Source: Pseudomonas sp. B21-040
Lineage (GTDB): Bacteria > Pseudomonadota > Gammaproteobacteria > Pseudomonadales > Pseudomonadaceae
Length of the DNA stretch: 64,000 bases
Assembly (NCBI RefSeq): GCF_024748695.1
Contig: NZ_CP087176.1
Location: 985,501 to 1,049,500, forward strand
Reading direction: 5' to 3'
Shown here piece after piece: positions 1-64,000 of the stretch. Position 1 is the first letter of the stretch; each line of letters begins with the position of its first letter. Below the pieces are notes generated by a model that saw nothing but the letters and a program-made list of their open reading frames with translations, searched no databases and was not told the origin of the DNA. The position numbers and the translations under genes are program-made.

Positions 1-300
1 AATGTCGACCCAGCTCTGGTGGTTACTGGTGATCAGGTAGGAATGTTGATAGTCCAGGCCTTGCAGGCCGCTGAGGTGCCAGCGCGTGCGGCGGACCAGG
101 TTCATCCAGCCTTTGTTGAGGCTGATCCAGGCTTCATGGGTATGGCTCATCAACCAGCCTGCAATCCGCTGCGTGAAGGCAAACGGCAAAACCTTGACGA
201 GTGCCACGCAGAACAGAAAGGAGCAGAGCAAAATGGTGTTCAGTGCCAACAACAACGATGCAATCACGCCGCGTACGGCGGCAGGCAGGAAATCCAGCAT
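1..300 (-). CDS. PlsC-type acyltransferase, N-terminal part (truncated by window edge)
   Basis: This is the first 100 residues of a minus-strand gene that runs off the left edge. It begins MLDFLPAAVRGVIASLLLAL, with a hydrophobic N-terminal membrane anchor at about residues 10-40. It ends at an NHQSWVDI segment, which is the H-x4-D catalytic block of glycerolipid acyltransferases (His nucleophile activator, Asp partner). The family transfers acyl chains to lysophosphatidate-like acceptors at the inner membrane; the YihG/OlsA-like branch fits but cannot be fixed from the N-terminus. The ATG at 298-300 follows the pta stop (301-303) with no gap, so the two are very likely co-transcribed and translationally coupled. 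Confidence 0.85.
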   Translation of the reverse strand, partial: MLDFLPAAVRGVIASLLLALNTILLCSFLFCVALVKVLPFAFTQRIAGWLMSHTHEAWISLNKGWMNLVRRTRWHLSGLQGLDYQHSYLITSNHQSWVDI

Positions 301-2400
301 TTAAACATCCATAGGTCGGTTAGCAGCCTGGATCGCGGTCAATGCGATCGTGTAGACGATGTCATCGACTTGCGCACCGCGCGGCAGGTCGTTCACCGGT
401 TTGCGCAGGCCTTGCAACATCGGGCCGAGGCTGACGCAATCGGCGCTGCGCTGCACGGCTTTGTGGGTGGTGTTGCCGGTGTTGAGGTCGGGGAACACGA
501 ACACTGTGGCGCGACCGGCGACCTGACTGTTGGGGGCCAGTTGTCGGGCCACCGTTTCGTTGGCGGCGGCGTCGTACTGCAGAGGGCCGTCGATCAACAG
601 CGAGTTTTGCTGCTCGTGGGCGAGCAACGTTGCTTCGCGCACTTTCTCGACTTCTTCGCCGCTGGCCGATTCACCGCTGGAGTAGCTGATCATCGCCACG
701 CGCGGGGTGATGCCGAACGCGGCCGCCGAGTCGGCGCTTTGCAGGGCGATCTCGGCCAGTTCGATGGCGCTCGGGTGCGGGTTCATCACGCAGTCGCCGT
801 AGACCAGCACTTCTTCAGGGAACAGCATGAAGAACACCGACGACACCAGCGTGCAGCCCGGCGCGGTTTTGATCAGTTGAAGGGCCGGTCGGATGGTATT
901 GGCGGTGGAGTGGATGACACCGGACACGAGACCGTCGACTTCATCCAGCGCCAGCATCATGGTGCCGATCACAACAGTGTCTTCCAGTTGCTGCTCGGCC
1001 ATCGGTGCGTTGAGGCTTTTGCTTTTGCGCAGGGCAACCATCGGCTCGACATAGCGCTCGCGGATCAGGTCCGGGTCGAGAATCTCCAGCCCGGGTGGCA
1101 GCTCGATGCCTTGGGCGCGAGCGACGGCTTCGACGTCCGCCGGTTTGGCCAGCAACACGCAACGGGCAATGCCACGCGCCTGACAGATCGCTGCCGCTTG
1201 CACGGTCAGCGGCTCGCTGCCTTCTGGCAGCACGATGCGCTTGTTGGCAGCCTGGGCGCGCTGGATCAATTGATAGCGGAATACGGCGGGCGACAGGCGC
1301 ATCTCACGCGGGGTACCGCAGCGCTGGTGCAACCAGTTGGCGTCGAGGTGGCTGGCGACGAAGTCGGTAATGATCTCCGCACGCTCGCGGTCATCGATAG
1401 GAATTTCCTTGTTCAAGCCATTGAGCTGGTTGGCGGTGTCGTAGGAGCCGGTGCTCACCGACAACACCGGCAACCCCGCCTGCAAGGCGCCACGGCACAG
1501 GTCCATGATGCGCGGGTCGGGCAGGGTGTCGCTGGTCAGCAGCAGGCCGGCCAAGGGCACGCCGTTCATGGCCGCGAGGCTGACGGCCAGGATGATGTCA
1601 TCGCGGTCGCCGGGGGTGACCACCAGCACGCCGGGCTTGAGCAGTTCCACGGTGTTGCGCATGGTGCGGGCGCAGATGATGATTTTGGTCATGCGCCGGG
1701 TTTCGTAGTCACCGGCATTGAGAATCTGCGCGCCCATCAGATCAGCCACATCGCGGGTGCGCGGGGCGTTCAATTCCGGCTGGTACGGGATGCACCCCAA
1801 CAGGCGGAAATCACCGCTGCGCAGCAATGGCGAGTGTTCTTTCAAGCGCGTGGCGAAGACATCCATGCTTTCGTCGGTCTTGACCTTGTTGAGGATCACG
1901 CCGAGGACTTTCGGGTCTTTTGGGCCGCCGAACAATTGCGCCTGCAATTCCACGCGCCCGGAGAGCTCGGTCAGCACTTCGTTTTCCGGTGCCGAGACCA
2001 GGATCACATCGGCGTCGAGGCTTTTCGCCAGGTGCAGATTCACCCGTGCGGCGTAGCTGGCGCTGCGGGTCGGGACCATGCCTTCGACGATCAGCACGTC
2101 TTTGCCGACAGCGGCTTGCTGGTAGAGGGTGATGATTTCTTCGAGCAACTCATCGAGTTGACCATCGCCGAGCATGCGCTCGACATGCGCCAGGCCCAGC
2201 GGTTGCGGTGGCTTCAAACCGTGGGTGCGCGCTACCAGTTCGGTGGAGCGTTCCGGCCCGGTATCACCCGGATGGGGCTGGGCAATCGGTTTGAAAAAGC
2301 CGACCTTGAGACCGGCACGCTCAAGCGTGCGCACCAGCCCGAGGCTGATAGACGTCAGACCCACACCAAAGTCGGTGGGCGCGATAAAAAAAGTTTGCAT
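301..2400 (-). CDS. pta: Phosphate acetyltransferase (long, multi-domain form)
   Basis: A 699-residue enzyme that interconverts acetyl-CoA and acetyl phosphate in the cytoplasm. The N-terminus (MQTFFIAPTDFGVGLTSISL) is the BioD-like P-loop-fold domain, a DRTGG-type regulatory domain follows at about 210-330 (LVVTPGDRDDIILAVSLAA), and the catalytic PTA domain fills about 370-699 (IVLPEGSEPLTVQAAAI near its start; GPLQYDAA and FPDLNTGN near its end). Length matches the long Pta class of gamma-proteobacteria. The ATG at 2398-2400 is the only good start. The gene lies downstream of the DUF3565 gene (60 bp gap) and directly upstream of an acyltransferase. No acetate kinase gene is adjacent, which is unusual for this locus. 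Confidence 0.97.
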   Translation of the reverse strand: MQTFFIAPTDFGVGLTSISLGLVRTLERAGLKVGFFKPIAQPHPGDTGPERSTELVARTHGLKPPQPLGLAHVERMLGDGQLDELLEEIITLYQQAAVGKDVLIVEGMVPTRSASYAARVNLHLAKSLDADVILVSAPENEVLTELSGRVELQAQLFGGPKDPKVLGVILNKVKTDESMDVFATRLKEHSPLLRSGDFRLLGCIPYQPELNAPRTRDVADLMGAQILNAGDYETRRMTKIIICARTMRNTVELLKPGVLVVTPGDRDDIILAVSLAAMNGVPLAGLLLTSDTLPDPRIMDLCRGALQAGLPVLSVSTGSYDTANQLNGLNKEIPIDDRERAEIITDFVASHLDANWLHQRCGTPREMRLSPAVFRYQLIQRAQAANKRIVLPEGSEPLTVQAAAICQARGIARCVLLAKPADVEAVARAQGIELPPGLEILDPDLIRERYVEPMVALRKSKSLNAPMAEQQLEDTVVIGTMMLALDEVDGLVSGVIHSTANTIRPALQLIKTAPGCTLVSSVFFMLFPEEVLVYGDCVMNPHPSAIELAEIALQSADSAAAFGITPRVAMISYSSGESASGEEVEKVREATLLAHEQQNSLLIDGPLQYDAAANETVARQLAPNSQVAGRATVFVFPDLNTGNTTHKAVQRSADCVSLGPMLQGLRKPVNDLPRGAQVDDIVYTIALTAIQAANRPMDV

Positions 2401-2460
2401 GCGAATTCTCTAAGGGTGCATGGCAATGGCGATCATCTATATCTGACGATCTGCCGCAAT

Positions 2461-2769
2461 TCAGTCGCCAAGGTTATCGCTAACCGAGCCTTGTGCGCAC
2501 CAACCGCAATCAAAGGGCTGGCCTATTTTTTCAATACGTTGCGCGGGGTCCTGCACCCAGGCACGCGATTGCCACGGCGGCTGGTGACGCAGGTGCTGGG
2601 TGTGGCCGCAGGAAAGCTCGGCCACCCAATGCCCGTCCTCATCCTGATGGAAACCTGTGACCGTTACGCCCTGCGCCGCGAACCTTCCGTCCGGGTTGTG
2701 TTCGCTTTCGCGCGATTGCTTCGCTAAACTTGGCCTTTCATCATTCTTATGCAAAAGGTCTCGCCCCAT
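2461..2769 (-). CDS. DUF3565 family protein
   Basis: A small cytoplasmic protein (about 102 residues from the chosen start). The C-terminal two thirds hold the DUF3565 signature: GFHQDEDGHWVAEL, then CGH, then RHQPPW (the RHxPPW block) and a final CGWC pair. The Cys/His spacing suggests metal binding, which is inference. The reading frame is open further upstream to 2799, but a start at 2769 (MGRDLLHKND) fits the conserved family N-terminus as I remember it. With this start, its ATG and the slyD ATG share the same CATG palindrome head to head, so the two genes must be controlled from within each other's 5' ends. Function unknown. Confidence 0.75.
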   Translation of the reverse strand: MGRDLLHKNDERPSLAKQSRESEHNPDGRFAAQGVTVTGFHQDEDGHWVAELSCGHTQHLRHQPPWQSRAWVQDPAQRIEKIGQPFDCGWCAQGSVSDNLGD

Positions 2770-3253
2770 GCTGATCGCCGCCAATAAGGCTGTCTCCATC
2801 GACTATACCCTGACCAACGACGCTGGTGAGGTCATCGACAGCTCCGCCGGCGGCGCGCCGCTGGTCTACCTGCAAGGCGCAGGCAACATCATCCCGGGCC
2901 TGGAAAAGGCTCTGGAAGGCAAAACCGTTGGCGACGAGCTGACCGTAGCCGTTGAACCTGAAGACGCTTACGGCGAATACGCTGCCGAACTGGTCAGCAC
3001 CCTGAGCCGCAGCATGTTCGAAGGCGTTGATGAGCTGGAAGTGGGCATGCAGTTCCACGCTTCCGCTCCGGACGGCCAGATGCAGATCGTCACCATTCGC
3101 GATCTGGACGGCGACGACGTCACCGTTGACGGCAACCACCCGTTGGCCGGTCAGCGCCTGAATTTCCAGGTCAAGATCATCGACATCCGTGATGCCAGCC
3201 AAGAAGAAATCGCTCATGGTCACGTCCATGGCGAAGGTGGCCATCACCACTGA
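2768..3253 (+). CDS. slyD: FKBP-type peptidyl-prolyl cis-trans isomerase, SlyD-like
   Basis: A 161-residue cytoplasmic prolyl isomerase/chaperone. The FKBP core is split by an insert-in-flap domain: the first FKBP part (VSIDYTLTNDAGEVIDSS, then LQGAGNIIPGLEKALEGK) covers residues 5-70, the IF domain (EPEDAYGEYAAELVSTLSRS...) about 70-125, and the returning FKBP strand GNHPLAGQRLNFQVKI about 128-145. The tail HGHVHGEGGHHH is a short His-rich metal-binding segment as in SlyD, used in nickel handling in enterobacteria. The start at 2768 has an AAAAGG element 10 bases upstream; an in-frame ATG at 2657 lies inside the opposite gene and is not used. A rho-independent terminator follows at 3283. Confidence 0.95.
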   Translation: MLIAANKAVSIDYTLTNDAGEVIDSSAGGAPLVYLQGAGNIIPGLEKALEGKTVGDELTVAVEPEDAYGEYAAELVSTLSRSMFEGVDELEVGMQFHASAPDGQMQIVTIRDLDGDDVTVDGNHPLAGQRLNFQVKIIDIRDASQEEIAHGHVHGEGGHHH

Positions 3254-3282
3254 TTTTCTGCGCTAAGCTCAGAGTACTGGAG

Positions 3283-3304
3283 AGGCGCCCTAGGGCGCCT
3301 TTTT
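3283..3304 (+). terminator. Rho-independent terminator after slyD
   Basis: A perfect 8-bp hairpin (AGGCGCCC-TA-GGGCGCCT) runs directly into TTTT, 30 bases after the slyD stop codon. It separates slyD from the glutathione peroxidase gene. Confidence 0.88.
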
Positions 3305-3375
3305 AGTCCGCGGCTGTCCTTGGCGGCATTGCCAAGTGGCTGTTTCGAGAAGAACACGGGAATTTGGAGTTCGTC

Positions 3376-3858
3376 ATGAGTGCTTTTCACGACCTTAAGT
3401 TGACAGCCCTGGATGGACAAGACCTACCGCTGGCGCCCTTCAAGGGGCAAGTCGTGCTGGTGGTCAACGTCGCCTCCAAATGTGGCTTGACCCCACAGTA
3501 CGCGGCGCTGGAAAACCTTTATCAGCAGTTCAAAGCCAAAGGTTTCAGCGTTCTGGGTCTGCCGTGCAACCAGTTTGCCGGGCAGGAGCCGGGTTCCGAG
3601 CAAGAGATCCAGGAGTTTTGCAGCCTCAACTATGGCGTGACTTTTCCGTTGTCCAGCAAGCTGGAAGTCAACGGTCATGAGCGTCATCAGTTGTATCGCC
3701 TGCTGGCGGGCGAGGGTGCGGAATTCCCGGGTGACATTACCTGGAACTTCGAAAAATTCCTGCTGGGCAAGGACGGTCGTGTGCTGGCGCGGTTTTCCCC
3801 GCGCACGGCGCCGGATGATCCGACGATCGTTCATGCGATCGAAAAAGCGTTGAGCTGA
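3376..3858 (+). CDS. Glutathione/thioredoxin-type peroxidase (Cys-GPx)
   Basis: A 160-residue peroxidase that reduces hydroperoxides, in bacteria usually with thioredoxin as donor. The catalytic tetrad is visible: Cys36 in NVASKCGLTPQY, Gln in the block around residue 70, and Trp/Asn in ITWNFEKFL. Cys64 in the LPCNQF block is a further conserved Cys. The peroxidatic residue is Cys (TGT), not selenocysteine. The ATG at 3376 is chosen over the upstream TTG at 3364 because MSAFHDLKLTALDG is the usual family N-terminus. It is monocistronic between two terminators. Confidence 0.93.
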   Translation: MSAFHDLKLTALDGQDLPLAPFKGQVVLVVNVASKCGLTPQYAALENLYQQFKAKGFSVLGLPCNQFAGQEPGSEQEIQEFCSLNYGVTFPLSSKLEVNGHERHQLYRLLAGEGAEFPGDITWNFEKFLLGKDGRVLARFSPRTAPDDPTIVHAIEKALS

Positions 3859-3867
3859 ACTCACAAG

Positions 3868-3893
3868 AAACGCAGCCTCGGCTGCGTTTTTTT
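3868..3893 (+). terminator. Rho-independent terminator after the peroxidase gene
   Basis: Stem AACGCAGC / GCTGCGTT with a 4-base loop, followed by a T7 run, ten bases after the stop codon. Confidence 0.9.
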
Positions 3894-4012
3894 ATGCCTG
3901 CCTTTTGACCCTTAATCACCCAGATCAATAGTGCTGTGCATCGCTGGCAACTCCGCATATTATCGTCGTCATAAAATTACGTCCCGTCGATATCGTTTTC
4001 GTGGAGTGCCCC

Positions 4013-5116
4013 ATGTCCGTCAAAGCCTTGTTCAAACCGTTCCACCTCGGCACCCTTGAGCTGCCGACCCGCGTTGTCATGGCGCCGATGACCCGTTCGT
4101 TTTCGCCGGGTGGCGTACCCAATTCCAAAGTGATCGAATACTACCGTCGTCGTGCTGCGGCCGGCGTGGGTCTGATCATCACCGAAGGCACGACCGTCGG
4201 CCACAAGGCGTCGAACGGCTACCCCAATGTGCCGCATTTCTACGGCGATGCCGCATTGGCCGGCTGGAAGAAAGTGGTCGATGCGGTCCACGCCGAAGGC
4301 GGCAAGATCGTTCCGCAACTGTGGCATGTCGGCAGTGTGCGTCGTATTGGCACTGAGCCGGACGCCAGCGTCCCGGGTTACGGCCCATCGGAAAAATTGA
4401 AGGACGGTCAGGTCGTGGTTCACGGCATGACTAAACAAGATATCCAGGACGTGATCGCCGCGTTCGCTCAGGCGGCCAAAGATGCCCAGAGCATTGGCAT
4501 GGACGGCGTGGAAATCCATGGCGCCCACGGCTATCTCGTGGACCAGTTCTTCTGGGAAGGCAGCAACCAGCGCACCGACGAATACGGCGGCAGCCTGGCC
4601 AACCGTTCACGGTTTGCCATCGAGCTGATTCAGGCTGTGCGTGCAGCGGTCGGCGAAGGTTTCCCGATCATCTTCCGCTTCTCGCAGTGGAAACAGCAGG
4701 ATTACACCGCGCGCCTGGTGCAAACCCCGCAAGCGTTGGGTGAGTTCCTCAAGCCATTGTCCGACGCTGGCGTGGACATTTTCCACTGCTCGACGCGCCG
4801 TTTCTGGGAGCCGGAATTCGACGGTTCCGAGCTGAACCTGGCCGGCTGGACCCGCAAACTCACGGGCAAGCCGACCATCACCGTGGGCAGCGTTGGCCTG
4901 GACGGCGAGTTCCTGCAATTCATGGTCAACACCGACAAGATCGCCCAGCCGGCCAGTCTGGAAAAGCTGCTGGAGCGTTTGAACAACGACGAATTCGACC
5001 TGGTGGCCGTGGGGCGCGCATTGTTGGTCGACCCGGACTGGGCGCAGAAAGTACGCGACGGTCGTGAAGAAGACATCCTGCCGTTCAGCCGCGAAGCGTT
5101 GATGTCGCTGGTTTAA
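4013..5116 (+). CDS. Old yellow enzyme family NADH:flavin oxidoreductase
   Basis: A 367-residue FMN-dependent ene-reductase with a single TIM-barrel OYE domain and no FAD domain. It reduces activated C=C bonds of enones or nitro compounds with NAD(P)H. Diagnostic blocks: VMAPMTRS at 23-30, the active-site stretch HGAHGYLVDQFFW (His169, His172, Tyr174), NQRTDEYGGS at 185-194 and the FMN phosphate loop VAVGRALLVDP near the C-terminus. It resembles the alkene reductase/12-oxophytodienoate reductase branch. The ATG at 4013 is preceded by GTGGAG; the upstream GTG at 4001 is less likely. Its physiological substrate is unknown. Confidence 0.93.
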   Translation: MSVKALFKPFHLGTLELPTRVVMAPMTRSFSPGGVPNSKVIEYYRRRAAAGVGLIITEGTTVGHKASNGYPNVPHFYGDAALAGWKKVVDAVHAEGGKIVPQLWHVGSVRRIGTEPDASVPGYGPSEKLKDGQVVVHGMTKQDIQDVIAAFAQAAKDAQSIGMDGVEIHGAHGYLVDQFFWEGSNQRTDEYGGSLANRSRFAIELIQAVRAAVGEGFPIIFRFSQWKQQDYTARLVQTPQALGEFLKPLSDAGVDIFHCSTRRFWEPEFDGSELNLAGWTRKLTGKPTITVGSVGLDGEFLQFMVNTDKIAQPASLEKLLERLNNDEFDLVAVGRALLVDPDWAQKVRDGREEDILPFSREALMSLV

Positions 5117-5136
5117 GCAGCGACCGCACTGACGCT

Positions 5137-5225
5137 ATCGCGGGCAAGTCTTACTCCTACGGTTCTTTGTCGAATACCAATGTGTGAATCGACACAACAC
5201 CGTAGGAGCAAGGCTTGCCCGCGAT
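5137..5225. repeat. Paired REP palindrome (BIME-like)
   Basis: Two REP cores in opposite orientation: ATCGCGGGCAAG...CTCCTACGG at 5137-5162 and its near-perfect complement at 5200-5225, with a 37-base spacer. The pair sits between two converging genes (the OYE reductase and the glycosyltransferase), a typical place for such elements and possibly a transcript-end stabiliser. Confidence 0.85.
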
Positions 5226-5229
5226 GCTT

Positions 5230-6405
5230 TTAAGGCAAAAACGCTGCATCGGGTAGGGGTTGCCCCTGCATGCAAGCCCCGCGCAACTGCCCTTCAAACT
5301 GCTCGATAATCGCGGCCCAGCCCTGGCGACTCGCATGCTGGCGCGCATTGAGCCGCACACACCGCAAGGTTTCGCGCTCTTCCAGCAACCACGCCGCAGC
5401 ATCACAAAAGGCTTCTTCATCCCCCGGCATCGCCAGCACGCCGTTGTAGCCATGGCGGATATGCTGCGCCGCTGCCGCCTGGTCGTACGCCACCACGCCC
5501 AATCCCGACGCCAATGCTTCAAGCACCACATTGCCAAAGGTTTCGGTCATGCTTGGAAATAGAAATACGTCCCCCGATGCGTAATGACTGGCCAGCGCCT
5601 CACCGCGTTGTGAGCCACAGAAAACCGCCTCGGGAAGGTCCTGCTCCAGCGCTGCTCGTTGTGGGCCGTCACCGATGACGATCAAGCGTATGTTGCGCTG
5701 TGGATAAGTGGCTTTCAGCGAGTCGAAACTGCGTTTGAGCAAGCCCAGGTTTTTCTCGGGAGCCAAGCGCCCGACATGAATGACCGCAATGTCATCCTCG
5801 GCCAAGCCCCACTGTTCGCGCAGCGATACCTGCCTTTTGCTCGGATGAAACAATTGGCTGTCGACACCCCGGGAAAGCAAGGCCAGACGCTCGAAATGTC
5901 GGCGTTCAAGCTCCAGTCGCTGACTGGGGCTCGGCACCAGGGTCAGGGTCGAGCGGTTGTGAAACCAGCGCAGGTAGTGCGTCAGCAAACGAGTCAACAA
6001 CCCGAGCCCGTATTGGCTGGAGTACTGCTGAAAGTTGGTGTGAAAGCCGCTCACCACCGAAATCCCCAATCGCCGTGCTGCGCGTAATGCGGACAAGCCC
6101 AGAGGCCCTTCGGTGGCGATGTACAGCACGTCGGGGCGATGACGCGTCCAGCGCCTCAACAGTTTATGCATCGACGACTGGCCCCATTGCAGGCCGGGAT
6201 AGCCCGGTAGCGGCCAGCCTCGACACAACAGCAAATCATCGTCACTGCTCAACTGCTGATCCCCCCCCTGGCGAGGCCGCACCAATTCCACCTGGTGCCC
6301 GCGCGCGCGCAAACCGTCGCACAAACGGCCAAGGGTGTTGGCCACGCCGTTGATTTCCGGAGGGAATGTTTCGGTGATCAGAGTGATATGCAGAGCTGTC
6401 GTCAT
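5230..6405 (-). CDS. Glycosyltransferase, GT4 family (mannosyl/glucosyl transferase-like)
   Basis: A 391-residue GT-B fold enzyme. The N-terminal acceptor half starts TALHITLITETFPPEINGVA (N-terminal glycosyltransferase 4 domain). The C-terminal donor half contains the linker VIHVGRLAPEKN and the E-x7-E nucleotide-sugar motif in SMTETFGNVVLEALASG. Similar proteins add sugars to diacylglycerol or phosphatidylinositol-like lipids; which lipid is not visible here. The frame is open to 6507, but the ATG at 6405, with GAGG just upstream, gives the conserved N-terminus; the ATG at 6429 is an alternative. It lies 64 bp downstream of cysZ on the same strand. Confidence 0.9.
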   Translation of the reverse strand: MTTALHITLITETFPPEINGVANTLGRLCDGLRARGHQVELVRPRQGGDQQLSSDDDLLLCRGWPLPGYPGLQWGQSSMHKLLRRWTRHRPDVLYIATEGPLGLSALRAARRLGISVVSGFHTNFQQYSSQYGLGLLTRLLTHYLRWFHNRSTLTLVPSPSQRLELERRHFERLALLSRGVDSQLFHPSKRQVSLREQWGLAEDDIAVIHVGRLAPEKNLGLLKRSFDSLKATYPQRNIRLIVIGDGPQRAALEQDLPEAVFCGSQRGEALASHYASGDVFLFPSMTETFGNVVLEALASGLGVVAYDQAAAAQHIRHGYNGVLAMPGDEEAFCDAAAWLLEERETLRCVRLNARQHASRQGWAAIIEQFEGQLRGACMQGQPLPDAAFLP

Positions 6406-6469
6406 GACCTCAGTGTCGGCTGAGGCCATGTCGTCATTGTGGCGCTTTGATGATGGATTTGTGACTCGG

Positions 6470-7222
6470 TCAGCGCTGGGCCACCAGATTTTCCGCCCCG
6501 CGCTCACGCACCCAGAACAGCGTCGCCCCGGCCACGGCGGCCGGCATCATCAAAATGTTCACCACCGGGATCAGCAGCACCAGATACACGCTGCCGCCGA
6601 AACTCATGCTCTGCCAGCGCTTCTGCCGCAGCCAGGCGAGCATTTCATTCCAGCCGAGTTTGTGGTTATCCGCCGGGTAGTCGATGTACTGGATCGCCAT
6701 CATCCACACCCCGAACAGTAGCCACAGCGGTGCTGCAATGATGTTCACCACCGGGATGAAGGACAGGATAAACAGCCCGATTGCCCGTGGCAGGAAGTAG
6801 CCGAGTTTGCGCATTTCCCGGGAGAGGGTGCGCGGGATCATGGCGATCAGTTCGCCCCAGCTGAAAGTCGGGAAGTCGTCGGTGCCACGCACCACCACTT
6901 CGACTTTCTCCGCAAGGAAGCCATTGAACGGCGCGGCGATGACGTTGGCGAGCATGGTGAAGGTGAAGAACACCATCAACACCACCAGCACCACAAAAAT
7001 CGGCCAGAGGATGTAGCTGAGAAAACTCAGCCAGTCGGGTAGGGTCGGCATCAGCGTATCGACCCACAGACTGAACTGATGGCCGGCCAGATAAATCAAT
7101 CCGACGAACAGCACCAGGTTGATTGCCAGCGGCAACAAGACAAACAAACGCAGGCTGGGGCTCAGGACCAGCTTGAGGCCTTCGCGCAGGTATTGCGGGC
7201 CGGACAGGGCGGGTGCGGGCAT
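6470..7222 (-). CDS. cysZ: Sulfate transporter CysZ (EI24 family)
   Basis: A 250-residue inner-membrane protein that supplies sulfate for cysteine synthesis. There are hydrophobic membrane segments at about 25-50, 70-95, 145-180 and 205-235, and the family blocks [18 protein letters not shown] (start), [16 protein letters not shown] (middle) and GFVIPVVNI-like repeats ([29 protein letters not shown]). Length and topology match CysZ. It is transcribed away from trxB and may share a transcript with the downstream glycosyltransferase. Confidence 0.93.
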
Positions 7223-8497
<1,275 letters not shown>

Positions 8498-8512
8498 GAT
8501 CGTTGAAATGAA

Positions 8513-8538
8513 AAACCGGCTTCGCAGCCGGTTTTTTT
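8513..8538 (+). terminator. Rho-independent terminator after trxB
   Basis: Hairpin ACCGGCT-TCGC-AGCCGGT followed by a T7 run, 15 bases beyond the trxB stop codon. Confidence 0.92.
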
Positions 8539-8616
8539 ATGCCCGCACTTTCTGTCGATCAAAGAACCTGTGGGTGCATGTCGGCTCCGTCACGCCTACA
8601 GGTTATCCAGCGTTTT

Positions 8617-9900
8617 TCAGCCCTTGAGCCGCTCCTGAACGAAATCCATTACCTTCAGCGATTGATAGATCGCATTGGCGGCCACCCGACCGAACGGCCC
8701 GCCATTCCAGTCCAGCAGGTATGGCTTGAACAACTCATGGCGTGCACTTTCCCCGCACACGGCTTCGGCAATTACCCTGCCGCCGATGGAGCCAGTATTC
8801 AAACCGTGACCGCCAAAGGAGGTGCAGGCCCAGACGCCCGGTTCCAGTAGACCGAGGTTGGGCATTTTGTTGGTGGAGTAACCCATCAGGCCGGACCAGG
8901 CCAATTCGATTTTTACCGGTGCCAGTTGTGGATAGACCGACACCATGTCGGCCTTGAGCATGGCTGCCAGGGCTTTTTCATTCTGTTCGTTGCGGGTGGT
9001 GATACGTCCACCCCAGAGCAGGCGGTCGCCTTCGACGATGCGGTAGTAATCCGAAGCTCGACGGTCATCGGAGAAGGCCGCACCGGAGTCGAGGACATTT
9101 TTAATCGAGTCGCCCAAGTGCTCGGTCAACACCACGTAGGTGGCGATGGGCAGGTAAGCGCGGCTGAGTTTTTGCAGTTCGGGGCCGCCATAACCCCCCG
9201 CGCAGAACACCAGATCTTTACAGCTCACGGTGCCATGCGCGGTCTTGACGATTTTGTCGCTACCGTCGCGACGCCAGGCGTGCATTTTCGATTGCTCGAA
9301 AATCCTGCCTCCTGCCGCTTCAATGGCGAGGGCCAGGCCCAGACAGTAATTGAGCGGGTGGAAGTGCATGGCGTTCGGATCTTCGACGCCCTGGAAATAG
9401 CGCAAGGTATGGGCTCGATCGCGGACCTGGGCCGTATCGAGATAGTTGAGTTCATAACCGAAGTCGCGGCGCATGGTTTCGATGTGGTTTTTCACACCCG
9501 CGCCGTCGTCGTAGCGCTTGACCCGAATCGTGCCAGCAGATGGCACGCAACCGGGCAAAGCCAGTTCGATGATGTTGCGACGGACGATCTCCACGCCTTC
9601 GGCTGACATCTTGAACAGCGCCCTGGCGTGTTCCAGTCCAAGTTTTTTGCGAATCGCACCGGTCCCCTCAGCCCAGCCTGGCGAGACCACGCCGCCATTA
9701 CGGCCGGACGCGCCCCAGGCAACCTGATTGGCTTCAAGGATGATCACGCGCTTGCCGCGACGGGTCAGCTCCAGCGCGGCGGTGAGGCCGGCGATACCGG
9801 CTCCGATGAGGCACACGTCGCAGGTTTCGTGGGTGTTCAATTCTGGCCTGGCTGCGTGGGGCAGCGAGGTTTGGGAGTACCAGGTGTTGGGGAAGGACAT
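8617..9900 (-). CDS. FAD-dependent amine/amino-acid oxidase (DAO family, PuuB-like)
   Basis: A 427-residue flavoprotein with the N-terminal dinucleotide fold LIGAGIAGLTAALELTRRGKRV (about 32-53) and the GASGRNGGVVSPGW block typical of the gamma-glutamylputrescine oxidase/glycine oxidase group. The C-terminal GHGLNTGSIGGRVIAEAV is the second FAD contact. It probably oxidises an amine or amino acid to an aldehyde/imine, releasing H2O2 or feeding electrons onward. It is the last gene of a five-gene minus-strand unit with an amino-acid ABC transporter and an aminotransferase, so its substrate is likely the imported compound. The ATG at 9900 with AGGA upstream is preferred to the TTG at 9906. Confidence 0.88.
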   Translation of the reverse strand: MSFPNTWYSQTSLPHAARPELNTHETCDVCLIGAGIAGLTAALELTRRGKRVIILEANQVAWGASGRNGGVVSPGWAEGTGAIRKKLGLEHARALFKMSAEGVEIVRRNIIELALPGCVPSAGTIRVKRYDDGAGVKNHIETMRRDFGYELNYLDTAQVRDRAHTLRYFQGVEDPNAMHFHPLNYCLGLALAIEAAGGRIFEQSKMHAWRRDGSDKIVKTAHGTVSCKDLVFCAGGYGGPELQKLSRAYLPIATYVVLTEHLGDSIKNVLDSGAAFSDDRRASDYYRIVEGDRLLWGGRITTRNEQNEKALAAMLKADMVSVYPQLAPVKIELAWSGLMGYSTNKMPNLGLLEPGVWACTSFGGHGLNTGSIGGRVIAEAVCGESARHELFKPYLLDWNGGPFGRVAANAIYQSLKVMDFVQERLKG

Positions 9901-9928
9901 GGTCAATCCTAGAAGAATTGTTTTCTGT

Positions 9929-9950
9929 GGGAGCGAGCCAGCTCGCTCCC
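9929..9950. repeat. Single REP-type hairpin
   Basis: GGGAGCGAGC-CA-GCTCGCTCCC, a 10-bp perfect hairpin in the 67-base gap between the binding-protein gene and the oxidase gene. It may act as an internal attenuator or as mRNA protection that raises binding-protein expression relative to the oxidase. Confidence 0.75.
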
Positions 9951-9967
9951 CCCCGCAGGATCGGGCG

Positions 9968-10801
9968 TTACTTGATGGTTGAGTAATCCACGCCGTACCA
10001 CTTGTCCGACAGCTTGGTCAGCGTGCCGTCCTTGTGCATCTCACCGATGATTTCACCCAACTTGGCTTTTAGCTCCGGGTCACCCTTGTCGGTGGCAACG
10101 GCCAGCGGTTCATAAAACACCACGGCGTTGTCGACAGCGCGCAGTGGATAGCCTTTCTTGACCGCTGCATCCAGGGTGCTGCGTTGCGTGAGGATGGCGT
10201 CCAGCCGGGTACCATCGCCCAGGCGCAGATCGTCGAGCGGGCCGACGGAGCCGGCGTAGGTCTTCATTTTTTCGGTTTTTACGTCGTAGACCACTGGTGG
10301 TACGTCAGTGGTTTCGATGGCCAGCGCCTGGCTGAAATAGTCCTCTGACGTGGTGCCACCTTCGACGCCGATGGTTTTGCCATTCAGCACTTTGTGATCG
10401 GTGACCGTGGATTTGTTGTGGACCGCAAACACGTAGGGCACGTAGTAATAAGTTCCGGGAAAATCGAGAATTCGCGCACGACTTTTCGTCGCGGTCATCG
10501 AGCCCACAGACACATCCCAGCGGCCATTCCACTTGCCTGCGGTAATCACATCCCAGTCGGGAGTGATGAATTTGGCCTCGACGCCGAGGCGCTTGGCAAT
10601 CTCCTTGGACACGTCGATATCAAAACCGTCGATTTCATTCTTGTCGTTGATGAAACCTTGGGGTGGCCAAGTTGCCGAGGTGGCGACGGTCAATGTCTTG
10701 CTGCTCTGGATCTTGTCCAGCACCGCACCGGCATTGGCGGCACCGACAAACAACAGTGACAGGGAGGCTGCAAGGGTGAATGCGTGTTTCTTACTGAGCA
10801 T
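9968..10801 (-). CDS. ABC transporter periplasmic amino-acid-binding protein
   Basis: A 277-residue secreted protein with a Sec signal peptide (MLSKKHAFTLAASLSLLFVGAANA, cut after ANA). The mature part shows the type 3 solute-binding (SBP_bac_3) pattern: LTVATSATWPPQGF, FDIDVSKEIAKRLG and the loop GSMTATKSRARILDFPG. The Arg in TKSRAR is where this family binds the alpha-carboxylate of amino acids. The downstream neighbours suggest an amine-bearing amino acid or polyamine conjugate. The ATG at 10801 with GGAG six bases upstream is chosen; GTG 10813 and ATG 10807 are in frame upstream. Confidence 0.92.
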   Translation of the reverse strand: MLSKKHAFTLAASLSLLFVGAANAGAVLDKIQSSKTLTVATSATWPPQGFINDKNEIDGFDIDVSKEIAKRLGVEAKFITPDWDVITAGKWNGRWDVSVGSMTATKSRARILDFPGTYYYVPYVFAVHNKSTVTDHKVLNGKTIGVEGGTTSEDYFSQALAIETTDVPPVVYDVKTEKMKTYAGSVGPLDDLRLGDGTRLDAILTQRSTLDAAVKKGYPLRAVDNAVVFYEPLAVATDKGDPELKAKLGEIIGEMHKDGTLTKLSDKWYGVDYSTIK

Positions 10802-10847
10802 GTCCATCTCCACTTCTCGTTATTGTTATGCGGGGGTAAAGCGCTTC

Positions 10848-11639
10848 TCAGTGACCGATGATTTGCGACAGAAATTTCTGCGCGCGTTCGGTCTGTGGGT
10901 TGTTGAAAAACTCGGCAGGGGTGGCTTGTTCGATGACCTGGCCTTGATCCATGAACAACACCCGGTCAGCGACCTTGCTGGCAAAGCCCATTTCGTGGGT
11001 CACGCAGATCATGGTCATGCCGTCGGTGGCCAATTCGCTCATGACGTCCAGCACCTCATGAACCATTTCCGGGTCCAGCGCGGAGGTCGGTTCGTCGAAC
11101 AGCATCACTTTGGGGTTCATGCACAGCGCCCGGGCAATCGCCACGCGTTGCTGCTGACCGCCGGACAATTGCGAGGGGTACTTGTCCGCATGCTCGGCAA
11201 TTCGTACACGTTCGAGATAAACCTGCGCGCGTTTTTTCGCTTCGGCGGATGACACGCCCTGTACCAGTTGCGGGGCCAGGGTCAGGTTGTCCATCACACT
11301 CAAGTGCGGGAACAGATTGAAGCTCTGGAACACCATGCCGATTTCGCTGCGCACGGCGCTGACACTTTCCGCTTCGCTGGTGAGGGTGATTCCGTTGACC
11401 TGTATGTGGCCTTTCTGAAAGTTTTCCAGGTGATTGATGCAGCGAATCATTGTCGATTTACCCGAGCCTGACGGCCCGCACACCACCAGGATTTCGCCAG
11501 TGGCGACCTTCAGGTCGACATCGCGCAAGGCGTGAAAATTGCCGTACCACTTGTTCAGGCCAGTGATCGAAATCATCGATGGGCCAGGTCGTACAACTGC
11601 GGCCAGGTCAAGTTGTTCAGCGGTATTGGTTCGAGTCAT
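10848..11639 (-). CDS. ABC transporter ATPase, polar amino acid type
   Basis: A 263-residue cytoplasmic ATPase of the GlnQ/HisP group. Walker [10 protein letters not shown] is at 55-63, the Q-loop is in [13 protein letters not shown], the signature is LSGGQQQR, Walker B is [14 protein letters not shown], and the switch His is in CVTHEMGFA. It has a roughly 20-residue N-terminal extension before the usual first strand ([12 protein letters not shown]). Its start follows the permease stop (11646) within a few bases, so translation is coupled. It powers uptake with the adjacent permease and binding protein. Confidence 0.95.
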
Positions 11640-11645
11640 CACGTA

Positions 11646-12620
11646 TCAGCCCCTTGCCGTGGAACGGTTGACCCGTTTTTCGATTCGCGCCTGCACCCGT
11701 TCGAGAATGAACGACAGCGCCCAGTAGATCATTGCCGCCGTAATCAACATCTCCAGGTGGCGGAAGTCTGCCCGGCCCTGGGTCTTGGCCAGGTACATCA
11801 GTTCCCAGACGCCGATCACCGACACCAGCGAGCTGTCCTTGAGCATGGCGATAAACTGATTGCCGGTCGGCGGAATGATCACTCGCAAGGCCTGGGGCAT
11901 GATCACGCGGCTGAGGGTTTTGAACGGGCTGATGTTCAGGGCTCGCGAAGCTTCCCACTGGCCGACCGGAATGCTCTGGATACCAGCGCGGAAAATTTCA
12001 GTCATGTAGGCGCCATAACACAGTGACAGCGCAAGGATGCCGGCCGGCACCGCATCAACCACATAGCCGAGTTGCGGCAGGCCCAGGTAAATCAGGTAGA
12101 TCTGAATCAGCAGCGGCACGCCGCGAAAGAACGAGGTGTAGAACGAGGCGAGGGCATTGGCCAGACCGTTGTTCGACAACTTGGCCACCGCGCCGATCAG
12201 CGCAAGAACAAATGCGATCACAATGGCCACGGCGGAGATGTACAAGGTGGTGGCAGCGCCCTGGAGGATCAGGAAGCCGACTTTGTCGAGTATGAAGCTG
12301 TAGGAAAGATCGAAGGTATCGAAGAACGCCAGAAACAGGACCAGCAGTTCGACCCATACAACGGTGGTTTGCACCTTGAACTTCAAGCGCCCGAGGACAT
12401 GGAAGTTCAGCGTGCCCAGTGCGGCAATACCAAGGCCGATGGCGATGTTGCGAGCAGTGAGGCTGTCCGGGGCATCGCCCAGCAGCGGTTGCAGAAAATG
12501 ACTTAGGGCGCTGTTGCCCAGGTTCATCAGGTAGGAGCCGAGGAACAGCACCACGGCGACGGCAAGCAGGAATTGAGGATCGTTGGACTTTTTCTTATAA
12601 ATTATATTGTCGTGATACAT
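11646..12620 (-). CDS. ABC transporter permease, polar amino acid (His/Glu/Gln) type
   Basis: A 324-residue inner-membrane protein. The family core (about 115-315) starts GAATTLYISAVAIVIAFVLA and contains the EAA-like ATPase contact loop EASRALNISPFKTLSRVIMPQAL. An N-terminal extension with further hydrophobic segments (about 18-35, 55-75, 85-105) makes it longer than the usual 220-240 residues. Only one permease gene is present, so it probably forms a homodimer. It sits between the aminotransferase and ATPase genes. Confidence 0.92.
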   Translation of the reverse strand: MYHDNIIYKKKSNDPQFLLAVAVVLFLGSYLMNLGNSALSHFLQPLLGDAPDSLTARNIAIGLGIAALGTLNFHVLGRLKFKVQTTVVWVELLVLFLAFFDTFDLSYSFILDKVGFLILQGAATTLYISAVAIVIAFVLALIGAVAKLSNNGLANALASFYTSFFRGVPLLIQIYLIYLGLPQLGYVVDAVPAGILALSLCYGAYMTEIFRAGIQSIPVGQWEASRALNISPFKTLSRVIMPQALRVIIPPTGNQFIAMLKDSSLVSVIGVWELMYLAKTQGRADFRHLEMLITAAMIYWALSFILERVQARIEKRVNRSTARG

Positions 12621-12748
12621 AACGGCCTCAATGTGTAGGTGGTGATGTTCTCGCTAGATAAAGGGGTCTTTGGCCAGTATTGCGACACGAATTCGGGGAC
12701 AACAAGCGAACTTAATTCGCTATGTCAGTCCCTGAACTCATTTTGCGA

Positions 12749-13999
12749 TCAAGTTAGTTTGCAGAGGCACGCTTCAAGAATATCCAGGCCTTCCTCCAGC
12801 ACCGCCGCTTCGGTGGTCAATGGCGCCAACAGTCGAATGATATGGCGCGACTTGCCGCTGGGCATCAGCAGCAAACCGGCGTCTCGCGCCAACGCCAGCA
12901 GTTGCGTCAACTGGGCGGGTGCCGGTGTGCCATCGGCATGGGCCAGTTCAATTCCGCGCATCGCGCCGACACCGGTCAAACGACCCAGATACGGTGAAAG
13001 TTTGCTGTCGCACCAAGCTTTGTAGCGGCTGACAATCGCTTCTTCCTGCTGCGCGCCCCAGGCTTGCAACTGTGTGTCGGTCATCTCATCCAGGGTCGCC
13101 AGCGCGGCGGCGCAGGCAATGGGGTTTCCCGAATAGGTGCCGCCCAGTCCGCCCTTGGGCAAGGTGTCGAGCAATGCCTTGCGCCCAACCACCGCACCCA
13201 GTGGTACGCCGCCGGCGATGCTTTTGCCCAGCAGAATCAGGTCCGGTTCGATGCCCAGCCGCGAGAACGCAAAACGCTGGCCGGTGCGGCCAAAACCGGA
13301 CTGGATTTCGTCAGCGATCAGCACAATGCCCTTTTCATCACACAACCGTCGCAGCGACTGGGCGAACTCCACGTCCATCGCCAGGAAGCCTGCTTCGCCC
13401 TGTACCGGTTCGACGATGAAACACGCCACGTCATCAATGTCGATTTCGACGCTGAACAGGCGGTCCATGGCCTTCAAGGCTTCGGCGCAGGTCACGCCGT
13501 TGTCCTGGCTCGGGAAGGGCAGGTGATACACCGGCCCCGGCAATACGCCGACTTTCTGTTTGTAGGGCGCGACCTTGCCGTTGAGGTTCAGGGTGGCCAG
13601 CGTGCGGCCGTGGAAGGCGCCGTCGAACGCGATCACGGCGGTGCGGCCGGTGGCGCCGCGAACGATCTTCAGGGCGTTTTCCGCCGCTTCCGCGCCGCTG
13701 TTGGTGAGCATGCCGCTGACCGGATAGTCCACGGGAATGAACGCAGTCAGGCGATCCATCAGTTCGATGTAAGGCACATGCGGTGCTGCGTTGAAGGCGT
13801 AGTGGGTCAGCCGGGTGGCTTGCTCGCGAATGGCGTCGACGATGCGCGGGTGGCAATGGCCGAGGTTGAGTACGCCGATGCCGCCGACGAAGTCGATGTA
13901 GCGTTTGCCATCGGTGTCCCAGACCTCGGCATTTTTGCCGTGGCTGAGCGTGACAGGATGAACGATGTTGATCGACCGGCTGATGGATTCGCTGCTCAT
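12749..13999 (-). CDS. Class III aminotransferase (4-aminobutyrate aminotransferase-like)
   Basis: A 416-residue PLP enzyme. Landmarks: NSGAEAAENALKIVR (100-114), GAFHGRTLATL, the cofactor Asp230 in LIADEIQSGFGRTG and the Schiff-base Lys259 in LLGKSIAGG. It resembles GabT/PuuE enzymes that remove the terminal amino group of omega-amino acids with 2-oxoglutarate or pyruvate as acceptor. It heads the transporter/oxidase operon, so it and the oxidase probably act on sequential intermediates. The 128-base gap to the permease shows no obvious terminator. No dedicated regulator lies next to it. Confidence 0.93.
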   Translation of the reverse strand: MSSESISRSINIVHPVTLSHGKNAEVWDTDGKRYIDFVGGIGVLNLGHCHPRIVDAIREQATRLTHYAFNAAPHVPYIELMDRLTAFIPVDYPVSGMLTNSGAEAAENALKIVRGATGRTAVIAFDGAFHGRTLATLNLNGKVAPYKQKVGVLPGPVYHLPFPSQDNGVTCAEALKAMDRLFSVEIDIDDVACFIVEPVQGEAGFLAMDVEFAQSLRRLCDEKGIVLIADEIQSGFGRTGQRFAFSRLGIEPDLILLGKSIAGGVPLGAVVGRKALLDTLPKGGLGGTYSGNPIACAAALATLDEMTDTQLQAWGAQQEEAIVSRYKAWCDSKLSPYLGRLTGVGAMRGIELAHADGTPAPAQLTQLLALARDAGLLLMPSGKSRHIIRLLAPLTTEAAVLEEGLDILEACLCKLT

Positions 14000-14115
14000 G
14001 GATGACCGACTCTGAAGAAGGGATGCTTCTTTTTATCTAAGCCGTGAGCAGCGCTGCCCGGCAAACGAAATAAAGTTGCCGGGTCAATCTTAAAAGTCGG
14101 GATGTGTTGTGGCTC

Positions 14116-14184
14116 TTGTAGAAGCGCGGCTTGCCGGCGATGGCGTCTCTGTGATCGCCATCGCGAGCAAGCTTTGCTCCTACA
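14116..14184. repeat. Paired REP palindrome
   Basis: TTGTAGAAGCGCGGCTTGCCGGCGATGGCG (14116-14145) and an imperfect complement (14156-14184) around a 10-base loop, between the HopJ-domain gene and the aminotransferase operon. The left copy has drifted from the common REP consensus. Confidence 0.8.
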
Positions 14185-14194
14185 GAAAAAGCGT

Positions 14195-14533
14195 TTAGCG
14201 GCGAGTGAGCGGCTGTTGAGTGAACTTCACCCCGGCCAGCCCATGGGCAATCAATGCGCGGATATTGCCGTGGTCACTGCCATCAGGCGTTGCGACCACC
14301 GAACGGTAATGCTCGCCGAACGCCAGCAGCGCTTCTTCATCGCTCAGGCCTTCGAGCAGCGCCAGACCCAGGGTCTTGCACGAACCTTCATTCTGACCGG
14401 CCGCGTTTTCCACACCACCGTTGTTGAAAGCCTGCGGTTGATAGTCGTAACCGGCGGCGATGAACGCCAGGGTTTCGGCAAAAACGTGTTCGCCGCTCTT
14501 GAGGCTGGCGCGCAGGGTGTTCAAATCACTCAT
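14195..14533 (-). CDS. HopJ domain protein
   Basis: A 112-residue protein beginning MSDLNTLRASLKSGEHVF, with the conserved blocks YDYQPQAFNNGG, GSCKTLGLALLEGLSDEEALLAFGEHYR and HGNIRALIAHG of the HopJ family. The family is named after a P. syringae type III-secreted protein, but members are widespread in free-living bacteria and this copy sits among housekeeping genes with no secretion genes nearby, so an effector role is unlikely. Its start overlaps the end of the DUF1244 gene by 8 bp, pointing to translational coupling. Function unknown. Confidence 0.88.
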   Translation of the reverse strand: MSDLNTLRASLKSGEHVFAETLAFIAAGYDYQPQAFNNGGVENAAGQNEGSCKTLGLALLEGLSDEEALLAFGEHYRSVVATPDGSDHGNIRALIAHGLAGVKFTQQPLTRR

Positions 14534-14822
14534 TGGGTTTTCCTTTGGCAAACGCCGCCTGTTGTTCGGCGCTGGCTTCTTGCTGGTATCGGGCTTTCCA
14601 TTCGGCGTACGGCATGCCGTAGACCACTTCGCGGGCGTCATCGAGGCTGACGTCGATCTGGCGTTCGTCGGCGGCGGCCTTGTACCACTTGGACAGGCAA
14701 TTGCGGCAGAAACCGGAGAGGTTCATCAGGTCGATGTTCTGTACATCCTTGCGGCTGTCCAGATGGGCCACCAGCCGGCGAAAGGCGGCGGCTTCAAGTT
14801 CCAGGCGTTGTTGATCGTTCAT
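14526..14822 (-). CDS. DUF1244 family protein
   Basis: A 98-residue acidic, helical protein (MNDQQRLELEAAAFRRLVAHL) with the invariant block NLSGFCRNCLSKWYKAAA. The two Cys separated by two residues are conserved in the family. Length is typical. It is the upstream partner of the HopJ-domain gene and follows folX after 67 bases, so it may belong to the folM-folE-folX transcript. Function unknown. Confidence 0.9.
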   Translation of the reverse strand: MNDQQRLELEAAAFRRLVAHLDSRKDVQNIDLMNLSGFCRNCLSKWYKAAADERQIDVSLDDAREVVYGMPYAEWKARYQQEASAEQQAAFAKGKPNE

Positions 14823-14889
14823 GGCGGGCTCTGTCGGTCAAATCGTGGCGCGGATGATAAAAGTCTGGCGGCCAATGCGCCAGACGCAC

Positions 14890-15261
14890 TCAGCGGCTCG
14901 CCGCCAGGGTAATCGACACTGATTCGGCGAATCGCAGTGCATGAGGCTTGTCGACTTCAACCTCGGCGTACAGCACCGATTCGTTGGTCATTACCAGGTC
15001 CAGCAGTTCCTGGGTGAGCCGTTCGAGCAAGGCGAAACGATTGCCCTCCACGTGGGCAATGATCGCCTTGGTGATGGTGCGGTAGTTCAGCGCGTGATCG
15101 ATATCGTTGTCGCGCACCGCTTCCTGGGCCGCATACAGGATGGTCAGGTTGATCAACACATCCTGCTTGTTGAGGATTTCATCCTCGTTGATTCCGATGT
15201 AGGTCCGCAGGCACAGGTCCTTGACCCGGATGCGCGCCATACCTGGTTGAAGTTGTGGCAT
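14890..15261 (-). CDS. folX: Dihydroneopterin triphosphate 2'-epimerase
   Basis: A 123-residue enzyme of the dihydroneopterin aldolase fold that epimerises 7,8-dihydroneopterin triphosphate to the monapterin form. The first domain block is [18 protein letters not shown]; the catalytic/binding residues lie in [27 protein letters not shown] and in [14 protein letters not shown]. Its start ATG overlaps the folE stop as TAATG (shared base 15261), so the two are translationally coupled. With folM it would make tetrahydromonapterin, the pterin cofactor of phenylalanine hydroxylase in Pseudomonas. Confidence 0.93.
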
Positions 15262-15824
15262 TACGACTTGCTCCGTCCAATCAATTGCAGGAACTCCTGG
15301 CGGGTATTGCTCGACTCGCGGAAGGCGCCGAGCATCACTGAGGTGTTCATGGTCGAATTCTGTTTCTCGACGCCGCGCATCATCATGCACATGTGTCGCG
15401 CTTCGATGACCACCGCAACACCGGCGGCATTGGTCACCTGTTGTACTGCTTCGGCGATTTGCCGGGTAAGGTTTTCCTGGATTTGCAGGCGCCGGGCAAA
15501 CATGTCCACCAGTCGCGCAATTTTCGACAGGCCCAACACCTTGCCCGTAGGAATATAAGCCACATGGGCCTTGCCGATGAAGGGCAGCATGTGATGCTCG
15601 CAGAGCGAGTACAACTCGATGTTGTCGACGATGACCATTTCATCATTGTCGGAGGCGAACAGCGCCCCGTTGACGATTTCTTCGACACTTTGTTCGTAGC
15701 CATGGCAGAGGTAGCGCATGGCTTTTGCCGCACGCGCCGGCGTGTCGATCAGGCCTTCGCGATCCGGGTTTTCACCGAGACCGATGAGGATCTCGCGATA
15801 GCTCTGGGACAGGGATAACGTCAT
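15261..15824 (-). CDS. folE: GTP cyclohydrolase I
   Basis: A 187-residue enzyme that opens GTP to dihydroneopterin triphosphate, the first step of pterin and folate synthesis. The zinc and active-site residues are visible: Cys75 with His77/His78 in [11 protein letters not shown], and the second Cys in [14 protein letters not shown]. The [19 protein letters not shown] block is complete. It lies between folM (21 bp upstream) and folX (TAATG overlap) in a pterin operon. Pseudomonads often carry several folE copies; this one is dedicated by context to the folX/folM branch. Confidence 0.96.
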
Positions 15825-15845
15825 GAAATATCCTCGCGAGGCCTC

Positions 15846-16556
15846 TTATTTGATGTGCCGTCCGCCGTTGACGGTCAGGGTGGTGCCGGTGACATACGGG
15901 TTGTCGAGCAAGTAGCGCAGGCTCTGGTAGATCACTTCGCTGCCGGGCTCAATGCCCAGGACGGATTTGGCCAGCGCCTTGGCGCGATAGGCCGCGTCGT
16001 CCTCGGGATTGAACATTAGCAGGGCGGGGGCGATACCGTTGACCTTGATTGTCGGCGCATATTTCGCGGCGAAGGACAGGGTAAGGCTGTCGAGCCCGGC
16101 TTTGCTGGCGCAGTAACCGATGTGCTGGCTACTGCCCTTGCGGGTCACGTCATCGCTGATGTGCACAATGTCTGCCGGAGTTGAGCGTTGCAGCAAGTCG
16201 GCACAGTGCAGGTTGATCAGGTAGGGCGCAAGCATGTGCACGCTGAACATGCGGCTGAAGGCTTCGGCCTCGGTGTCCGGCGTTTCGGCCAGCCATTCGG
16301 AAGCATTGTGGACAATCGCCCGCAGGCTGTCGGTATGGGTTTTCAGGTCGCTGATGAACGCGAGGATCCCGGCTTCAGTGGAGAAGTCGGCAAACACCGC
16401 GATGGCGCCCAGATCACGCAATGCCTGGACACCGGGGCGCTCGCTGCGGTAGCTGAAGATCACCCGATGGCCGTCTTCAATCAAACGCTGCGCACAATGC
16501 AGGCCGACACGCTGGCCGGCACCGGTGATGAGGATTGGGGCTGCGGAAGGGGTCAT
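15846..16556 (-). CDS. folM: Dihydromonapterin reductase
   Basis: A 236-residue short-chain dehydrogenase. It has a modified nucleotide-binding motif ITGAGQRVGLHCAQRL, NAS in VHNASEWLA, and catalytic Tyr/Lys in YCASKAGLDSL; the C-terminus is TVNGGRHIK. FolM-type enzymes reduce dihydromonapterin to tetrahydromonapterin with NADPH. The ATG at 16556 is chosen; the frame is open a little further but the upstream residues are not family-like. On the minus strand a TATAGT hexamer lies in the upstream gap and may be the -10 of the folM-folE-folX operon. Confidence 0.93.
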   Translation of the reverse strand: MTPSAAPILITGAGQRVGLHCAQRLIEDGHRVIFSYRSERPGVQALRDLGAIAVFADFSTEAGILAFISDLKTHTDSLRAIVHNASEWLAETPDTEAEAFSRMFSVHMLAPYLINLHCADLLQRSTPADIVHISDDVTRKGSSQHIGYCASKAGLDSLTLSFAAKYAPTIKVNGIAPALLMFNPEDDAAYRAKALAKSVLGIEPGSEVIYQSLRYLLDNPYVTGTTLTVNGGRHIK

Positions 16557-16628
16557 GAACGGCTCGCGTCGCGGTAAGAGCAAAACTATACCAGCGACGG
16601 GAGGCATGCACCTATTGTGGTAGTGAGC

Positions 16629-17198
16629 TTAGCGGTTTTGCGTGGACGGCCGGGCGGGCAACGGCCGTGTCGGCGTGGTGTTCAGCCAGTTGGCCAACAG
16701 GCGGGTCGACAAGGGAATGAAGAAGTAGACCATCAACGGCGTCAGGCACAACGTACTGATGAAAACCCGCGGCAGCAGGCTCAGTTCGCTCAACAAAGGC
16801 CCCAGTACAAAGTTGAACAACAAGGACACCGGAAAGAATGCCAACCAGATCGCCACTGCCTGTTTCCAGCGTGGTGGGCGCTGTCCGACTGCGCCGAACC
16901 AGCCTTCAATGCCGCTGACCCGATGCTCGGTTGGATGGGCGAACAAATCGCTGCCACGGCCTAGCCATGCAGTACGCGAGGCGGAATGCTCCCAGGTGTG
17001 CAGGGTCTGCTCATCGGCAAAGCGGAAGATAATCTGGAACTCGTCATCACCGGCTGGCGGAGCGAGCACGCCAGAGCCGAGATAACCGGGAAAATCGGTG
17101 GCCAGTTGTTCGCCTTCGCGCAGCCAGGCAATCAGGTCTTGATAACGGCCATCGGCGACGCGACGCGCCACCATCAGCGTGACGGGGGAGGTAGACAT
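16629..17198 (-). CDS. Antibiotic-biosynthesis-monooxygenase-domain membrane protein
   Basis: A 189-residue protein. Residues about 5-95 form a ferredoxin-like ABM domain (VTLMVARRVADGRYQDLIAWLREGE ... FQIIFRFADEQTLHTWEHS). The rest holds two hydrophobic membrane segments (about 115-140 and 147-170) with basic flanks. This ABM plus two-TM architecture recurs in proteobacteria; no substrate is established. The ATG at 17198 is preferred to the longer open frame. It is divergent from the MerR regulator gene, with 211 bases between them, so it is a possible regulatory target. Confidence 0.85.
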   Translation of the reverse strand: MSTSPVTLMVARRVADGRYQDLIAWLREGEQLATDFPGYLGSGVLAPPAGDDEFQIIFRFADEQTLHTWEHSASRTAWLGRGSDLFAHPTEHRVSGIEGWFGAVGQRPPRWKQAVAIWLAFFPVSLLFNFVLGPLLSELSLLPRVFISTLCLTPLMVYFFIPLSTRLLANWLNTTPTRPLPARPSTQNR

Positions 17199-17335
17199 TT
17201 TGTATCTCCGTAGGGCATTTGCGTTACACCGGATAGGCGTTTCGCCAGACGCAGCACCAGGGTGTCGGACTGCGTCTTGAGACAAGCAAGGATTATTCCT
17301 GAATCTGACCAATACACCAGAGACTTTCATGGTTT

Positions 17336-17373
17336 GCATGTGTTGAACATGCAGGGGGTAATGGAGTTAGAAT
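17336..17373 (+). promoter_or_regulatory. Likely MerR-type operator/promoter of the LitR-like gene
   Basis: GCATGT-GTTGA-ACATGC (17336-17352) is a perfect 6-bp inverted repeat with a 5-base centre. It overlaps a TTGAAC -35-like hexamer (17343-17348). A TAGAAT -10-like hexamer follows at 17368-17373 after a 19-base spacer, the long spacer typical of MerR-family promoters. The regulator's ATG lies 36 bases downstream, so autoregulation is the simplest reading. Assignment is by eye. Confidence 0.5.
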
Positions 17374-17409
17374 GGGATCCAATTTTGCGCACCGGACGTA
17401 CATCATCCA

Positions 17410-18369
17410 ATGCCTGTCCTGACTGACGCTCCTCCTGCCGCTGAGGCAGATCCTTCCATCAATCGCGAAGAGCTGTTTCCCATTCGTGAGGTGGCGCGGC
17501 TGACGGGCATAAATCCCGTCACGCTGCGGGCATGGGAACGACGTTATGGCCTGATTCAGCCCACCCGCACCGAAAGTGGGCATCGGCTGTACTCGATGGT
17601 CGATGTCGAGAAGGTTCGCAGCATCCTTGGCTGGATTGACCGCGGTGTCGCGGTCAGCAAGGTTGGCAAGATTCTGGCCAGGACCGAACCTCCCAAGGCA
17701 CTGGCGCAGTTCATTCCCAAGGAAGTCGTTCAGGCCGATTACGCCCATTGGCAGCAACAGGTCCAAGCGGCGGTGAGTTCCTTTGATGATGTTCAACTGG
17801 ATCAAGTCTACGGGCAGATTTTTTCCACCTACTCCCAGGCAGTCGTTTTTCAGGACATTCTGATGCCGCTCTGGAAGTTGTTGTTACAACGCCAGGATCA
17901 ATTCGGTTGCACCAGCGAATGGCTGTTTTTTGATGGGTTTCTGCGAGTTCGCGTATTGCAACGTTTGCTGCTGATGCGTAACGCGCAACCCCGGCGGGTG
18001 ATCGTCAGTGCATTGGCAGGTCAGTGCCGAGAACTAGAGTTGTTGGTGGCCGCTCTGTTCGTGAGCAGTAATGAAATGGGGGTTCGGCTGCTGACGATTG
18101 GTCAGCCATTCGATGAGTTGCCGCTGGTATGCCAGCAGCTAAAACCGCAAGCGCTGGTGCTTTTTTCCAATCACGTGCCTTCAACTGATCTGCCACGACG
18201 GCTCAATCGTCTGGCGATGAGCCTGGATTGCCAGTTGTTTCTTGCCGGGGATACGTCGGAACTGGCTCAGGAAAGCCTGGCCGGTTCGTCGATTGGCTGT
18301 CTGGGCAATGAAGGCGCGGTGATGCGCCAGCGTCTGAAACAGTTCCTGGCGGGCAACCTCGATACCTGA
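17410..18369 (+). CDS. MerR-family regulator, class II LitR/CarH-like (no cobalamin ligand)
   Basis: A 319-residue transcription factor. The MerR winged helix is at about 24-90 (FPIREVARLTGINPVTLRAWERRYGL, then TESGHRLYSMVDVEKV). The rest resembles the two-part cobalamin-binding region of CarH/LitR: a helical bundle (about 120-195) and a Rossmann-like domain beginning RRVIVSALAGQCRELELL. In B12-dependent LitR/CarH the latter block reads E-x-H and its His binds cobalt; here the His is absent (GQCRELELL) and no W-x9-EH motif is seen in the bundle. That matches the class II LitR proteins that act with short LOV photoreceptors in P. putida. It ends 3 bp from the convergent PilZ-like gene. Confidence 0.85.
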   Translation: MPVLTDAPPAAEADPSINREELFPIREVARLTGINPVTLRAWERRYGLIQPTRTESGHRLYSMVDVEKVRSILGWIDRGVAVSKVGKILARTEPPKALAQFIPKEVVQADYAHWQQQVQAAVSSFDDVQLDQVYGQIFSTYSQAVVFQDILMPLWKLLLQRQDQFGCTSEWLFFDGFLRVRVLQRLLLMRNAQPRRVIVSALAGQCRELELLVAALFVSSNEMGVRLLTIGQPFDELPLVCQQLKPQALVLFSNHVPSTDLPRRLNRLAMSLDCQLFLAGDTSELAQESLAGSSIGCLGNEGAVMRQRLKQFLAGNLDT

Positions 18370-18372
18370 GGT

Positions 18373-18978
18373 TCAGACATGCAACGCAGGGTGTGTCAGG
18401 CGATGCTGCTGAAGGATGAACTGGCGCAGGCGCTCGGTTTCATCTTTGTCGGACTGGCCCAGTTCATAGGCATAGAAACCGTGCTCGGTTTCACGCTCAA
18501 ACGTGCCGCGCAACGCAATCCGTTCATAGCCTGAGGGGCTGAACCACAAGGCGAAGTGCTTGGGTGGTTTGGTCTTGTTGCGAACTTCCAGCAAAACCCC
18601 TTTGCAAGAGACTTCGTGCACATACATCGTGCCGGGCTGGCCTTTGGCATTCTCCAGCGCCACCGGCTCATCGAGCACCAGGCGCCAGGGTCGGACCATC
18701 GGCCCGTCTTCGTAAATGCTCGGCACACCCAAGCGCAAATGCAGCGCATGAAACTCGTCTTCCACCAGATGCAGCGGAAAGGTCATTTGCTGATTTTCAA
18801 AATTGGCCTGGATGGTGACTTGCTCATGAGCCGCGAGGCGCGTGAGCAAATCACGGATCTGCGATCCACCATTAACGAGCAAGCTCGACGTCGCATCCCG
18901 CACATTGAGTTGCGGGTTGTGTTGCATGGTCTGGATGAAGTCCAGTTCATCCTGGGTCAGGAGTGCGTCACGTTGCAT
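18373..18978 (-). CDS. PilZ-like (YcgR-type architecture) protein
   Basis: A 201-residue cytoplasmic protein. The first ~100 residues resemble the YcgR N-terminal beta domain (IRDLLTRLAAHEQVTIQANFENQQ). The second half looks like a PilZ barrel, but the c-di-GMP motifs are degenerate: RPWRL stands where RxxxR is expected, and EVSCKGVLLEV replaces D/NxSxxG. Binding to c-di-GMP is therefore doubtful. It lies 54 bp downstream of the LOV gene on the same strand, so a light receptor and a PilZ-like output may be on one transcript. Confidence 0.7.
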   Translation of the reverse strand: MQRDALLTQDELDFIQTMQHNPQLNVRDATSSLLVNGGSQIRDLLTRLAAHEQVTIQANFENQQMTFPLHLVEDEFHALHLRLGVPSIYEDGPMVRPWRLVLDEPVALENAKGQPGTMYVHEVSCKGVLLEVRNKTKPPKHFALWFSPSGYERIALRGTFERETEHGFYAYELGQSDKDETERLRQFILQQHRLTHPALHV

Positions 18979-19032
18979 GGCTTGCTCGAAAGTAGTAGTT
19001 ACAAAGTCATTGGTGATTGTAGTTAATGACCA

Positions 19033-19509
19033 CTAATTCGAAGTTTTGTTTGCACCGTTCGTCGCTTTCAGCGCAGCAAGTTCGGCGAGTGCCTCGGCCA
19101 GCTGTGTTTCCAGCTGTGCAACACGCTGCTGCGCTTTGACTTGAATCGTGACGTCTTTTTGCACCCCGACAAAATAAACCTGCCCATTGCCCGGATCTTT
19201 CACCGTCGAAAGCGACAGTTCGTTCCAGAAGGGCGTGCCGTCCTTGCGGTAGTTCCTGAGGATTTCCCGGCAGGAGCCTTTCGTGCTCAGCGCCTCGCGA
19301 ATGGTTGGAAGCGCTTGCTGATCCCGATCGCCTGACTGCAGGAAACGGCAATCCTGGTAGAGGATCTCTTCGCTGGTGTACCCCGTCAGGTGTTCGAACG
19401 CCGGGTTGACGTAAATCAGGATGTTGTCCTGGTCGCCTTCCTTTTCTGCAATCACGATGCCGTCGTTGGAAGCGTTGATTGCCATTTGCAGCAGTTGAGC
19501 ATTGATCAT
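19033..19509 (-). CDS. Short LOV blue-light photoreceptor
   Basis: A 158-residue single-domain LOV protein. The FMN-binding core (about 5-120) carries ILYQDCRFLQ, the NCRFLQ-type motif whose Cys54 forms the light-induced flavin adduct. It continues with ILRNYRKDGTPFWNELS and VYFVGVQKDVT, the other two flavin-contact blocks. Residues 121-150 form a C-terminal amphipathic, coiled-coil-prone helix for dimerisation. No effector domain is fused. Length and sequence closely recall the P. putida short LOV proteins (PpSB1/PpSB2-LOV). The ATG at 19509 with AGGATT upstream is chosen over a longer frame. It is divergent from the flavodoxin gene and upstream of the PilZ-like gene. Confidence 0.93.
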   Translation of the reverse strand: MINAQLLQMAINASNDGIVIAEKEGDQDNILIYVNPAFEHLTGYTSEEILYQDCRFLQSGDRDQQALPTIREALSTKGSCREILRNYRKDGTPFWNELSLSTVKDPGNGQVYFVGVQKDVTIQVKAQQRVAQLETQLAEALAELAALKATNGANKTSN

Positions 19510-19609
19510 CGGAGAATCCTTTCCGGTTTGATTGAGCCTGCATTCTAAAAGAACAATACAGTTCGTGCTGTTAATATCCGGTCTTTCACTCAGTTTCAGG
19601 ATCAGATTG

Positions 19610-20062
19610 ATGAAAGTCGCCATCCTTTCCGGCTCGGTGTACGGCACGGCTGAAGAAGTCGCCCGTCACGCCGCAAGTATTTTGAAGGCCGCCGGTTTCG
19701 AAACCCTGCACAACCCCCGTGCGTCACTGGCCGATGTCCTGGCTTTCGAACCGCAAGCGTTTCTGGCGGTGACATCGACCACCGGCATGGGTGAATTGCC
19801 GGACAACCTGCAACCGTTGTATTCGATGATTCGCGATCAATTGCCCGCAGCATGGCGCGGTCTGCCGGGAGCAGTCATCGCCCTGGGCGATGCGAGCTAT
19901 GGCGATACTTTCTGTGGCGGCGGCGAACAAATGCGCGAACTGTTCGGTGAACTGGGGCTGCGCGAAGTGCTGCCGATGCTGCGTCTGGACGCCAGCGAAA
20001 CGGTGACCCCGGAAACCGACGCCGAGCCGTGGCTGGCGGAATTGGTCAGCGTTTTGCGCTGA
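19610..20062 (+). CDS. Flavodoxin
   Basis: A 150-residue FMN electron carrier of the MioC/flavodoxin-like group. The phosphate loop is LSGSVYGTAEEVARHAA (6-22); TSTTGMGELPDN and GDASYGDTFCGGG are the two flavin-stacking loops. The ATG at 19610 gives the standard N-terminus. The 100-base region upstream is shared divergently with the LOV photoreceptor gene. The electron partner is unknown; light-linked expression is a guess from position. Confidence 0.92.
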   Translation: MKVAILSGSVYGTAEEVARHAASILKAAGFETLHNPRASLADVLAFEPQAFLAVTSTTGMGELPDNLQPLYSMIRDQLPAAWRGLPGAVIALGDASYGDTFCGGGEQMRELFGELGLREVLPMLRLDASETVTPETDAEPWLAELVSVLR

Positions 20063-20267
20063 AGATGAAGCTCGTCATACTTCTGACGAGATCGCTGAAT
20101 CTGTTCACTACAGGGTTACCAGCGTCGGTCCTTTGACATGGATCCAAGCTCATTGCGTCACTGACTCGCACGGCCATCAAGCTGGCTGCCAATGCAACTA
20201 CACGAAGCCCGGGGGCTGACTAGACTGGTGTAACGACAGCACAACAATAAGAACAGGAGGTCTTGCC

Positions 20268-21050
20268 GTGAATGTTGCCCCCGTCCAGTCGCCCCACAGT
20301 GTCAGAGATAAGGTCAGCGCCGCCGAATGGCAAACCCGCGTCGATCTGGCCGCCTGTTATCGTTTGGTCGCCGCCCATGGCTGGGACGACCTGATCTTTA
20401 CGCACATCTCGGCCAAGGTGCCGGGCACTGAAGACTTTCTGATCAACCCGTTTGGACTGATGTTCCATGAGATCACTGCATCAAGTCTGGTGAAGGTCGA
20501 TCAAGCCGGCAACAAACTGATGGACAGTCCCTACGAGATCAATCCCGCCGGTTACACCATTCACAGCGCCGTGCATGAAGTTCGCCACGATGTGGTCTGC
20601 GTGCTGCACACCCATACGGCGGCCGGCGTGGCGGTGTCGGCGCAGAAGCAGGGCATTTTGCCGATCAGTCAGCAGTCCCTGTTTGTGTTGTCCAGCCTGG
20701 CTTATCACGCTTATGAAGGCGTTGCGCTGAACCATGAAGAGAAAGCGCGCCTGCAAGCCGACCTCGGTGAAAACAATTTCCTGATGCTGCACAACCACGG
20801 TCTGCTGACCTGTGGCAGCACCATCGCCGACACGTTCCTGATGATGTTTACCTTCCAGCGCGCCTGCGATATCCAAGTGCTGGCACAAAACGGCGGTGCC
20901 GAATTGATCGCCATCGAACCGCAGATTCTGGCGGGTGCCAAGGCGATGATTGCCGGTGTTACCAAAAGTGCTCAAGGGATGGGTGGCGCGCTGGCCTGGC
21001 CGGCGCTGCTACGCAAACTCGATCAACAAGACCCGGGTTATAAACTCTAA
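20268..21050 (+). CDS. Class II aldolase/adducin family protein
   Basis: A 260-residue zinc enzyme. Metal-binding histidines are visible in VCVLHTHTAAGVAVS and in LMLHNHGLLTCG; the earlier LIFTHISAKVPG and INPFGLMFHEIT blocks shape the phosphate/substrate pocket. The adducin-like subgroup with such C-terminal length is common in pseudomonads with undefined substrate. The start is GTG at 20268 with a perfect AGGAGG eight bases upstream. Its stop overlaps the hydrolase start as TAATG, so the pair is coupled. Confidence 0.9.
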   Translation: MNVAPVQSPHSVRDKVSAAEWQTRVDLAACYRLVAAHGWDDLIFTHISAKVPGTEDFLINPFGLMFHEITASSLVKVDQAGNKLMDSPYEINPAGYTIHSAVHEVRHDVVCVLHTHTAAGVAVSAQKQGILPISQQSLFVLSSLAYHAYEGVALNHEEKARLQADLGENNFLMLHNHGLLTCGSTIADTFLMMFTFQRACDIQVLAQNGGAELIAIEPQILAGAKAMIAGVTKSAQGMGGALAWPALLRKLDQQDPGYKL

Positions 21051-21952
21051 TGCCACTCGCCGAGATCCCCCTGTGTGTCTGGCGCAAACGCGGCCAGACG
21101 TTCATCTTTCGTGGTCAGACTATCCGCTACTGGACGGCGGGGCAGGGTGAGCCGCTGTTGCTCATTCATGGCTTCCCGACCGCCAGTTGGGACTGGCATT
21201 ACCTCTGGCAGCCACTGGCGCAGCGCTATCGGGTGATTGCGTGCGACATGCTCGGCTTTGGCGACTCGTCCAAACCGGTGGATCACGAATACAGCCTGCT
21301 CGAACAGGCCGACTTGCAGCAGGCATTGCTGGCGCATTTGAGCGTTACGCAGCCCGTGCATGTGTTGGCCCACGACTATGGCGACAGCGTGGCGCAGGAA
21401 CTGTTGGCCCGGCATTACGAAACCGGCATTCACATTGCCAGTTGTGTGTTCCTCAATGGCGGCCTGTTTCCCGAAACCCATCGCCCGCTGCTGGCGCAAA
21501 AACTGTTGCTCAGCCCTTTGGGCTGGATGATTGGCCGCGCGTTCACGCGAGATGCGCTGGTGAAGAGTTTTCGGCAGATTTTCGGGCGGATGACCCGGCC
21601 AACTGAAAGTGAAATAGATGATTTCTGGAGTTTGGTCGAGAGCAATCACGGCCCGCGGATCATGCACAAGCTTATCGCCTATATTCCGGAGCGGCGTGTC
21701 CAGCGCGAGCGTTGGGTCGCGGCCATGCAACGCGGTGAAGTACCGCTGCGCGTCATTGATGGCGAGGTCGATCCGATTTCCGGCGCGCACATGGTCACAC
21801 GCTATCGGGAGCTGATCCCCAATCCGGACACGGTCCTGCTGGCCGAGATTGGCCATTACCCGCAGACCGAGGCGCCGACGCAAGTGCTCAAGCATTACCT
21901 GGAGTTTCGCGATCGGCTGATTTTGCCGCCGCGCAGGGTCGCGTGGTCCTGA
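21050..21952 (+). CDS. Alpha/beta hydrolase, MEST-like
   Basis: A 300-residue hydrolase. The oxyanion loop is HGFPTASWDWH (40-50). The nucleophile elbow is AHDYGDSVAQELLAR, with Asp109 where Ser hydrolases have Ser, as in epoxide hydrolases and haloalkane dehalogenases; HDYGD-VAQELL is the signature of MEST (mesoderm-specific transcript) homologues. The acid lies in VIDGEVDPISGA and the base His in EIGHYPQTEAP. Substrate unknown. It is translationally coupled to the aldolase-like gene (shared TAATG). Confidence 0.88.
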   Translation: MPLAEIPLCVWRKRGQTFIFRGQTIRYWTAGQGEPLLLIHGFPTASWDWHYLWQPLAQRYRVIACDMLGFGDSSKPVDHEYSLLEQADLQQALLAHLSVTQPVHVLAHDYGDSVAQELLARHYETGIHIASCVFLNGGLFPETHRPLLAQKLLLSPLGWMIGRAFTRDALVKSFRQIFGRMTRPTESEIDDFWSLVESNHGPRIMHKLIAYIPERRVQRERWVAAMQRGEVPLRVIDGEVDPISGAHMVTRYRELIPNPDTVLLAEIGHYPQTEAPTQVLKHYLEFRDRLILPPRRVAWS

Positions 21953-22064
21953 TTATCCCCCTGCCTTATCGAGCACCATTCAGCCTCACCCCTGTTTATT
22001 GTGACCAGCAGCGCCGTGCCTGACACTCGGACTCATTGTCCCCTTGGCCTGCTGGAGTTTTCCA

Positions 22065-22976
22065 ATGAATGAGTCTGTGCGCTTCGAAGATAAAGTCGTG
22101 ATCGTTACCGGCGCTGGCGGCGGCTTGGGCCGGGCACACGCGCTGCTGTTTGCCAAACAGGGCGCCAAAGTGCTGGTCAACGATCTCGGCGGTTCGGCGC
22201 AAGGGGAAGGCGCCAACGCGTCGGCGGCAGACCGCGTGGTTGCCGAAATTCGCGAGGCGGGCGGCACCGCCGAAGCCAACCATGACTCCGTTACCGACGG
22301 CGACAAAATCGTCCAGCACGCGCTCGACGTTTTTGGCCGTATCGATGTGGTGGTCAACAATGCCGGGATCCTGCGCGACAAGACCTTCCACAAAATGGAC
22401 GACGCCGACTGGGACCTGGTTTACCGCGTCCACGTCGAAGGCGCCTACAAAGTCACCCGCGCCGCCTGGCCGCACATGCGCGAGCAAAACTATGGCCGCG
22501 TGATCTTCACTGCGTCGACCTCGGGCATCTACGGCAACTTCGGCCAGTCCAACTACGGCATGGCCAAACTCGGCCTGTACGGCCTGACGCGAACCCTCGC
22601 CATCGAAGGTCGCAAGAACAACATCCTCGTCAACGCCATCGCGCCTACCGGCGGCACGCGCATGACCGAAGGCCTGATCCCGCCACAAGTGTTTGAGCAA
22701 CTCAAACCGGAATTGGTCAGCCCGTTGGTGGTATATCTGGCCAGTGAAAACTGCAAGGAGACTTCCGGGTTGTTTGAAGTGGGTGGCGGCTGGATGGGCA
22801 AGGTGCGCTGGGAACGCAGCCTGGGTGCGGGTTTTGATCCGCGAGTGGGTTTCTCTCCGGAAGATGTGGCGGCGCAGTGGGAGCAGATTTGTGATTTCGA
22901 AGGAGCGGCGCATCCGAAGGACAATATTGAGGCGCTGAAGGAAATGATGGGGAATTTGCAGAAGTATTCGCTTTAA
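22065..22976 (+). CDS. Short-chain dehydrogenase, peroxisomal MFE-2-like 3-hydroxyacyl-CoA dehydrogenase type
   Basis: A 303-residue SDR. The cofactor motif is VTGAGGGLGRAHALLFAKQGAKVLVNDLGG (Asp after the second strand indicates NAD(H)); NNAG is in VVNNAGILRD and the catalytic Ser/Tyr/Lys in TASTSGIYGNFGQSNYGMAKLG. The extended C-terminus (EDVAAQWEQICDF) is as in the dehydrogenase module of multifunctional beta-oxidation protein 2. It likely oxidises a 3-hydroxyacyl-CoA. It follows the MEST-like hydrolase by 112 bases on the same strand and may be co-transcribed. Confidence 0.9.
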   Translation: MNESVRFEDKVVIVTGAGGGLGRAHALLFAKQGAKVLVNDLGGSAQGEGANASAADRVVAEIREAGGTAEANHDSVTDGDKIVQHALDVFGRIDVVVNNAGILRDKTFHKMDDADWDLVYRVHVEGAYKVTRAAWPHMREQNYGRVIFTASTSGIYGNFGQSNYGMAKLGLYGLTRTLAIEGRKNNILVNAIAPTGGTRMTEGLIPPQVFEQLKPELVSPLVVYLASENCKETSGLFEVGGGWMGKVRWERSLGAGFDPRVGFSPEDVAAQWEQICDFEGAAHPKDNIEALKEMMGNLQKYSL

Positions 22977-22983
22977 TTCGTGG

Positions 22984-23009
22984 AGCCACCAAGCTCAGGC
23001 TTGGTGGCT
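22984..23009. terminator. Hairpin between convergent genes
   Basis: AGCCACCAAGC-TCAG-GCTTGGTGGCT, an 11-bp perfect stem seven bases after the SDR stop and ten before the stop of the minus-strand small gene. There is only a weak T-rich run on either side, so it may be a bidirectional terminator or a transcript-end stabiliser. Confidence 0.5.
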
Positions 23010-23019
23010 GAATCGCTTG

Positions 23020-23280
23020 TTAAGAGTATTTATTTTCGGTCATAAATTTTGGGGTCTTCCAGTTAGGTCCCTTAACGGTTTTTCCATTTTTGTCGCTAAT
23101 CAGTACGCCATTGCTGAAAAGCGAGTTGTAAGTGTTTACCAGTTCGCCGTTTAAAACTATCTCCTGACGGTGGCGACTATACATTCTGTCGACGTCTTGG
23201 GCAGATCTGAAAAGTGCGAAAAACGAAACTACATCTTCTACCGATTCGTTTTTGATGATTTGTTCGATAGTGTTCATCAT
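23020..23280 (-). CDS. Small protein overlapping the pyocin-like gene (candidate immunity protein)
   Basis: An 86-residue hydrophilic protein (MMNTIEQIIKNESVEDVVSF ... GPNWKTPKFMTENKYS). I do not recognise a named domain with certainty. Its ATG overlaps the stop of the pyocin-like gene (ATGATGA) and its AGGAG ribosome site lies inside that gene's last codons, so the two are made together. The toxin-then-small-gene order and tight coupling are those of bacteriocin/immunity pairs; immunity function is inference. Codons are more A/T-rich than in flanking genes. The second ATG (23277) is an equally possible start. Confidence 0.7.
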   Translation of the reverse strand: MMNTIEQIIKNESVEDVVSFFALFRSAQDVDRMYSRHRQEIVLNGELVNTYNSLFSNGVLISDKNGKTVKGPNWKTPKFMTENKYS

Positions 23281-24545
23281 TCGAAACTCCTCATGTCTTT
23301 TTCGTACTCTCTTTGGTCTTGTGCATTCATTGCTGCAATGGCTTCTTCGTTATACAAAAGTGACAGTTCGCTTCCTGGCTTGTAGTCCTCAAGAGTAGCC
23401 GTATGTGCATTGTTCCATATTTGAGACTCGTCGGAAGGGGATGCGCTGTCGCTATATCCGAATGCCCTGTAACGATCTAGTTCTCGTATCTCATGAGTGT
23501 AGTAGCGCAGATCCGTGTCAGTGACTTTCCAGCGAATCTCCAGGGTCTGCCTTTCTGTTTCTAGTTGCTTTTGTATCTGCTCGATTCGTTGCTCCATTTC
23601 ATCTTGTAGACGAGCCTGTTCGGCTGCGAAATGCTCTGCGGCAGCTTGTGCATTTGCTTGCGCCTCGGCCAACGCTGTTATCAATGTTGCGATTCGTGCA
23701 TTTTCTTGAGCCTGGGCCTGCTCCTTAAGTTGCGCGGCGCGCGCCTTATCGGCAGCCTTTCTAGCTTGCTCGATAGCTAACTGTTCGGTTTCCGCCAGTG
23801 CTGCAAGCCGAGCCTGTTCGCGCAACCAGACTTGTTCTTGTTCCCGACGTGCTGCATCAGCTATTGCTTTCAGGCGTTGCTGTTCGGCTACGATCCTGGT
23901 GCTTTCGGCAGCTACTCGTTGGGCTTCTGCCGCCGCCGCTTGCGTTTGGTCATTAGCTTGTACTGCAGCCAGCCAATTAAGTACCTGCACGTGTTGCTGG
24001 TTCAGTATCTGAATGGATTGCGCGAGTAGCCTGGCCTCGTGTGCCGCGGCGTACGAGGCCGCCCAAGTGTTCATTGCAATACCACTGGGCATGACCCGTT
24101 GTTCCATGGTCGTTGCTTTTTGATAGAACTCAACCAAGCTACGGCGTAGCGGATCACCGCCATAAAACTGATTGGCGAGATTTATTTTTTGATGGAAGTC
24201 AGTGGTCTTTCGATGCAGAAGAGTGTTCCGAACACCTAGTTCACGAATGATCGCGTCTACTGGAGAAAGAGGTTGATTGGAAAACTCCAGTCTGGTGGTG
24301 GCGAGTTCATGTTCGATGGTTTGTGGTAGTTGATGAGCGCGGGTTTGATGTGCTTGTTCAATCGACTTTTTGGTGGTTTCTATTTTATCTGAGTTCGCAA
24401 TTACAATATGTTGGGGGTTGTGAGGGCCAAACGTGCCGCTGTGGGGAATGACTGATGAAGTAGCAGGGACGATGCGCATGTGTAAAGGGGCAATTGCAGT
24501 CGTGTGAACAGCTTCGGTCAACTCCCATGTTGGGGGTTTTTGCAT
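23277..24545 (-). CDS. S-type-pyocin-like protein, truncated architecture with unfamiliar C-terminus
   Basis: A 422-residue protein. The N-terminus MQKPPTWELTEAVHTTAIAP and the block SPVDAIIRELGVRNTLLHRKTTDFHQ ... LANQFYGGDPL, then WAASYAAAHEARLLAQSIQILN, match the receptor-binding half of Pseudomonas S-type bacteriocins as I remember them. An Ala/Glu/Gln-rich coiled coil follows (about 180-335). The usual translocation domain and a recognisable nuclease or pore domain are missing; instead a ~90-residue tail (about 335-422; RYRAFGYSDSASPSDESQIW near its middle) ends the protein. It could be a small novel toxin domain, or the remnant of a longer bacteriocin. ATG 24545 is chosen for its AAGGAT spacing; ATG 24551 is in frame. 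Confidence 0.75.
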   Translation of the reverse strand: MQKPPTWELTEAVHTTAIAPLHMRIVPATSSVIPHSGTFGPHNPQHIVIANSDKIETTKKSIEQAHQTRAHQLPQTIEHELATTRLEFSNQPLSPVDAIIRELGVRNTLLHRKTTDFHQKINLANQFYGGDPLRRSLVEFYQKATTMEQRVMPSGIAMNTWAASYAAAHEARLLAQSIQILNQQHVQVLNWLAAVQANDQTQAAAAEAQRVAAESTRIVAEQQRLKAIADAARREQEQVWLREQARLAALAETEQLAIEQARKAADKARAAQLKEQAQAQENARIATLITALAEAQANAQAAAEHFAAEQARLQDEMEQRIEQIQKQLETERQTLEIRWKVTDTDLRYYTHEIRELDRYRAFGYSDSASPSDESQIWNNAHTATLEDYKPGSELSLLYNEEAIAAMNAQDQREYEKDMRSFE

Positions 24546-25247
24546 ATTCATATCCTTTTGAACGTGCTTGTTGAATGGGGGATTGATGGGGTGGTGAAAA
24601 TATTCGGTTTGTACTGATTTCCGTTTGTCGGCTTACGGTCGACTTGTTTCAAGTTACAGCAAAACTTTGGTGCATGATTCTGATTGGGCTGTAAGTAAGT
24701 GTGTGTGAGATTGAGTGAAGTTTCGGCAGGCTAAAGCAAGCGAGTCGGAATACTTCTGTACAAGAAGAAATTTCCCATGTGGCTTTCGGATGTTTCTCGT
24801 AGAACAGGACGATCGGCTTTTCAACAGACATAAAAAAGGCCGCTGCAAACGCAGCGGCCAAATAAGACGTTGGATCAGGAGCTAAAAAACAACGTCTGTG
24901 TACACAGGGCGATCAATCGATAAGCATCGATTCATCTGGATTCGTGCTTCAGCGGGTTGCCCCTGAAAGCCCGGCAAGAATAAGCCCCTGACCTAAAAGG
25001 AAAAATAGCGATTCGCGACATGCAGTGTTGCAGCCCGAGCAACAGTCCCGGATTTTCATGGCGGCTACGAGGTCGCATGCATCTGACTGATAACCCGCCA
25101 TCCAGCCCATCCATACCCTGCGCAAACCCGCGTCCCTGCGGGCCATTCATCCTTTAGAGGTACATCCCGAATACCTCCTTGGTGCGCTTATCGCTCTCGG
25201 GTTGCGGCAGTAGGGTGGGGCCTTCTGTCACTCACCGGGGAAGACGC
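24546..25247. other. Long intergenic region between the pyocin-like and DUF1302 genes
   Basis: About 700 bases without a recognised gene. The first 300 bases are A/T-rich and must hold the pyocin-like promoter. A strong hairpin oriented for minus-strand transcripts lies at 24838-24859, implying a minus-strand RNA ending there. A 65-codon minus-strand frame (24949-25146, MARRDAGLRRVWMGWMAGYQ start, AAAGGA upstream) and an sRNA are both possible sources; neither is proven. The last 100 bases carry the DUF1302 promoter. Confidence 0.5.
24838..24865 (-). terminator. Minus-strand rho-independent terminator of an unidentified transcript
   Basis: GGCCGCTGC-AAAC-GCAGCGGCC (24838-24859) has a 9-bp GC-rich stem and is preceded on the + strand by AAAAAA, i.e. 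followed by TTTTTT on the minus strand. No recognised minus-strand gene ends here, so it marks an unannotated transcript from the 24.9-25.2 kb region. Confidence 0.75.
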
Positions 25248-27041
25248 ATGACAAAAACAACAATGCGCGCCATCTTCACGCCGCAAGCGCTGGCCGCTGC
25301 GGTGGCCTTGGGTTGCTGTGCCCAGGCGCAGGCTGTTTCATTCAACATTGGGGAGATCGAGGGGACGTTTGACTCCTCGCTGTCCATCGGCGCGAGTTGG
25401 GGCATGCGCGATGCCGACAAGTCTTTGGTCGGCACCGTGAACGGCGGGACCGGGCAGTCATCGACCGGTGATGACGGGCGGCTGAACTTCAGCAAGGGTG
25501 AAACCTTTTCCAAAATCTTCAAAGGGATTCACGACCTCGAACTGAAATACGGCGACACCGGTGTGTTCGTTCGCGGCAAGTACTGGTACGACTTCGAACT
25601 GGAAGATGAAGACCGTGACTTCAAGCCGATCAGCAACAAAGGTCGCAAGGAAGGCGCCAAGTCTTCCGGCGGGCAAATTCTCGACGCCTTCGTTTATCAC
25701 AACTACAACATTGTCGACCGCCCAGGCAGCGTGCGCGCCGGCAAGCAAGTGGTCAGTTGGGGGGAAAGTACCTTCATCGGCAACTCGATCAACAGCATCA
25801 ACCCGATCGACGTTTCTGCGTTTCGTCGTCCGGGCGCCGAGATCAAGGAAGGCCTGATTCCCGTGAACATGCTGTACGTCTCCCAAGGCCTGACGGATCA
25901 GCTCTCGGTGGAAGGTTTCTACCAACTGGAGTGGGACCAGACCGTTCTCGACAACTGCGGCACGTTCTTCGCTGTCGACGTGGCGGCCGATGGTTGCAAC
26001 AACAATTACACCGTCGGTAGCCCAGCGATTGCTCCTTTGGCGCCGCTGGCCGCCGCGTTCGGCCAACCGATTCTGGTGACTCGCGAAGGCGTGGTCGTTC
26101 CCCGTGGCGGCGACCGCGATGCGCGGGATTCCGGGCAGTGGGGCACGGCATTGCGCTGGCTCGGCGATGACACCGAGTACGGTCTGTATTTCATGAACTA
26201 CCACAGCCGCTCACCGACGGTGGGCACGGTTACAGCGGGCGCCTCGACGCTGGCCAGCCTGCCGGGCATGGTCGCCACCGCAAACCGGCTGGCACCTGGC
26301 AGCGGCTCGGGGCTGGCGCAAAGTGTGATGCTGGGACGCGGTCAGTATTACCTCGATTATCCGGAGGACATTCGTCTTTATGGCGCGAGTTTCTCCACCA
26401 CATTGTCCACCGGTACCGCGTGGAGTGGCGAGATCAGCTATCGCCCGAACGCGCCCGTACAGGTCAACACCAACGACCTGACACTGGCGATGCTCAACCC
26501 GATTGCCGGTGGTCTGGCATCGCCGATCGTCTCGACGCCCGGTGCCGACAACAAAGGCTACCGTCGCAAGGAAGTCACGCAAATCCAGAGCTCGCTGACG
26601 CAGTTCTTCGATCAGGTACTGGGGGCTCAGCGGCTCACCGTGGTCGGCGAAGCGGCGGTGGTTCATGTCGGTGGCCTGGAGGGACGCAGCCACTTGCGTT
26701 ACGGCCGTGATTCGGTCTACGGGCAATACGGTTTTGGTGGCGAAACTGACGGGTTTGTCACTTCGACCTCCTGGGGCTACCGCGCGCGGGCAATCCTTGA
26801 TTACGCCGACGTGTTCGCCGGGATCAACCTCAAACCCAACCTGTCCTGGTCGCACGATGTCGCCGGCTACGGCCCCAACGGGCTGTTCAACGAAGGCGCC
26901 AAAGCGGTCAGCGTCGGTGTCGATGCCGACTACCGCAACACCTATACCGCGAGCCTGAGCTACACCGACTTTTTTGGTGGTGACTTCAACGTCCTCGAAG
27001 ACCGCGACTTCGTGGCGCTGAGCTTCGGCGTGAACTTCTGA
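25248..27041 (+). CDS. DUF1302 family outer-envelope protein
   Basis: A 597-residue exported protein. The signal peptide MTKTTMRAIFTPQALAAAVALG...AQAQA is cleaved before VSFNIGEIEG. The mature protein alternates aromatic/polar beta-strand-like segments throughout and ends in DRDFVALSFGVNF with a terminal Phe, as outer-membrane barrels do. RAGKQVVSWGESTFIGNSIN is the conserved DUF1302 block. Members are always seen next to DUF1329 genes and are thought to form an envelope export or sorting pair for a hydrophobic compound; direct function is not established. ATG 25248 is chosen for the signal peptide. Confidence 0.92.
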   Translation: MTKTTMRAIFTPQALAAAVALGCCAQAQAVSFNIGEIEGTFDSSLSIGASWGMRDADKSLVGTVNGGTGQSSTGDDGRLNFSKGETFSKIFKGIHDLELKYGDTGVFVRGKYWYDFELEDEDRDFKPISNKGRKEGAKSSGGQILDAFVYHNYNIVDRPGSVRAGKQVVSWGESTFIGNSINSINPIDVSAFRRPGAEIKEGLIPVNMLYVSQGLTDQLSVEGFYQLEWDQTVLDNCGTFFAVDVAADGCNNNYTVGSPAIAPLAPLAAAFGQPILVTREGVVVPRGGDRDARDSGQWGTALRWLGDDTEYGLYFMNYHSRSPTVGTVTAGASTLASLPGMVATANRLAPGSGSGLAQSVMLGRGQYYLDYPEDIRLYGASFSTTLSTGTAWSGEISYRPNAPVQVNTNDLTLAMLNPIAGGLASPIVSTPGADNKGYRRKEVTQIQSSLTQFFDQVLGAQRLTVVGEAAVVHVGGLEGRSHLRYGRDSVYGQYGFGGETDGFVTSTSWGYRARAILDYADVFAGINLKPNLSWSHDVAGYGPNGLFNEGAKAVSVGVDADYRNTYTASLSYTDFFGGDFNVLEDRDFVALSFGVNF

Positions 27042-27065
27042 TCTGGCTGAGAAAGGATGATTTCA

Positions 27066-28433
27066 ATGCGCAAGATGATTCTGCAATGTGGCGCCCTGGC
27101 CCTGAGCTTGCTGGCTGTCAACGTGATGGCGGCGGTGTCGCCGGAAGAAGCCAACAAACTGGGCACCAGCCTCACGCCGCTGGGTGCCGAGAAGGCCGGC
27201 AACGCTGACGGCTCTATTCCGGCCTGGACCGGCGGCATCCCGAAAAACGCCGGTGCGGTGGACAGCAAAGGTTTTCTGGCTGACCCGTTCGGCAACGAAA
27301 AACCACTGTTTGTAATCACCCCCGCAACGGTCGACAAGTACAAGGACAAGTTGTCGGAAGGCCAGGTGGCGATGTTCAAACGCTACCCGGAAACCTACAA
27401 GATTCCGGTCTACCCGACCCACCGCACTGTGGCCGTGCCGCCAGAGATCTACGAGTCAGCCAAGCGCAGTGCACTGAGCGTGAGCACCATCAATGACGGT
27501 AACGGATTGGCGGGTTTCACCGGCAACCGTTACTACGCATTCCCGATTCCCAAGAATGGCGTCGAAGTGTTGTGGAACCACATCACCCGTTACCACGGCG
27601 GCAACCTCAAACGCATCATCACCCAGGTGACCCCGCAAACCAACGGCAGCTACACTCCGATCCGCTTCGAGGAAGAAATCGCCGTCCCGCAACTGATGAA
27701 GGACATGGACGCGGACAAAGCCGCCAACGTGCTGACTTTCTTCAAACAGTCGGTGACCGCACCGGCACGTCTGGCCGGTAACGTACTGTTGGTGCACGAA
27801 ACCCTCGATCAGGTGAAAGAGCCGCGTCTGGCGTGGATCTACAACGCCGGCCAGCGCCGTGTGCGTCGTGCCCCGCAAGTGGCCTATGACGGCCCGGGCA
27901 CCGCTGCTGACGGTCTGCGTACCTCCGACAACTACGACATGTTCTCCGGTGCACCGGATCGCTACGACTGGAAACTGGTCGGCAAGAAGGAGATGTACAT
28001 CCCTTACAACAGCTACAAACTGGATTCGCCGAGCCTCAAGTACGACGACATCGTCAAGGCCGGCCACATTAACCAGGACCTGACCCGATATGAGCTGCAC
28101 CGCGTCTGGGAAGTGATCGGCACGGTCAAGCCGAGCGAGCGCCACATCTACGCCAAGCGCCACATGTACATCGACGAAGACAGCTGGCAAGTGGCGCTGG
28201 TGGATCACTACGACGGTCGCGGGCAACTGTGGCGAGTGGCGGAGGGTCACGCTCAGTATTACTACGATCACCAGGCCCAGGCCTACACGCTGGAAGCGCT
28301 CTACGACATCATTGCCGGCCGGTACATTGCACTGGGCATGAAGAACGAAGAGAAACACAGTTTTGAGTTTGCCTTTGAAGCCAAGGTTAACGACTTCACC
28401 CCCTCGGCGTTGCGTGCCGAAGGGGTTCGGTAA
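27066..28433 (+). CDS. DUF1329 family periplasmic protein (LolA/LolB-like fold)
   Basis: A 455-residue exported protein with signal peptide MRKMILQCGALALSLLAVNVMA cut before AVSPEEANKLG. The conserved blocks SIPAWTGGIP, RRVRRAPQVAYDGPGTAADGLRT and MYIDEDSWQVALVDHYDGRGQLWRV are present. The family has a lipoprotein-carrier-like fold, suggesting transport of lipidic cargo between membranes with the DUF1302 protein encoded 24 bp upstream. The second ATG (27066) has the better-spaced AAGG; ATG 27057 is in frame. A terminator follows. Confidence 0.92.
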   Translation: MRKMILQCGALALSLLAVNVMAAVSPEEANKLGTSLTPLGAEKAGNADGSIPAWTGGIPKNAGAVDSKGFLADPFGNEKPLFVITPATVDKYKDKLSEGQVAMFKRYPETYKIPVYPTHRTVAVPPEIYESAKRSALSVSTINDGNGLAGFTGNRYYAFPIPKNGVEVLWNHITRYHGGNLKRIITQVTPQTNGSYTPIRFEEEIAVPQLMKDMDADKAANVLTFFKQSVTAPARLAGNVLLVHETLDQVKEPRLAWIYNAGQRRVRRAPQVAYDGPGTAADGLRTSDNYDMFSGAPDRYDWKLVGKKEMYIPYNSYKLDSPSLKYDDIVKAGHINQDLTRYELHRVWEVIGTVKPSERHIYAKRHMYIDEDSWQVALVDHYDGRGQLWRVAEGHAQYYYDHQAQAYTLEALYDIIAGRYIALGMKNEEKHSFEFAFEAKVNDFTPSALRAEGVR

Positions 28434-28456
28434 CGGGGCTGATACCTTCGCAGGAC

Positions 28457-28486
28457 AAAAGGCGACCGCTCGGTCGCCTTTTTTAT
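28457..28486 (+). terminator. Rho-independent terminator after the DUF1302-DUF1329 pair
   Basis: AAAAGGCGACC-GCT-CGGTCGCCTTTTTT, an 8-bp stem with flanking A and T runs, 24 bases after the DUF1329 stop. Confidence 0.9.
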
Positions 28487-28573
28487 GGGCGCCAATCAGC
28501 GTGCTGAATACTTCTCAACAAGCGGCTTGGACAGGTCTAGGGTTGGCGGACAATTATAAAAAGGCACGCCGCA

Positions 28574-31105
28574 ATGACCGCCATGACTCCGTGTCTGGAC
28601 CGTTCTGGATTTTTGCCCAGACTGTCCTCCCATCATCTGTCGCGTGAGCGTTTGACCGAGCCGCTGCTGGCCTCCACGGCGCGGGTGAAATTGCTCTGCG
28701 CACCAGCGGGCAGTGGCAAGACCGCACTGCTCGCCGAATGCCTGTTGCAGGCACCGCCGCAGTGTCGTGTGTGTTGGTTGCCGTTGTCTGGCGTGGCAAT
28801 GAGCACCGCTGATTTTCGACAACGTCTGGCCGAGACGCTAGGGCTGGCCTCGTCAGGCGAAACTGAATTGCTGGGGCAACTGGCGCGATTGCAGACGCCG
28901 ACCTGGCTGTTTCTCGACGACTATTGCCGCGTCCCGAACCCCGAACTGGACTTGTTGCTGGATCGCATGCTGGCGGTCAGCAGCCCGATGTTGACCTGGT
29001 GGATGGGCGCTCGTCGGCGCCCGCAATGCAACTGGCCGCGGTTGCTGCTCGATGACGAATTGTATGAATGTGAGCACTCGACGCTGGCCTTCAATCAAAC
29101 CGAAATCGCCGCACTGTTGCGCCATCTGCCGCAGGCAGACGCCAACAACGCCGCCAGTAAAATCATCCAGCGCAGTGGCGGCTGGTGTGCGGGCGTACGG
29201 ATTGCGCTGCTGCAAAAATGTGATTGGTCGCGCAACAACACACTTCAAGGGCAAACGGACACGTTGCTTGATTACCTGCAGCACGAGTTGTTCGCTGTGC
29301 TGACCCCGGAATTGGCGGAGGTCTGGCGGGTCCTGGCGCATTTGCCACGTTTCAATGCAAGCCTTTGCGATCACCTGTTTGGGGCCGGTGAAGGCTGCGC
29401 GTACCTGAAGGTGTTGCAGGAACTGGGCTGTTTTATCGAGCCTTGGCAGGACTCGGCAGACTGGCTGCAAATTTTCGCTCCGCTCACTCACACGATACGC
29501 AATGAGCAATGGCCAGCCGGTCGTTCCTGGCATCGACGTGCCTGCCAATGGTTCACGGCTGAACAGGACTGGAAAGCCGCCTTCGAGCAGGCCTTGCTGG
29601 CCGAAGAATTCGAAGTCGCGGTCAGCCTGCTGCAGCACTTCAGTTTCGAGCATCTATTCGAGGAGCAGACAGTGGTCCTGTTGCTGCGTTTGCATGAGCA
29701 GCACGGCGACGAACTGACGCTCGGCTCGCCGCAATTGGTCGGGTTGATCACCGCAGCCTTGCTGTTTGCCGGTCGATTCGAGCAAGCGGCCGAATGCATC
29801 GAACATCTGTCTCGATTCACCCCTCAACCGTCGGCGCTCCTTCAGCGGCAATTGATTGCGCGCTGGCAGGCCCAGCAAGGCTGGCTACTGCATTTGCAAG
29901 GGCGCATGGAGGGTTCACGCGCGCATTTTCTCGACGCGCTAAGCGTGCTCGGTGCTGAACTCTGGCCCGTACGTTTGATGTGCCTGTCGGGTTTGACGCA
30001 ACAAGCCCTGCTCAGGGGCGAACTCGATTTGGCGCAGGCGATAAACCGCGATGCGTTGTGCCTGGCACGAGCACAAGGCTCGCTGGTGTTCGAAGGTCTG
30101 CTTGAACTCGATCACGCGCAATTACTGGAGCAACGTGGCGCTCCTCAACGTGCCGAAAGTTTGCTCGCGAATGTACATGGCCTACTCACTCAACAGCAGC
30201 AGATCGCCGGGCCCTTGCTTGGGCGAATTGCCTTGCGCCGTGGGCGCTTGAACTTGTCTCAGGGCCTGGATGCACAGGCCGCCGAATATTTCGAAGCCGG
30301 GATGCAGATCTGTCTGCGCAGTCACGACAAACGGGTGCTTTATGGGTTCCTCGGTTTGGCTCAGGTGGCGGCCAATCAGAGCGACTATGCCCAGGCGTTT
30401 GCCCATCTGCGCGACGCCGAACGCTTGATGCAACAGCGGCAGATTCCCGACACTGTTTACCGCGGTGTGCTGTTGCAAATCAGCAGTCAAATCTGGCTCC
30501 AGCAGGGCCGTCCCGAATTAGCGGTTGAGGCCTTGACGCGGGTCTTGCGTCATTATCGTGGGCCTCAGGCGCGACAGGCGCCCCCCGCCACCCTTGATCT
30601 CATACCACGCATTGAATACCTGCTGATTTTAGCGAAAACCTGTTTGCACCAAGCAAACCAGCCGCAAATTCAACTGTTTGGATTGATAGATCAGGCGCAA
30701 CAGAGAGGCATGTTAAGCCTGGAGGCAGAACTGCAGTTGGCACTGGGGCAAGTCGCTTGGTTGATGGGGGATAGTTCCCTTGCTGAGCGTGCTTTACAGT
30801 GCGGTCAGCAATTGGTTAAGCGTCATGGTCTCCACCAAGCGTTGCGTGAATTGAAATTGCGACAACCGGATTTTGAACGTGAAGTAAGCGATTTGCCGTC
30901 TGTCGTGGACGCAGGCCCGCTCAGCCGACGCGAGTTGGAAGTGCTCGCGTTAATTGCTCAAGGGAATTCCAATCAGCAAATAGCTGAGCAGCTTTATATC
31001 TCCTTACATACGGTTAAGACTCATGCGCGCCGAATTCATGGGAAGTTGGGTGTTGCCCGGAGAACGCAAGCAGTGGCAAAGGCGAAGTTATTAAGGTTGT
31101 GTTAA
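28574..31105 (+). CDS. MalT-type LuxR transcriptional activator
   Basis: An 843-residue STAND ATPase regulator. Walker A APAGSGKT is at 43-50, Walker B WLFLDDY at 111-117; a TPR-like helical sensor region fills about 330-770; the LuxR helix-turn-helix closes the protein (LSRRELEVLALIAQGNSNQQIAEQLYIS...HTVKTHARRIHGKL). Such proteins oligomerise on ATP and an inducer. Regulators of this type are recurrently encoded beside DUF1302/DUF1329 pairs, so that pair is the likeliest target; the large toxin-like gene downstream is a second candidate. ATG 28574 (an alternative is 28583). The last ~400 bases are clearly richer in A/T than the rest. Confidence 0.93.
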   Translation: MTAMTPCLDRSGFLPRLSSHHLSRERLTEPLLASTARVKLLCAPAGSGKTALLAECLLQAPPQCRVCWLPLSGVAMSTADFRQRLAETLGLASSGETELLGQLARLQTPTWLFLDDYCRVPNPELDLLLDRMLAVSSPMLTWWMGARRRPQCNWPRLLLDDELYECEHSTLAFNQTEIAALLRHLPQADANNAASKIIQRSGGWCAGVRIALLQKCDWSRNNTLQGQTDTLLDYLQHELFAVLTPELAEVWRVLAHLPRFNASLCDHLFGAGEGCAYLKVLQELGCFIEPWQDSADWLQIFAPLTHTIRNEQWPAGRSWHRRACQWFTAEQDWKAAFEQALLAEEFEVAVSLLQHFSFEHLFEEQTVVLLLRLHEQHGDELTLGSPQLVGLITAALLFAGRFEQAAECIEHLSRFTPQPSALLQRQLIARWQAQQGWLLHLQGRMEGSRAHFLDALSVLGAELWPVRLMCLSGLTQQALLRGELDLAQAINRDALCLARAQGSLVFEGLLELDHAQLLEQRGAPQRAESLLANVHGLLTQQQQIAGPLLGRIALRRGRLNLSQGLDAQAAEYFEAGMQICLRSHDKRVLYGFLGLAQVAANQSDYAQAFAHLRDAERLMQQRQIPDTVYRGVLLQISSQIWLQQGRPELAVEALTRVLRHYRGPQARQAPPATLDLIPRIEYLLILAKTCLHQANQPQIQLFGLIDQAQQRGMLSLEAELQLALGQVAWLMGDSSLAERALQCGQQLVKRHGLHQALRELKLRQPDFEREVSDLPSVVDAGPLSRRELEVLALIAQGNSNQQIAEQLYISLHTVKTHARRIHGKLGVARRTQAVAKAKLLRLC

Positions 31106-31264
31106 ATGTGGGGGGGGTGGTTGTTTTAATATTATTGTTTGATGACTAAATTACTTGAAATGGATTTGGTGTTTTCAGCGCGGTGAAAAGTTATTAGGGT
31201 TGGGCCTCTGCAGGTGAAGTGACATGAAGTTGCTTCTGGTCTGTCTCTATCAAGGATAACTAAG

Positions 31265-34200
31265 ATGAGTGCAAGTTATAACAGTTTGATGCTCGATGCT
31301 CCGCAAGGAACCGTGCAGGCTTCCACTGAGTTGGCGAAGGTTCGGCAGGTGGGGGAGCAACTTTTGGCGTTTCTGGGTGATGTTCCTTCATTTAAGGAAA
31401 TGACCCGTGACCGGTTAGCGCTGAAAGTACATGAGTATAATGTGGCGCTGAATTCTGAAAATATTTTTATTACCAGAGGTGCTTACACGGCTGAGCAGAA
31501 AACTCGTCCATCAGGTACTTTGCTGGATGTTTTTTTCGAGTGTTTGGAAAAAAATATATCTCCTAACTATATTTTTGGGGTGGATGGTGTATACACACGA
31601 CCGAACACTACAAATAATGCATACGCTGTTCAAGGCCTCAGTATTCAATCGGTCGAACGCATTCTGGTAAAAGCAATAAGTGATCTCAGATCGGAGCATC
31701 GCGCAAGCGTTGATCGATACTGGCTGACCAATGCCGGAGTGATTGATAATCCGGCTTCGACGAACAAAGATGTCTTGAAGCAATTACAGGCGCATGCGTT
31801 GATGGCCCAACTGTCGCTGAGTACTATTGGAGGAGTATTGGACTCTTCCCAAGGGCGACGGGTTTCGGAACTCCTGCTGTCGGGAAAGGGTACTGCTTTA
31901 TACCGCATCGTATTGGAAGTACCAAACAAAATTCCGGCGACGTTTCCTTCCAGCTTTGTAGTCAATATGAACGGGCTGACACCTTCAGAACTTTCTCTGG
32001 ATGACGACTGGCACACTTGTGTGGTGTACACGCCAGAAAGCGGTTTCGAATTTTTCGTCACGAGTAATGATATGCATGCGGCATTGTGTTCGCGATGGTC
32101 TGTCTCGAAAACCAGTGTGTCCTATAAGAATGTGCAAGAGGATATATTCGATTTTTGTGTCGATAGTCGTCTAAAGCAACAGCGCGATGATTTTTCGAGG
32201 CTTTTAAACTTTGGTGATAGCCATAGCCCGAATTTGCTCGTTGAGTTGGAAGCGATTCAGCGACTGGACGCGGTGAAATCAAACTGGTCAGCTCAATTCG
32301 AGGTGTTGAAGGCGGCAGTCAATCGTGCCGGTTGGCCGGACTGGTTAAAAGCGTCGGACAAGAACGTTCAGCTGCGGTATGAGGAACTTGAAGAATCGGC
32401 GGATAATTACGACGCCGAGTTTCAAGTTAAGTCCGATGAGCATTTTTCCCTGACCTTGTATGCTCGCAGAAAGGTTAAAGATTGGGCCCGCAGTGCGTTC
32501 GGCGTTGAAATCAACCCCGATACGATAAAAGTTCATAGCCGGTATGAGCTCAAAATCGGTGGTCGGACGATCGTTCAGGAGGACGCAAGGACCCTGACAG
32601 AACAGATTATTTTCGGATTGCACGATGGTGGACACAGGGTCCAGATGCGTTTCGAGGGCGCTCAGGCAATTCCTGGCTTGACTCCCGAAAAGCTTGAATA
32701 CTGGTTGCAAACTGTCGATGTACGACGCGATTTTGTGGAGGCGGCGCCCTTTTATCTGTCACAGGCCTATCACGATGCCTGTCTCAATCGATTGTCGAGT
32801 AAATTGGAACTCGCACTGTGGATAGCTCGATACACCGGAAAGATCAACGATAACGATGTCCGGTTGGTTGAGCGTGGATTGCAAGGTGAATTGGCGGTTG
32901 AGATTAATGGCGTGTACTTCGACGGAGCGTCCCATTGTTTGAATGATGTCATGCTGTTCTGGGGGGCGCAAAAATCGTTTGGTACACAACTGGTCTTCTT
33001 GAAAACCCCAAAAGGGGAATATGAGGTCCTTCGTTTTGCTGAGTTTAATGCCTTTAAGGAAAAACTTGGGGAATGGATGAATAGCGATTCTGGTTATGCG
33101 GCTTCGCTTATGAATGCCAATGATGTTCCAAGTGTGGGGGAAAGGCTGCGTCAGCACGTTATAAAACCGATTCTGAGTAACCTCAAGTCCATAGTTTTAA
33201 ATAGAGAGACGCGAATACCACTGACCCGTTTTGTGGGGCTGAATTATGATTGGTCGTTAGCGAAAATCAATCAGGCAGCTCCGGCCTATTACCGAAATGT
33301 GCCGCGACTGTTGCGTCAGCAACATGCTCGTCTAAATACAGAGCTCAAAGCGCTTTACACTGTAGAGTCCCGCGAAACGGCGTTTCCTTCCTTTGAGGAA
33401 TATTCCCGAGAACTTATTAAAGAAAGGGTAGAGGCGGTACTTCGTTCTCGCGGGAGTTACGTCAATGTCGATCCCGATATGGTTTATGTGCAAATAAGCT
33501 CGGATGAGCAGATGAGTCTGACGGAACTGATTGTCGAGGGGCGTAGCTTTGAGCCTAATAATAGTCCTCAACCCGTTCCAGGGCAGTATCCTAAATTTTA
33601 TTGGAGAGCTGTCCACCCGCCCCTCGACAAGCTCGATATACGAGATATTGCCTCGTGGTCTAAAACACTTCGCTCGGGAGAAAAATATATTGACTTTCTG
33701 AAGTCTGATTATCTGGCTGAGCGTCATTCATCCTACACCTTCAGACGAGAAGTAAACTTCAAACGTGTGCATTGTGAGATGCATCAGGCCTTACTGACTC
33801 AGTTCTTTGATGCTGGATTGGACGGTGATCAGTTTAGAAGTATTGAAAAACTTATTCTTGATCTGAAAGTTCCGCAAGGACAATTGTATGAGAATCCTGT
33901 GGTCAATGAGGAAAGTGTCTATCGATTTAATATTTTAAAAACTCGTGAGGTGACGGGTGTTTATATATTCAGGATTAAGACCGCTAAAGGACTTGAAGAT
34001 TTTCTTTATACTCCGGATGCACCGGATGGTGCGGCGTTTCGCCCCATCGGTCATTTTGCTTCCGCTGTCAGGCTTCGTTTTGGTCCGTTCAGGAGTTATT
34101 ACATCAATCGAATAAAAGTCGCAGATAAAAAGGTGGTCAACGACTATTTTGATCTGCTTCAGAGTCGTGCTGACACAGTTGCGGCGCCTGTGCCTTCGTA

Positions 34201-34690
34201 CATGTCCAGGGTCAGGGATCTGCGAGCTTCATATGAAATCAAAGTGAATCGGGTCATTGATGATGTCGATGAACAAACCACCAGTCTTAATGAGATTGTT
34301 GCGGGCCTGATTTATGATAATGTGATGTTGGCTGCCACTGTTATTAGTTTAGTTATTCCTCCTGTTGGTGTGTTGGTGACGATTGTAGAACTGGGTAAAA
34401 ATTTCTACGATGGCGTAAAGGCACATTACTATGGCGATTACGATGCCTCGTTTAAATACTTCAAGGACGCATTGATCGGACTGGTGAGCCTGGGGCAGGC
34501 AACTCGGGGTGCAAAAGAGGTCACCAATGCCCAGAAGAGTTTGATCCAGTTGTTTGGTGATGCAAAAACCGTTGTGAGCATGGTATCTAAGGCCACGGGG
34601 CAGAAACTCGGTCATGAAAGACTGCTCGAAATCGTTCAAGACGTGCTGGGTGAACAAGACGTCAATACCAGCAAAACCACAGTGCATTAA
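31265..34690 (+). CDS. Large dermonecrotic-toxin-like (DUF6543-type) protein
   Basis: A 1141-residue protein with no signal peptide. Most of it resembles the large Pseudomonas proteins annotated as dermonecrotic toxin domain/DUF6543 (blocks such as RDRLALKVHEYNVALNSENIF, FYLSQAYHDACLNRLSSKLE and PAYYRNVPRLLRQQH), which share features with membrane-targeting parts of Mcf/FitD and clostridial toxins. A long hydrophobic stretch at about 1017-1042 (NVMLAATVISLVIPPVGVLV) near the C-terminus could insert into a membrane. No catalytic domain is evident. Codons are conspicuously A/T-rich compared with the flanking hmg genes, suggesting acquisition. AAGGAT precedes the ATG. Toxin role is inference from family. 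Confidence 0.75.
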   Translation: MSASYNSLMLDAPQGTVQASTELAKVRQVGEQLLAFLGDVPSFKEMTRDRLALKVHEYNVALNSENIFITRGAYTAEQKTRPSGTLLDVFFECLEKNISPNYIFGVDGVYTRPNTTNNAYAVQGLSIQSVERILVKAISDLRSEHRASVDRYWLTNAGVIDNPASTNKDVLKQLQAHALMAQLSLSTIGGVLDSSQGRRVSELLLSGKGTALYRIVLEVPNKIPATFPSSFVVNMNGLTPSELSLDDDWHTCVVYTPESGFEFFVTSNDMHAALCSRWSVSKTSVSYKNVQEDIFDFCVDSRLKQQRDDFSRLLNFGDSHSPNLLVELEAIQRLDAVKSNWSAQFEVLKAAVNRAGWPDWLKASDKNVQLRYEELEESADNYDAEFQVKSDEHFSLTLYARRKVKDWARSAFGVEINPDTIKVHSRYELKIGGRTIVQEDARTLTEQIIFGLHDGGHRVQMRFEGAQAIPGLTPEKLEYWLQTVDVRRDFVEAAPFYLSQAYHDACLNRLSSKLELALWIARYTGKINDNDVRLVERGLQGELAVEINGVYFDGASHCLNDVMLFWGAQKSFGTQLVFLKTPKGEYEVLRFAEFNAFKEKLGEWMNSDSGYAASLMNANDVPSVGERLRQHVIKPILSNLKSIVLNRETRIPLTRFVGLNYDWSLAKINQAAPAYYRNVPRLLRQQHARLNTELKALYTVESRETAFPSFEEYSRELIKERVEAVLRSRGSYVNVDPDMVYVQISSDEQMSLTELIVEGRSFEPNNSPQPVPGQYPKFYWRAVHPPLDKLDIRDIASWSKTLRSGEKYIDFLKSDYLAERHSSYTFRREVNFKRVHCEMHQALLTQFFDAGLDGDQFRSIEKLILDLKVPQGQLYENPVVNEESVYRFNILKTREVTGVYIFRIKTAKGLEDFLYTPDAPDGAAFRPIGHFASAVRLRFGPFRSYYINRIKVADKKVVNDYFDLLQSRADTVAAPVPSYMSRVRDLRASYEIKVNRVIDDVDEQTTSLNEIVAGLIYDNVMLAATVISLVIPPVGVLVTIVELGKNFYDGVKAHYYGDYDASFKYFKDALIGLVSLGQATRGAKEVTNAQKSLIQLFGDAKTVVSMVSKATGQKLGHERLLEIVQDVLGEQDVNTSKTTVH

Positions 34691-34736
34691 TTTTTCTCTT
34701 TACTCTGTGCAGGCTGGATACTGAGGTCGACAGAGA

Positions 34737-35528
34737 TCAAATAGAACGGGATGGCTCATACCCCATCCGCCAACTCACGGCCCGCGTCGCCGCCAGCAAT
34801 CGCTGCGCCGCCGGGCCGTTTTCGTCTGCGTAAAACAACGACGCCGGGCCAACAATAGTCATCACCGCAGCAACATTCCCGACGGCATTGAATACCGGCG
34901 CTGACAACGCATCGACACCGGGCATCAGCAACCCGTGCACATGATGCAGACCGCGCTCGCGGATCTGTTCGCACAATGCCGTGTAGGCCTGATCGTCCGC
35001 CAGCGTATGAACGTTGGCGGTTTGCAGTTCCTGCTCGCGCAAGTCGACGGTTTCACGCTTTGGCAGAAACGCGCCGAACACCAAACCGGTGGATGAACTG
35101 AGCAATGGCAACACCGAACCCAACTGCGTCACCACCGTCACCGCGCGCACCGCCGGTTCGATGTGAACCACGGTCGCACCCTGATTGCCCCACACCGCCA
35201 AAAAGCAGGTTTCGTTCAGTTCATCGCGCAGTTCGGCCAACGGCAGGGCAGCGACTTTCAGCACATCCATACTGTTGAGTGCGGCAAGACCGACGCGCAA
35301 GGCTTCACGCCCGAGGCCGTAGTGGTTGGTGGCGGTGTTCTGCTCGGCAAAACCGCTGGCGATCAGCGCCTGCAAATAGCGATGGACCTTGCTCGCCGGC
35401 ATCTGCACGTGTTCCGCCAGGCGCGACAGCGAGGTCGATGGCGACAACTGGGCCAAGGCCTTGAGGATGTCGGTGCCGACCTCGGCCGAGCGGACTTTCT
35501 GCTTGTCGTTGTTGCGCGGCGTTTCCAT
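34737..35528 (-). CDS. hmgR: IclR-family repressor of the homogentisate operon
   Basis: A 263-residue regulator. The N-terminal winged helix (about 15-75) reads GTDILKALAQLSPSTSLSRLAEHVQMPASKVHRYLQAL; the IclR effector domain (about 90-255) contains GSVLPLLSSSTGLVFGAFLP and GVDALSAPVFN. It is divergent from hmgA, exactly as HmgR in P. putida, where homogentisate is the inducer. The operator-like repeats lie in the 164-base gap. Convergent with the toxin-like gene (46 bp gap). Confidence 0.93.
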   Translation of the reverse strand: METPRNNDKQKVRSAEVGTDILKALAQLSPSTSLSRLAEHVQMPASKVHRYLQALIASGFAEQNTATNHYGLGREALRVGLAALNSMDVLKVAALPLAELRDELNETCFLAVWGNQGATVVHIEPAVRAVTVVTQLGSVLPLLSSSTGLVFGAFLPKRETVDLREQELQTANVHTLADDQAYTALCEQIRERGLHHVHGLLMPGVDALSAPVFNAVGNVAAVMTIVGPASLFYADENGPAAQRLLAATRAVSWRMGYEPSRSI

Positions 35529-35584
35529 GGAGGCGGTCTGATCCCGGGACGAATGGGCGTCTTTATAGCTTGACGGTCAATACC

Positions 35585-35616
35585 AATCAAATTACGTTAT
35601 GCGTAATCAAATTACG
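35585..35616. promoter_or_regulatory. Probable HmgR operator
   Basis: A 12-base direct repeat AATCAAATTACG occurs at 35585-35596 and 35605-35616 (20-base period, two helical turns). Between and overlapping them is the palindrome ATTACG-TTATG-CGTAAT (35591-35607). The block lies 77 bases before the hmgA start and 57 bases from the hmgR start, where an IclR-type repressor would sit. Confidence 0.7.
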
Positions 35617-35692
35617 ATAAAAATAACCCAGGCGTGCCGAACCTCTGCAACAGAGCGACAGGCCACTGCCTACTCCCTGTTCAGGAGGCTCC

Positions 35693-36997
35693 ATGAACCC
35701 TGATTCAACCGCGCCAGCGCTGGCTTATCAGTCAGGCTTCGGCAACGAGTTCAGCAGTGAAGCGTTGCCCGGCGCACTGCCCGTCGGCCAGAATTCCCCG
35801 CAAAAGGCCCCCTATGGCCTCTACACCGAATTGTTCTCCGGCACCGCGTTTACCATGGCTCGCAGTGAAGCGCGGCGCACATGGATGTACCGCATTCAGC
35901 CATCGGCCAATCACCCGGCGTTCGTCAAACTGGATCGGCAACTGGCCGGCGGCCCATTGGGTGAAGTGACCCCCAACCGCCTGCGCTGGAACCCGTTGGA
36001 CATCCCCACCGAGCCGACCGATTTCATCGATGGGCTGGTGAGCATGGCCGCCAACTCGGGCGCGGAAAAACCGGCCGGGATCAGCATCCTTAGCTACCGC
36101 GCGAACCGCTCCATGGAGCGCGTTTTCTTCAACGCTGACGGCGAACTGCTGCTGGTGCCGGAGCAGGGGCGCTTGCGAATTGCTACCGAGCTCGGCGTGC
36201 TGGATCTGGAACCACTGGAAATCGCCGTATTGCCACGCGGGCTGAAATTTCGCGTCGAACTGCTCGACCCGCAAGCGCGCGGTTACATCGCCGAGAACCA
36301 CGGCGCGCCGTTGCGTCTGCCGGACCTGGGGCCGATCGGCAGCAATGGCCTGGCCAACCCGCGGGACTTCCTGACGCCGGTTGCGCATTACGAAAATCTC
36401 AAGCAGCCGACCACGCTGGTGCAGAAATTCCTCGGTCAATTGTGGGGCTGCGAGCTGGATCATTCACCGCTCAACGTGGTCGCCTGGCATGGCAATAACG
36501 TGCCGTACAAATATGACCTGCGCCGTTTCAATACCATCGGCACGGTCAGTTTCGATCACCCGGACCCTTCGATTTTCACCGTCCTGACGTCGCCAACCAG
36601 TGTGCATGGCCTGGCCAACCTGGACTTCGTGATCTTCCCGCCACGCTGGATGGTCGCCGAGAAAACCTTCCGTCCACCGTGGTTCCACCGCAATCTGATG
36701 AACGAGTTCATGGGGCTGATCAAAGGCGAATACGATGCCAAGGCCGAAGGCTTTGTGCCCGGCGGTGCGTCCTTGCACAGCTGCATGAGTGCACACGGTC
36801 CCGACGGTGAAACCTGCACCAAGGCGATCAATGCGGAACTGGCGCCAGCGAAAATCGACAACACCATGGCCTTCATGTTCGAGACCAGCCAGGTATTGCG
36901 CCCGAGCCGTTTCGCCCTGGATTGCCCGCAACTGCAAACAAACTACGATGCCTGCTGGGCCACGCTGCCTGCCACTTTCGACCCGACCCGGAGATAA
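35693..36997 (+). CDS. hmgA: Homogentisate 1,2-dioxygenase
   Basis: A 434-residue non-haem Fe(II) enzyme that opens the homogentisate ring to maleylacetoacetate. It opens with [19 protein letters not shown], the family N-terminus. The iron ligands lie in the C-terminal block [15 protein letters not shown] (His and Glu) and in [11 protein letters not shown] (His). Full length for the family. First gene of hmgA-fahA-maiA; GGAGG six bases before the ATG; the fahA start follows its stop by 3 bases. Confidence 0.97.
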
Positions 36998-37000
36998 CCC

Positions 37001-38305
37001 ATGACTCAGACTTCCATCACTCGTAGCTGGGTTGCCTCCGCCAACGGCCACACCGATTTCCCGCTGCAAAACCTGCCGTTGGGTGTGTTCAGCGTGAACG
37101 GTTCAGCCCCGCGCAGCGGTGTGGCGATCGGCGAGCATATTTTTGATCTGGAGGCGGCGCTGGAAGCCGGGCTGTTCGATGGCGCTGCGAAAGCGGCCGT
37201 CGAAGCGACCCGTGGCGGTCAACTGAATGCGTTTTTCGAACTGGGTCGCGACGCTCGCGTTGCCTTGCGCCAACGTCTGCTGGAACTGTTCACCGAAGGC
37301 AGCACCCTGCACGGAAAAATCGAAGCCCAAGGCGCAAAACTGCTGCCCTTGGCGGCGAATTGCGAGATGCACCTGCCAGCTAAAATCAACGATTACACCG
37401 ACTTCTACGTCGGTATCGAGCACGCGCAAAACGTCGGCAAACTGTTCCGCCCCGATAACCCGCTGCTGCCGAACTACAAGTACGTCCCCATCGGTTATCA
37501 CGGCCGCGCTTCGACCATTCGTCCGTCCGGTACTGACGTTCGCCGTCCGAAAGGCCAGACCTTGCCGGCCGGTCAGACCGAGCCGACATTTGGTCCGTGC
37601 GCGCGTCTGGACTACGAACTGGAACTGGGCATCTGGATTGGCCAAGGCAACGAGATGGGCGACTCGATCGCCATCGGTGATGCCGCTGATCACATCGCCG
37701 GTTTCTGCTTGCTCAACGATTGGTCGGCACGTGACATTCAAGCGTGGGAATACCAGCCGTTGGGGCCGTTCCTGTCGAAAAGCTTTATCACCAGCATTTC
37801 ACCGTGGGTGGTGACGGCCGAAGCGCTGGAGCCGTTCCGTCGCCCGCAAGCTGCGCGCCCTGAAGGCGATCCGCAGCCGCTGCCGTACCTGTTCGACAAA
37901 CGCGATCAAGCCGCTGGCGGTTTCGACATCGAACTCGAAGTGCTGCTGCTCACCGAAGGCCTGCGCGAGCAGAAGTTGCCGGCCCATCGCCTGACGCTCA
38001 GCAACACCCAACACATGTACTGGACCGTGGCGCAAATGGTCGCGCACCACAGCGTCAATGGTTGCCAGTTGCAGGCCGGTGACCTGTTCGGCTCGGGCAC
38101 CTTGTCCGGTCCCGAAAGCGGTCAGTTCGGCAGCCTGCTGGAAATCACCGAGGGCGGTAAAAAGCCGATCGAACTGGCGTCGGGTGAGGTGCGTAAATTC
38201 CTGGAAGACGGCGACGAAATCATCCTGCGTGCCCGTTGCAGCCGTGAAGGTTTTGCCTCTATCGGTTTCGGCGAATGCCGCGGCAAAGTGCTGTCGGCTC
38301 GCTAA
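37001..38305 (+). CDS. fahA: Fumarylacetoacetase
   Basis: A 434-residue hydrolase that splits fumarylacetoacetate into fumarate and acetoacetate, the last step of tyrosine degradation. N-terminal SH3-like region is followed by the FAH core: DFYVGIEHAQNVGKLFRP (catalytic His and metal Asp), IGYHGRASTIRPSGTDVRRP, RLDYELELGIWIGQGN (metal Glu residues) and LLNDWSARDIQAWEYQPLGPFLSKSF. GGAG precedes the ATG and the gene is tightly packed after hmgA. Confidence 0.97.
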   Translation: MTQTSITRSWVASANGHTDFPLQNLPLGVFSVNGSAPRSGVAIGEHIFDLEAALEAGLFDGAAKAAVEATRGGQLNAFFELGRDARVALRQRLLELFTEGSTLHGKIEAQGAKLLPLAANCEMHLPAKINDYTDFYVGIEHAQNVGKLFRPDNPLLPNYKYVPIGYHGRASTIRPSGTDVRRPKGQTLPAGQTEPTFGPCARLDYELELGIWIGQGNEMGDSIAIGDAADHIAGFCLLNDWSARDIQAWEYQPLGPFLSKSFITSISPWVVTAEALEPFRRPQAARPEGDPQPLPYLFDKRDQAAGGFDIELEVLLLTEGLREQKLPAHRLTLSNTQHMYWTVAQMVAHHSVNGCQLQAGDLFGSGTLSGPESGQFGSLLEITEGGKKPIELASGEVRKFLEDGDEIILRARCSREGFASIGFGECRGKVLSAR

Positions 38306-38317
38306 GAGGATCGGGTC

Positions 38318-38953
38318 ATGGAACTCTATACCTACTACCGTTCGACCTCGTCTTTTCGGGTGCGAATCGCATTGGCGCTCAAGGGCCTGGACTACCAGGC
38401 GCTGCCGATCAACCTGATTGCACCGCAAGGTGGCGAACATCGGCAGCCGCCTTATCTGGGCATCAACCCGCAGGGTCGGGTGCCGGCTCTGCGCACGGAC
38501 GAAGGCGATCTGTTGATTCAGTCGCCAGCGATCATCGAGTACCTGGAAGAACGTTATCCACAGGTGCCGCTGCTGTCCAAAGACCTTGCCGCCCGCGCCC
38601 ATGAACGCGGTGTGGCGGCGGTGATTGGTTGCGATGTGCATCCATTGCATAACGTCAGCGTGCTCAACAAGCTGCGCCAACTGGGTCATGACGAGCCGCA
38701 AGTGGTGGAGTGGATCGGGCACTGGATCAGCCAGGGGCTGGCGACGGTGGAGCAGTTGATCGGTGAGAAGGGTTATTGCTTTGGCGACGAACCGGGATTG
38801 GCGGATGTCTACCTGATCCCCCAGCTGTACGCGGCCGAGCGATTCAATATTTCCCTCGAAGCGTATCCACGAATTCGCCGAGTAGCGGCACTGGCAGCCA
38901 CCCATCCAGCGTTCATCACGGCGCACCCGGCCAACCAGCCTGATACCCCATAA
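38318..38953 (+). CDS. maiA: Maleylacetoacetate isomerase (zeta-class GST)
   Basis: A 211-residue glutathione transferase that isomerises maleylacetoacetate to fumarylacetoacetate. The zeta-class active-site signature S-S-x-R-V-R is visible in YYRSTSSFRVRIALAL (Ser/Arg contact glutathione), and the GSH gamma-glutamyl contact is in IQSPAIIEYLEERYP. The C-terminal helical domain has the DVHPLHNVSVLNKL block typical of zeta GSTs. It is 12 bp downstream of fahA and ends the operon. Confidence 0.96.
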   Translation: MELYTYYRSTSSFRVRIALALKGLDYQALPINLIAPQGGEHRQPPYLGINPQGRVPALRTDEGDLLIQSPAIIEYLEERYPQVPLLSKDLAARAHERGVAAVIGCDVHPLHNVSVLNKLRQLGHDEPQVVEWIGHWISQGLATVEQLIGEKGYCFGDEPGLADVYLIPQLYAAERFNISLEAYPRIRRVAALAATHPAFITAHPANQPDTP

Positions 38954-38989
38954 AGCCTCATGTTGACCCCTGTAGGAGCCGGCGATTAA

Positions 38990-39793
38990 TCAATGGACGA
39001 TCGAGTTGGGCGGCAAATGCCCCAGCCGTTCCGTCAGGCGAATCCGCTGGATCGGGTCGTCGCTGAGCAACAGCGCATGCTCCAGATCAAATCGCTCGGC
39101 ATTCGGACAGTCCAGCCGTTGATAGAGGCTGGCCCTGGCCAGGTAGTCGGCGGCGTTGGCGTTGCCCAGTTCCAGTACGCGTTCGGCGTCGATCAGGGCA
39201 CCGATGTAGTCATCGTGGGACAGGTGCAGCTGACGCAGGTTTCGCGACAGGCGCTGCATCATCTGCACCGGGTCAGCCGTCAGTAAATGGTCAGCGCTGA
39301 GTTTCATGTTCGGGCCGTACTGTCGATGCAGCAGTTCACGGCAGTCGTTGGGGTATAACCGGCGCCCGCCACAAGGGTCGAGCAGATGATCGGCACCGGG
39401 AACCCGCAACAGGAAGTGCCCGGGGAAGTTGACGCCCACCAGCGGGATTTCCAGGCGTTTGGCCAACTCCAGTGCAATCAGCCCAAGGGACAACGGCTGG
39501 CCACGTCGCAGCTCCAGCACTCTGTTGAGCAAGGCGACTTGAGGGCGTAACGGAGTGAAGTCGTCCTGGGCGAACCCCAGGTCATTCATCCGCCGCAACA
39601 ACGGCTGGGCCAGTTCGGCGACCGGCAACATCGGCAAACCCTGGCTGACCTGCTGTGTCAGGTCGTTGAGGTCGGCCAGTACTGCCTCGGGGGCCAGCCT
39701 GGCATCGTGCTCGACCGCCATCCACAGCCCTGCCTCGAACAGCGCGGGCGGTGAACGTTGCAGGCAATCGAAGAAGCATTGTCGGGGCGTCAT
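38990..39793 (-). CDS. SirB1/transglutaminase-like TPR protein
   Basis: A 267-residue protein of the SirB1 (YchA) family. The N-terminal two thirds form a transglutaminase-like fold (LNRVLELRRGQPLSLGLIALELAKRL, then GVNFPGHFLLRVPG and DPCGGRRLY); the catalytic Cys is not obvious, as is common in this family. The C-terminal 70 residues form TPR-like helices (IGALIDAERVLELGNANAADYLARA). Function not established. The ATG at 39793 is preferred to the longer frame. Confidence 0.87.
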   Translation of the reverse strand: MTPRQCFFDCLQRSPPALFEAGLWMAVEHDARLAPEAVLADLNDLTQQVSQGLPMLPVAELAQPLLRRMNDLGFAQDDFTPLRPQVALLNRVLELRRGQPLSLGLIALELAKRLEIPLVGVNFPGHFLLRVPGADHLLDPCGGRRLYPNDCRELLHRQYGPNMKLSADHLLTADPVQMMQRLSRNLRQLHLSHDDYIGALIDAERVLELGNANAADYLARASLYQRLDCPNAERFDLEHALLLSDDPIQRIRLTERLGHLPPNSIVH

Positions 39794-39976
39794 CAAAATC
39801 TCCGGCGGATGCCTCGTTTTAGCCCCGTCTCCGGCATTCGTCCAGTGCTGCACACATGCGGTTTCAGGTTATGTCCGAAAGCCTGCAAAGTAGCGCCGCT
39901 TATTCCGGTGCGCTTCTGCAATTTTTGGGCGCAAGCCTATACTGGCGACTACAAGAAGTGATTCGGGAGCCCCACG

Positions 39977-40996
39977 ATGTTCGCTCTCATGCAAAGCACT
40001 CGCCTTGAATCGCTGCATCTGAGCGTCGACCCGGTCACCGGGTTGAAGGCGGTGATTGCCATTCATAACAGCCGGCTGGGACCTGCCCTGGGCGGCTGTC
40101 GTTACCTTGCCTACCCCAGCGACGAATCGGCGGTCGAGGATGCCATACGCCTGGCACAAGGCATGAGTTACAAAGCTGCGCTGGCCGGTCTGGCCCAGGG
40201 CGGCGGCGTGGCGGTGATTGTTCGCCCGGCCCATGTGGAAAATCGCGGTGCATTGTTCGAAGCTTTCGGGCGCTGCATCGACCAGCTCGACGGCCGCTAT
40301 ATCACGGCTATCGACAGTGGCACTTCAGTCGCCGACATGGATTGCATCGCCCAGCAAACCCAACACGTCACCAGCACCACGTCAGCGGGCGACCCAGCAC
40401 CGCATGCCGCCATGGGCGTGTTCACCGGCATTCGAGCGACCGCGATGGCCCGTCTGGGCAGCGATAATCTGGAGGGCCTGCGTGTGGCCATCCAAGGGTT
40501 GGGCAATGTCGGTTACGCGCTCGCTGAACAACTGCATGCGGCAGGCGCTGAACTGCTGGTCAGCGATATCGATCACGGCAAGGTGCAACTGGCGATGGAA
40601 CAATTGGGCGCGCACCCGATTGCCAACGACGCACTGCTCAGCACGCCGTGTGACATCCTCGCGCCGTGTGGCCTGGGCGGCGTGCTCAACAGCCACTCCG
40701 TGACACAACTGCGCTGCTCGGCGGTGGCCGGCTCTGCCAACAATCAACTGACGCACCTGGAAGTCGCCGATCAACTGGAGCGACGCGGCATCCTGTATGC
40801 GCCGGACTACGTGATCAATTCGGGCGGGCTGATCTACGTTTCGCTCAAGCACCGTGGCGAAGAGCTGACGACCATCACCGCGCACCTGTCGAAAATTGCT
40901 TCACGGCTGACCGAAGTCTTCGCCCATGCCCAGGCGGAAAAACGCTCGCCTGCGCGGGTGGCGGACGAACTGGCGGAGAAAGTGTTGTACCGCTGA
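39977..40996 (+). CDS. Leu/Glu/Phe/Val dehydrogenase family protein with altered catalytic Lys
   Basis: A 339-residue amino-acid dehydrogenase homologue. The N-terminal substrate domain has LGPALGGCRYLAYP and MSYKAALAGLAQGGG; the NAD domain has IQGLGNVGYALAEQL and SDIDHG; APDYVINSGGLIYV closes the pocket. In leucine dehydrogenases the glycine run is followed by the catalytic Lys (GGGK); here residue 78 is Val (GTG at 40208-40210). The first pocket Lys (Lys66 in MSYK) is kept. The enzyme may be inactive for oxidative deamination or changed in function; a sequencing error would need two base changes. A shared terminator lies downstream. Confidence 0.9.
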   Translation: MFALMQSTRLESLHLSVDPVTGLKAVIAIHNSRLGPALGGCRYLAYPSDESAVEDAIRLAQGMSYKAALAGLAQGGGVAVIVRPAHVENRGALFEAFGRCIDQLDGRYITAIDSGTSVADMDCIAQQTQHVTSTTSAGDPAPHAAMGVFTGIRATAMARLGSDNLEGLRVAIQGLGNVGYALAEQLHAAGAELLVSDIDHGKVQLAMEQLGAHPIANDALLSTPCDILAPCGLGGVLNSHSVTQLRCSAVAGSANNQLTHLEVADQLERRGILYAPDYVINSGGLIYVSLKHRGEELTTITAHLSKIASRLTEVFAHAQAEKRSPARVADELAEKVLYR

Positions 40997-41021
40997 ATTC
41001 TGCTATTGCCCAAGACATGAA

Positions 41022-41053
41022 AAAGGCCCTGAGTCATTCGACTCAGGGCCTAT
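41022..41053. terminator. Bidirectional terminator between the dehydrogenase gene and yebG
   Basis: AGGCCCTGAGT-CATTCG-ACTCAGGGCCT has an 11-bp stem. On the minus strand it is followed by TTTTT, a good terminator for yebG; on the plus strand the tail is weaker. Confidence 0.85.
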
Positions 41054-41069
41054 TCAATTCGGGTGTTTC

Positions 41070-41420
41070 TTACTTCGGTGCCTTGGCCGCTTTGGCTGGC
41101 TTGGTCGGCGCAGCGTCAGGCGCTTCAACAGCCACTTCGACAGCTTCGGCCGTTTCAATGACTTCAGCCGGCGCATTCAGCAGCTCGGACAAGGCATCCG
41201 GCTGGCTCTTGAACGCCTTGGCAAATACATCGCGATTCTTCGCCATGTAAATCCCGGCTTCTTCCACTTGCTGCTCGGTCAGGGACGGAACGGCTTTTTG
41301 CAACACTTCAGCCAGCAATTCAGCCAGTTCGAGCATTTTGTCATGACGGTCAGCTTCGGCTTTATCCATGAACAAGCGCTCCAGATCTCGGCTGCTGCGG
41401 TATACCACTTCGACGGCCAT
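41070..41420 (-). CDS. yebG: SOS-regulated protein YebG
   Basis: A 116-residue protein matching YebG (MAVEVVYRSSRDLERLF, then DKAEADRHDKMLELAELLAEVL), with the family's conserved N-terminal ~75 residues. The tail from residue 80 is a low-complexity Ala/Pro/Glu/Lys stretch (APTKPAKAAKAPK) longer than in E. coli. It is damage-inducible there with no defined biochemical role. A canonical LexA box lies 44 bases upstream of the start, so regulation is clear from the sequence. Confidence 0.92.
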   Translation of the reverse strand: MAVEVVYRSSRDLERLFMDKAEADRHDKMLELAELLAEVLQKAVPSLTEQQVEEAGIYMAKNRDVFAKAFKSQPDALSELLNAPAEVIETAEAVEVAVEAPDAAPTKPAKAAKAPK

Positions 41421-41463
41421 TCACCACCTCACATGCCTTCACAATAGTTGTCTGTTTCGACCA

Positions 41464-41479
41464 CTGTATTTATATACAG
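41464..41479. promoter_or_regulatory. LexA (SOS) box of yebG
   Basis: CTGTATTTATATACAG matches the LexA consensus CTGT-N8-ACAG exactly with an A/T-only centre. It lies in the promoter region of the minus-strand yebG gene. Confidence 0.9.
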
Positions 41480-41570
41480 CGAAAAGGATAAGCGAATCCC
41501 TGCGCTTTGGGTAGTGGCTTTTTAATGTAGACCGAAATTGGCGTTTGTCAGGTGAACCGTGTTGTCCCCA

Positions 41571-41641
41571 ATCGCGAGCAAGCTCCCACAGTGGTTTTGT
41601 GAACACCACAGATCCCCTGTGGGAGCGAGCTTGCTCGCGAT
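41571..41641. repeat. Paired REP palindrome
   Basis: ATCGCGAGCAAGCTCCCACA (41571-41590) and the complementary TGTGGGAGCGAGCTTGCTCGCGAT (41618-41641) with a 27-base spacer; the left arm lacks four bases of the core. Lies between the divergent yebG and psiE genes. Confidence 0.85.
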
Positions 41642-41784
41642 GGCGTCAGTGAATTCACCACAAAAGTGTCCAGCAACAACTCATCATCTTCTCACCGAGA
41701 GCGGCTGGCCTTTTTTCTGCATGCAGAACAACCGTCACGTCAATCGCGCATCATCCGCTCGAACCGAGCTAAGGAAGCATCATC

Positions 41785-42285
41785 GTGAAAATCAACTGGG
41801 CCGAAAACCTGCGGCAGAACGTGCACCAACTGGCCGAATCCCTGGGCAACCTGTTCGTCGAAACCTTCCATTACCTGGCGCTGTTCGCCATCGGTGCGGT
41901 GACCGCGTATGCCGCGGTGATGGAGTTTATGGGGATGATCGAAGCAGGGCACATCAAGATCGATGACATCTTGCTGCTGTTCATCTACCTGGAACTGGGT
42001 GCGATGGTCGGGATTTATTTCAAGACCAACCACATGCCGGTGCGTTTCCTGATCTACGTGGCGATCACCGCGCTGACGCGCTTGCTGATTTCCAACGTCT
42101 CGCACCATAACCCGCCGGACCTGGGGATCATCTACCTGTGCGGCGGGATTTTGCTGCTGGCGTTTTCGATCCTGGTGGTGCGTTACGCTTCGTCGCAGTT
42201 TCCTTCGGTGAAAATCGAACACCCGCAACGCAAGATCGGTGCGGGGTCCGGTGAGCATCCGGAAGTGGAGAAGGGCGAGCTTTAG
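41785..42285 (+). CDS. psiE: Phosphate-starvation-inducible protein PsiE
   Basis: A 166-residue inner-membrane protein with four hydrophobic segments (about 28-50, 60-78, 88-108, 118-140). Conserved blocks are EMGAMVGIYF-like (LELGAMVGIYFKTNHMPVRF) and ITALTRLLI. In E. coli psiE responds to phosphate starvation and cAMP-CRP; its role is unknown and no Pho box is evident here. The start is GTG at 41785 with AAGGAAG upstream. Its 3' end overlaps the convergent DUF3509 gene by 4 bp. Confidence 0.9.
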   Translation: MKINWAENLRQNVHQLAESLGNLFVETFHYLALFAIGAVTAYAAVMEFMGMIEAGHIKIDDILLLFIYLELGAMVGIYFKTNHMPVRFLIYVAITALTRLLISNVSHHNPPDLGIIYLCGGILLLAFSILVVRYASSQFPSVKIEHPQRKIGAGSGEHPEVEKGEL

Positions 42286-42599
42286 AGCCGGACCGCGTGT
42301 CGGGGCTGGCCATTGATGTAGGGCGGCGGCAAAGTGTGATCGTCGCCGTCGGTCATGGCTTCGAGGATGGCCATGGCACTGTGGCCCTGTTCGATGGCAA
42401 TGCCGAACTGGATGCTTTGCACGAGGCGTTTGAGGCGTTTGGGGTCATTGCGCTGGTCGGCGCTGATCATGCGTTTGGCGACCACGCGGCCCGCGTTGGA
42501 AAGGGTCAGCATGATGCTGCCGTCCAGACCCTGAATGCTCAGGTTGATCTGGTAATCCGGTGCAAAGGCATCGGTAATGACCTGAAAGGGGTTGTCCAT
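42282..42599 (-). CDS. DUF3509 family protein
   Basis: A 105-residue protein starting MDNPFQVITDAFAPDYQINL. Two beta-strand-like segments with a Leu/Ser pattern precede the family block RVVAKRMISADQRNDPKRL. The family is largely Pseudomonas-specific and of unknown function. Its stop overlaps the psiE stop on the other strand by 4 bp (convergent). Confidence 0.88.
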   Translation of the reverse strand: MDNPFQVITDAFAPDYQINLSIQGLDGSIMLTLSNAGRVVAKRMISADQRNDPKRLKRLVQSIQFGIAIEQGHSAMAILEAMTDGDDHTLPPPYINGQPRHAVRL

Positions 42600-43016
42600 G
42601 ATGCGTCACCGCTTGATTGAACGTGCAGTTGTTGACCGGCCATGTCCGGGTTGGTTCGCACCACCAGACCATCGGCAGATCGCTCGCTGAGGTTTCAAAA
42701 GTCCATTTGCCTCATCGGTGACGTAGCAAGGGGCATGCCGCACAAAGTTGTCGAACAACTATCTCGGCAAAAAAGCGACGGACGTCCTGGCTCATCCAAG
42801 CTCACTAAACCACACCGTTCTCTGTAGCAGCTGGCGCAGCCTGCGTCCGGCTGCGCAGCAGTCGTAAAACCTGAGTGTGCGGTCTTGCTGAAACACCGCG
42901 TCGTCTGATTTAACGACTGCTTCGCAGCCGGACGCAGGCTGCGCCAGCTGCTACGAAGTGCGATTGCGTGTGCCCGTTTCAGGGCAAGAATGAAGCGATG
43001 ACCGCAGACAGTGCAA
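42600..43016. other. Intergenic region with a large inverted repeat
   Basis: 417 bases between DUF3509 and sdaA. Apart from the 42824-42954 inverted repeat, I see no gene: frames are short and without ribosome sites. The first 200 bases should include the DUF3509 promoter. Confidence 0.5.
42824..42954. repeat. Long inverted repeat (Pseudomonas dispersed-repeat type)
   Basis: Arm 42824-42855 (starts GTAGCAGCTGGCGCAGCC) is an exact 32-base complement of arm 42923-42954. The pairing continues inward for about ten more bases with one mismatch (CAGCAGTCGT / ACGACTGCT), leaving a loop of about 45 bases. The sequence family is dispersed in P. fluorescens-type genomes as I remember it and is distinct from the REP cores elsewhere in this window. 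Confidence 0.85.
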
Positions 43017-44393
43017 TCAGCACTCTACCCAGCTCACCGCCAGGCCGCCCCGTGAAGTTTCTTTGTACTTGTCATGCATATCGGCGCCGGTATCGCGCAT
43101 GGTGCGGATGACCCGGTCCAGGGAAATGAAGTGTTTACCGTCGCCGCGCAGGGCCATTTGTGTGGCGTTGATCGCTTTCACGGCGGCAATCGCATTGCGC
43201 TCGATGCACGGCACTTGCACCAGGCCGCCGACCGGGTCGCAGGTCAGGCCAAGGTTGTGTTCCAGGCCGATTTCGGCGGCGTTTTCCAGTTGCTCCGGGG
43301 TGGCGCCGAGCACGTCGGCCAGGCCGGCAGCGGCCATCGCGCAGGCGGAACCGACTTCGCCCTGGCAACCGACTTCAGCACCGGAGATCGAGGCGTTTTT
43401 CTTGCACAGAATCCCGACCGCCGCCGCGCCCAGAAAGAACGCGACTACGTCATCGTCCGACGCGTCCGGGTTGAACTTCATGTAGTAATGAAGCACTGCT
43501 GGAATAATCCCCGCCGCGCCGTTGGTCGGTGCCGTGACCATGCGCCCGCCTGCGGCGTTTTCTTCGTTTACGGCGAGGGCAAACAGGTTGACCCACTCCA
43601 TGGCCGACAGGGTGGACGTGATGACATTCGGTTTGCCGATTTCCAACAGACTGCGGTGCAGTTTCGCGGCACGACGTGGCACATTCAGGCCACCTGGCAG
43701 GATGCCTTCGTGACGTAAACCTTGCTCGACGCACTCACGCATCACCGACCAGATGTGCAGCAGACCCTGGCGGATCTCGGCTTCGCTGCGCCAGGCCAAT
43801 TCGTTGGCCATCATCAATTCGGACACACGCAAGCCGTGCTGGTTGCAGAGTCTGAGCAGTTCGGCGGCGCTGGAAAAATCATACGGCAGCACCACATCGC
43901 TGGCAGGGGCGATGCCGGACTCGGCTTGCGCCGCTTCGATGATAAAACCGCCGCCAACGGAGTAATACGTTTGCTCCGACAATTCGCCGGTTTCGCCGAA
44001 GGCTGTCAGGGACATGGCATTGGGGTGATAGGGCAGGCTCTCATTGAGCAACAAGAGATCGCGCTGCCAGTTGAAGGCGATGGTTCTTTTGCCGGCCAGC
44101 GCGAGTTCACCGGTTTCGAGCAACGTGTTGATTCGGCTGTCGATGCTGCCCGGATCAATGCTGTCCGGCCATTCACCCATCAAGCCCATGACACAGGCCC
44201 GGTCGGTGGCGTGGCCGACGCCGGTGGCGGACAGCGAACCATACAGGCGGATTTCTACCCGGCGCACGGCGTCCAGCAAACCGTGGTCAATCAGTGTCTG
44301 GGCGAAGGTCGCGGCGGCGCGCATCGGGCCGACGGTGTGGGAGCTGGACGGACCGATGCCGACTTTGAAGAGATCGAAAACACTGATAGCCAT
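43017..44393 (-). CDS. sdaA: L-serine dehydratase (single-chain, [4Fe-4S])
   Basis: A 458-residue enzyme that deaminates L-serine to pyruvate. The beta-domain starts [20 protein letters not shown]; the alpha-domain carries the iron-sulfur cysteines in [26 protein letters not shown] and in [18 protein letters not shown]. Length matches the single-polypeptide SdaA class. The start at 44393 (MAISVFDLF) is clear; the open frame upstream is chance. The LysR gene starts 136 bases away on the other strand and is the likely regulator. Confidence 0.96.
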
Positions 44394-44528
44394 GCTAAAG
44401 CCTATACAAGTAATGGAGGAGAAATCGCTGCCATTTTTGTAGGACAAGCGCAATCTCGGCGATACTGACTCCCTCGGTCCATCGTGACCAACGAAACTTC
44501 CTAAGACAGCCTTTAGCAGGACTAAACG

Positions 44529-45476
44529 ATGAGTCGTCAATTGCATGCCCAGACCTACGTCTGGCTGCACGTGTTTTCCTGTGCCGCGCGGCACTTGTCG
44601 TTCACCCGTTGCGCCGAAGAACTGCACATCACGCCGGGGGCGGTCAGTCAGCAAATTCGGCAACTGGAAGAGCGCTTGGGTTTTCGCCTGTTTCATCGTC
44701 GCGCTCGCGGTGTGGAACTGAGCGCAGAAGGCCAGCGTCTGGCCATTACGGTCAACGAGGCGTACGGCAGCATCGATGCCGAATTACGCCGTCTGGACGC
44801 CGGAATGATCAGCGGCACTTTGCGGTTACGCTCGATTCCGTCATTCCTGAGTAAATGGCTGACCCCGCGCCTGCCACGTTTGCAGCAGCGCTTTCCGGAC
44901 ATTCAATTGCGCCTGGTGGCCGAGGACAGCAGCGTGCCGCTGCACGAGGGGGATTTCGATCTGGCCATCGACCTGAACGATGGCAGCTACCCCGGCCTGT
45001 TATCCACAGCCTTGCTCGACGAACAGATCTTTCCGGTCTGTGCCCCCAGCCTGTTGCGAGGGCGGCCACCGCTGCATGGCCCGGCGGACCTGATGCATTT
45101 CCCGTTGCTGCACGACATCACCGCCTGGCGCGGCAGTTACGAATACGCGGAATGGGAGTTCTACCTCAATGCCATCGGCTTCGAGGGCGCAGACGTGCGG
45201 CGCGGGCACACCTTCAATCGCAATCACCTGACCATCGAAGCCGCCATCGCCGGGATGGGCGTGGCGATTGCGCGGCGTACGCTGCTCAACGATGAGTTGG
45301 AGCGAGGGACATTGATCGTGCCGTTCGGGCTGACGGTGCCCAATCACAAGCGCTATATGCTGCTGTATGCGCCGGGCGCTTTGAGCCATCCGGGCGTGCG
45401 CGCGGTGCATGACTGGCTGGTGGAGGAGGCGGGAATATTTCGAAGTGTGCACCCGCTGGCGGAGCAGCAGATGTGA
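44529..45476 (+). CDS. LysR-family regulator, GcvA-like
   Basis: A 315-residue regulator. The HTH is at about 18-65 ([38 protein letters not shown]), followed by the linker and a substrate-binding domain ([21 protein letters not shown] ... [13 protein letters not shown]). The GcvA/AmpR/DsdC-like subgroup is indicated by SFLSKWL and the absence of a long C-terminus. Divergence from sdaA suggests it controls serine catabolism. A small hairpin plus T run follows. Confidence 0.92.
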
Positions 45477-45530
45477 GTAATTGTGACAAAGAAGTGAAGC
45501 GACCCAACTCCCGACCTTAGCAGCGCTTTT

Positions 45531-45551
45531 AGCCGTTGTCCGGCTTTTTTT
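45531..45551 (+). terminator. Terminator after the LysR gene
   Basis: AGCCG-TTGTC-CGGCT followed by a T6-7 run, 54 bases beyond the stop codon. The stem is short. Confidence 0.65.
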
Positions 45552-45690
45552 GCGATTAGATATTTATCTTTTTTAAGGGGTTGAATTGTTCAGCGTACAG
45601 ACCGATTGTGTAGTTAAGAGGTCACGGTGATGACGCCCAAGGGCTTAGCTGACCGGCCTCTCGCGAGCTAGCTGAAATAAGGGAAGAACT

Positions 45691-46098
45691 ATGCAAATCC
45701 AAGTCAATAGCGATAACCATATTCAAGGCAGTAAACGACTGGAGGAGTGGGTACGTACGACCATTGAGAGCACGCTCGAACGATATGAAGAGGACCTGAC
45801 CCGCGTCGAGGTTCACCTGCGGGACGAAAACGGCGAGAAGCCCGGACCGCACGACATACGCTGCCAACTGGAAGCGAGGCCAAAAGGCCACCAACCGATT
45901 TCTGTCACCCATAAAGCCGCCAATCTGGAACTGGCGATCGACGGTGCAGCCGAAAAACTCGAACACGCGCTAGAGCACCTGTTCGGCAAACTGCGAGGCA
46001 AACCACGTGCCGTGGTGGTGCCGTTCGAGAGAAACGCAGCCGATGCGCTGCTGGAAGACGAATTTCTCGAGAACGAACAGGCAGCGCAAAACGGCTGA
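45691..46098 (+). CDS. Ribosome-associated HPF/RaiA (S30AE) family protein
   Basis: A 135-residue protein with the S30AE fold: MQIQVNSDNHIQGSKRLEEWV (strand-helix), then RVEVHLRDENGEKPGPHDIRCQLEARPKG and the second helix AIDGAAEKLEHALEHLFGKL. The family binds the 30S subunit in stationary phase or stress. The protein lacks the basic C-terminal dimerisation domain of long HPF and has an acidic tail, so it belongs to a short variant distinct from the rpoN-linked hpf copy. Ends at a strong terminator. Confidence 0.85.
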   Translation: MQIQVNSDNHIQGSKRLEEWVRTTIESTLERYEEDLTRVEVHLRDENGEKPGPHDIRCQLEARPKGHQPISVTHKAANLELAIDGAAEKLEHALEHLFGKLRGKPRAVVVPFERNAADALLEDEFLENEQAAQNG

Positions 46099-46124
46099 AG
46101 CCTGATTCACTTTTACCCTCCCCA

Positions 46125-46157
46125 AAAAACGGGCCTGCGATTGCAGGCCCGTTTTTG
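46125..46157 (+). terminator. Terminator after the HPF-like gene
   Basis: AAAACGGGCCTGC-GAT-TGCAGGCCCGTTTTT: an 11-12 bp stem followed by T5-G-T3, 26 bases after the stop. Confidence 0.92.
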
Positions 46158-46172
46158 TTTGAGCACTGATTT

Positions 46173-46300
46173 CTGATCGTTCCCACGCAGATACTGATCG
46201 TTCCCACGCTCTGCGTGGGAACGCCTCGATGGACGCTCTGCGTCCGCTGTTGGGACGAGGAGCGTCTCAAGCTGCATTCCCATGCAGGTGTGGGAACCAT
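46173..46300. repeat. Dispersed 'cgttcccacgctctgcgtgggaacg' repeat cluster
   Basis: CTGATCGTTCCCACGC occurs twice in direct orientation (46173-46188, 46194-46209), and the second copy forms the hairpin GTTCCCACGC-TCT-GCGTGGGAAC (46200-46222). Further related units (GGACGCTCTGCGTCC; CATTCCCATGCAGGTGTGGGAA) follow. This composite repeat is widespread in Pseudomonas and is sometimes miscalled as small genes. Confidence 0.8.
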
Positions 46301-46361
46301 CAGAAACAGGTTCATGCCTCCTCGGTAAAACGGGATCTGGCAATCGGATCTCTTTGCGTAT

Positions 46362-46380
46362 GAGAATATTTATCATTAAT
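46362..46380 (+). promoter_or_regulatory. Fur-box-like site upstream of the sigma factor gene
   Basis: GAGAATATTTATCATTAAT agrees with the 19-base Fur consensus GATAATGATAATCATTATC at 13 positions by my count. It lies 54 bases upstream of the ECF sigma start, where iron control is expected. Confidence 0.65.
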
Positions 46381-46434
46381 ATCTCGCCCTCGTTGGTGCC
46401 TCTATCGTCACCACGTTTGTGCAGAGCTGAGCCG

Positions 46435-46998
46435 ATGATCACCCTCCCACCCGAACCACACGACGAAGAACATCGCGGGGCGCGCGCGCATTTCCTGCAG
46501 GTGTTCCTTTCCCAGCGTTCGCAGATGGAAGCCTTGGTGAACCGGCGCGTGGGGTGTCGGGCGACGGCTGCGGACCTGGTGCAAGACTTGTTCCTGCGTT
46601 TCTGGCGGCGGCCGCTGGTACAAGTCGAAGAGCTCAGCACTTACTTGCTGCGCTGCGCCGGCAACATCGCCATTGACCATTTGCGCAGCGAAGGCACGCG
46701 GGTGCGGGTCAACGAAGGCTGGATACCGGAGGCGCCAGACAGCCACGGCAGCGAACCGCAAGCCGCGCTGGAAGCCGGTAATGATTTGCGTCACGTCGAA
46801 GCGGCGTTGCGGGCCTTGCCGGAGCGCACGCGGCAGATCTTTTTGCTCAACCGCATCCACGGTCGCAAATACGCCGAAATCGCCAAGGCCATGGGCTTGT
46901 CCCAAAGCGCCGTGGAAAAACATATGATGCGCGCCCTCGATGCCTGCAAGGCCAGCCTGCAGGAATCGCCCATGCGCACGCCAGGGAAAGCACCGTGA
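46435..46998 (+). CDS. ECF sigma factor, FecI-like
   Basis: A 187-residue sigma-70 family member of the iron-starvation ECF group. Region 2 is in ATAADLVQDLFLRFWRRP with the -10 recognition part LLRCAGNIAIDHLRSE; region 4 is ALRALPERTRQIFLLNRIHGRKYAEIAKAMGLSQSAVEKHMMRAL. It would drive the TonB receptor gene when the receptor senses its ferric siderophore. Its TGA overlaps the GTG start of the anti-sigma gene (GTGA). Confidence 0.95.
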   Translation: MITLPPEPHDEEHRGARAHFLQVFLSQRSQMEALVNRRVGCRATAADLVQDLFLRFWRRPLVQVEELSTYLLRCAGNIAIDHLRSEGTRVRVNEGWIPEAPDSHGSEPQAALEAGNDLRHVEAALRALPERTRQIFLLNRIHGRKYAEIAKAMGLSQSAVEKHMMRALDACKASLQESPMRTPGKAP

Positions 46999-47984
46999 AT
47001 CAGCCCGAACGCGTCACCCCGACGCCCGCTCAGGAGCAGGCCGCCTACACTTGGCTGAGCTTGTTGCATGACCAGCCCAGCAGTGGCGATCAACTTACGT
47101 TCAGTCACTGGCTGCAGGCTGATCCTGCCCACGCCGAGGCTTATGCACAGGCGCAAGTCGTGTGGGAATTGAGCGAAGCGCCGGCGCGAACCCTGGCCGA
47201 TGAAGATGCATTGGCCTTGCAGGGTTATCTCAATGCGATGAATCAATCGCCTCGCAACAGCGTGCGGCGCTGGTCGGGTGCGCTGGCCATGGCGGCGTGT
47301 CTGGTGCTGATGATCGGCGTAGGGGTCGGTTGGCAGCCGATGCGTTGGGTCGATGATCTGGGCGCCGATTATGTCTCGGCACCGGGCGAAATTCGCACCG
47401 TGACACTGGCCGATCAATCGCAAGTCACGCTGGATGCCGACAGCGCCATTGCCGTGGATTTCAGTCGCGGTGAACGGCGCGTCCAGCTGCGACGCGGCGC
47501 CGGATTTTTCAGCGTGACGCACACCGGCGACCCGTTTGTGGTCGATGCCGAACAGGGGCAGGCGCGAGTGCTGGGCACGCAGTTTGAAGTGCGCCTGCAA
47601 CCGCAGGGGGCGCAAGTCACGGTGTTGTCCGGACGGGTGGGCGTGACTGCGGACAAGCACGCGGAGCAGCAAATCCTCACCGCCGGCCAGCAAGTGGCCT
47701 ATGGCAACGGCGCAACGCAACAATCCCATGCGGTGGACAGCGAAGCGCAATTGGCCTGGCGCCAGGGTTGGCTCAATTACTACAAGGCGACGCTGGCCGA
47801 GGTGGTGCAGGATTTGCGGCGTTACTTCCCGGGGCGGATCGTGTTGCTCAATGATGAACTGGCGGCGCGGCGAATCAGTGGCAGCTTTCCGAGCAGGGAT
47901 CCGCAGGTCGTGTTGAGTTCGTTGCAAGGGGTGTTGGGGTTTGAGCAGCACAGCGTGTTGGGGCAGCTGATTATTTTGCGTTAA
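46995..47984 (+). CDS. Anti-sigma/signal-transducing regulator, FecR-like
   Basis: A 329-residue inner-membrane protein. The N-terminal cytoplasmic anti-sigma part has the FecR_N block AAYTWLSLLHDQPSSGDQLTFSHWLQADPAHAEAYAQ; one membrane helix lies at about 92-112 (WSGALAMAACLVLMIGVGVGW); the periplasmic part carries the FecR domain (EIRTVTLADQSQVTLDADSA...) and a C-terminal STN-like domain (LAEVVQDLRRYFPGRIVLLNDE) that contacts the receptor's signalling domain. The GTG start at 46995 overlaps the sigma stop codon. Signal is passed from the receptor to the FecI-like sigma. Confidence 0.95.
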   Translation: MNQPERVTPTPAQEQAAYTWLSLLHDQPSSGDQLTFSHWLQADPAHAEAYAQAQVVWELSEAPARTLADEDALALQGYLNAMNQSPRNSVRRWSGALAMAACLVLMIGVGVGWQPMRWVDDLGADYVSAPGEIRTVTLADQSQVTLDADSAIAVDFSRGERRVQLRRGAGFFSVTHTGDPFVVDAEQGQARVLGTQFEVRLQPQGAQVTVLSGRVGVTADKHAEQQILTAGQQVAYGNGATQQSHAVDSEAQLAWRQGWLNYYKATLAEVVQDLRRYFPGRIVLLNDELAARRISGSFPSRDPQVVLSSLQGVLGFEQHSVLGQLIILR

Positions 47985-47997
47985 AGCTGCTGGCCCC

Positions 47998-48080
47998 ATC
48001 GCGGGCAAGCCCGGCTCCCACACTTGACCGCATTCTCATGAAGGAACCCGATCCCTGTAGGAGCCGGGCTTGCCCGCGAT
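47998..48080. repeat. Paired REP palindrome
   Basis: ATCGCGGGCAAGCCCGGCTCCCA (47998-48020) and TAGGAGCCGGGCTTGCCCGCGAT (48058-48080) around a 37-base spacer, between the fecR-like and receptor genes. It may lower read-through so that the receptor depends on its own promoter. Confidence 0.88.
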
Positions 48081-48221
48081 GAGGACCGATCAGACACCGC
48101 ATCTTTCAGAACAAAAATTATTTTCAACATTTTGATGAGGTAAAACCAAGCCCCATCCGTGTAGTGACTGAAACTGCGAGTCATTCGCATCCGTTGCGGT
48201 TCTACACAGGTCTATCGAGCA

Positions 48222-50651
48222 ATGAAGTCCAGGGCAAAATCGGGTTGGGTCAAACAGTGGTTGGGTGCCTCGGCACTGAGTATGTCGGCGCTGGCGTTGC
48301 TGCCCTTGAGCATCGCCTCGGCCGCTGACACGGGCAGCACGCAACAGCGGGCGCCGTTCAACTTCGCCATTGCCGCCAAACCGCTGCCCCAGGCCCTGAG
48401 CGACTTCAGCCGGGTGACCGGCATCAGTGTGGTCTACACCGATGAAGCGCCCTACGGCGTCACCGCCCCGGCGATCAACGGCCCGTTGAGCGCCGAACAA
48501 GCCCTGCAGCGTTTGCTCAGCGGTTCGGGACTGATCTTCCGCCGTACCGACCCCAACACCCTGATCCTTGAGCCGGTGCCGACGGCGGGCACCCTGAACC
48601 TGGGCGCCACCACCATCACCTCGGTGGCCGATCAATCCATGAGTTATCAGCCGCCGCCCACCAGTTCGGTGATGCGTTCTTCGGCCTTGCTCCAGGAAGT
48701 CCCGCAGACCGTCAATGTGGTCCCGGCCCAAGTCATTCGCGATCAGGTGCCGCGCAATCTGGATGACGCGCTGGCCAACGTCAGCGGCATCACCCAGGGC
48801 AACACACTGGCGAGCACCCAGGACTCGGTGATGACGCGTGGTTTCGGTGACAACCGCAACGGCTCGATCATGCGCGACGGCATGCCGATCGTGCAGGGGC
48901 GTGGCCTGAGTGAGAGTGTCGAACGCGTCGAAGTGCTCAAGGGGCCGGCGTCCTTGCTGTACGGCATCCAGGACCCGGGCGGCGTGGTCAACATGGTCAG
49001 CAAGAAGCCGGAACTGGAACAGTACAACGCCCTGACTCTGCGCGGTTCGACCTACGACGATGGCAAGAACGGCAGCGGTGGCACCCTCGACAGCACCGGC
49101 GCACTGGGCACATCGGGCCTCGCTTATCGCATGGTGCTGGACCATGAAGACGAAGATTACTGGCGCAATTTCGGCACCCACCGCGAGTCGATGATCGCGC
49201 CGTCGCTGGCCTGGTTCGGCGAAAGCACCACGCTGTTGTTCTCCTATGAACACCGTGAGTTTCTGACCCCGTTTGACCGTGGCACAGTCATCGATCCGAA
49301 CACCAATCATCCGTTGGACATCTCGCGCAACCTGCGCCTCGACGAGCCGTTCAACAACATGGAAGGCCGTTCGGACCTGTACCACTTCGAGGCCGATCAC
49401 GAGCTCAACGACAACTGGAAAGCTCACTTCGGCTACAGCTGGAACCGTGAAACCTACGACGCCAGCCAGGTGCGCGTGACCGCCATCGACACCGACAAAG
49501 GCACGTTGACCCGCAGCATGGACGGCACGCAAAACGCCATCAGCACCGACCGCTTCACCACCGTCGGCCTCGAAGGCAATGTCGAATGGTCCGGGATGAA
49601 ACACGACCTGGTGTTCGGCCTCGATGACGAGTACCGCAAGATTTACCGCGAAGACCTGATCCGCCAGAAAAGCCGGAGCATCTTCAGCTACGTCGACCCG
49701 ATCTACGGCCTTGAAGTGCCGGGCACCACCGTCAGTGCGGCCGACAGTAATCAAACCGATGAATTGCGCAGCAACTCGATCTTCCTTCAGGACTCGATCC
49801 ACCTCACCGACCAATGGATTTTCGTCGCGGGCGGGCGCTTCCAGGAATACGACCAGTACGCCGGCAAAGGTGTGCCGTTCAAGGCCAACACGGACAACAA
49901 CGGCCAGAAATGGGTGCCGCGTGCGGGCCTGGTGTACCGCTACACCGACGAACTGTCGTTCTACGGCAGCTACACCGAATCGTTCAAACCCAACTCCACC
50001 ATCGCGCCGTTGAGCGGCAGCAGCACCGTGCTCGACGGCAGCATTGCGCCGGAAGAAGCCAAGTCCTGGGAGGTTGGGGCCAAGCTCGACATGCCGGGCC
50101 GCATCACGGCGGATATCGCGCTGTTCGACATCAAGAAACGCAACGTACTGGTGGCCAACGCCGAAGGCCCGGTGACGATTTACAGTGCTGCCGGCGAAGT
50201 GCGTTCCCGTGGCCTGGAAGTGGATCTGACCGGCCAGCTCACGGACCGTTGGAGCATGATCGGCAGCTATGCCTACATCGATGCTGAAGTCACCGAAGAC
50301 CCGGATTACAAAGGCAAGCAACTGCAGAACGTCGCCAAGAATAGCGGCTCGCTGTCGGCGGTCTATGACTTCGGCACCATCGTCGGTGGCGATCAGTTGC
50401 GCGTCGGCGCGGGTGCGCGATATGTCGGCGAGCGGGCGGGTAACGCCGTCAACGACTTCGACCTGCCGGCCTACACCGTGGCCGATGCATTCGCCACGTA
50501 CGACACCAAGGTCGAAGGGCAGAAGGTCAAGTTCCAGCTCAACGTGAAGAACATGTTCGACCGCACCTACTACACCTCGGCGGCGAGCCGGTTCTTTGTG
50601 TCGATGGGCGATTCGCGGCAGGTGTTGTTTTCCAGCACTTTGGAGTTCTGA
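48222..50651 (+). CDS. TonB-dependent siderophore receptor with signalling domain
   Basis: An 809-residue outer-membrane transducer. The signal peptide (about 1-35; ALLPLSIASAA) is followed by the STN signalling domain at about 45-118 (FNFAIAAKPLPQALSDFSRVTGISVVY, then PLSAEQALQRLLSGSGL), then plug (EVPQTVNVVPAQVIRDQVPRNLDDALANVSGI...) and a 22-strand-type barrel ending LFSSTLEF with terminal Phe. The plug carries RVEVLKGPASLLYGIQDPGGVVNMVSKKP. It resembles hydroxamate (ferrichrome/ferrioxamine) transducers, but the ligand cannot be set from sequence alone. It works with the upstream FecI/FecR pair. Confidence 0.95.
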   Translation: MKSRAKSGWVKQWLGASALSMSALALLPLSIASAADTGSTQQRAPFNFAIAAKPLPQALSDFSRVTGISVVYTDEAPYGVTAPAINGPLSAEQALQRLLSGSGLIFRRTDPNTLILEPVPTAGTLNLGATTITSVADQSMSYQPPPTSSVMRSSALLQEVPQTVNVVPAQVIRDQVPRNLDDALANVSGITQGNTLASTQDSVMTRGFGDNRNGSIMRDGMPIVQGRGLSESVERVEVLKGPASLLYGIQDPGGVVNMVSKKPELEQYNALTLRGSTYDDGKNGSGGTLDSTGALGTSGLAYRMVLDHEDEDYWRNFGTHRESMIAPSLAWFGESTTLLFSYEHREFLTPFDRGTVIDPNTNHPLDISRNLRLDEPFNNMEGRSDLYHFEADHELNDNWKAHFGYSWNRETYDASQVRVTAIDTDKGTLTRSMDGTQNAISTDRFTTVGLEGNVEWSGMKHDLVFGLDDEYRKIYREDLIRQKSRSIFSYVDPIYGLEVPGTTVSAADSNQTDELRSNSIFLQDSIHLTDQWIFVAGGRFQEYDQYAGKGVPFKANTDNNGQKWVPRAGLVYRYTDELSFYGSYTESFKPNSTIAPLSGSSTVLDGSIAPEEAKSWEVGAKLDMPGRITADIALFDIKKRNVLVANAEGPVTIYSAAGEVRSRGLEVDLTGQLTDRWSMIGSYAYIDAEVTEDPDYKGKQLQNVAKNSGSLSAVYDFGTIVGGDQLRVGAGARYVGERAGNAVNDFDLPAYTVADAFATYDTKVEGQKVKFQLNVKNMFDRTYYTSAASRFFVSMGDSRQVLFSSTLEF

Positions 50652-50671
50652 CCGAGACCGCGTCATCGTTC

Positions 50672-50763
50672 ATCGCGGGCAAGCCCGGCTCCCACAGGAA
50701 TAGTGTCGTTCACAGGAGTGCGCTTCGACACCTATTCCTGTAGGAGCCGGGCTTGCCCGCGAT
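50672..50763. repeat. Paired REP palindrome with long arms
   Basis: ATCGCGGGCAAGCCCGGCTCCCACAGG... (50672-50708) and its near-complement (50726-50763) share about 37 bases of arm with few mismatches and an 17-base loop. Located between the convergent receptor and AraC genes. Confidence 0.88.
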
Positions 50764-50795
50764 GGCGTCCTGAGAGGCAGCGACTGTCATGGGCC

Positions 50796-51671
50796 TTAGC
50801 GCAAAAACGCCTGGCGATAGTCGCCAGGTGTCCCACCCAATGCCTGCCGAAACCGATTGGTGAAATGACTGGCGCTGGCAAACCCGCAGGCCAATGCAAT
50901 CTCCCCCAACGGCTGCGACGTCGAGCGCAGCAACTCCCTTGCCCGGCTCAGTCTTCGCGCCAACACATATTGATGCGGCGGCAAGCCGAAGCTTTCCCTG
51001 AACATCCGCGCAAAGTGGTATTCCGATAACGCGCACAGCGCGGCCAATTGCCCAAGGCTGATGGCCTCCGCCAACTGGTTGTCGATGAACTCCACCAACT
51101 GCCGCCGCTGATGCGCGGCCAGTCCACCCTTGAGCCGCAAGCCCTCACGCATTCCAACCTGCCCGAGCAACACGTGGCTGAGCATTTCGTGGGCCAGGCT
51201 GCTGGTCAGCACGCGTTCGCCGGGTTCGTTCCAGTTAAGGGTGAGCATCTGCCGAAAGCGTCGGGCTTGCGCCGGATCGTCGAGAAAAGTGCCTTCGCGC
51301 AATTGCAGTTCGCGCGGTTCACGGTCCAGCAGCGTGACGCAGCCGAGGGCGAATTGTTCGGGGCTGAAATACACGTGGGCCAGGCGAATGTCGCCGTTGA
51401 TCACCCAACCGGATTGATGCTCGGCGGGCAGAATGCACAACTTGTCGGGGCCGCCCTTGGTGCCGGGTTGGTCGCGGCGAAACGTGCCGGTGCCGCCGGC
51501 GATGTAGCACGACAACGTGTGATGACTCGGCGCTTCGTAATCCTGCGCGTCGTGATGGTTGCTCCACAAGGCTGCAGCCATGCCGTCACCGAGCTCGGCG
51601 CTGTGCTCAAGGCGAGCATTGGGCGAGCGGTTGAGGGCTTGAAAGACTTGCAGTGTTTCCAGTGCGGGCAT
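50796..51671 (-). CDS. AraC-family transcriptional regulator
   Basis: A 291-residue regulator. The N-terminal ~180 residues form a cupin-like sensing domain (SCYIAGGTGTFRRDQPG ... LAHVYFSPEQFAL). The C-terminal double HTH covers about 190-288 (LVEFIDNQLAEAISLGQLAALCALSEYHFARMFRESFGLPPHQYV and LGEIALACGFASASHFTNRFRQALGGTP). It is divergent from the EamA transporter gene (138 bp between starts), which is its likely target. Confidence 0.93.
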   Translation of the reverse strand: MPALETLQVFQALNRSPNARLEHSAELGDGMAAALWSNHHDAQDYEAPSHHTLSCYIAGGTGTFRRDQPGTKGGPDKLCILPAEHQSGWVINGDIRLAHVYFSPEQFALGCVTLLDREPRELQLREGTFLDDPAQARRFRQMLTLNWNEPGERVLTSSLAHEMLSHVLLGQVGMREGLRLKGGLAAHQRRQLVEFIDNQLAEAISLGQLAALCALSEYHFARMFRESFGLPPHQYVLARRLSRARELLRSTSQPLGEIALACGFASASHFTNRFRQALGGTPGDYRQAFLR

Positions 51672-51809
51672 GATCGGTTCTCTCCAACGCCTTGCATCCT
51701 ACTCCGTAGACGTTGGCCTGCCAGCCTCTGCGCCGACAAAAGCGCAAGTTTATGCAAGTGCGGGGCGAGCGGGCGCGGGACACTGAACCTCTATTGAGGA
51801 GTGTTTGCC

Positions 51810-52712
51810 ATGAACCTGTCGTTGTACTTGCTGACCGTGCTGATCTGGGGCACCACCTGGATTGCCTTGAAATGGCAACTGGGCGTGGTGGCGATTCCGG
51901 TGTCGATCGTCTATCGTTTCGGCCTCGCGGCGCTGGTGCTGTTCGCGATGTTGCTGCTGAGTCGGCGTCTGCAAGTGATGAACCGGCGTGGGCATTTGAT
52001 CTGTCTGGCGCAGGGGCTGTGCCTGTTCTGCGTCAACTTCATGTGCTTCCTGACGGCCAGCCAGTGGATTCCCAGTGGTTTGGTTGCCGTGGTGTTTTCC
52101 ACCGCCACCCTGTGGAATGCGCTGAATGCGCGGGTGTTTTTCGGTCAAAAAATCGCTCGCAATGTGTTGATGGGCGGGGCACTGGGGTTGTTCGGGCTTG
52201 GCCTGTTGTTCTGGCCGGAACTGGCCGGGCATACCGCCAGCCCGGAAACGCTGCTCGGCCTGGGCCTGGCCTTGCTCGGGACCTTGTGCTTCTCGGCTGG
52301 CAACATGCTGTCGAGTTTGCAGCAGAAGGCCGGATTGAAACCGCTGACGACCAACGCCTGGGGTATGGCCTACGGCGCGGCGATGTTGTCGGTGTGGTGC
52401 CTGGTCAAAGGCATTCCGTTCGACATGGAATGGAACGCGCGCTACATCGGTTCGCTGCTGTACCTGGTGATCCCGGGTTCGGTGATCGGTTTCACCGCTT
52501 ACCTGACGCTGGTCGGGCGCATGGGCCCGGAGCGCGCGGCGTATTGCACCGTGTTGTTTCCGGTGGTGGCGCTGAATGTGTCGGCGTTTGCCGAAGGCTA
52601 CCAATGGACCGCGCCGGCGCTGGTGGGGTTGGTGCTGGTGATGCTGGGCAACGTGCTGGTATTTCGTAAACCCAAGGCACCGATGCTGGGGGGAAGTGGA
52701 AAACTGGCTTGA
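51810..52712 (+). CDS. EamA/DMT-family transporter
   Basis: A 300-residue inner-membrane permease with ten hydrophobic segments in two EamA halves (first half begins LSLYLLTVLIWGTTWIALKWQ; second half LLGLGLALLGTLCFSAGNMLSS). The family mostly exports small metabolites or amino acids; the substrate is unknown. ATG 51810 with GAGGA nine bases upstream is chosen over GTG 51801. A terminator follows and separates it from the convergent dehydrogenase gene. Confidence 0.92.
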   Translation: MNLSLYLLTVLIWGTTWIALKWQLGVVAIPVSIVYRFGLAALVLFAMLLLSRRLQVMNRRGHLICLAQGLCLFCVNFMCFLTASQWIPSGLVAVVFSTATLWNALNARVFFGQKIARNVLMGGALGLFGLGLLFWPELAGHTASPETLLGLGLALLGTLCFSAGNMLSSLQQKAGLKPLTTNAWGMAYGAAMLSVWCLVKGIPFDMEWNARYIGSLLYLVIPGSVIGFTAYLTLVGRMGPERAAYCTVLFPVVALNVSAFAEGYQWTAPALVGLVLVMLGNVLVFRKPKAPMLGGSGKLA

Positions 52713-52716
52713 TCGT

Positions 52717-52750
52717 ACGGGCAGACGTTTGGACACGTCTGCCCGTTTTT
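52717..52750 (+). terminator. Rho-independent terminator after the EamA gene
   Basis: ACGGGCAGACGT-TTGGAC-ACGTCTGCCCGT followed by TTTT: a 12-bp stem just past the transporter stop. Confidence 0.9.
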
Positions 52751-52752
52751 CG

Positions 52753-53727
52753 TCAGCCTTTCCAGACTTGCGGGTTGACCAGGTCTTGCGGCCGCTCGCC
52801 CAACAGCGCGCTGCGCAGGTTGGCCAGGGCGCGGTTGGCCATGGCTTCACGGGTTTCGTGGGTGGCCGAGCCGATGTGCGGCAATGTCACGGCGTTTTTC
52901 AGTTGGAACAACGGCGACTCGGCCAGCGGTTCTTTTTCGTAGACGTCCAGACCGGCGCCGCGAATGCGGTTGTTTTGCAGCGCTTCGATCAGGGCTGGTT
53001 CGTCCACGACCGGGCCGCGTGAGATGTTCACCAGGATGGCGCCGGGTTTCATCAGTGCCAGTTCGCGGTGGCTGATCAGGTGTTTGGTCTTTTCGCTGAG
53101 TGGCACCACCAGGCAAACGAAATCGGCTTCGGCCAGCAGTTGATCCAGCGTGCGGAACTGGGCGCCGAGTTGTTGTTCCAGGTCTGTCTTGCGGCTGTTG
53201 CCGCTGTAGAGAATCGGCATGTTGAACCCCAGGCGACCGCGACGGGCAATGGCCGCGCCGATGTTGCCCATGCCGACGATGCCTAGGGTTTTGCCGTGCA
53301 CGTCGGTGCCGAACAGTGGTGCGCCGACGGTGGCTTGCCATTGGCCGGCCTTGGTCCAGGCGTCCAGTTCGGCGACGCGGCGGGCGCTGCTCATGAGCAG
53401 GGTGAAGGCGAGGTCGGCGGTGCTTTCGGTGAGGACGTCGGGGGTGTTGGTGAGCATGATCCCGCGTTCGTTGAAGTAGGCGAGGTCGTAGTTGTCGTAG
53501 CCGACTGAGACGCTGGAGACGACTTGGAGTTTGGCGGCGGTTTCGAGTTGTGCGCGACCGAGTTTGCGGCCGACGCCGATCAGGCCGTGGGCGTGGGGCA
53601 GGGCTTCGTTGAATTGGGCGTTGATGTCGCCGTTTTTCGGGTTTGGCACGATGACTTCGAAGTCTTGCTTGAGGTGTTCGACCATTTCGGGGGTGATGCG
53701 GCTGAAGGCGAGGACGGTCTTTTTCAT
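52753..53727 (-). CDS. D-isomer-specific 2-hydroxyacid dehydrogenase (glyoxylate/hydroxypyruvate/2-ketogluconate reductase, GhrB-like)
   Basis: A 324-residue NAD(P)-dependent reductase. The cofactor motif GMGNIGAAIARRG follows the catalytic-domain crossover; the following GNSRKT basic stretch suggests NADPH. The catalytic triad is visible as Arg in NISRGPVVDE, Glu in GLDVYEKEPL and His in LPHIGSATHETR. Size and blocks (SVSVGYDNYDL, TPDVLTESTADLAFTLL) match GhrB. Convergent with the EamA transporter gene. Confidence 0.93.
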   Translation of the reverse strand: MKKTVLAFSRITPEMVEHLKQDFEVIVPNPKNGDINAQFNEALPHAHGLIGVGRKLGRAQLETAAKLQVVSSVSVGYDNYDLAYFNERGIMLTNTPDVLTESTADLAFTLLMSSARRVAELDAWTKAGQWQATVGAPLFGTDVHGKTLGIVGMGNIGAAIARRGRLGFNMPILYSGNSRKTDLEQQLGAQFRTLDQLLAEADFVCLVVPLSEKTKHLISHRELALMKPGAILVNISRGPVVDEPALIEALQNNRIRGAGLDVYEKEPLAESPLFQLKNAVTLPHIGSATHETREAMANRALANLRSALLGERPQDLVNPQVWKG

Positions 53728-53847
53728 GGGAGGTGGGCTCGTCGGGCTTGGCTTGATTTGGCTTGGAGAATGCCAAGCACGCTAACATTCTTTTTCGTAG
53801 TTGTGAGCTTTTGAACTTGGCGGCCTTTGGGCCGACCATGTTCTTGT

Positions 53848-54178
53848 GGGTTGTGTACATATCCGTTGCTGCGGTAACGGCCGCTTAGGGTTTCGCCCTT
53901 ACGGCGACTCACTTTTTTTTCAAACGCCAAAAAAAAGTAAGCAAAAAAAGGCTCGCCCCGAGCGTCCGGCCCCTCGCTGGGGCTCGGCGTTCCTTCGCTC
54001 CGGTATCCATCCGGGGACACTGCCCTCCGGTCGGCTTCGCTTCGACCTACATGCAGCGTGTTCGACTGCGTCGAACGGCGCTGCGCGCCACTCCCCGGAT
54101 GCACACCTCCACTCAGCCTCCCGAAGGGGCGGGTGGATCAAGATCAAGAGCTGAAGGCGAGCTAACGCTCGGCCTGAT
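53848..54178. repeat. Long Pseudomonas dispersed repeat element
   Basis: Starts near GGTTGTGTACATATCCGTTG, continues through GGTTTCGCCCTTACGGCGAC, a stretch of Ts and As (AAACGCCAAAAAAAAGTAA) and a GC-rich body (GGCTCGGCGTTCCTTCGCTC) to about 54178. I recognise this as a high-copy, several-hundred-base element in fluorescent pseudomonads; small frames annotated inside it are spurious. Exact ends are approximate. Confidence 0.7.
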
Positions 54179-54210
54179 GAGTGGTGAGAAGCGGCCGGTG
54201 TACTCATTCC

Positions 54211-54374
54211 CTGTAGGAGCTTGGCTTGCCAGCGATGGCGGCCTGACAGCCGACCAATCTCTTCCAGACGGCCCCGGTCCAATTGTAGGAGCGAGCCTGC
54301 TCGCGATGGCGGACTCACATTCAACATTGAAGTCGACTGACACACCGTCATCGCGAGCAGGCTCACTCCTACAG
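54211..54374. repeat. Cluster of three REP cores
   Basis: Two cores in the same orientation (54211-54240, 54283-54312) and one inverted (54349-54374). The first is degenerate (TTGGCTTGCCAGCGATGG); the second and third pair as GTAGGAGCGAGCCTGCTCGCGATGG / its complement. Confidence 0.85.
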
Positions 54375-54396
54375 GAGGATTGGTTTCTGCCGGGGA

Positions 54397-54774
54397 TTAG
54401 CGGTGTGGCGTGGGTTTGGGGATTTCGAGGTTATCCATCATCCGGTTCGCTGCCAGTTCCGCCAGCATGACGATCTGCTGAATCGCCATCGCCGTGTTCC
54501 GATGCGGGCCTTCCAGATAGGCGGCAAAATCGCCGGCCATCACACTGGCCTGGGCCAACGATTCACAAGTGTGGGCCAGCAAGTCCTCGTCTTTGATATT
54601 GGGCGCAAGCACGAACATTGTGCTGGGCTTGCGAGTCGCGGGTGATTTGAGGGCGGCGGGATTGAGGTAGTGATTCAACGCGCGTTCGGCGGCTTCGTTG
54701 AGTTTTTTGGAGTCGATGGATTCGTAGGGGGAAACGTCGTCGGTTTCCGGAGGATTCGGTGATTCTTTAATCAT
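54397..54774 (-). CDS. DUF6124 family protein
   Basis: A 125-residue acidic, helix-rich protein (MIKESPNPPETDDVSPYESI start). The family block LLAHTCESLAQASVMAGDFAAYLEGPHRNTAMAI is complete. Members are numerous in Pseudomonas, often several per genome, with unknown function. The ATG at 54774 is chosen; the residues upstream in the open frame are not family-like. Confidence 0.85.
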   Translation of the reverse strand: MIKESPNPPETDDVSPYESIDSKKLNEAAERALNHYLNPAALKSPATRKPSTMFVLAPNIKDEDLLAHTCESLAQASVMAGDFAAYLEGPHRNTAMAIQQIVMLAELAANRMMDNLEIPKPTPHR

Positions 54775-55098
54775 TGGCAAAGATCCTTGAAGTCGAGGAG
54801 CCGCCACTTTCCGTTTTCCAGACGATTGGGTGGCAGCTGTACGCGGACTGGAAAAACCGAGAAGGATCAAACCCGGCAGACCCGAAGGTCTCCCACGCAC
54901 AGCCGCCATAACTTAAATCGCGGAGCTGAAAAAGCGCCGCATTATGTCATGTGCTGTGACCCTATCTTCGGGTTTTCCAGGCCCGATCGCTGAAAAGCCA
55001 GCGACGCCCAAAGCCTACCCATTTCCCGTCTGACCCAACAACCGACAGAACCCGTCGGAAACCTTCCCCAAATTCTCCGCGTCTGTAGGACCGTGAAA
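54775..55098. other. Intergenic region, nothing recognised
   Basis: 324 bases between the DUF6124 gene and the LysR gene 3' end. It should hold the DUF6124 promoter; I see no hairpin with a T tract, repeat or small gene worth naming. Confidence 0.5.
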
Positions 55099-56067
55099 TC
55101 AGTTCGCCACCCGGGCGCCAGCCAGGCTCCCGCTCAATTCATATGCCGCCAGTTCCGCCTGATGCGCCGCCAGAATCTCCGGCAACGACCCGCGCAAGTA
55201 CTCGACCCACGTCTTGATCTTCGCATCCAGATACTGGCGCGACGGGTAGATTGCGTACAGGTTCAGCTCCTGCGACCGGTACTTGGGCATCACCCGCACC
55301 AGCGAGCCGTTGCGCAGCCCTTCAATCGCCGCGTACACCGGCAACACGCCAACGCCCATGCCGCTGGTGATTGCGGTCTTCATCGCATCCGCCGAGTTCA
55401 CCAAAAACGGTGAGCTGTTGATGGTCACCATTTCCTGGCCATCCGGGCCGTCGAAGGCCCATTTCTCCAGCGGGATCACCGGGCTTACCAGGCGCAGGCA
55501 CATGTGGTTGAGCAAGTCGCTGGGCTTTTGCGCGCAGCCGTTGGCTTTCACATAGGCCGGCGAGGCGCAGACGATGCTGTAGGTGATACCCAGGCGCTGG
55601 GACACAAAACCCGAGTCCGGCAGTTCGCTGGCCAGCACGATGGACACGTCGTAGCCCTCGTCGAGCAGGTCCGGCACGCGGTTGGCCATGGTCAGGTCGA
55701 AGGTGACGTCCGGGTGGGTCTTGCGATAGCGGGCGATGGCGTCGATCACGAAGTGCTGACCGATGCCGGTCATGGTGTGCACCTTGAGCTGCCCGGCCGG
55801 CCGCGCATGGGCGTCGCTGGCCTCGGCTTCGGCTTCTTCGACGTAGGCCAGGATCTGCTCGCAGCGCAACAAGTAGCGCTTGCCGGCTTCGGTCAGGGCG
55901 ATGCGGCGGGTGGTGCGGTTGAGCAGGCGGGTTTGCAGGTGGGCTTCCAGGTTGGAGACCGCGCGCGAGACGTTGGCCGTGGTGGTGTCCAGTTGCACGG
56001 CGGCGGCGGTGAAGCTGCCGGCCTCGGCCACGTAACTGAAGGCGCGCATGTTTTGCAAAGTGTCCAT
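55099..56067 (-). CDS. LysR-family regulator (AaeR/CrgA-like)
   Basis: A 322-residue regulator. The HTH is at about 5-60 (QNMRAFSYVAEAGSFTAAAVQLDTTTANVSRAVSNLEAHL...NRTTRRIALTEAG) and the effector domain runs from QLKVHTMTGIGQHFVIDAI; it belongs to the CrgA-like group with a short linker. It is transcribed divergently from an Aae-like efflux operon (273 bases between starts, including a 91-base palindrome), the same layout as aaeR-aaeXAB of E. coli, so it probably activates that operon in response to an aromatic acid. Confidence 0.92.
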   Translation of the reverse strand: MDTLQNMRAFSYVAEAGSFTAAAVQLDTTTANVSRAVSNLEAHLQTRLLNRTTRRIALTEAGKRYLLRCEQILAYVEEAEAEASDAHARPAGQLKVHTMTGIGQHFVIDAIARYRKTHPDVTFDLTMANRVPDLLDEGYDVSIVLASELPDSGFVSQRLGITYSIVCASPAYVKANGCAQKPSDLLNHMCLRLVSPVIPLEKWAFDGPDGQEMVTINSSPFLVNSADAMKTAITSGMGVGVLPVYAAIEGLRNGSLVRVMPKYRSQELNLYAIYPSRQYLDAKIKTWVEYLRGSLPEILAAHQAELAAYELSGSLAGARVAN

Positions 56068-56212
56068 GGGGTGCTCTCGGGTTCGATGGCAAATTGTGAC
56101 ACGAAGTTTCAGGGGCTGAGACCCCGACAAAGGGATTATCGCGTTAACGGTAACAAAGATTCACAAGAATCCCAGCTTATCGCCAACCAGACCCACCCCT
56201 AGAATTGCGCCA

Positions 56213-56303
56213 CTGTAGGAGCCGGGCTTGCCCGCGATGGCATCACCGCGGTCATCCAGACCCACCGCGGTGATGCCATCGCGGGCAAGCCCGGCTCCTA
56301 CAG
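56213..56303. repeat. Perfect 40-bp palindromic REP pair
   Basis: Arm 56213-56252 (CTGTAGGAGCCGGGCTTGCC...) is an exact complement of arm 56264-56303, with an 11-base loop (CATCCAGACCC). It lies in the divergent promoter region between the LysR gene and the efflux operon, 37 bases before the channel gene start. Confidence 0.93.
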
Positions 56304-56339
56304 GAACTCGTACCTCCCCTATTTCAGGAAATCGCAGCA

Positions 56340-57851
56340 GTGCCGCGTCGCATCAGCAGAGCGCTTCAGCCGCTCAGTGTTTTGGCTTTAACCCTGGCAA
56401 TCAGTGGCTGCATCGGTACCGCAGGGATCGCCCCGCAGGGCAAGGCACTGGAGGCCGATTCATTGGCCACCGACGCAGCCATCCAGAGCGCCGCACAAGA
56501 CGCGCACTGGCCCACCGCACAATGGTGGCAGGCTTATGGCGACCCGCAACTGAACCGCTGGATCGACCGCGCCGTGCAAGGCAGCCCGACCATGGCCATG
56601 GCCGCCGCACGGGTGCGCCAGGCCAAATCCATGGCCGGCATCGCCGAATCCGCCGAGTCGTTGCAGATCAATGGCGAATCCACCCTCAAGCGCCACAACT
56701 GGCCGACCGATCAGTTCTACGGGCCGGGTGAGCTGGCCAACACCACCACTTGGGATAACAACGCCGCCCTGGGTTTCAGCTATGCGCTGGACCTCTGGGG
56801 TCGCGAAAGCAATGCCACGGAACGCGCCGTGGACATGGCGCACATGAGCGCCGCCGAAGCGCGCCTGGCGCAGCTCGAATTGCAGAACAACATCGTGCGT
56901 GCCTACATCGAGCTGTCGTTGCATTACGCGCAGCGCGACATCGTCGAAGCGACCCTGAAACAGCAACAACAGATTCTCGACCTGGCGCAAAAGCGCCTGA
57001 ACGGTGGCATCGGCACGCATTTCGAAGTCAGCCAGGCGCAAACGCCGCTGCCGGAAACCCATCGGCAGATTGATGCGCTGGACGAAGAAATCGCCCTCAG
57101 CCGCAACCAGCTCGCGGCATTGGCTGGCTTCGGTCCGGGGGAGGGTGCGCAATTGCAGCGGCCGACATTGTCGTTGGGCACGGCGCTGAAATTGCCGTCG
57201 GCGTTACCCGCGCAATTGCTCGGTCAACGCCCGGATGTGGTCGCCAGTCGCTGGCAAGTGGCGGCGCAAGCGCGGGGCATTGATGTCGCGCACGCCGGTT
57301 TTTATCCCAACGTCGATCTGGTTGGCAGCCTCGGCTACATGGCCACGGGCGGCGGGGCGCTGGAGTTTTTGACCGGCAAGAAACTCAACTACAGCGTCGG
57401 CCCGGCGATTTCGTTGCCGATTTTCGATGGCGGGCGTTTGCGTTCGGAGCTGGGTGAAGCCTCGGCCGGGTATGACATCGCCGTGGCCAAGTACAACCAG
57501 ACACTGGTCAATGCACTGAAAAACATCTCTGACCAGTTGATCCGCCGTGAGTCCATGGACAAGCAGCAGGCCTTCGCTGCCGAGTCGGTGGCCACCGCGC
57601 AGAAGACCTATGACATCGCGATGATCGCCTACCAGCGCGGGCTCACCGATTACCTCAACGTGCTCAATGCCCAGACGCTGTTGTTCAAGCAGCAGCAGGT
57701 TCAGCAACAGGTTCAGGCGGCGCGGTTGAGTGCTCATGCAGAACTGGTGACGGCGCTCGGTGGAGGATTGGGGGCGGGCAATGATGTGCCAACCACCGAA
57801 CAAACCCAGGCCCCGAAAACCCCGGCCCTGCTTCAGAGCCTCACAAATTGA
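56340..57851 (+). CDS. RND/FUSC-type outer-membrane channel lipoprotein (OprM/NodT family)
   Basis: A 503-residue outer-membrane factor. The lipoprotein signal ends LALTLAISGC (lipobox, Cys at about 24). The mature part has the two OEP repeats: WWQAYGDPQLNRWIDRAVQGSPTMAMAAARVRQA ... and, in the second half, RPDVVASRWQVAAQARGIDVAHAGFYPNVDLVG. The channel would span periplasm and outer membrane for the FUSC/HlyD exporter encoded downstream. The start is GTG at 56340 with AGGA eight bases upstream. The C-terminal 25 residues (TTEQTQAPKTP) are a flexible tail. Confidence 0.93.
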   Translation: MPRRISRALQPLSVLALTLAISGCIGTAGIAPQGKALEADSLATDAAIQSAAQDAHWPTAQWWQAYGDPQLNRWIDRAVQGSPTMAMAAARVRQAKSMAGIAESAESLQINGESTLKRHNWPTDQFYGPGELANTTTWDNNAALGFSYALDLWGRESNATERAVDMAHMSAAEARLAQLELQNNIVRAYIELSLHYAQRDIVEATLKQQQQILDLAQKRLNGGIGTHFEVSQAQTPLPETHRQIDALDEEIALSRNQLAALAGFGPGEGAQLQRPTLSLGTALKLPSALPAQLLGQRPDVVASRWQVAAQARGIDVAHAGFYPNVDLVGSLGYMATGGGALEFLTGKKLNYSVGPAISLPIFDGGRLRSELGEASAGYDIAVAKYNQTLVNALKNISDQLIRRESMDKQQAFAAESVATAQKTYDIAMIAYQRGLTDYLNVLNAQTLLFKQQQVQQQVQAARLSAHAELVTALGGGLGAGNDVPTTEQTQAPKTPALLQSLTN

Positions 57852-57859
57852 ACACGGAC

Positions 57860-57953
57860 CCTGTGGGAGCGAGCTTGCTCGCGATGAGGCCGTGTCAGTC
57901 AATGCATGTGTCGCCTGACACTCCGCCATCGCGAGCAAGCTCGCTCCCACAGG
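57860..57953. repeat. Paired REP palindrome with long arms
   Basis: CCTGTGGGAGCGAGCTTGCTCGCGATG... (57860-57898) pairs with CTGACACTCCGCCATCGCGAGC... (57915-57953), about 39-base arms with few mismatches, between the channel and FUSC genes. Confidence 0.88.
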
Positions 57954-57990
57954 TTCTGCGTCTTAATCGAATCTCACTGAGCAGGATTTC

Positions 57991-60183
57991 ATGACGCCCT
58001 TGCCCGCACCTTTGCGCTGGCTGTATTCCCTTGAATGGCGCCGGGGTTTCTTTGACTGGGCGCGCAGTGATGGCGTGACCTGGGTCTACATTTTCAAGGT
58101 GCTGTTCGCCGCATTCCTGACGCTGTGGCTGGCGATGCGTCTGGAATTTCCGCAACCGCGCACGGCGATGATCACGGTGTTTATCGTGATGCAGCCGCAG
58201 AGCGGGCAGGTGTTTGCCAAGAGTTTTTACCGCTTTCTCGGCACGTTGACCGGGTCGGCGGTGATGGTCGCGCTGATTGCCTTGTTCGCGCAGAACACTG
58301 AGCTGTTCCTCGGCTCGCTGGCGATTTGGGTGGGTATTTGCTCGGCCGGCGCGGCGCGGTATCGCAACTTTCGCGCCTACGGTTTTGTCCTCGCCGGGTA
58401 CACCGCCGCAATGGTCGGTTTGCCTGCCTTGGCACACCCGGACGGCGCCTTCATGGCGGCAGTCTGGCGAGTGTTGGAGATCTCCCTCGGCATTCTCTGC
58501 TCGACACTGGTCAGCGCCGCCATCCTGCCGCAAACCGCCAGCGCCGCGATGCGCAACGCTTTGTATCAGCGCTTCGGCGTGTTCGCCTTGTTCGTCACCG
58601 ATGGCTTGCGCGGTCGCAGTCAACGGGAGGCTTTTGAGGCCAGCAACGTGCGCTTCATCGCCGAGGCGGTCGGGCTGGAAGGGCTGCGCAGCGTCACCGT
58701 GTTTGAAGACCCGCACATGCGTCGACGCAACGGTCGGCTCAATCGCTTGAACAGCGAGTTCATGGGCATCACCACCCGGTTCAATGCCTTGCATCAGTTG
58801 CTCGAACGCTTGCGCAGCAGTGGTGCCGACCCCGTGGTCGCGGCGATCAAACCGGGGTTGCAGGACTTGGCGGAAGTGCTCGACGGCTTCAGTGGCCGGG
58901 CCTTGACCCATGCAGACGCGGCCCGCCTGGTCGCCGAGTTGAGCGCTTACAAAGAGGGTTTGCCGGCCCGGGTGCGCAACTTGCGTGCGCACTTTCAGGA
59001 GACCCGGCCGAGCGACGCCGAGTTGCTGGATTTCCACACCGCGTACGAGTTGCTCTACCGCTTCGTCGATGACCTGCACAGTTATGCACAGACCCACGCC
59101 TCGCTGGCTGAACATAGCCATGAGCGGGAGCAATGGGATGAGCCGTTCACCCCGCAAACCAACTGGATGGCGTCCGCCGCTTCGGGGATTCGCGCGGCGT
59201 TCATTCTGGTGGTGCTCGGCAGTTACTGGGTGGCCACGGCCTGGCCGAGTGGCGCGACCATGACCCTGATAGCCGCCGCCACCGTGGGGCTTTCTGCGGC
59301 GACACCCAACCCTAAGCGCATGGCGTTTCAGATGGCGTGCGGGACGCTGCTCGGGGCGTTGATCGGCTTCGTCGAGATGTTTTTCATCTTCCCGTGGATC
59401 GACGGTTTCCCGTTGCTGTGCGTGATGCTCGCGCCGGTGATCGTGCTCGGTTCGTTCCTCACGTCGCGACCGCAATACGCCGGTGTCGGCCTCGGTTTGT
59501 TGATCTTCTTCAGCACCGGTTCAGTGCCGGACAACCTCACGGTCTACAACCCGTACACCTTCATCAACGATTACATCGCCATGGTGCTCGGCATGCTGGT
59601 ATGCGCGGCGGCCGGGGCAATCATTTTGCCGCCTAACAGCCGCTGGTTGTGGCGTCGGCTGGAGCAGGATTTGCGCGGGCAAGTGGTGTACGCCATCAGC
59701 GGCAAACTCAAGGGGCTGGCGTCGAGTTTTGAAAGCCGCACGCGGGACTTGCTGCACCAGGCTTACGGCCTCGCGGCGGGTCAGCCGCAAGTCCAAAGCG
59801 ACTTGTTGCGCTGGATGTTCGTGGTGCTGGAGGTGGGGCACGCGATCATCGAATTGCGCAAGGAACAGGCGATTCTGCCGGTGCACCCGGCCTATGCCGA
59901 AACGCAGCCGTGGCGCCAGGCCATCCGGGTGATGGGGCGTTCGCTGATGCGGCTGTTCTTGCAACCGAGCCAGAGCAACCTGGAGCGCAGCCTGATCGCG
60001 GTCGACCATGCGATCAGTCGCGTGCAAGCCACGGATGAGCCTTTCGCGCCGCACTTCGACACCTCGGCCCTACGCCGGGTGAAGAGTTACCTGCACTTCA
60101 TTCGTACGTCGTTGCTGGACCCGCAGTCACCGCTCGCGGGCTTCACGAAAACCGAGCCCAAAGGACTTGAACATGCCTCGTGA
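57991..60183 (+). CDS. FUSC-family aromatic-acid efflux protein (AaeB-like)
   Basis: A 730-residue inner-membrane transporter with two clusters of membrane helices (about 28-180 and 395-540) separated by a long cytoplasmic region and followed by a ~170-residue C-terminal soluble part. Family blocks: FLTLWLAMRLEFPQPRTAMITVFIVMQPQSGQVFAKSFYR (first cluster) and TPNPKRMAFQMACGTLLGALIG (second). AaeB-type proteins export hydroxylated aromatic acids. The start is ATG 57991 (GAGCAGG upstream). It overlaps the DUF1656 gene by 11 bp. Confidence 0.94.
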   Translation: MTPLPAPLRWLYSLEWRRGFFDWARSDGVTWVYIFKVLFAAFLTLWLAMRLEFPQPRTAMITVFIVMQPQSGQVFAKSFYRFLGTLTGSAVMVALIALFAQNTELFLGSLAIWVGICSAGAARYRNFRAYGFVLAGYTAAMVGLPALAHPDGAFMAAVWRVLEISLGILCSTLVSAAILPQTASAAMRNALYQRFGVFALFVTDGLRGRSQREAFEASNVRFIAEAVGLEGLRSVTVFEDPHMRRRNGRLNRLNSEFMGITTRFNALHQLLERLRSSGADPVVAAIKPGLQDLAEVLDGFSGRALTHADAARLVAELSAYKEGLPARVRNLRAHFQETRPSDAELLDFHTAYELLYRFVDDLHSYAQTHASLAEHSHEREQWDEPFTPQTNWMASAASGIRAAFILVVLGSYWVATAWPSGATMTLIAAATVGLSAATPNPKRMAFQMACGTLLGALIGFVEMFFIFPWIDGFPLLCVMLAPVIVLGSFLTSRPQYAGVGLGLLIFFSTGSVPDNLTVYNPYTFINDYIAMVLGMLVCAAAGAIILPPNSRWLWRRLEQDLRGQVVYAISGKLKGLASSFESRTRDLLHQAYGLAAGQPQVQSDLLRWMFVVLEVGHAIIELRKEQAILPVHPAYAETQPWRQAIRVMGRSLMRLFLQPSQSNLERSLIAVDHAISRVQATDEPFAPHFDTSALRRVKSYLHFIRTSLLDPQSPLAGFTKTEPKGLEHAS

Positions 60184-60373
60184 GATCGCCTTCCACGGCG
60201 TGTACATGCCGACCATGACCCTGATGTTTTTCATCGCGGCGGCAATGGCCTGGGCGCTGGACCGATTCTTGTCCGGGTTCGATCTGTACCGCTTCTTCTG
60301 GCACCCGGCGCTGCTGCGCCTGAGCCTGTTTACCTGTCTGTTTGGCGCCCTGGCGCTGACTGTCTACCGTTGA
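60173..60373 (+). CDS. DUF1656 small membrane protein (AaeX-like)
   Basis: A 66-residue protein with two membrane segments (about 12-30 and 44-62): MPREIAFHGVYMPTMTLMFF start, then FDLYRFFWHPALLRLSLFT. DUF1656/AaeX proteins accompany FUSC transporters as probable accessory subunits. ATG 60173 is chosen; it lies inside the end of the FUSC gene (11 bp overlap). Confidence 0.92.
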   Translation: MPREIAFHGVYMPTMTLMFFIAAAMAWALDRFLSGFDLYRFFWHPALLRLSLFTCLFGALALTVYR

Positions 60374-60398
60374 CTCTCTATCACTGAAGAAGGCCCTG

Positions 60399-61265
60399 AT
60401 GAAAAAGCTTTTCAGCCTGCTCGCCACCCTGCTGGTGCTGGCCCTCGCGCTATGGATCGGCCGGACCTTGTGGGAGCACTACATGAACACCCCCTGGACC
60501 CGCGATGGCCGGGTGCGCGCCGACATCATCAACGTCGCCGCCGACGTCACCGGTGAAGTGGTGGACGTGCCGGTGCGCGACAACCAGTTAGTGAAGAAGG
60601 GCGATTTGCTGATGCAGATCGACCCCGAGCACTATCGCATCGCGGTCAAGCAGGCGCAGTCGCTGGTTGCTTCACGCAAGTCGACCTGGGAGATGCGCAA
60701 GGTCAATGCCCATCGCCGCGCCGACATGGACAACCTGGTGATCTCCAAGGAAAACCGCGACGACGCCAGCAATATCGCCGACTCGGCACTGGCCGATTAT
60801 CAACACGCGCAGGCACAACTCGAAGCCGCCGAACTCAACCTCAAGCGCACCGAAGTGCGGGCGGCGGTGGACGGCTACGTGACCAACCTCAACGTGCATC
60901 GCGGCGACTACGCGCGCATCGGCGAAGCGAAAATGGCCGTGGTCGATATGAACTCGTTCTGGGTGTACGGCTTTTTCGAAGAAACCAAGTTGCCGCACGT
61001 TCGCGTGGGCGATAAGGCCGACATGCAGTTGATGAGCGGTGAAGTGCTCAAGGGGCACGTGGAGAGTATTTCTCGCGGTATCTATGACCGCGACAACCCG
61101 GAGAGTCGCGAGCTGATTGCCGATGTGAACCCGACGTTCAACTGGGTGCGCCTGGCACAGCGGGTGCCGGTGCGGATTCACATTGATGAAGTGCCGGACG
61201 GGGTGTGGTTGGCGGCGGGGATTACGTGCACGGTGGTGGTCACGCCATCCCCGCTGCCGTTATAG
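60399..61265 (+). CDS. HlyD-family periplasmic adaptor (AaeA-like)
   Basis: A 288-residue membrane-fusion protein. One N-terminal membrane helix (about 4-24) anchors it; TPWTRDGRVRADIINVAADVTGEVVDV is the barrel-sandwich start, a short helical hairpin follows (about 80-150), and NLNVHRGDYARIGEAKMAVVDM with FWVYGFFEETKLPHVRVGDKADM is the returning lipoyl/beta-barrel block. It would link the FUSC transporter and the outer-membrane channel. Last gene of the operon (26 bp after DUF1656). Confidence 0.94.
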   Translation: MKKLFSLLATLLVLALALWIGRTLWEHYMNTPWTRDGRVRADIINVAADVTGEVVDVPVRDNQLVKKGDLLMQIDPEHYRIAVKQAQSLVASRKSTWEMRKVNAHRRADMDNLVISKENRDDASNIADSALADYQHAQAQLEAAELNLKRTEVRAAVDGYVTNLNVHRGDYARIGEAKMAVVDMNSFWVYGFFEETKLPHVRVGDKADMQLMSGEVLKGHVESISRGIYDRDNPESRELIADVNPTFNWVRLAQRVPVRIHIDEVPDGVWLAAGITCTVVVTPSPLPL

Positions 61266-61284
61266 CAACCGGTACATCAATGAT

Positions 61285-62583
61285 TCAGCCTAGGTAACGG
61301 CGCAGCGAGCCTATCGACCCCCCTATCCCGCCGACATTTGCTGCCCAAAGAATCTTGCTATCGGGGCGGCTCACCACAAAGGCTGATCTGACACCCGTGT
61401 CCCTAATCAATACGGCGCCGTCCGTTCCGAACTCGGTATCGGGGCTGCCGTTGCTCAGCCAGCGTGAAAGGAATGGGCGTCCCGCTGACGAGAGCACCAG
61501 TTTTCCATCAGGTTGCATGTAACCGTCGGACCAGGAGGTCTCTGTTTCTGACGTATATTTCGTAATTAGTGGTTTGCCATCATTGAAGTCGAGGTCTTCC
61601 AGCCCCTCTTTTGTTATGCCGACCATCATTCCCTGGCTGACCGTACCGGGTTCATCCTCACCAGCCTTACCTGTGGCGACAAATCCGCGGGGTGTGGACA
61701 ACAGGTTGTTGAACTGGGTCCAGAGACCGCCTACGGGTACGGTGTGGTAACCCGGTGAGTTTCGACGGCCAAAAGTCTTGTCGAGCGTGCCGTCGTTATG
61801 GAAGCGTGCAATGACTGCTGTTCCTAATCCGGGTTGAAAACAAATATGACCCACCACCACAATTTTTCCGCCGGCTTGCGCGAGGCAGGCTTTCAGGCCG
61901 GTGGCTGCGTCCGGGTCTTGCCCTTTGATCTCCAGGCGGCCGTTACCGTTGAAGGTTGTATCGAGTGTGCCATTGGTATGCAGCCGATAAAGTATGCCAG
62001 TGGTTTTGTAAGCGTTGCCCCATTCATGATACTCGGTGCAGATGAGTAGCTTGCCATCTGCTTGCTGGGTGACATTGGCGTAGCGGGACATGTAAATTTC
62101 GGTTGAGCTATTTTCGATAACGAGATGGCCTGTGCCTTCTCCTCCGAAAGTCGTGTCCAGCTTATAGTCCTCGGTGTAACAGGCCATGGCCAAGTGGGGA
62201 ATTGACGTTCCCCCCTCGTTTATACCGACGCTACCGAGCATAAACAGGCGTCCGTCCTCAAGGCGCAGCAGCCGGCCACCCTTGCTGGATTCCTTAGGCC
62301 TGAAATTGTCGGTAATGACTCCATCAACACCAAAATCTTTATCAAGTATCCCATCAGGAGACAGCCGCGCCAGTCCGTACGAAGGTGGAGCCCCAAACCC
62401 AATCAATGGGTTTATTGACACTCCCAGGCCTACCAGGATCTTGTTGTCCGGGAGGATCAGAACGCCTTGGAGAAGGCGGTCAGTACCAATATAGGTCGGT
62501 AGAATACTCAGCGAGACTTCACCGTCAGTACCGAAAGTCGTGTCGAGGTCGCCTGCGCGGCGTGTCGAGTTTTTTGGATTCAT
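61285..62583 (-). CDS. Delta-60 repeat beta-propeller protein
   Basis: A 432-residue protein made of seven repeats of ~60 residues with the pattern 'L-x-x-G-x-L-D-x-x-F-G-x-x-G' starting near residues 11, 70, 134, 199, 259, 322 and 373 (e.g. GDLDTTFGTDG, LYRLHTNGTLDTTFNGNG, FHNDGTLDKTFG). This should fold as a seven-bladed propeller. There is no signal peptide. No catalytic residue is recognised; binding or adhesion is plausible. Codons are A/T-richer than the adjacent efflux operon. GAGG precedes the ATG at 62583. Not in an evident operon. Confidence 0.85.
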   Translation of the reverse strand: MNPKNSTRRAGDLDTTFGTDGEVSLSILPTYIGTDRLLQGVLILPDNKILVGLGVSINPLIGFGAPPSYGLARLSPDGILDKDFGVDGVITDNFRPKESSKGGRLLRLEDGRLFMLGSVGINEGGTSIPHLAMACYTEDYKLDTTFGGEGTGHLVIENSSTEIYMSRYANVTQQADGKLLICTEYHEWGNAYKTTGILYRLHTNGTLDTTFNGNGRLEIKGQDPDAATGLKACLAQAGGKIVVVGHICFQPGLGTAVIARFHNDGTLDKTFGRRNSPGYHTVPVGGLWTQFNNLLSTPRGFVATGKAGEDEPGTVSQGMMVGITKEGLEDLDFNDGKPLITKYTSETETSWSDGYMQPDGKLVLSSAGRPFLSRWLSNGSPDTEFGTDGAVLIRDTGVRSAFVVSRPDSKILWAANVGGIGGSIGSLRRYLG

Positions 62584-62757
62584 AACAACCTCTGCATGGT
62601 TAACGTGATGTTCACCGGCAGATGCGTGTTACTCGAAAAGGCTTGCGAGGTGCAGGCAGTCATTTCCCGGTAAGCGGCAGCCTGTGCGAGGAGCTACAAT
62701 GCGTCTACTGTCAGAAGTAACAGGTAGTCGCGGATTTCAGACGAGCGGGCAATGTGT

Positions 62758-63156
62758 TCAGCCTTGGATAAAAGTCTCATGCAAATGCCGCCAGACCAGC
62801 CGACCATCGGCCTGTTTCTCAAACACCACCGTCGAGCGCCGATCAGAGTGCAGCCCGGTGGCATCGGTCTGCTGCTCGCGATAACTCACGGTCGCGCCAC
62901 CGTCATGCAGGGCGACACCGCGCAATTCACTAAGCTGAATCCTGAACCCGAGTTTCTTGCCGCCCGCCAGTTGAAACAACTCCCTCAACGCCTCGAAATC
63001 CAGCACCCGGCCCAACGGCGAGACCATGGAGAACTGTGGTGAAAATCGGGTCAGCAAGTGCTCCAGCGCAGTCGGGTCTTGTTCTTCGGCCAGCCATTGT
63101 TCGATGGCAACGTGAGCCTGGATGACTTCGTCGAAGTAGTGGGTGTAATCGGTCAT
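62758..63156 (-). CDS. NTF2-like (SnoaL/DUF4440) protein
   Basis: A 132-residue single-domain protein: helix MTDYTHYFDEVIQAHVAIEQWL, then the cone-shaped sheet (FSMVSPLGRVLDFEALRELFQ ... VALHDGGATVSYREQQTD ... RSTVVFEKQADGRLVWRHLHETF). The fold serves as small enzyme or binding pocket; function unknown. ATG 63156 is chosen over a longer frame that runs into a REP element. Confidence 0.85.
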   Translation of the reverse strand: MTDYTHYFDEVIQAHVAIEQWLAEEQDPTALEHLLTRFSPQFSMVSPLGRVLDFEALRELFQLAGGKKLGFRIQLSELRGVALHDGGATVSYREQQTDATGLHSDRRSTVVFEKQADGRLVWRHLHETFIQG

Positions 63157-63187
63157 CGTGTTTCCTGAATTTTTCTGTGTTAGTTCT

Positions 63188-63291
63188 GACGCCATCGCGA
63201 GCAGGCTCACTCCTACAAGGTTCTGTTGGGTGGCATAAATAGCATTCACACCCAAGATCCCTGTGGGAGCGGGCTTGCCCGCGATGGTGTC
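63188..63291. repeat. Paired REP palindrome
   Basis: GACGCCATCGCGAGCAGGCTCACTCCTACA (63188-63217) and TGTGGGAGCGGGCTTGCCCGCGATGGTGTC (63262-63291) around a 44-base spacer. The two arms belong to slightly different REP variants (GAGCAGGCTC versus GGGCTTGCCC), so they are not fully complementary. Confidence 0.82.
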
Positions 63292-63300
63292 GACTCGGTC

Positions 63301-64000
63301 TCAGAGTTGCCCGCGCAACCCAAACCGCTTCATCAATCCCGCTTCCAGCAAGCCCTTGGGCAGCAACCCCGCCAGCAACGGCAACGCCCGGCTGCCATTG
63401 CCCAGGCGAATCAAGCGTGGTGGTTTGCTCTGCTGAACAGCCTTGAGCACCCCTTCGGCAAACGCCCTGGCCGGTGTTGGATTGTCCTGCGATGCCTTGG
63501 CCCGTGCGCGAATGCCTTCGCGCAATGGAAACCACGGCGATTGTTCGGTGATTAACTGTTCCGCCTCGTGGCCGGCATTTTTGGCGAAGCTGGATTCGAT
63601 GGCGCCCGGCTGGACCTCCATCACGCGCACACCGAACGGCGCCAATTCCATGCGCAGCGCATCGCTCAACGCATGAACGGCGGCTTTCGAAGCACAGTAG
63701 GCGCCCGCGAACGGCGTGACCAGGATTCCTGAAACGCTGCCGATGTTCACCACCAGGCCCTTGGCGCGACGCAACACCGGGAACAGTGCTCGGGTGACAC
63801 CGACGATGGCAAACACATTGGTTTCGAACTGGCGCTGCATCGCCGGCACACCGCCGTCGAGCAGCGGCCCCATCGCGCCGAAACCGGCGTTGTTGATCAG
63901 TACATCGAGGCCGCCATGTTGCTGGTTGATGCGCTCGCTCAGCTGTTCGAGTGCCGCGCCGTCGTTGACGTCCAGCTGCACGGCGGTAAAACCGGCGGCG
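63301..64000 (-). CDS. Short-chain dehydrogenase, C-terminal part (truncated by window edge)
   Basis: The last ~233 residues of a minus-strand SDR whose N-terminus lies beyond the right edge. NNAG is in LDVLINNAGFGAMGPLL, the catalytic Ser in NIGSVSGILVTP, and Tyr/Lys in GAYCASKAAVHALSDALRMEL. The substrate is unknown; similar enzymes are broad oxidoreductases. The C-terminal 60 residues (FAEGVLKAVQQSKPPRLIRLGNG) fit the 'classical' SDR group of about 270-280 residues, so only ~40 residues are missing. Confidence 0.9.
   Translation of the reverse strand, partial: AAGFTAVQLDVNDGAALEQLSERINQQHGGLDVLINNAGFGAMGPLLDGGVPAMQRQFETNVFAIVGVTRALFPVLRRAKGLVVNIGSVSGILVTPFAGAYCASKAAVHALSDALRMELAPFGVRVMEVQPGAIESSFAKNAGHEAEQLITEQSPWFPLREGIRARAKASQDNPTPARAFAEGVLKAVQQSKPPRLIRLGNGSRALPLLAGLLPKGLLEAGLMKRFGLRGQL

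What the first reader, a model, noticed from the sequence alone, without database searches (positions are those of the whole stretch)
17199..20062. Compact blue-light module: LitR-like regulator, PilZ-like protein, short LOV photoreceptor, flavodoxin
Seen: a single-domain LOV protein (photoactive Cys54 in QDCRFLQ), a MerR regulator of LitR/CarH build, a PilZ-like protein and a flavodoxin in 2.9 kb. Established: in P. putida short LOV proteins act with class II LitR regulators to control light-induced genes. Inference: this cluster is the light-sensing locus of the strain, with the PilZ-like protein and flavodoxin as outputs not described in that system as far as I know.
Basis: partly seen in the sequence, partly recalled or inferred. 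Interest (0 to 1): 0.8.

Follow-up and report, generated by a model that had tools for sequence, protein, structure and literature searches.

The report
Known Pseudomonas blue-light sensor and repressor
This stretch of a Pseudomonas genome carries a blue-light sensor gene and the repressor gene it most likely controls, a pair already described in a related bacterium, while the two other genes named with it look like long-standing neighbours rather than parts of the light switch.

Summary
The four genes are real and correctly placed: class II LitR-type MerR regulator, divergent PilZ-family protein, short LOV protein (Cys54) and flavodoxin. The cluster is the published pmlR2-PME15565-pmSB-LOV locus of Pseudomonas mendocina, said there to be conserved in Pseudomonas; there illuminated LOV binds the regulator and relieves repression (PMC9758184). 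A census of 249 Pseudomonas genomes shows who belongs together. LOV and LitR are kept, lost or moved largely as a pair: both at the locus in 204 of 247; in 6 of 6 genomes with LOV elsewhere it lies beside a second LitR, without PilZ or flavodoxin. Flavodoxin is at 247 of 247 loci and the PilZ-like gene at 35 of 35 loci lacking LOV; 6 genomes keep LOV-LitR without PilZ. So the sensor pair is right; 'PilZ and flavodoxin as outputs' is not supported. The clear LitR operators of this genome lie at a distant rudS-litR1-phrB locus; the folM operator next door is decayed. Left open: LitR1 and its operators persist in genomes without any short LOV.

The parts
17410..18369 (+). LitR2: class II LitR-type MerR regulator, 319 aa, CarH-like build; Arg207 in the column of the CarH His of GERHE
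   Evidence: Pfam MerR_1; CarH alignment; model matches CarH 5c8e, Foldseek E 5.5e-12
19033..19509 (-). short LOV protein, 158 aa, photoactive Cys54, Leu67
   Evidence: PAS_9 E 1.2e-20; PDB relatives; Cys54 in 212 of 212
18373..18978 (-). PilZL: divergent PilZ-family protein, 201 aa, 54 nt after LOV on the same strand; judged a neighbour, not an output
   Evidence: orthologues pass PF07238; model matches YcgR, MrkH; kept in 35 of 35 LOV-less loci; spacing
19610..20062 (+). flavodoxin (PRK05723), 150 aa; constant neighbour
   Evidence: present at 247 of 247 loci with or without LOV
16587..16610 (-). decayed LitR operator upstream of folM: TGCATG-N12-GGTATA (relatives TGTACA-N12-GGTATA)
   Evidence: motif of the P. 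mendocina folM site as given in PMC9758184
16629..17201 (-). ABM-domain protein with a C-terminal stretch outside the Pfam match; neighbour
   Evidence: PF03992 E 4.4e-05, residues 6-79 of 190
15846..16562 (-). folM, dihydromonapterin reductase (weakly light-induced in P. mendocina)
   Evidence: NCBIfam PRK06483, 359 bits against 249; Table 1 of PMC9758184
15261..15824 (-). folE, GTP cyclohydrolase I
   Evidence: PF01227 E 1.1e-75
14890..15258 (-). folX/folB-type dihydroneopterin gene
   Evidence: PF02152 E 1.1e-24

Best explanation
The locus is this strain's copy of the PmlR2-PmSB-LOV blue-light switch. In the dark LitR2, a CarH-shaped MerR protein without the usual B12 ligand residue, sits on T(G/A)TACA-N12-TGTA(C/T)A-type operators and represses light genes. 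Blue light makes the Cys54-flavin adduct in LOV; lit LOV binds the DNA-binding part of LitR2 and takes it off DNA. In this genome the likely targets lie elsewhere on the chromosome: the rudS-litR1-phrB cluster and an FAD oxidoreductase gene beside it; control of folM next door is probably weak. Leu67 predicts the faster kind of dark recovery. PilZL and the flavodoxin are old neighbours, not outputs. Shown here: the genes, the joint inheritance of LOV and LitR, the operators, the lost ligand residue. Inferred from P. mendocina: light-dependent binding and anti-repression.
For: Same gene set and order as published. LOV and LitR2 both present or both absent at 237 of 247 loci (204 + 33); 10 absent clades identical on a tree; relocated together in 6 of 6 genomes, beside exact operators; 27 of 31 LOV-less genomes have only the LitR1 type. 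Three operators with at most 1 mismatch in the 16 kb around litR1 against 0.02 expected and a TTGACT-N16-TATGAT promoter at rudS as given for P6650. CarH build with Arg207.
Against: 10 of 247 loci break the pair: 8 LOV only (6 have LitR2 elsewhere, 2 have only LitR1) and 2 LitR2 only. The exact operator occurs once in the genome, and so does the reversed control, so the case rests on its place and on local enrichment. Which of LitR1 and LitR2 acts on those sites is not shown. Pfam does not find the B12-binding_2 domain in LitR2 that the paper reports for PmlR2. No light experiment was possible.
Confidence: 0.85

Rival explanations
1. PilZL is a third, light-tuned component: co-transcribed with LOV, it links light to c-di-GMP or modulates the regulator.
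For: Adjacent to LOV at 206 of 212 loci with LOV, same strand with a 54-nt gap here; a conserved PilZ-family fold.
Against: Present at 35 of 35 loci without LOV; 6 genomes keep LOV-LitR2 without it; absent beside the relocated pair (6 of 6); canonical c-di-GMP motif in 1 of 241.
Confidence: 0.07
2. LitR2 senses light itself through cobalamin, like class I LitR/CarH, and LOV is accessory.
For: The model covers the whole CarH fold; 32 of 206 orthologues have His in the ligand column.
Against: Arg207 here; no B12 domain found by Pfam in LitR2; PMC9758184 states that B12 is not needed for PplR-dependent induction in P. putida and that lit LOV inhibits PmlR2.
Confidence: 0.03
3. The switch is a relic in this strain, not working or without targets.
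For: The folM operator is decayed.
Against: All LOV key residues kept, intact frames, three good operators at the litR1 locus.
Confidence: 0.05

Closest known systems
PmlR2 / PmSB-LOV of Pseudomonas mendocina NBRC 14162 (PMC9758184)
   Same: MerR regulator of class II LitR type, short LOV, a gene between them (PME15565), folM-folE-folX and a further gene beside them; LitR operators at a litR1-phrB locus elsewhere.
   Different: folM operator intact there (TGTACA-N12-GGTATA), decayed here; the paper does not name PilZ or flavodoxin. PME15565 was not compared by sequence here; its equivalence to PilZL rests on position.
PplR1-3 / PpSB1-LOV, PpSB2-LOV of P. putida KT2440 (known here only through PMC9758184; Sumi 2020 not held)
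   Same: Class II LitR and short LOV acting on phrB and fol genes, as described in PMC9758184. LOV alignment with 3sw1 (PpSB1-LOV).
   Different: Three LitR and two LOV there; here two LitR and one LOV. Leu67 here where PpSB1-LOV has Arg66.
CarH / class I LitR (5c8d, 5c8e)
   Same: MerR DNA-binding domain, helical bundle and Rossmann-like domain.
   Different: Arg207 in place of the His of GERHE; the partner is LOV.
YcgR / MrkH PilZ proteins (for PilZL)
   Different: RxxR instead of RxxxR, mostly E in place of D/N in DxSxxG.

Membership tests
short LOV protein | single LOV/PAS domain without effector domain, photoactive Cys | tested here: met
   only PAS-type hits, 158 aa; Cys54 in YQDCRFLQ, 212 of 212
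short LOV protein | flavin binding and photocycle | not testable with these tools
   needs protein
class II LitR | MerR DNA-binding domain plus CarH-like C-terminal part | tested here: met
class II LitR | B12-binding_2 (four-helix) domain retained | tested here: inconclusive
   no Pfam PF02607 hit at E <= 10, but the model has four helices at 104-188 and matches the CarH cobalamin-binding domain
class I LitR / CarH | cobalamin-ligating His (ligand role recalled) | tested here: not met
   Arg207 in that column
PmlR2-PmSB-LOV system | LOV and LitR genes adjacent with one gene between, beside fol genes | tested here: met
PmlR2-PmSB-LOV system | LitR operators at light genes | tested here: met
   three sites at rudS/FAD oxidoreductase by litR1; decayed at folM
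PmlR2-PmSB-LOV system | light-dependent LOV-LitR complex and anti-repression | not testable with these tools
   shown in P. mendocina
PilZ domain family (PF07238) | profile score over the curated cut-off | tested here: inconclusive
   not for this sequence; yes for 3 of 8 orthologues scanned
PilZ domain family (PF07238) | PilZ fold | tested here: met
c-di-GMP-binding PilZ | RxxxR with D/NxSxxG (motif recalled) | tested here: not met
   1 of 241 orthologues; R96 and R99 (RxxR) in 241 of 241
   both at 35 of 35 loci without LOV; absent beside the relocated pair

The most novel reading that the evidence does not exclude
Class II LitR has an input that needs no LOV. Of 31 Pseudomonas genomes without any short LOV (E <= 1e-30), 27 keep a LitR1-type regulator and no LitR2. 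In the 14 whose locus was read it lies with rudS and phrB in 14 of 14, with an operator of at most 1 mismatch in 13 of 14. LitR1 there either senses light itself, uses another photoreceptor, or answers another signal.
Probability: 0.4. Interest if true: 0.55.

Novelty: already known. Interest (0 to 1): 0.3.

Why it matters
It places the strain's light switch in a published system and separates, by a genus-wide census, the true partners (LOV and its LitR) from constant neighbours (PilZ-family protein, flavodoxin). It also shows a gap: Pseudomonas without LOV keep the LitR1 regulon, so the LOV-LitR model may not be the whole story of light control in the genus. PilZL is a PilZ-family protein found in 241 of 249 Pseudomonas genomes with an altered ligand motif; no function for it was met here.

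Tried and rejected
Rejected: PilZ-like protein and flavodoxin as outputs. Rejected: LitR2 as a cobalamin sensor.

Tried with little use. Genome-wide operator search with up to 2 mismatches: 327 matches per strand against 263 for the reversed control, and its capped list did not show the known litR1 sites, so only and the local one search are used. Scan of the window with up to 3 mismatches: 42 matches, 22.3 expected, 0 of 100 shuffles reach 42; the window as a whole thus has an excess that I do not explain; the one match near LitR2 (17397-17420, 3 mismatches) is weak. Gap between ABM and LitR2: 10 of 176 relatives have a site with at most 2 mismatches against 5 of 528 simple shuffles, so some relatives may autoregulate LitR2 (several of the 10 are near-identical relatives); this strain is not among them. 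Upstream of folM, 16 of 32 loci without LOV have a site with at most 2 mismatches, but 6 of these (L090, L100, L102, L110, L112, L261) hold a match about 156-159 bases upstream that looks like ABM coding sequence and 1 (L187) still has LitR2; 9 clear ones remain (L049, L050, L053, L078, L080, L081, L083, L086, L131). Profile search of PilZL against PDB sequences: none at E <= 10. Papers with the words Pseudomonas, short LOV and PilZ together: 0 held. PA3435/PA3436 as the P. aeruginosa counterparts: recalled only; three papers listed, none read. The genome-contig scan kept 80 of 437 relatives, all near ones; 78 have LOV and LitR2, 2 have LitR2 without a LOV match at E <= 1e-10 (not followed). 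The tree was midpoint-rooted and its branch support was not examined.

Full report
What is there. The window is part of a 6.75-Mb single-contig genome. The 80 nearest named relatives of its PilZ-like gene are all Pseudomonas, among them P. brassicacearum, P. arsenicoxydans, P. mandelii and P. frederiksbergensis. On the minus strand lie folX, folE, folM and an ABM-domain protein, then LitR2 (17410-18369 +), PilZL (18373-18978 -), LOV (19033-19509 -) and flavodoxin (19610-20062 +). PilZL ends 3 nt from LitR2, tail to tail, and starts 54 nt after LOV on the same strand; LOV and flavodoxin diverge across 100 nt.

LOV. It is a short LOV; Cys54, N86 and N96 are invariant in 212 of 212 orthologues at the locus, and its nearest solved relatives are 7yx0, 7r5n, 5luv and 3sw1. 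Where PpSB1-LOV has Arg66 it has Leu67, as 172 of 212 do (Arg in 37, Val 2, Ile 1). The exchange R66I in PpSB1-LOV shortens dark recovery from 2471 to 23 min (PMC6047819, passages only), so a faster recovery is predicted here (inference).

LitR2. Sequence and predicted structure (mean pLDDT 81; Foldseek E 5.5e-12 to CarH 5c8e) show the CarH build. In the alignment with CarH the His of its GERHE stretch is Arg207 here; Arg in 167 and His in 32 of 206 orthologues. That this His is the cobalt ligand is recalled. Pfam finds no B12 domain in LitR2 but does in the paralogue LitR1.

Known system. PMC9758184 (outline and abstract, parts 1-3 of 8, the Discussion, and passages) describes in P. mendocina pmlR2, PME15565 and pmSB-LOV beside PME15555, folM, folE and folX, and states that the cluster pmlR2, PME15565, pmSB-LOV is conserved in Pseudomonas. 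Lit PmSB-LOV binds the N-terminal part of PmlR2 and inhibits its DNA binding. phrB and ufaM rise 25- to 33-fold in light and folM 2.4- to 2.5-fold, while pmlR2 (1.4-1.5) and LOV (0.9-1.1) hardly change. Its main text does not contain PilZ or flavodoxin. Sumi 2020 on P. putida is not held and is known to me only as those papers cite it.

Census. The same 249 Pseudomonas genomes, this one included, were searched for LOV (218 of 249 at E <= 1e-30) and PilZL (241 of 249, one match each). The locus was read in 247; the other two, G093 and G123, lack PilZL, LOV and LitR matches. Of 247 loci: LOV and LitR2 both 204, LOV only 8, LitR2 only 2, neither 33; PilZL 241; flavodoxin 247. Six genomes lack PilZL and keep LOV and LitR2. 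On a tree of flavodoxin, PilZL and ABM sequences, presence of LOV at the locus changes 14 times and of LitR2 12 times, with 10 identical absent clades, against 3 changes for PilZL; the joint absence is not one event. Of the 37 genomes without LOV at the locus, 6 (G024, G025, G065, G102, G174, G200) have LOV elsewhere; in 6 of 6 it lies directly beside a second LitR (37-42% identity to LitR2), with 1 or 2 exact operators in each locus and no PilZL or flavodoxin match in the 3.8 kb read. Of the 8 LOV-only loci, 6 genomes have a LitR2 (53-63%) elsewhere and 2 (G091, G142) have only a LitR1 type. Of the 31 genomes without any LOV, 27 have only a LitR1-type regulator, 2 have LitR2 (G186; and G222, which is 73% complete), 2 have none. 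LOV and its LitR form the unit; PilZL and flavodoxin do not follow it.

Targets. In this genome the published consensus TRTACA-N12-TGTAYA occurs exactly once, as does the reversed control; the place is 5595584, upstream of rudS-litR1-phrB, far from the LOV locus at 1.00 Mb. In the 16 kb around it there are 3 sites with at most 1 mismatch against 0.02 expected: one before an FAD oxidoreductase gene and two before rudS, where the promoter reads TTGACT-N16-TATGAT, as the paper gives for P6650. Pfam names 2-thiouracil desulfurase with DUF1722 (RudS), MerR with B12-binding_2 (LitR1), DNA photolyase and a short-chain dehydrogenase. A light operon of RudS, LitR and PhrB is in print (PMC11417400, passages only; that paper calls class II LitR B12-dependent, against PMC9758184). 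Upstream of folM, 53 of 182 relatives have a site with at most 2 mismatches, 4 of 546 shuffles (6 of the 53 look like ABM coding sequence); the usual form TGTACA-N12-GGTATA is the folM site of the paper. Here only TGCATG-N12-GGTATA is left, 16587-16610. Between LOV and flavodoxin 0 of 212, and between PilZL and LOV 1 of 206, have a site with at most 2 mismatches (shuffles 10 of 636 and 6 of 618); between ABM and LitR2 10 of 176 do (shuffles 5 of 528), which may mean autoregulation of LitR2 in some relatives but not here.

Verdict. Observation confirmed. The open point met on the way is LitR1 without LOV.

Noticed in passing
L366-L379 (LOV-less genomes): rudS-litR1-phrB clusters keep LitR operators (13 of 14 with at most 1 mismatch) in genomes without any short LOV; the sensor there is unknown.
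   Followed up: partly
L360-L365: In six genomes the LOV gene lies beside a second LitR gene away from the fol locus, with 1-2 exact LitR operators in each locus, suggesting that the pair controls its own or a neighbouring promoter.
   Followed up: partly
L051 (G186) and L187 (G222): LitR2 kept at the locus while LOV is missing between PilZL and flavodoxin (gaps of about 210-240 bases).
   Followed up: no
L046 4454-4477: A LitR-type site with 1 mismatch just before the FAD oxidoreductase gene next to rudS.
   Followed up: no
window 16629-17201: ABM-domain protein between folM and LitR2, 190 aa, with a long C-terminal part outside the Pfam match; found at most loci but not tied to LOV.
   Followed up: no
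window, whole: 42 matches to the LitR consensus with up to 3 mismatches against 22.3 expected, 0 of 100 shuffles as many; the excess is unexplained.
   Followed up: no
PMC11417400 against PMC9758184: The two papers disagree on whether class II LitR depends on adenosyl-B12.
   Followed up: no
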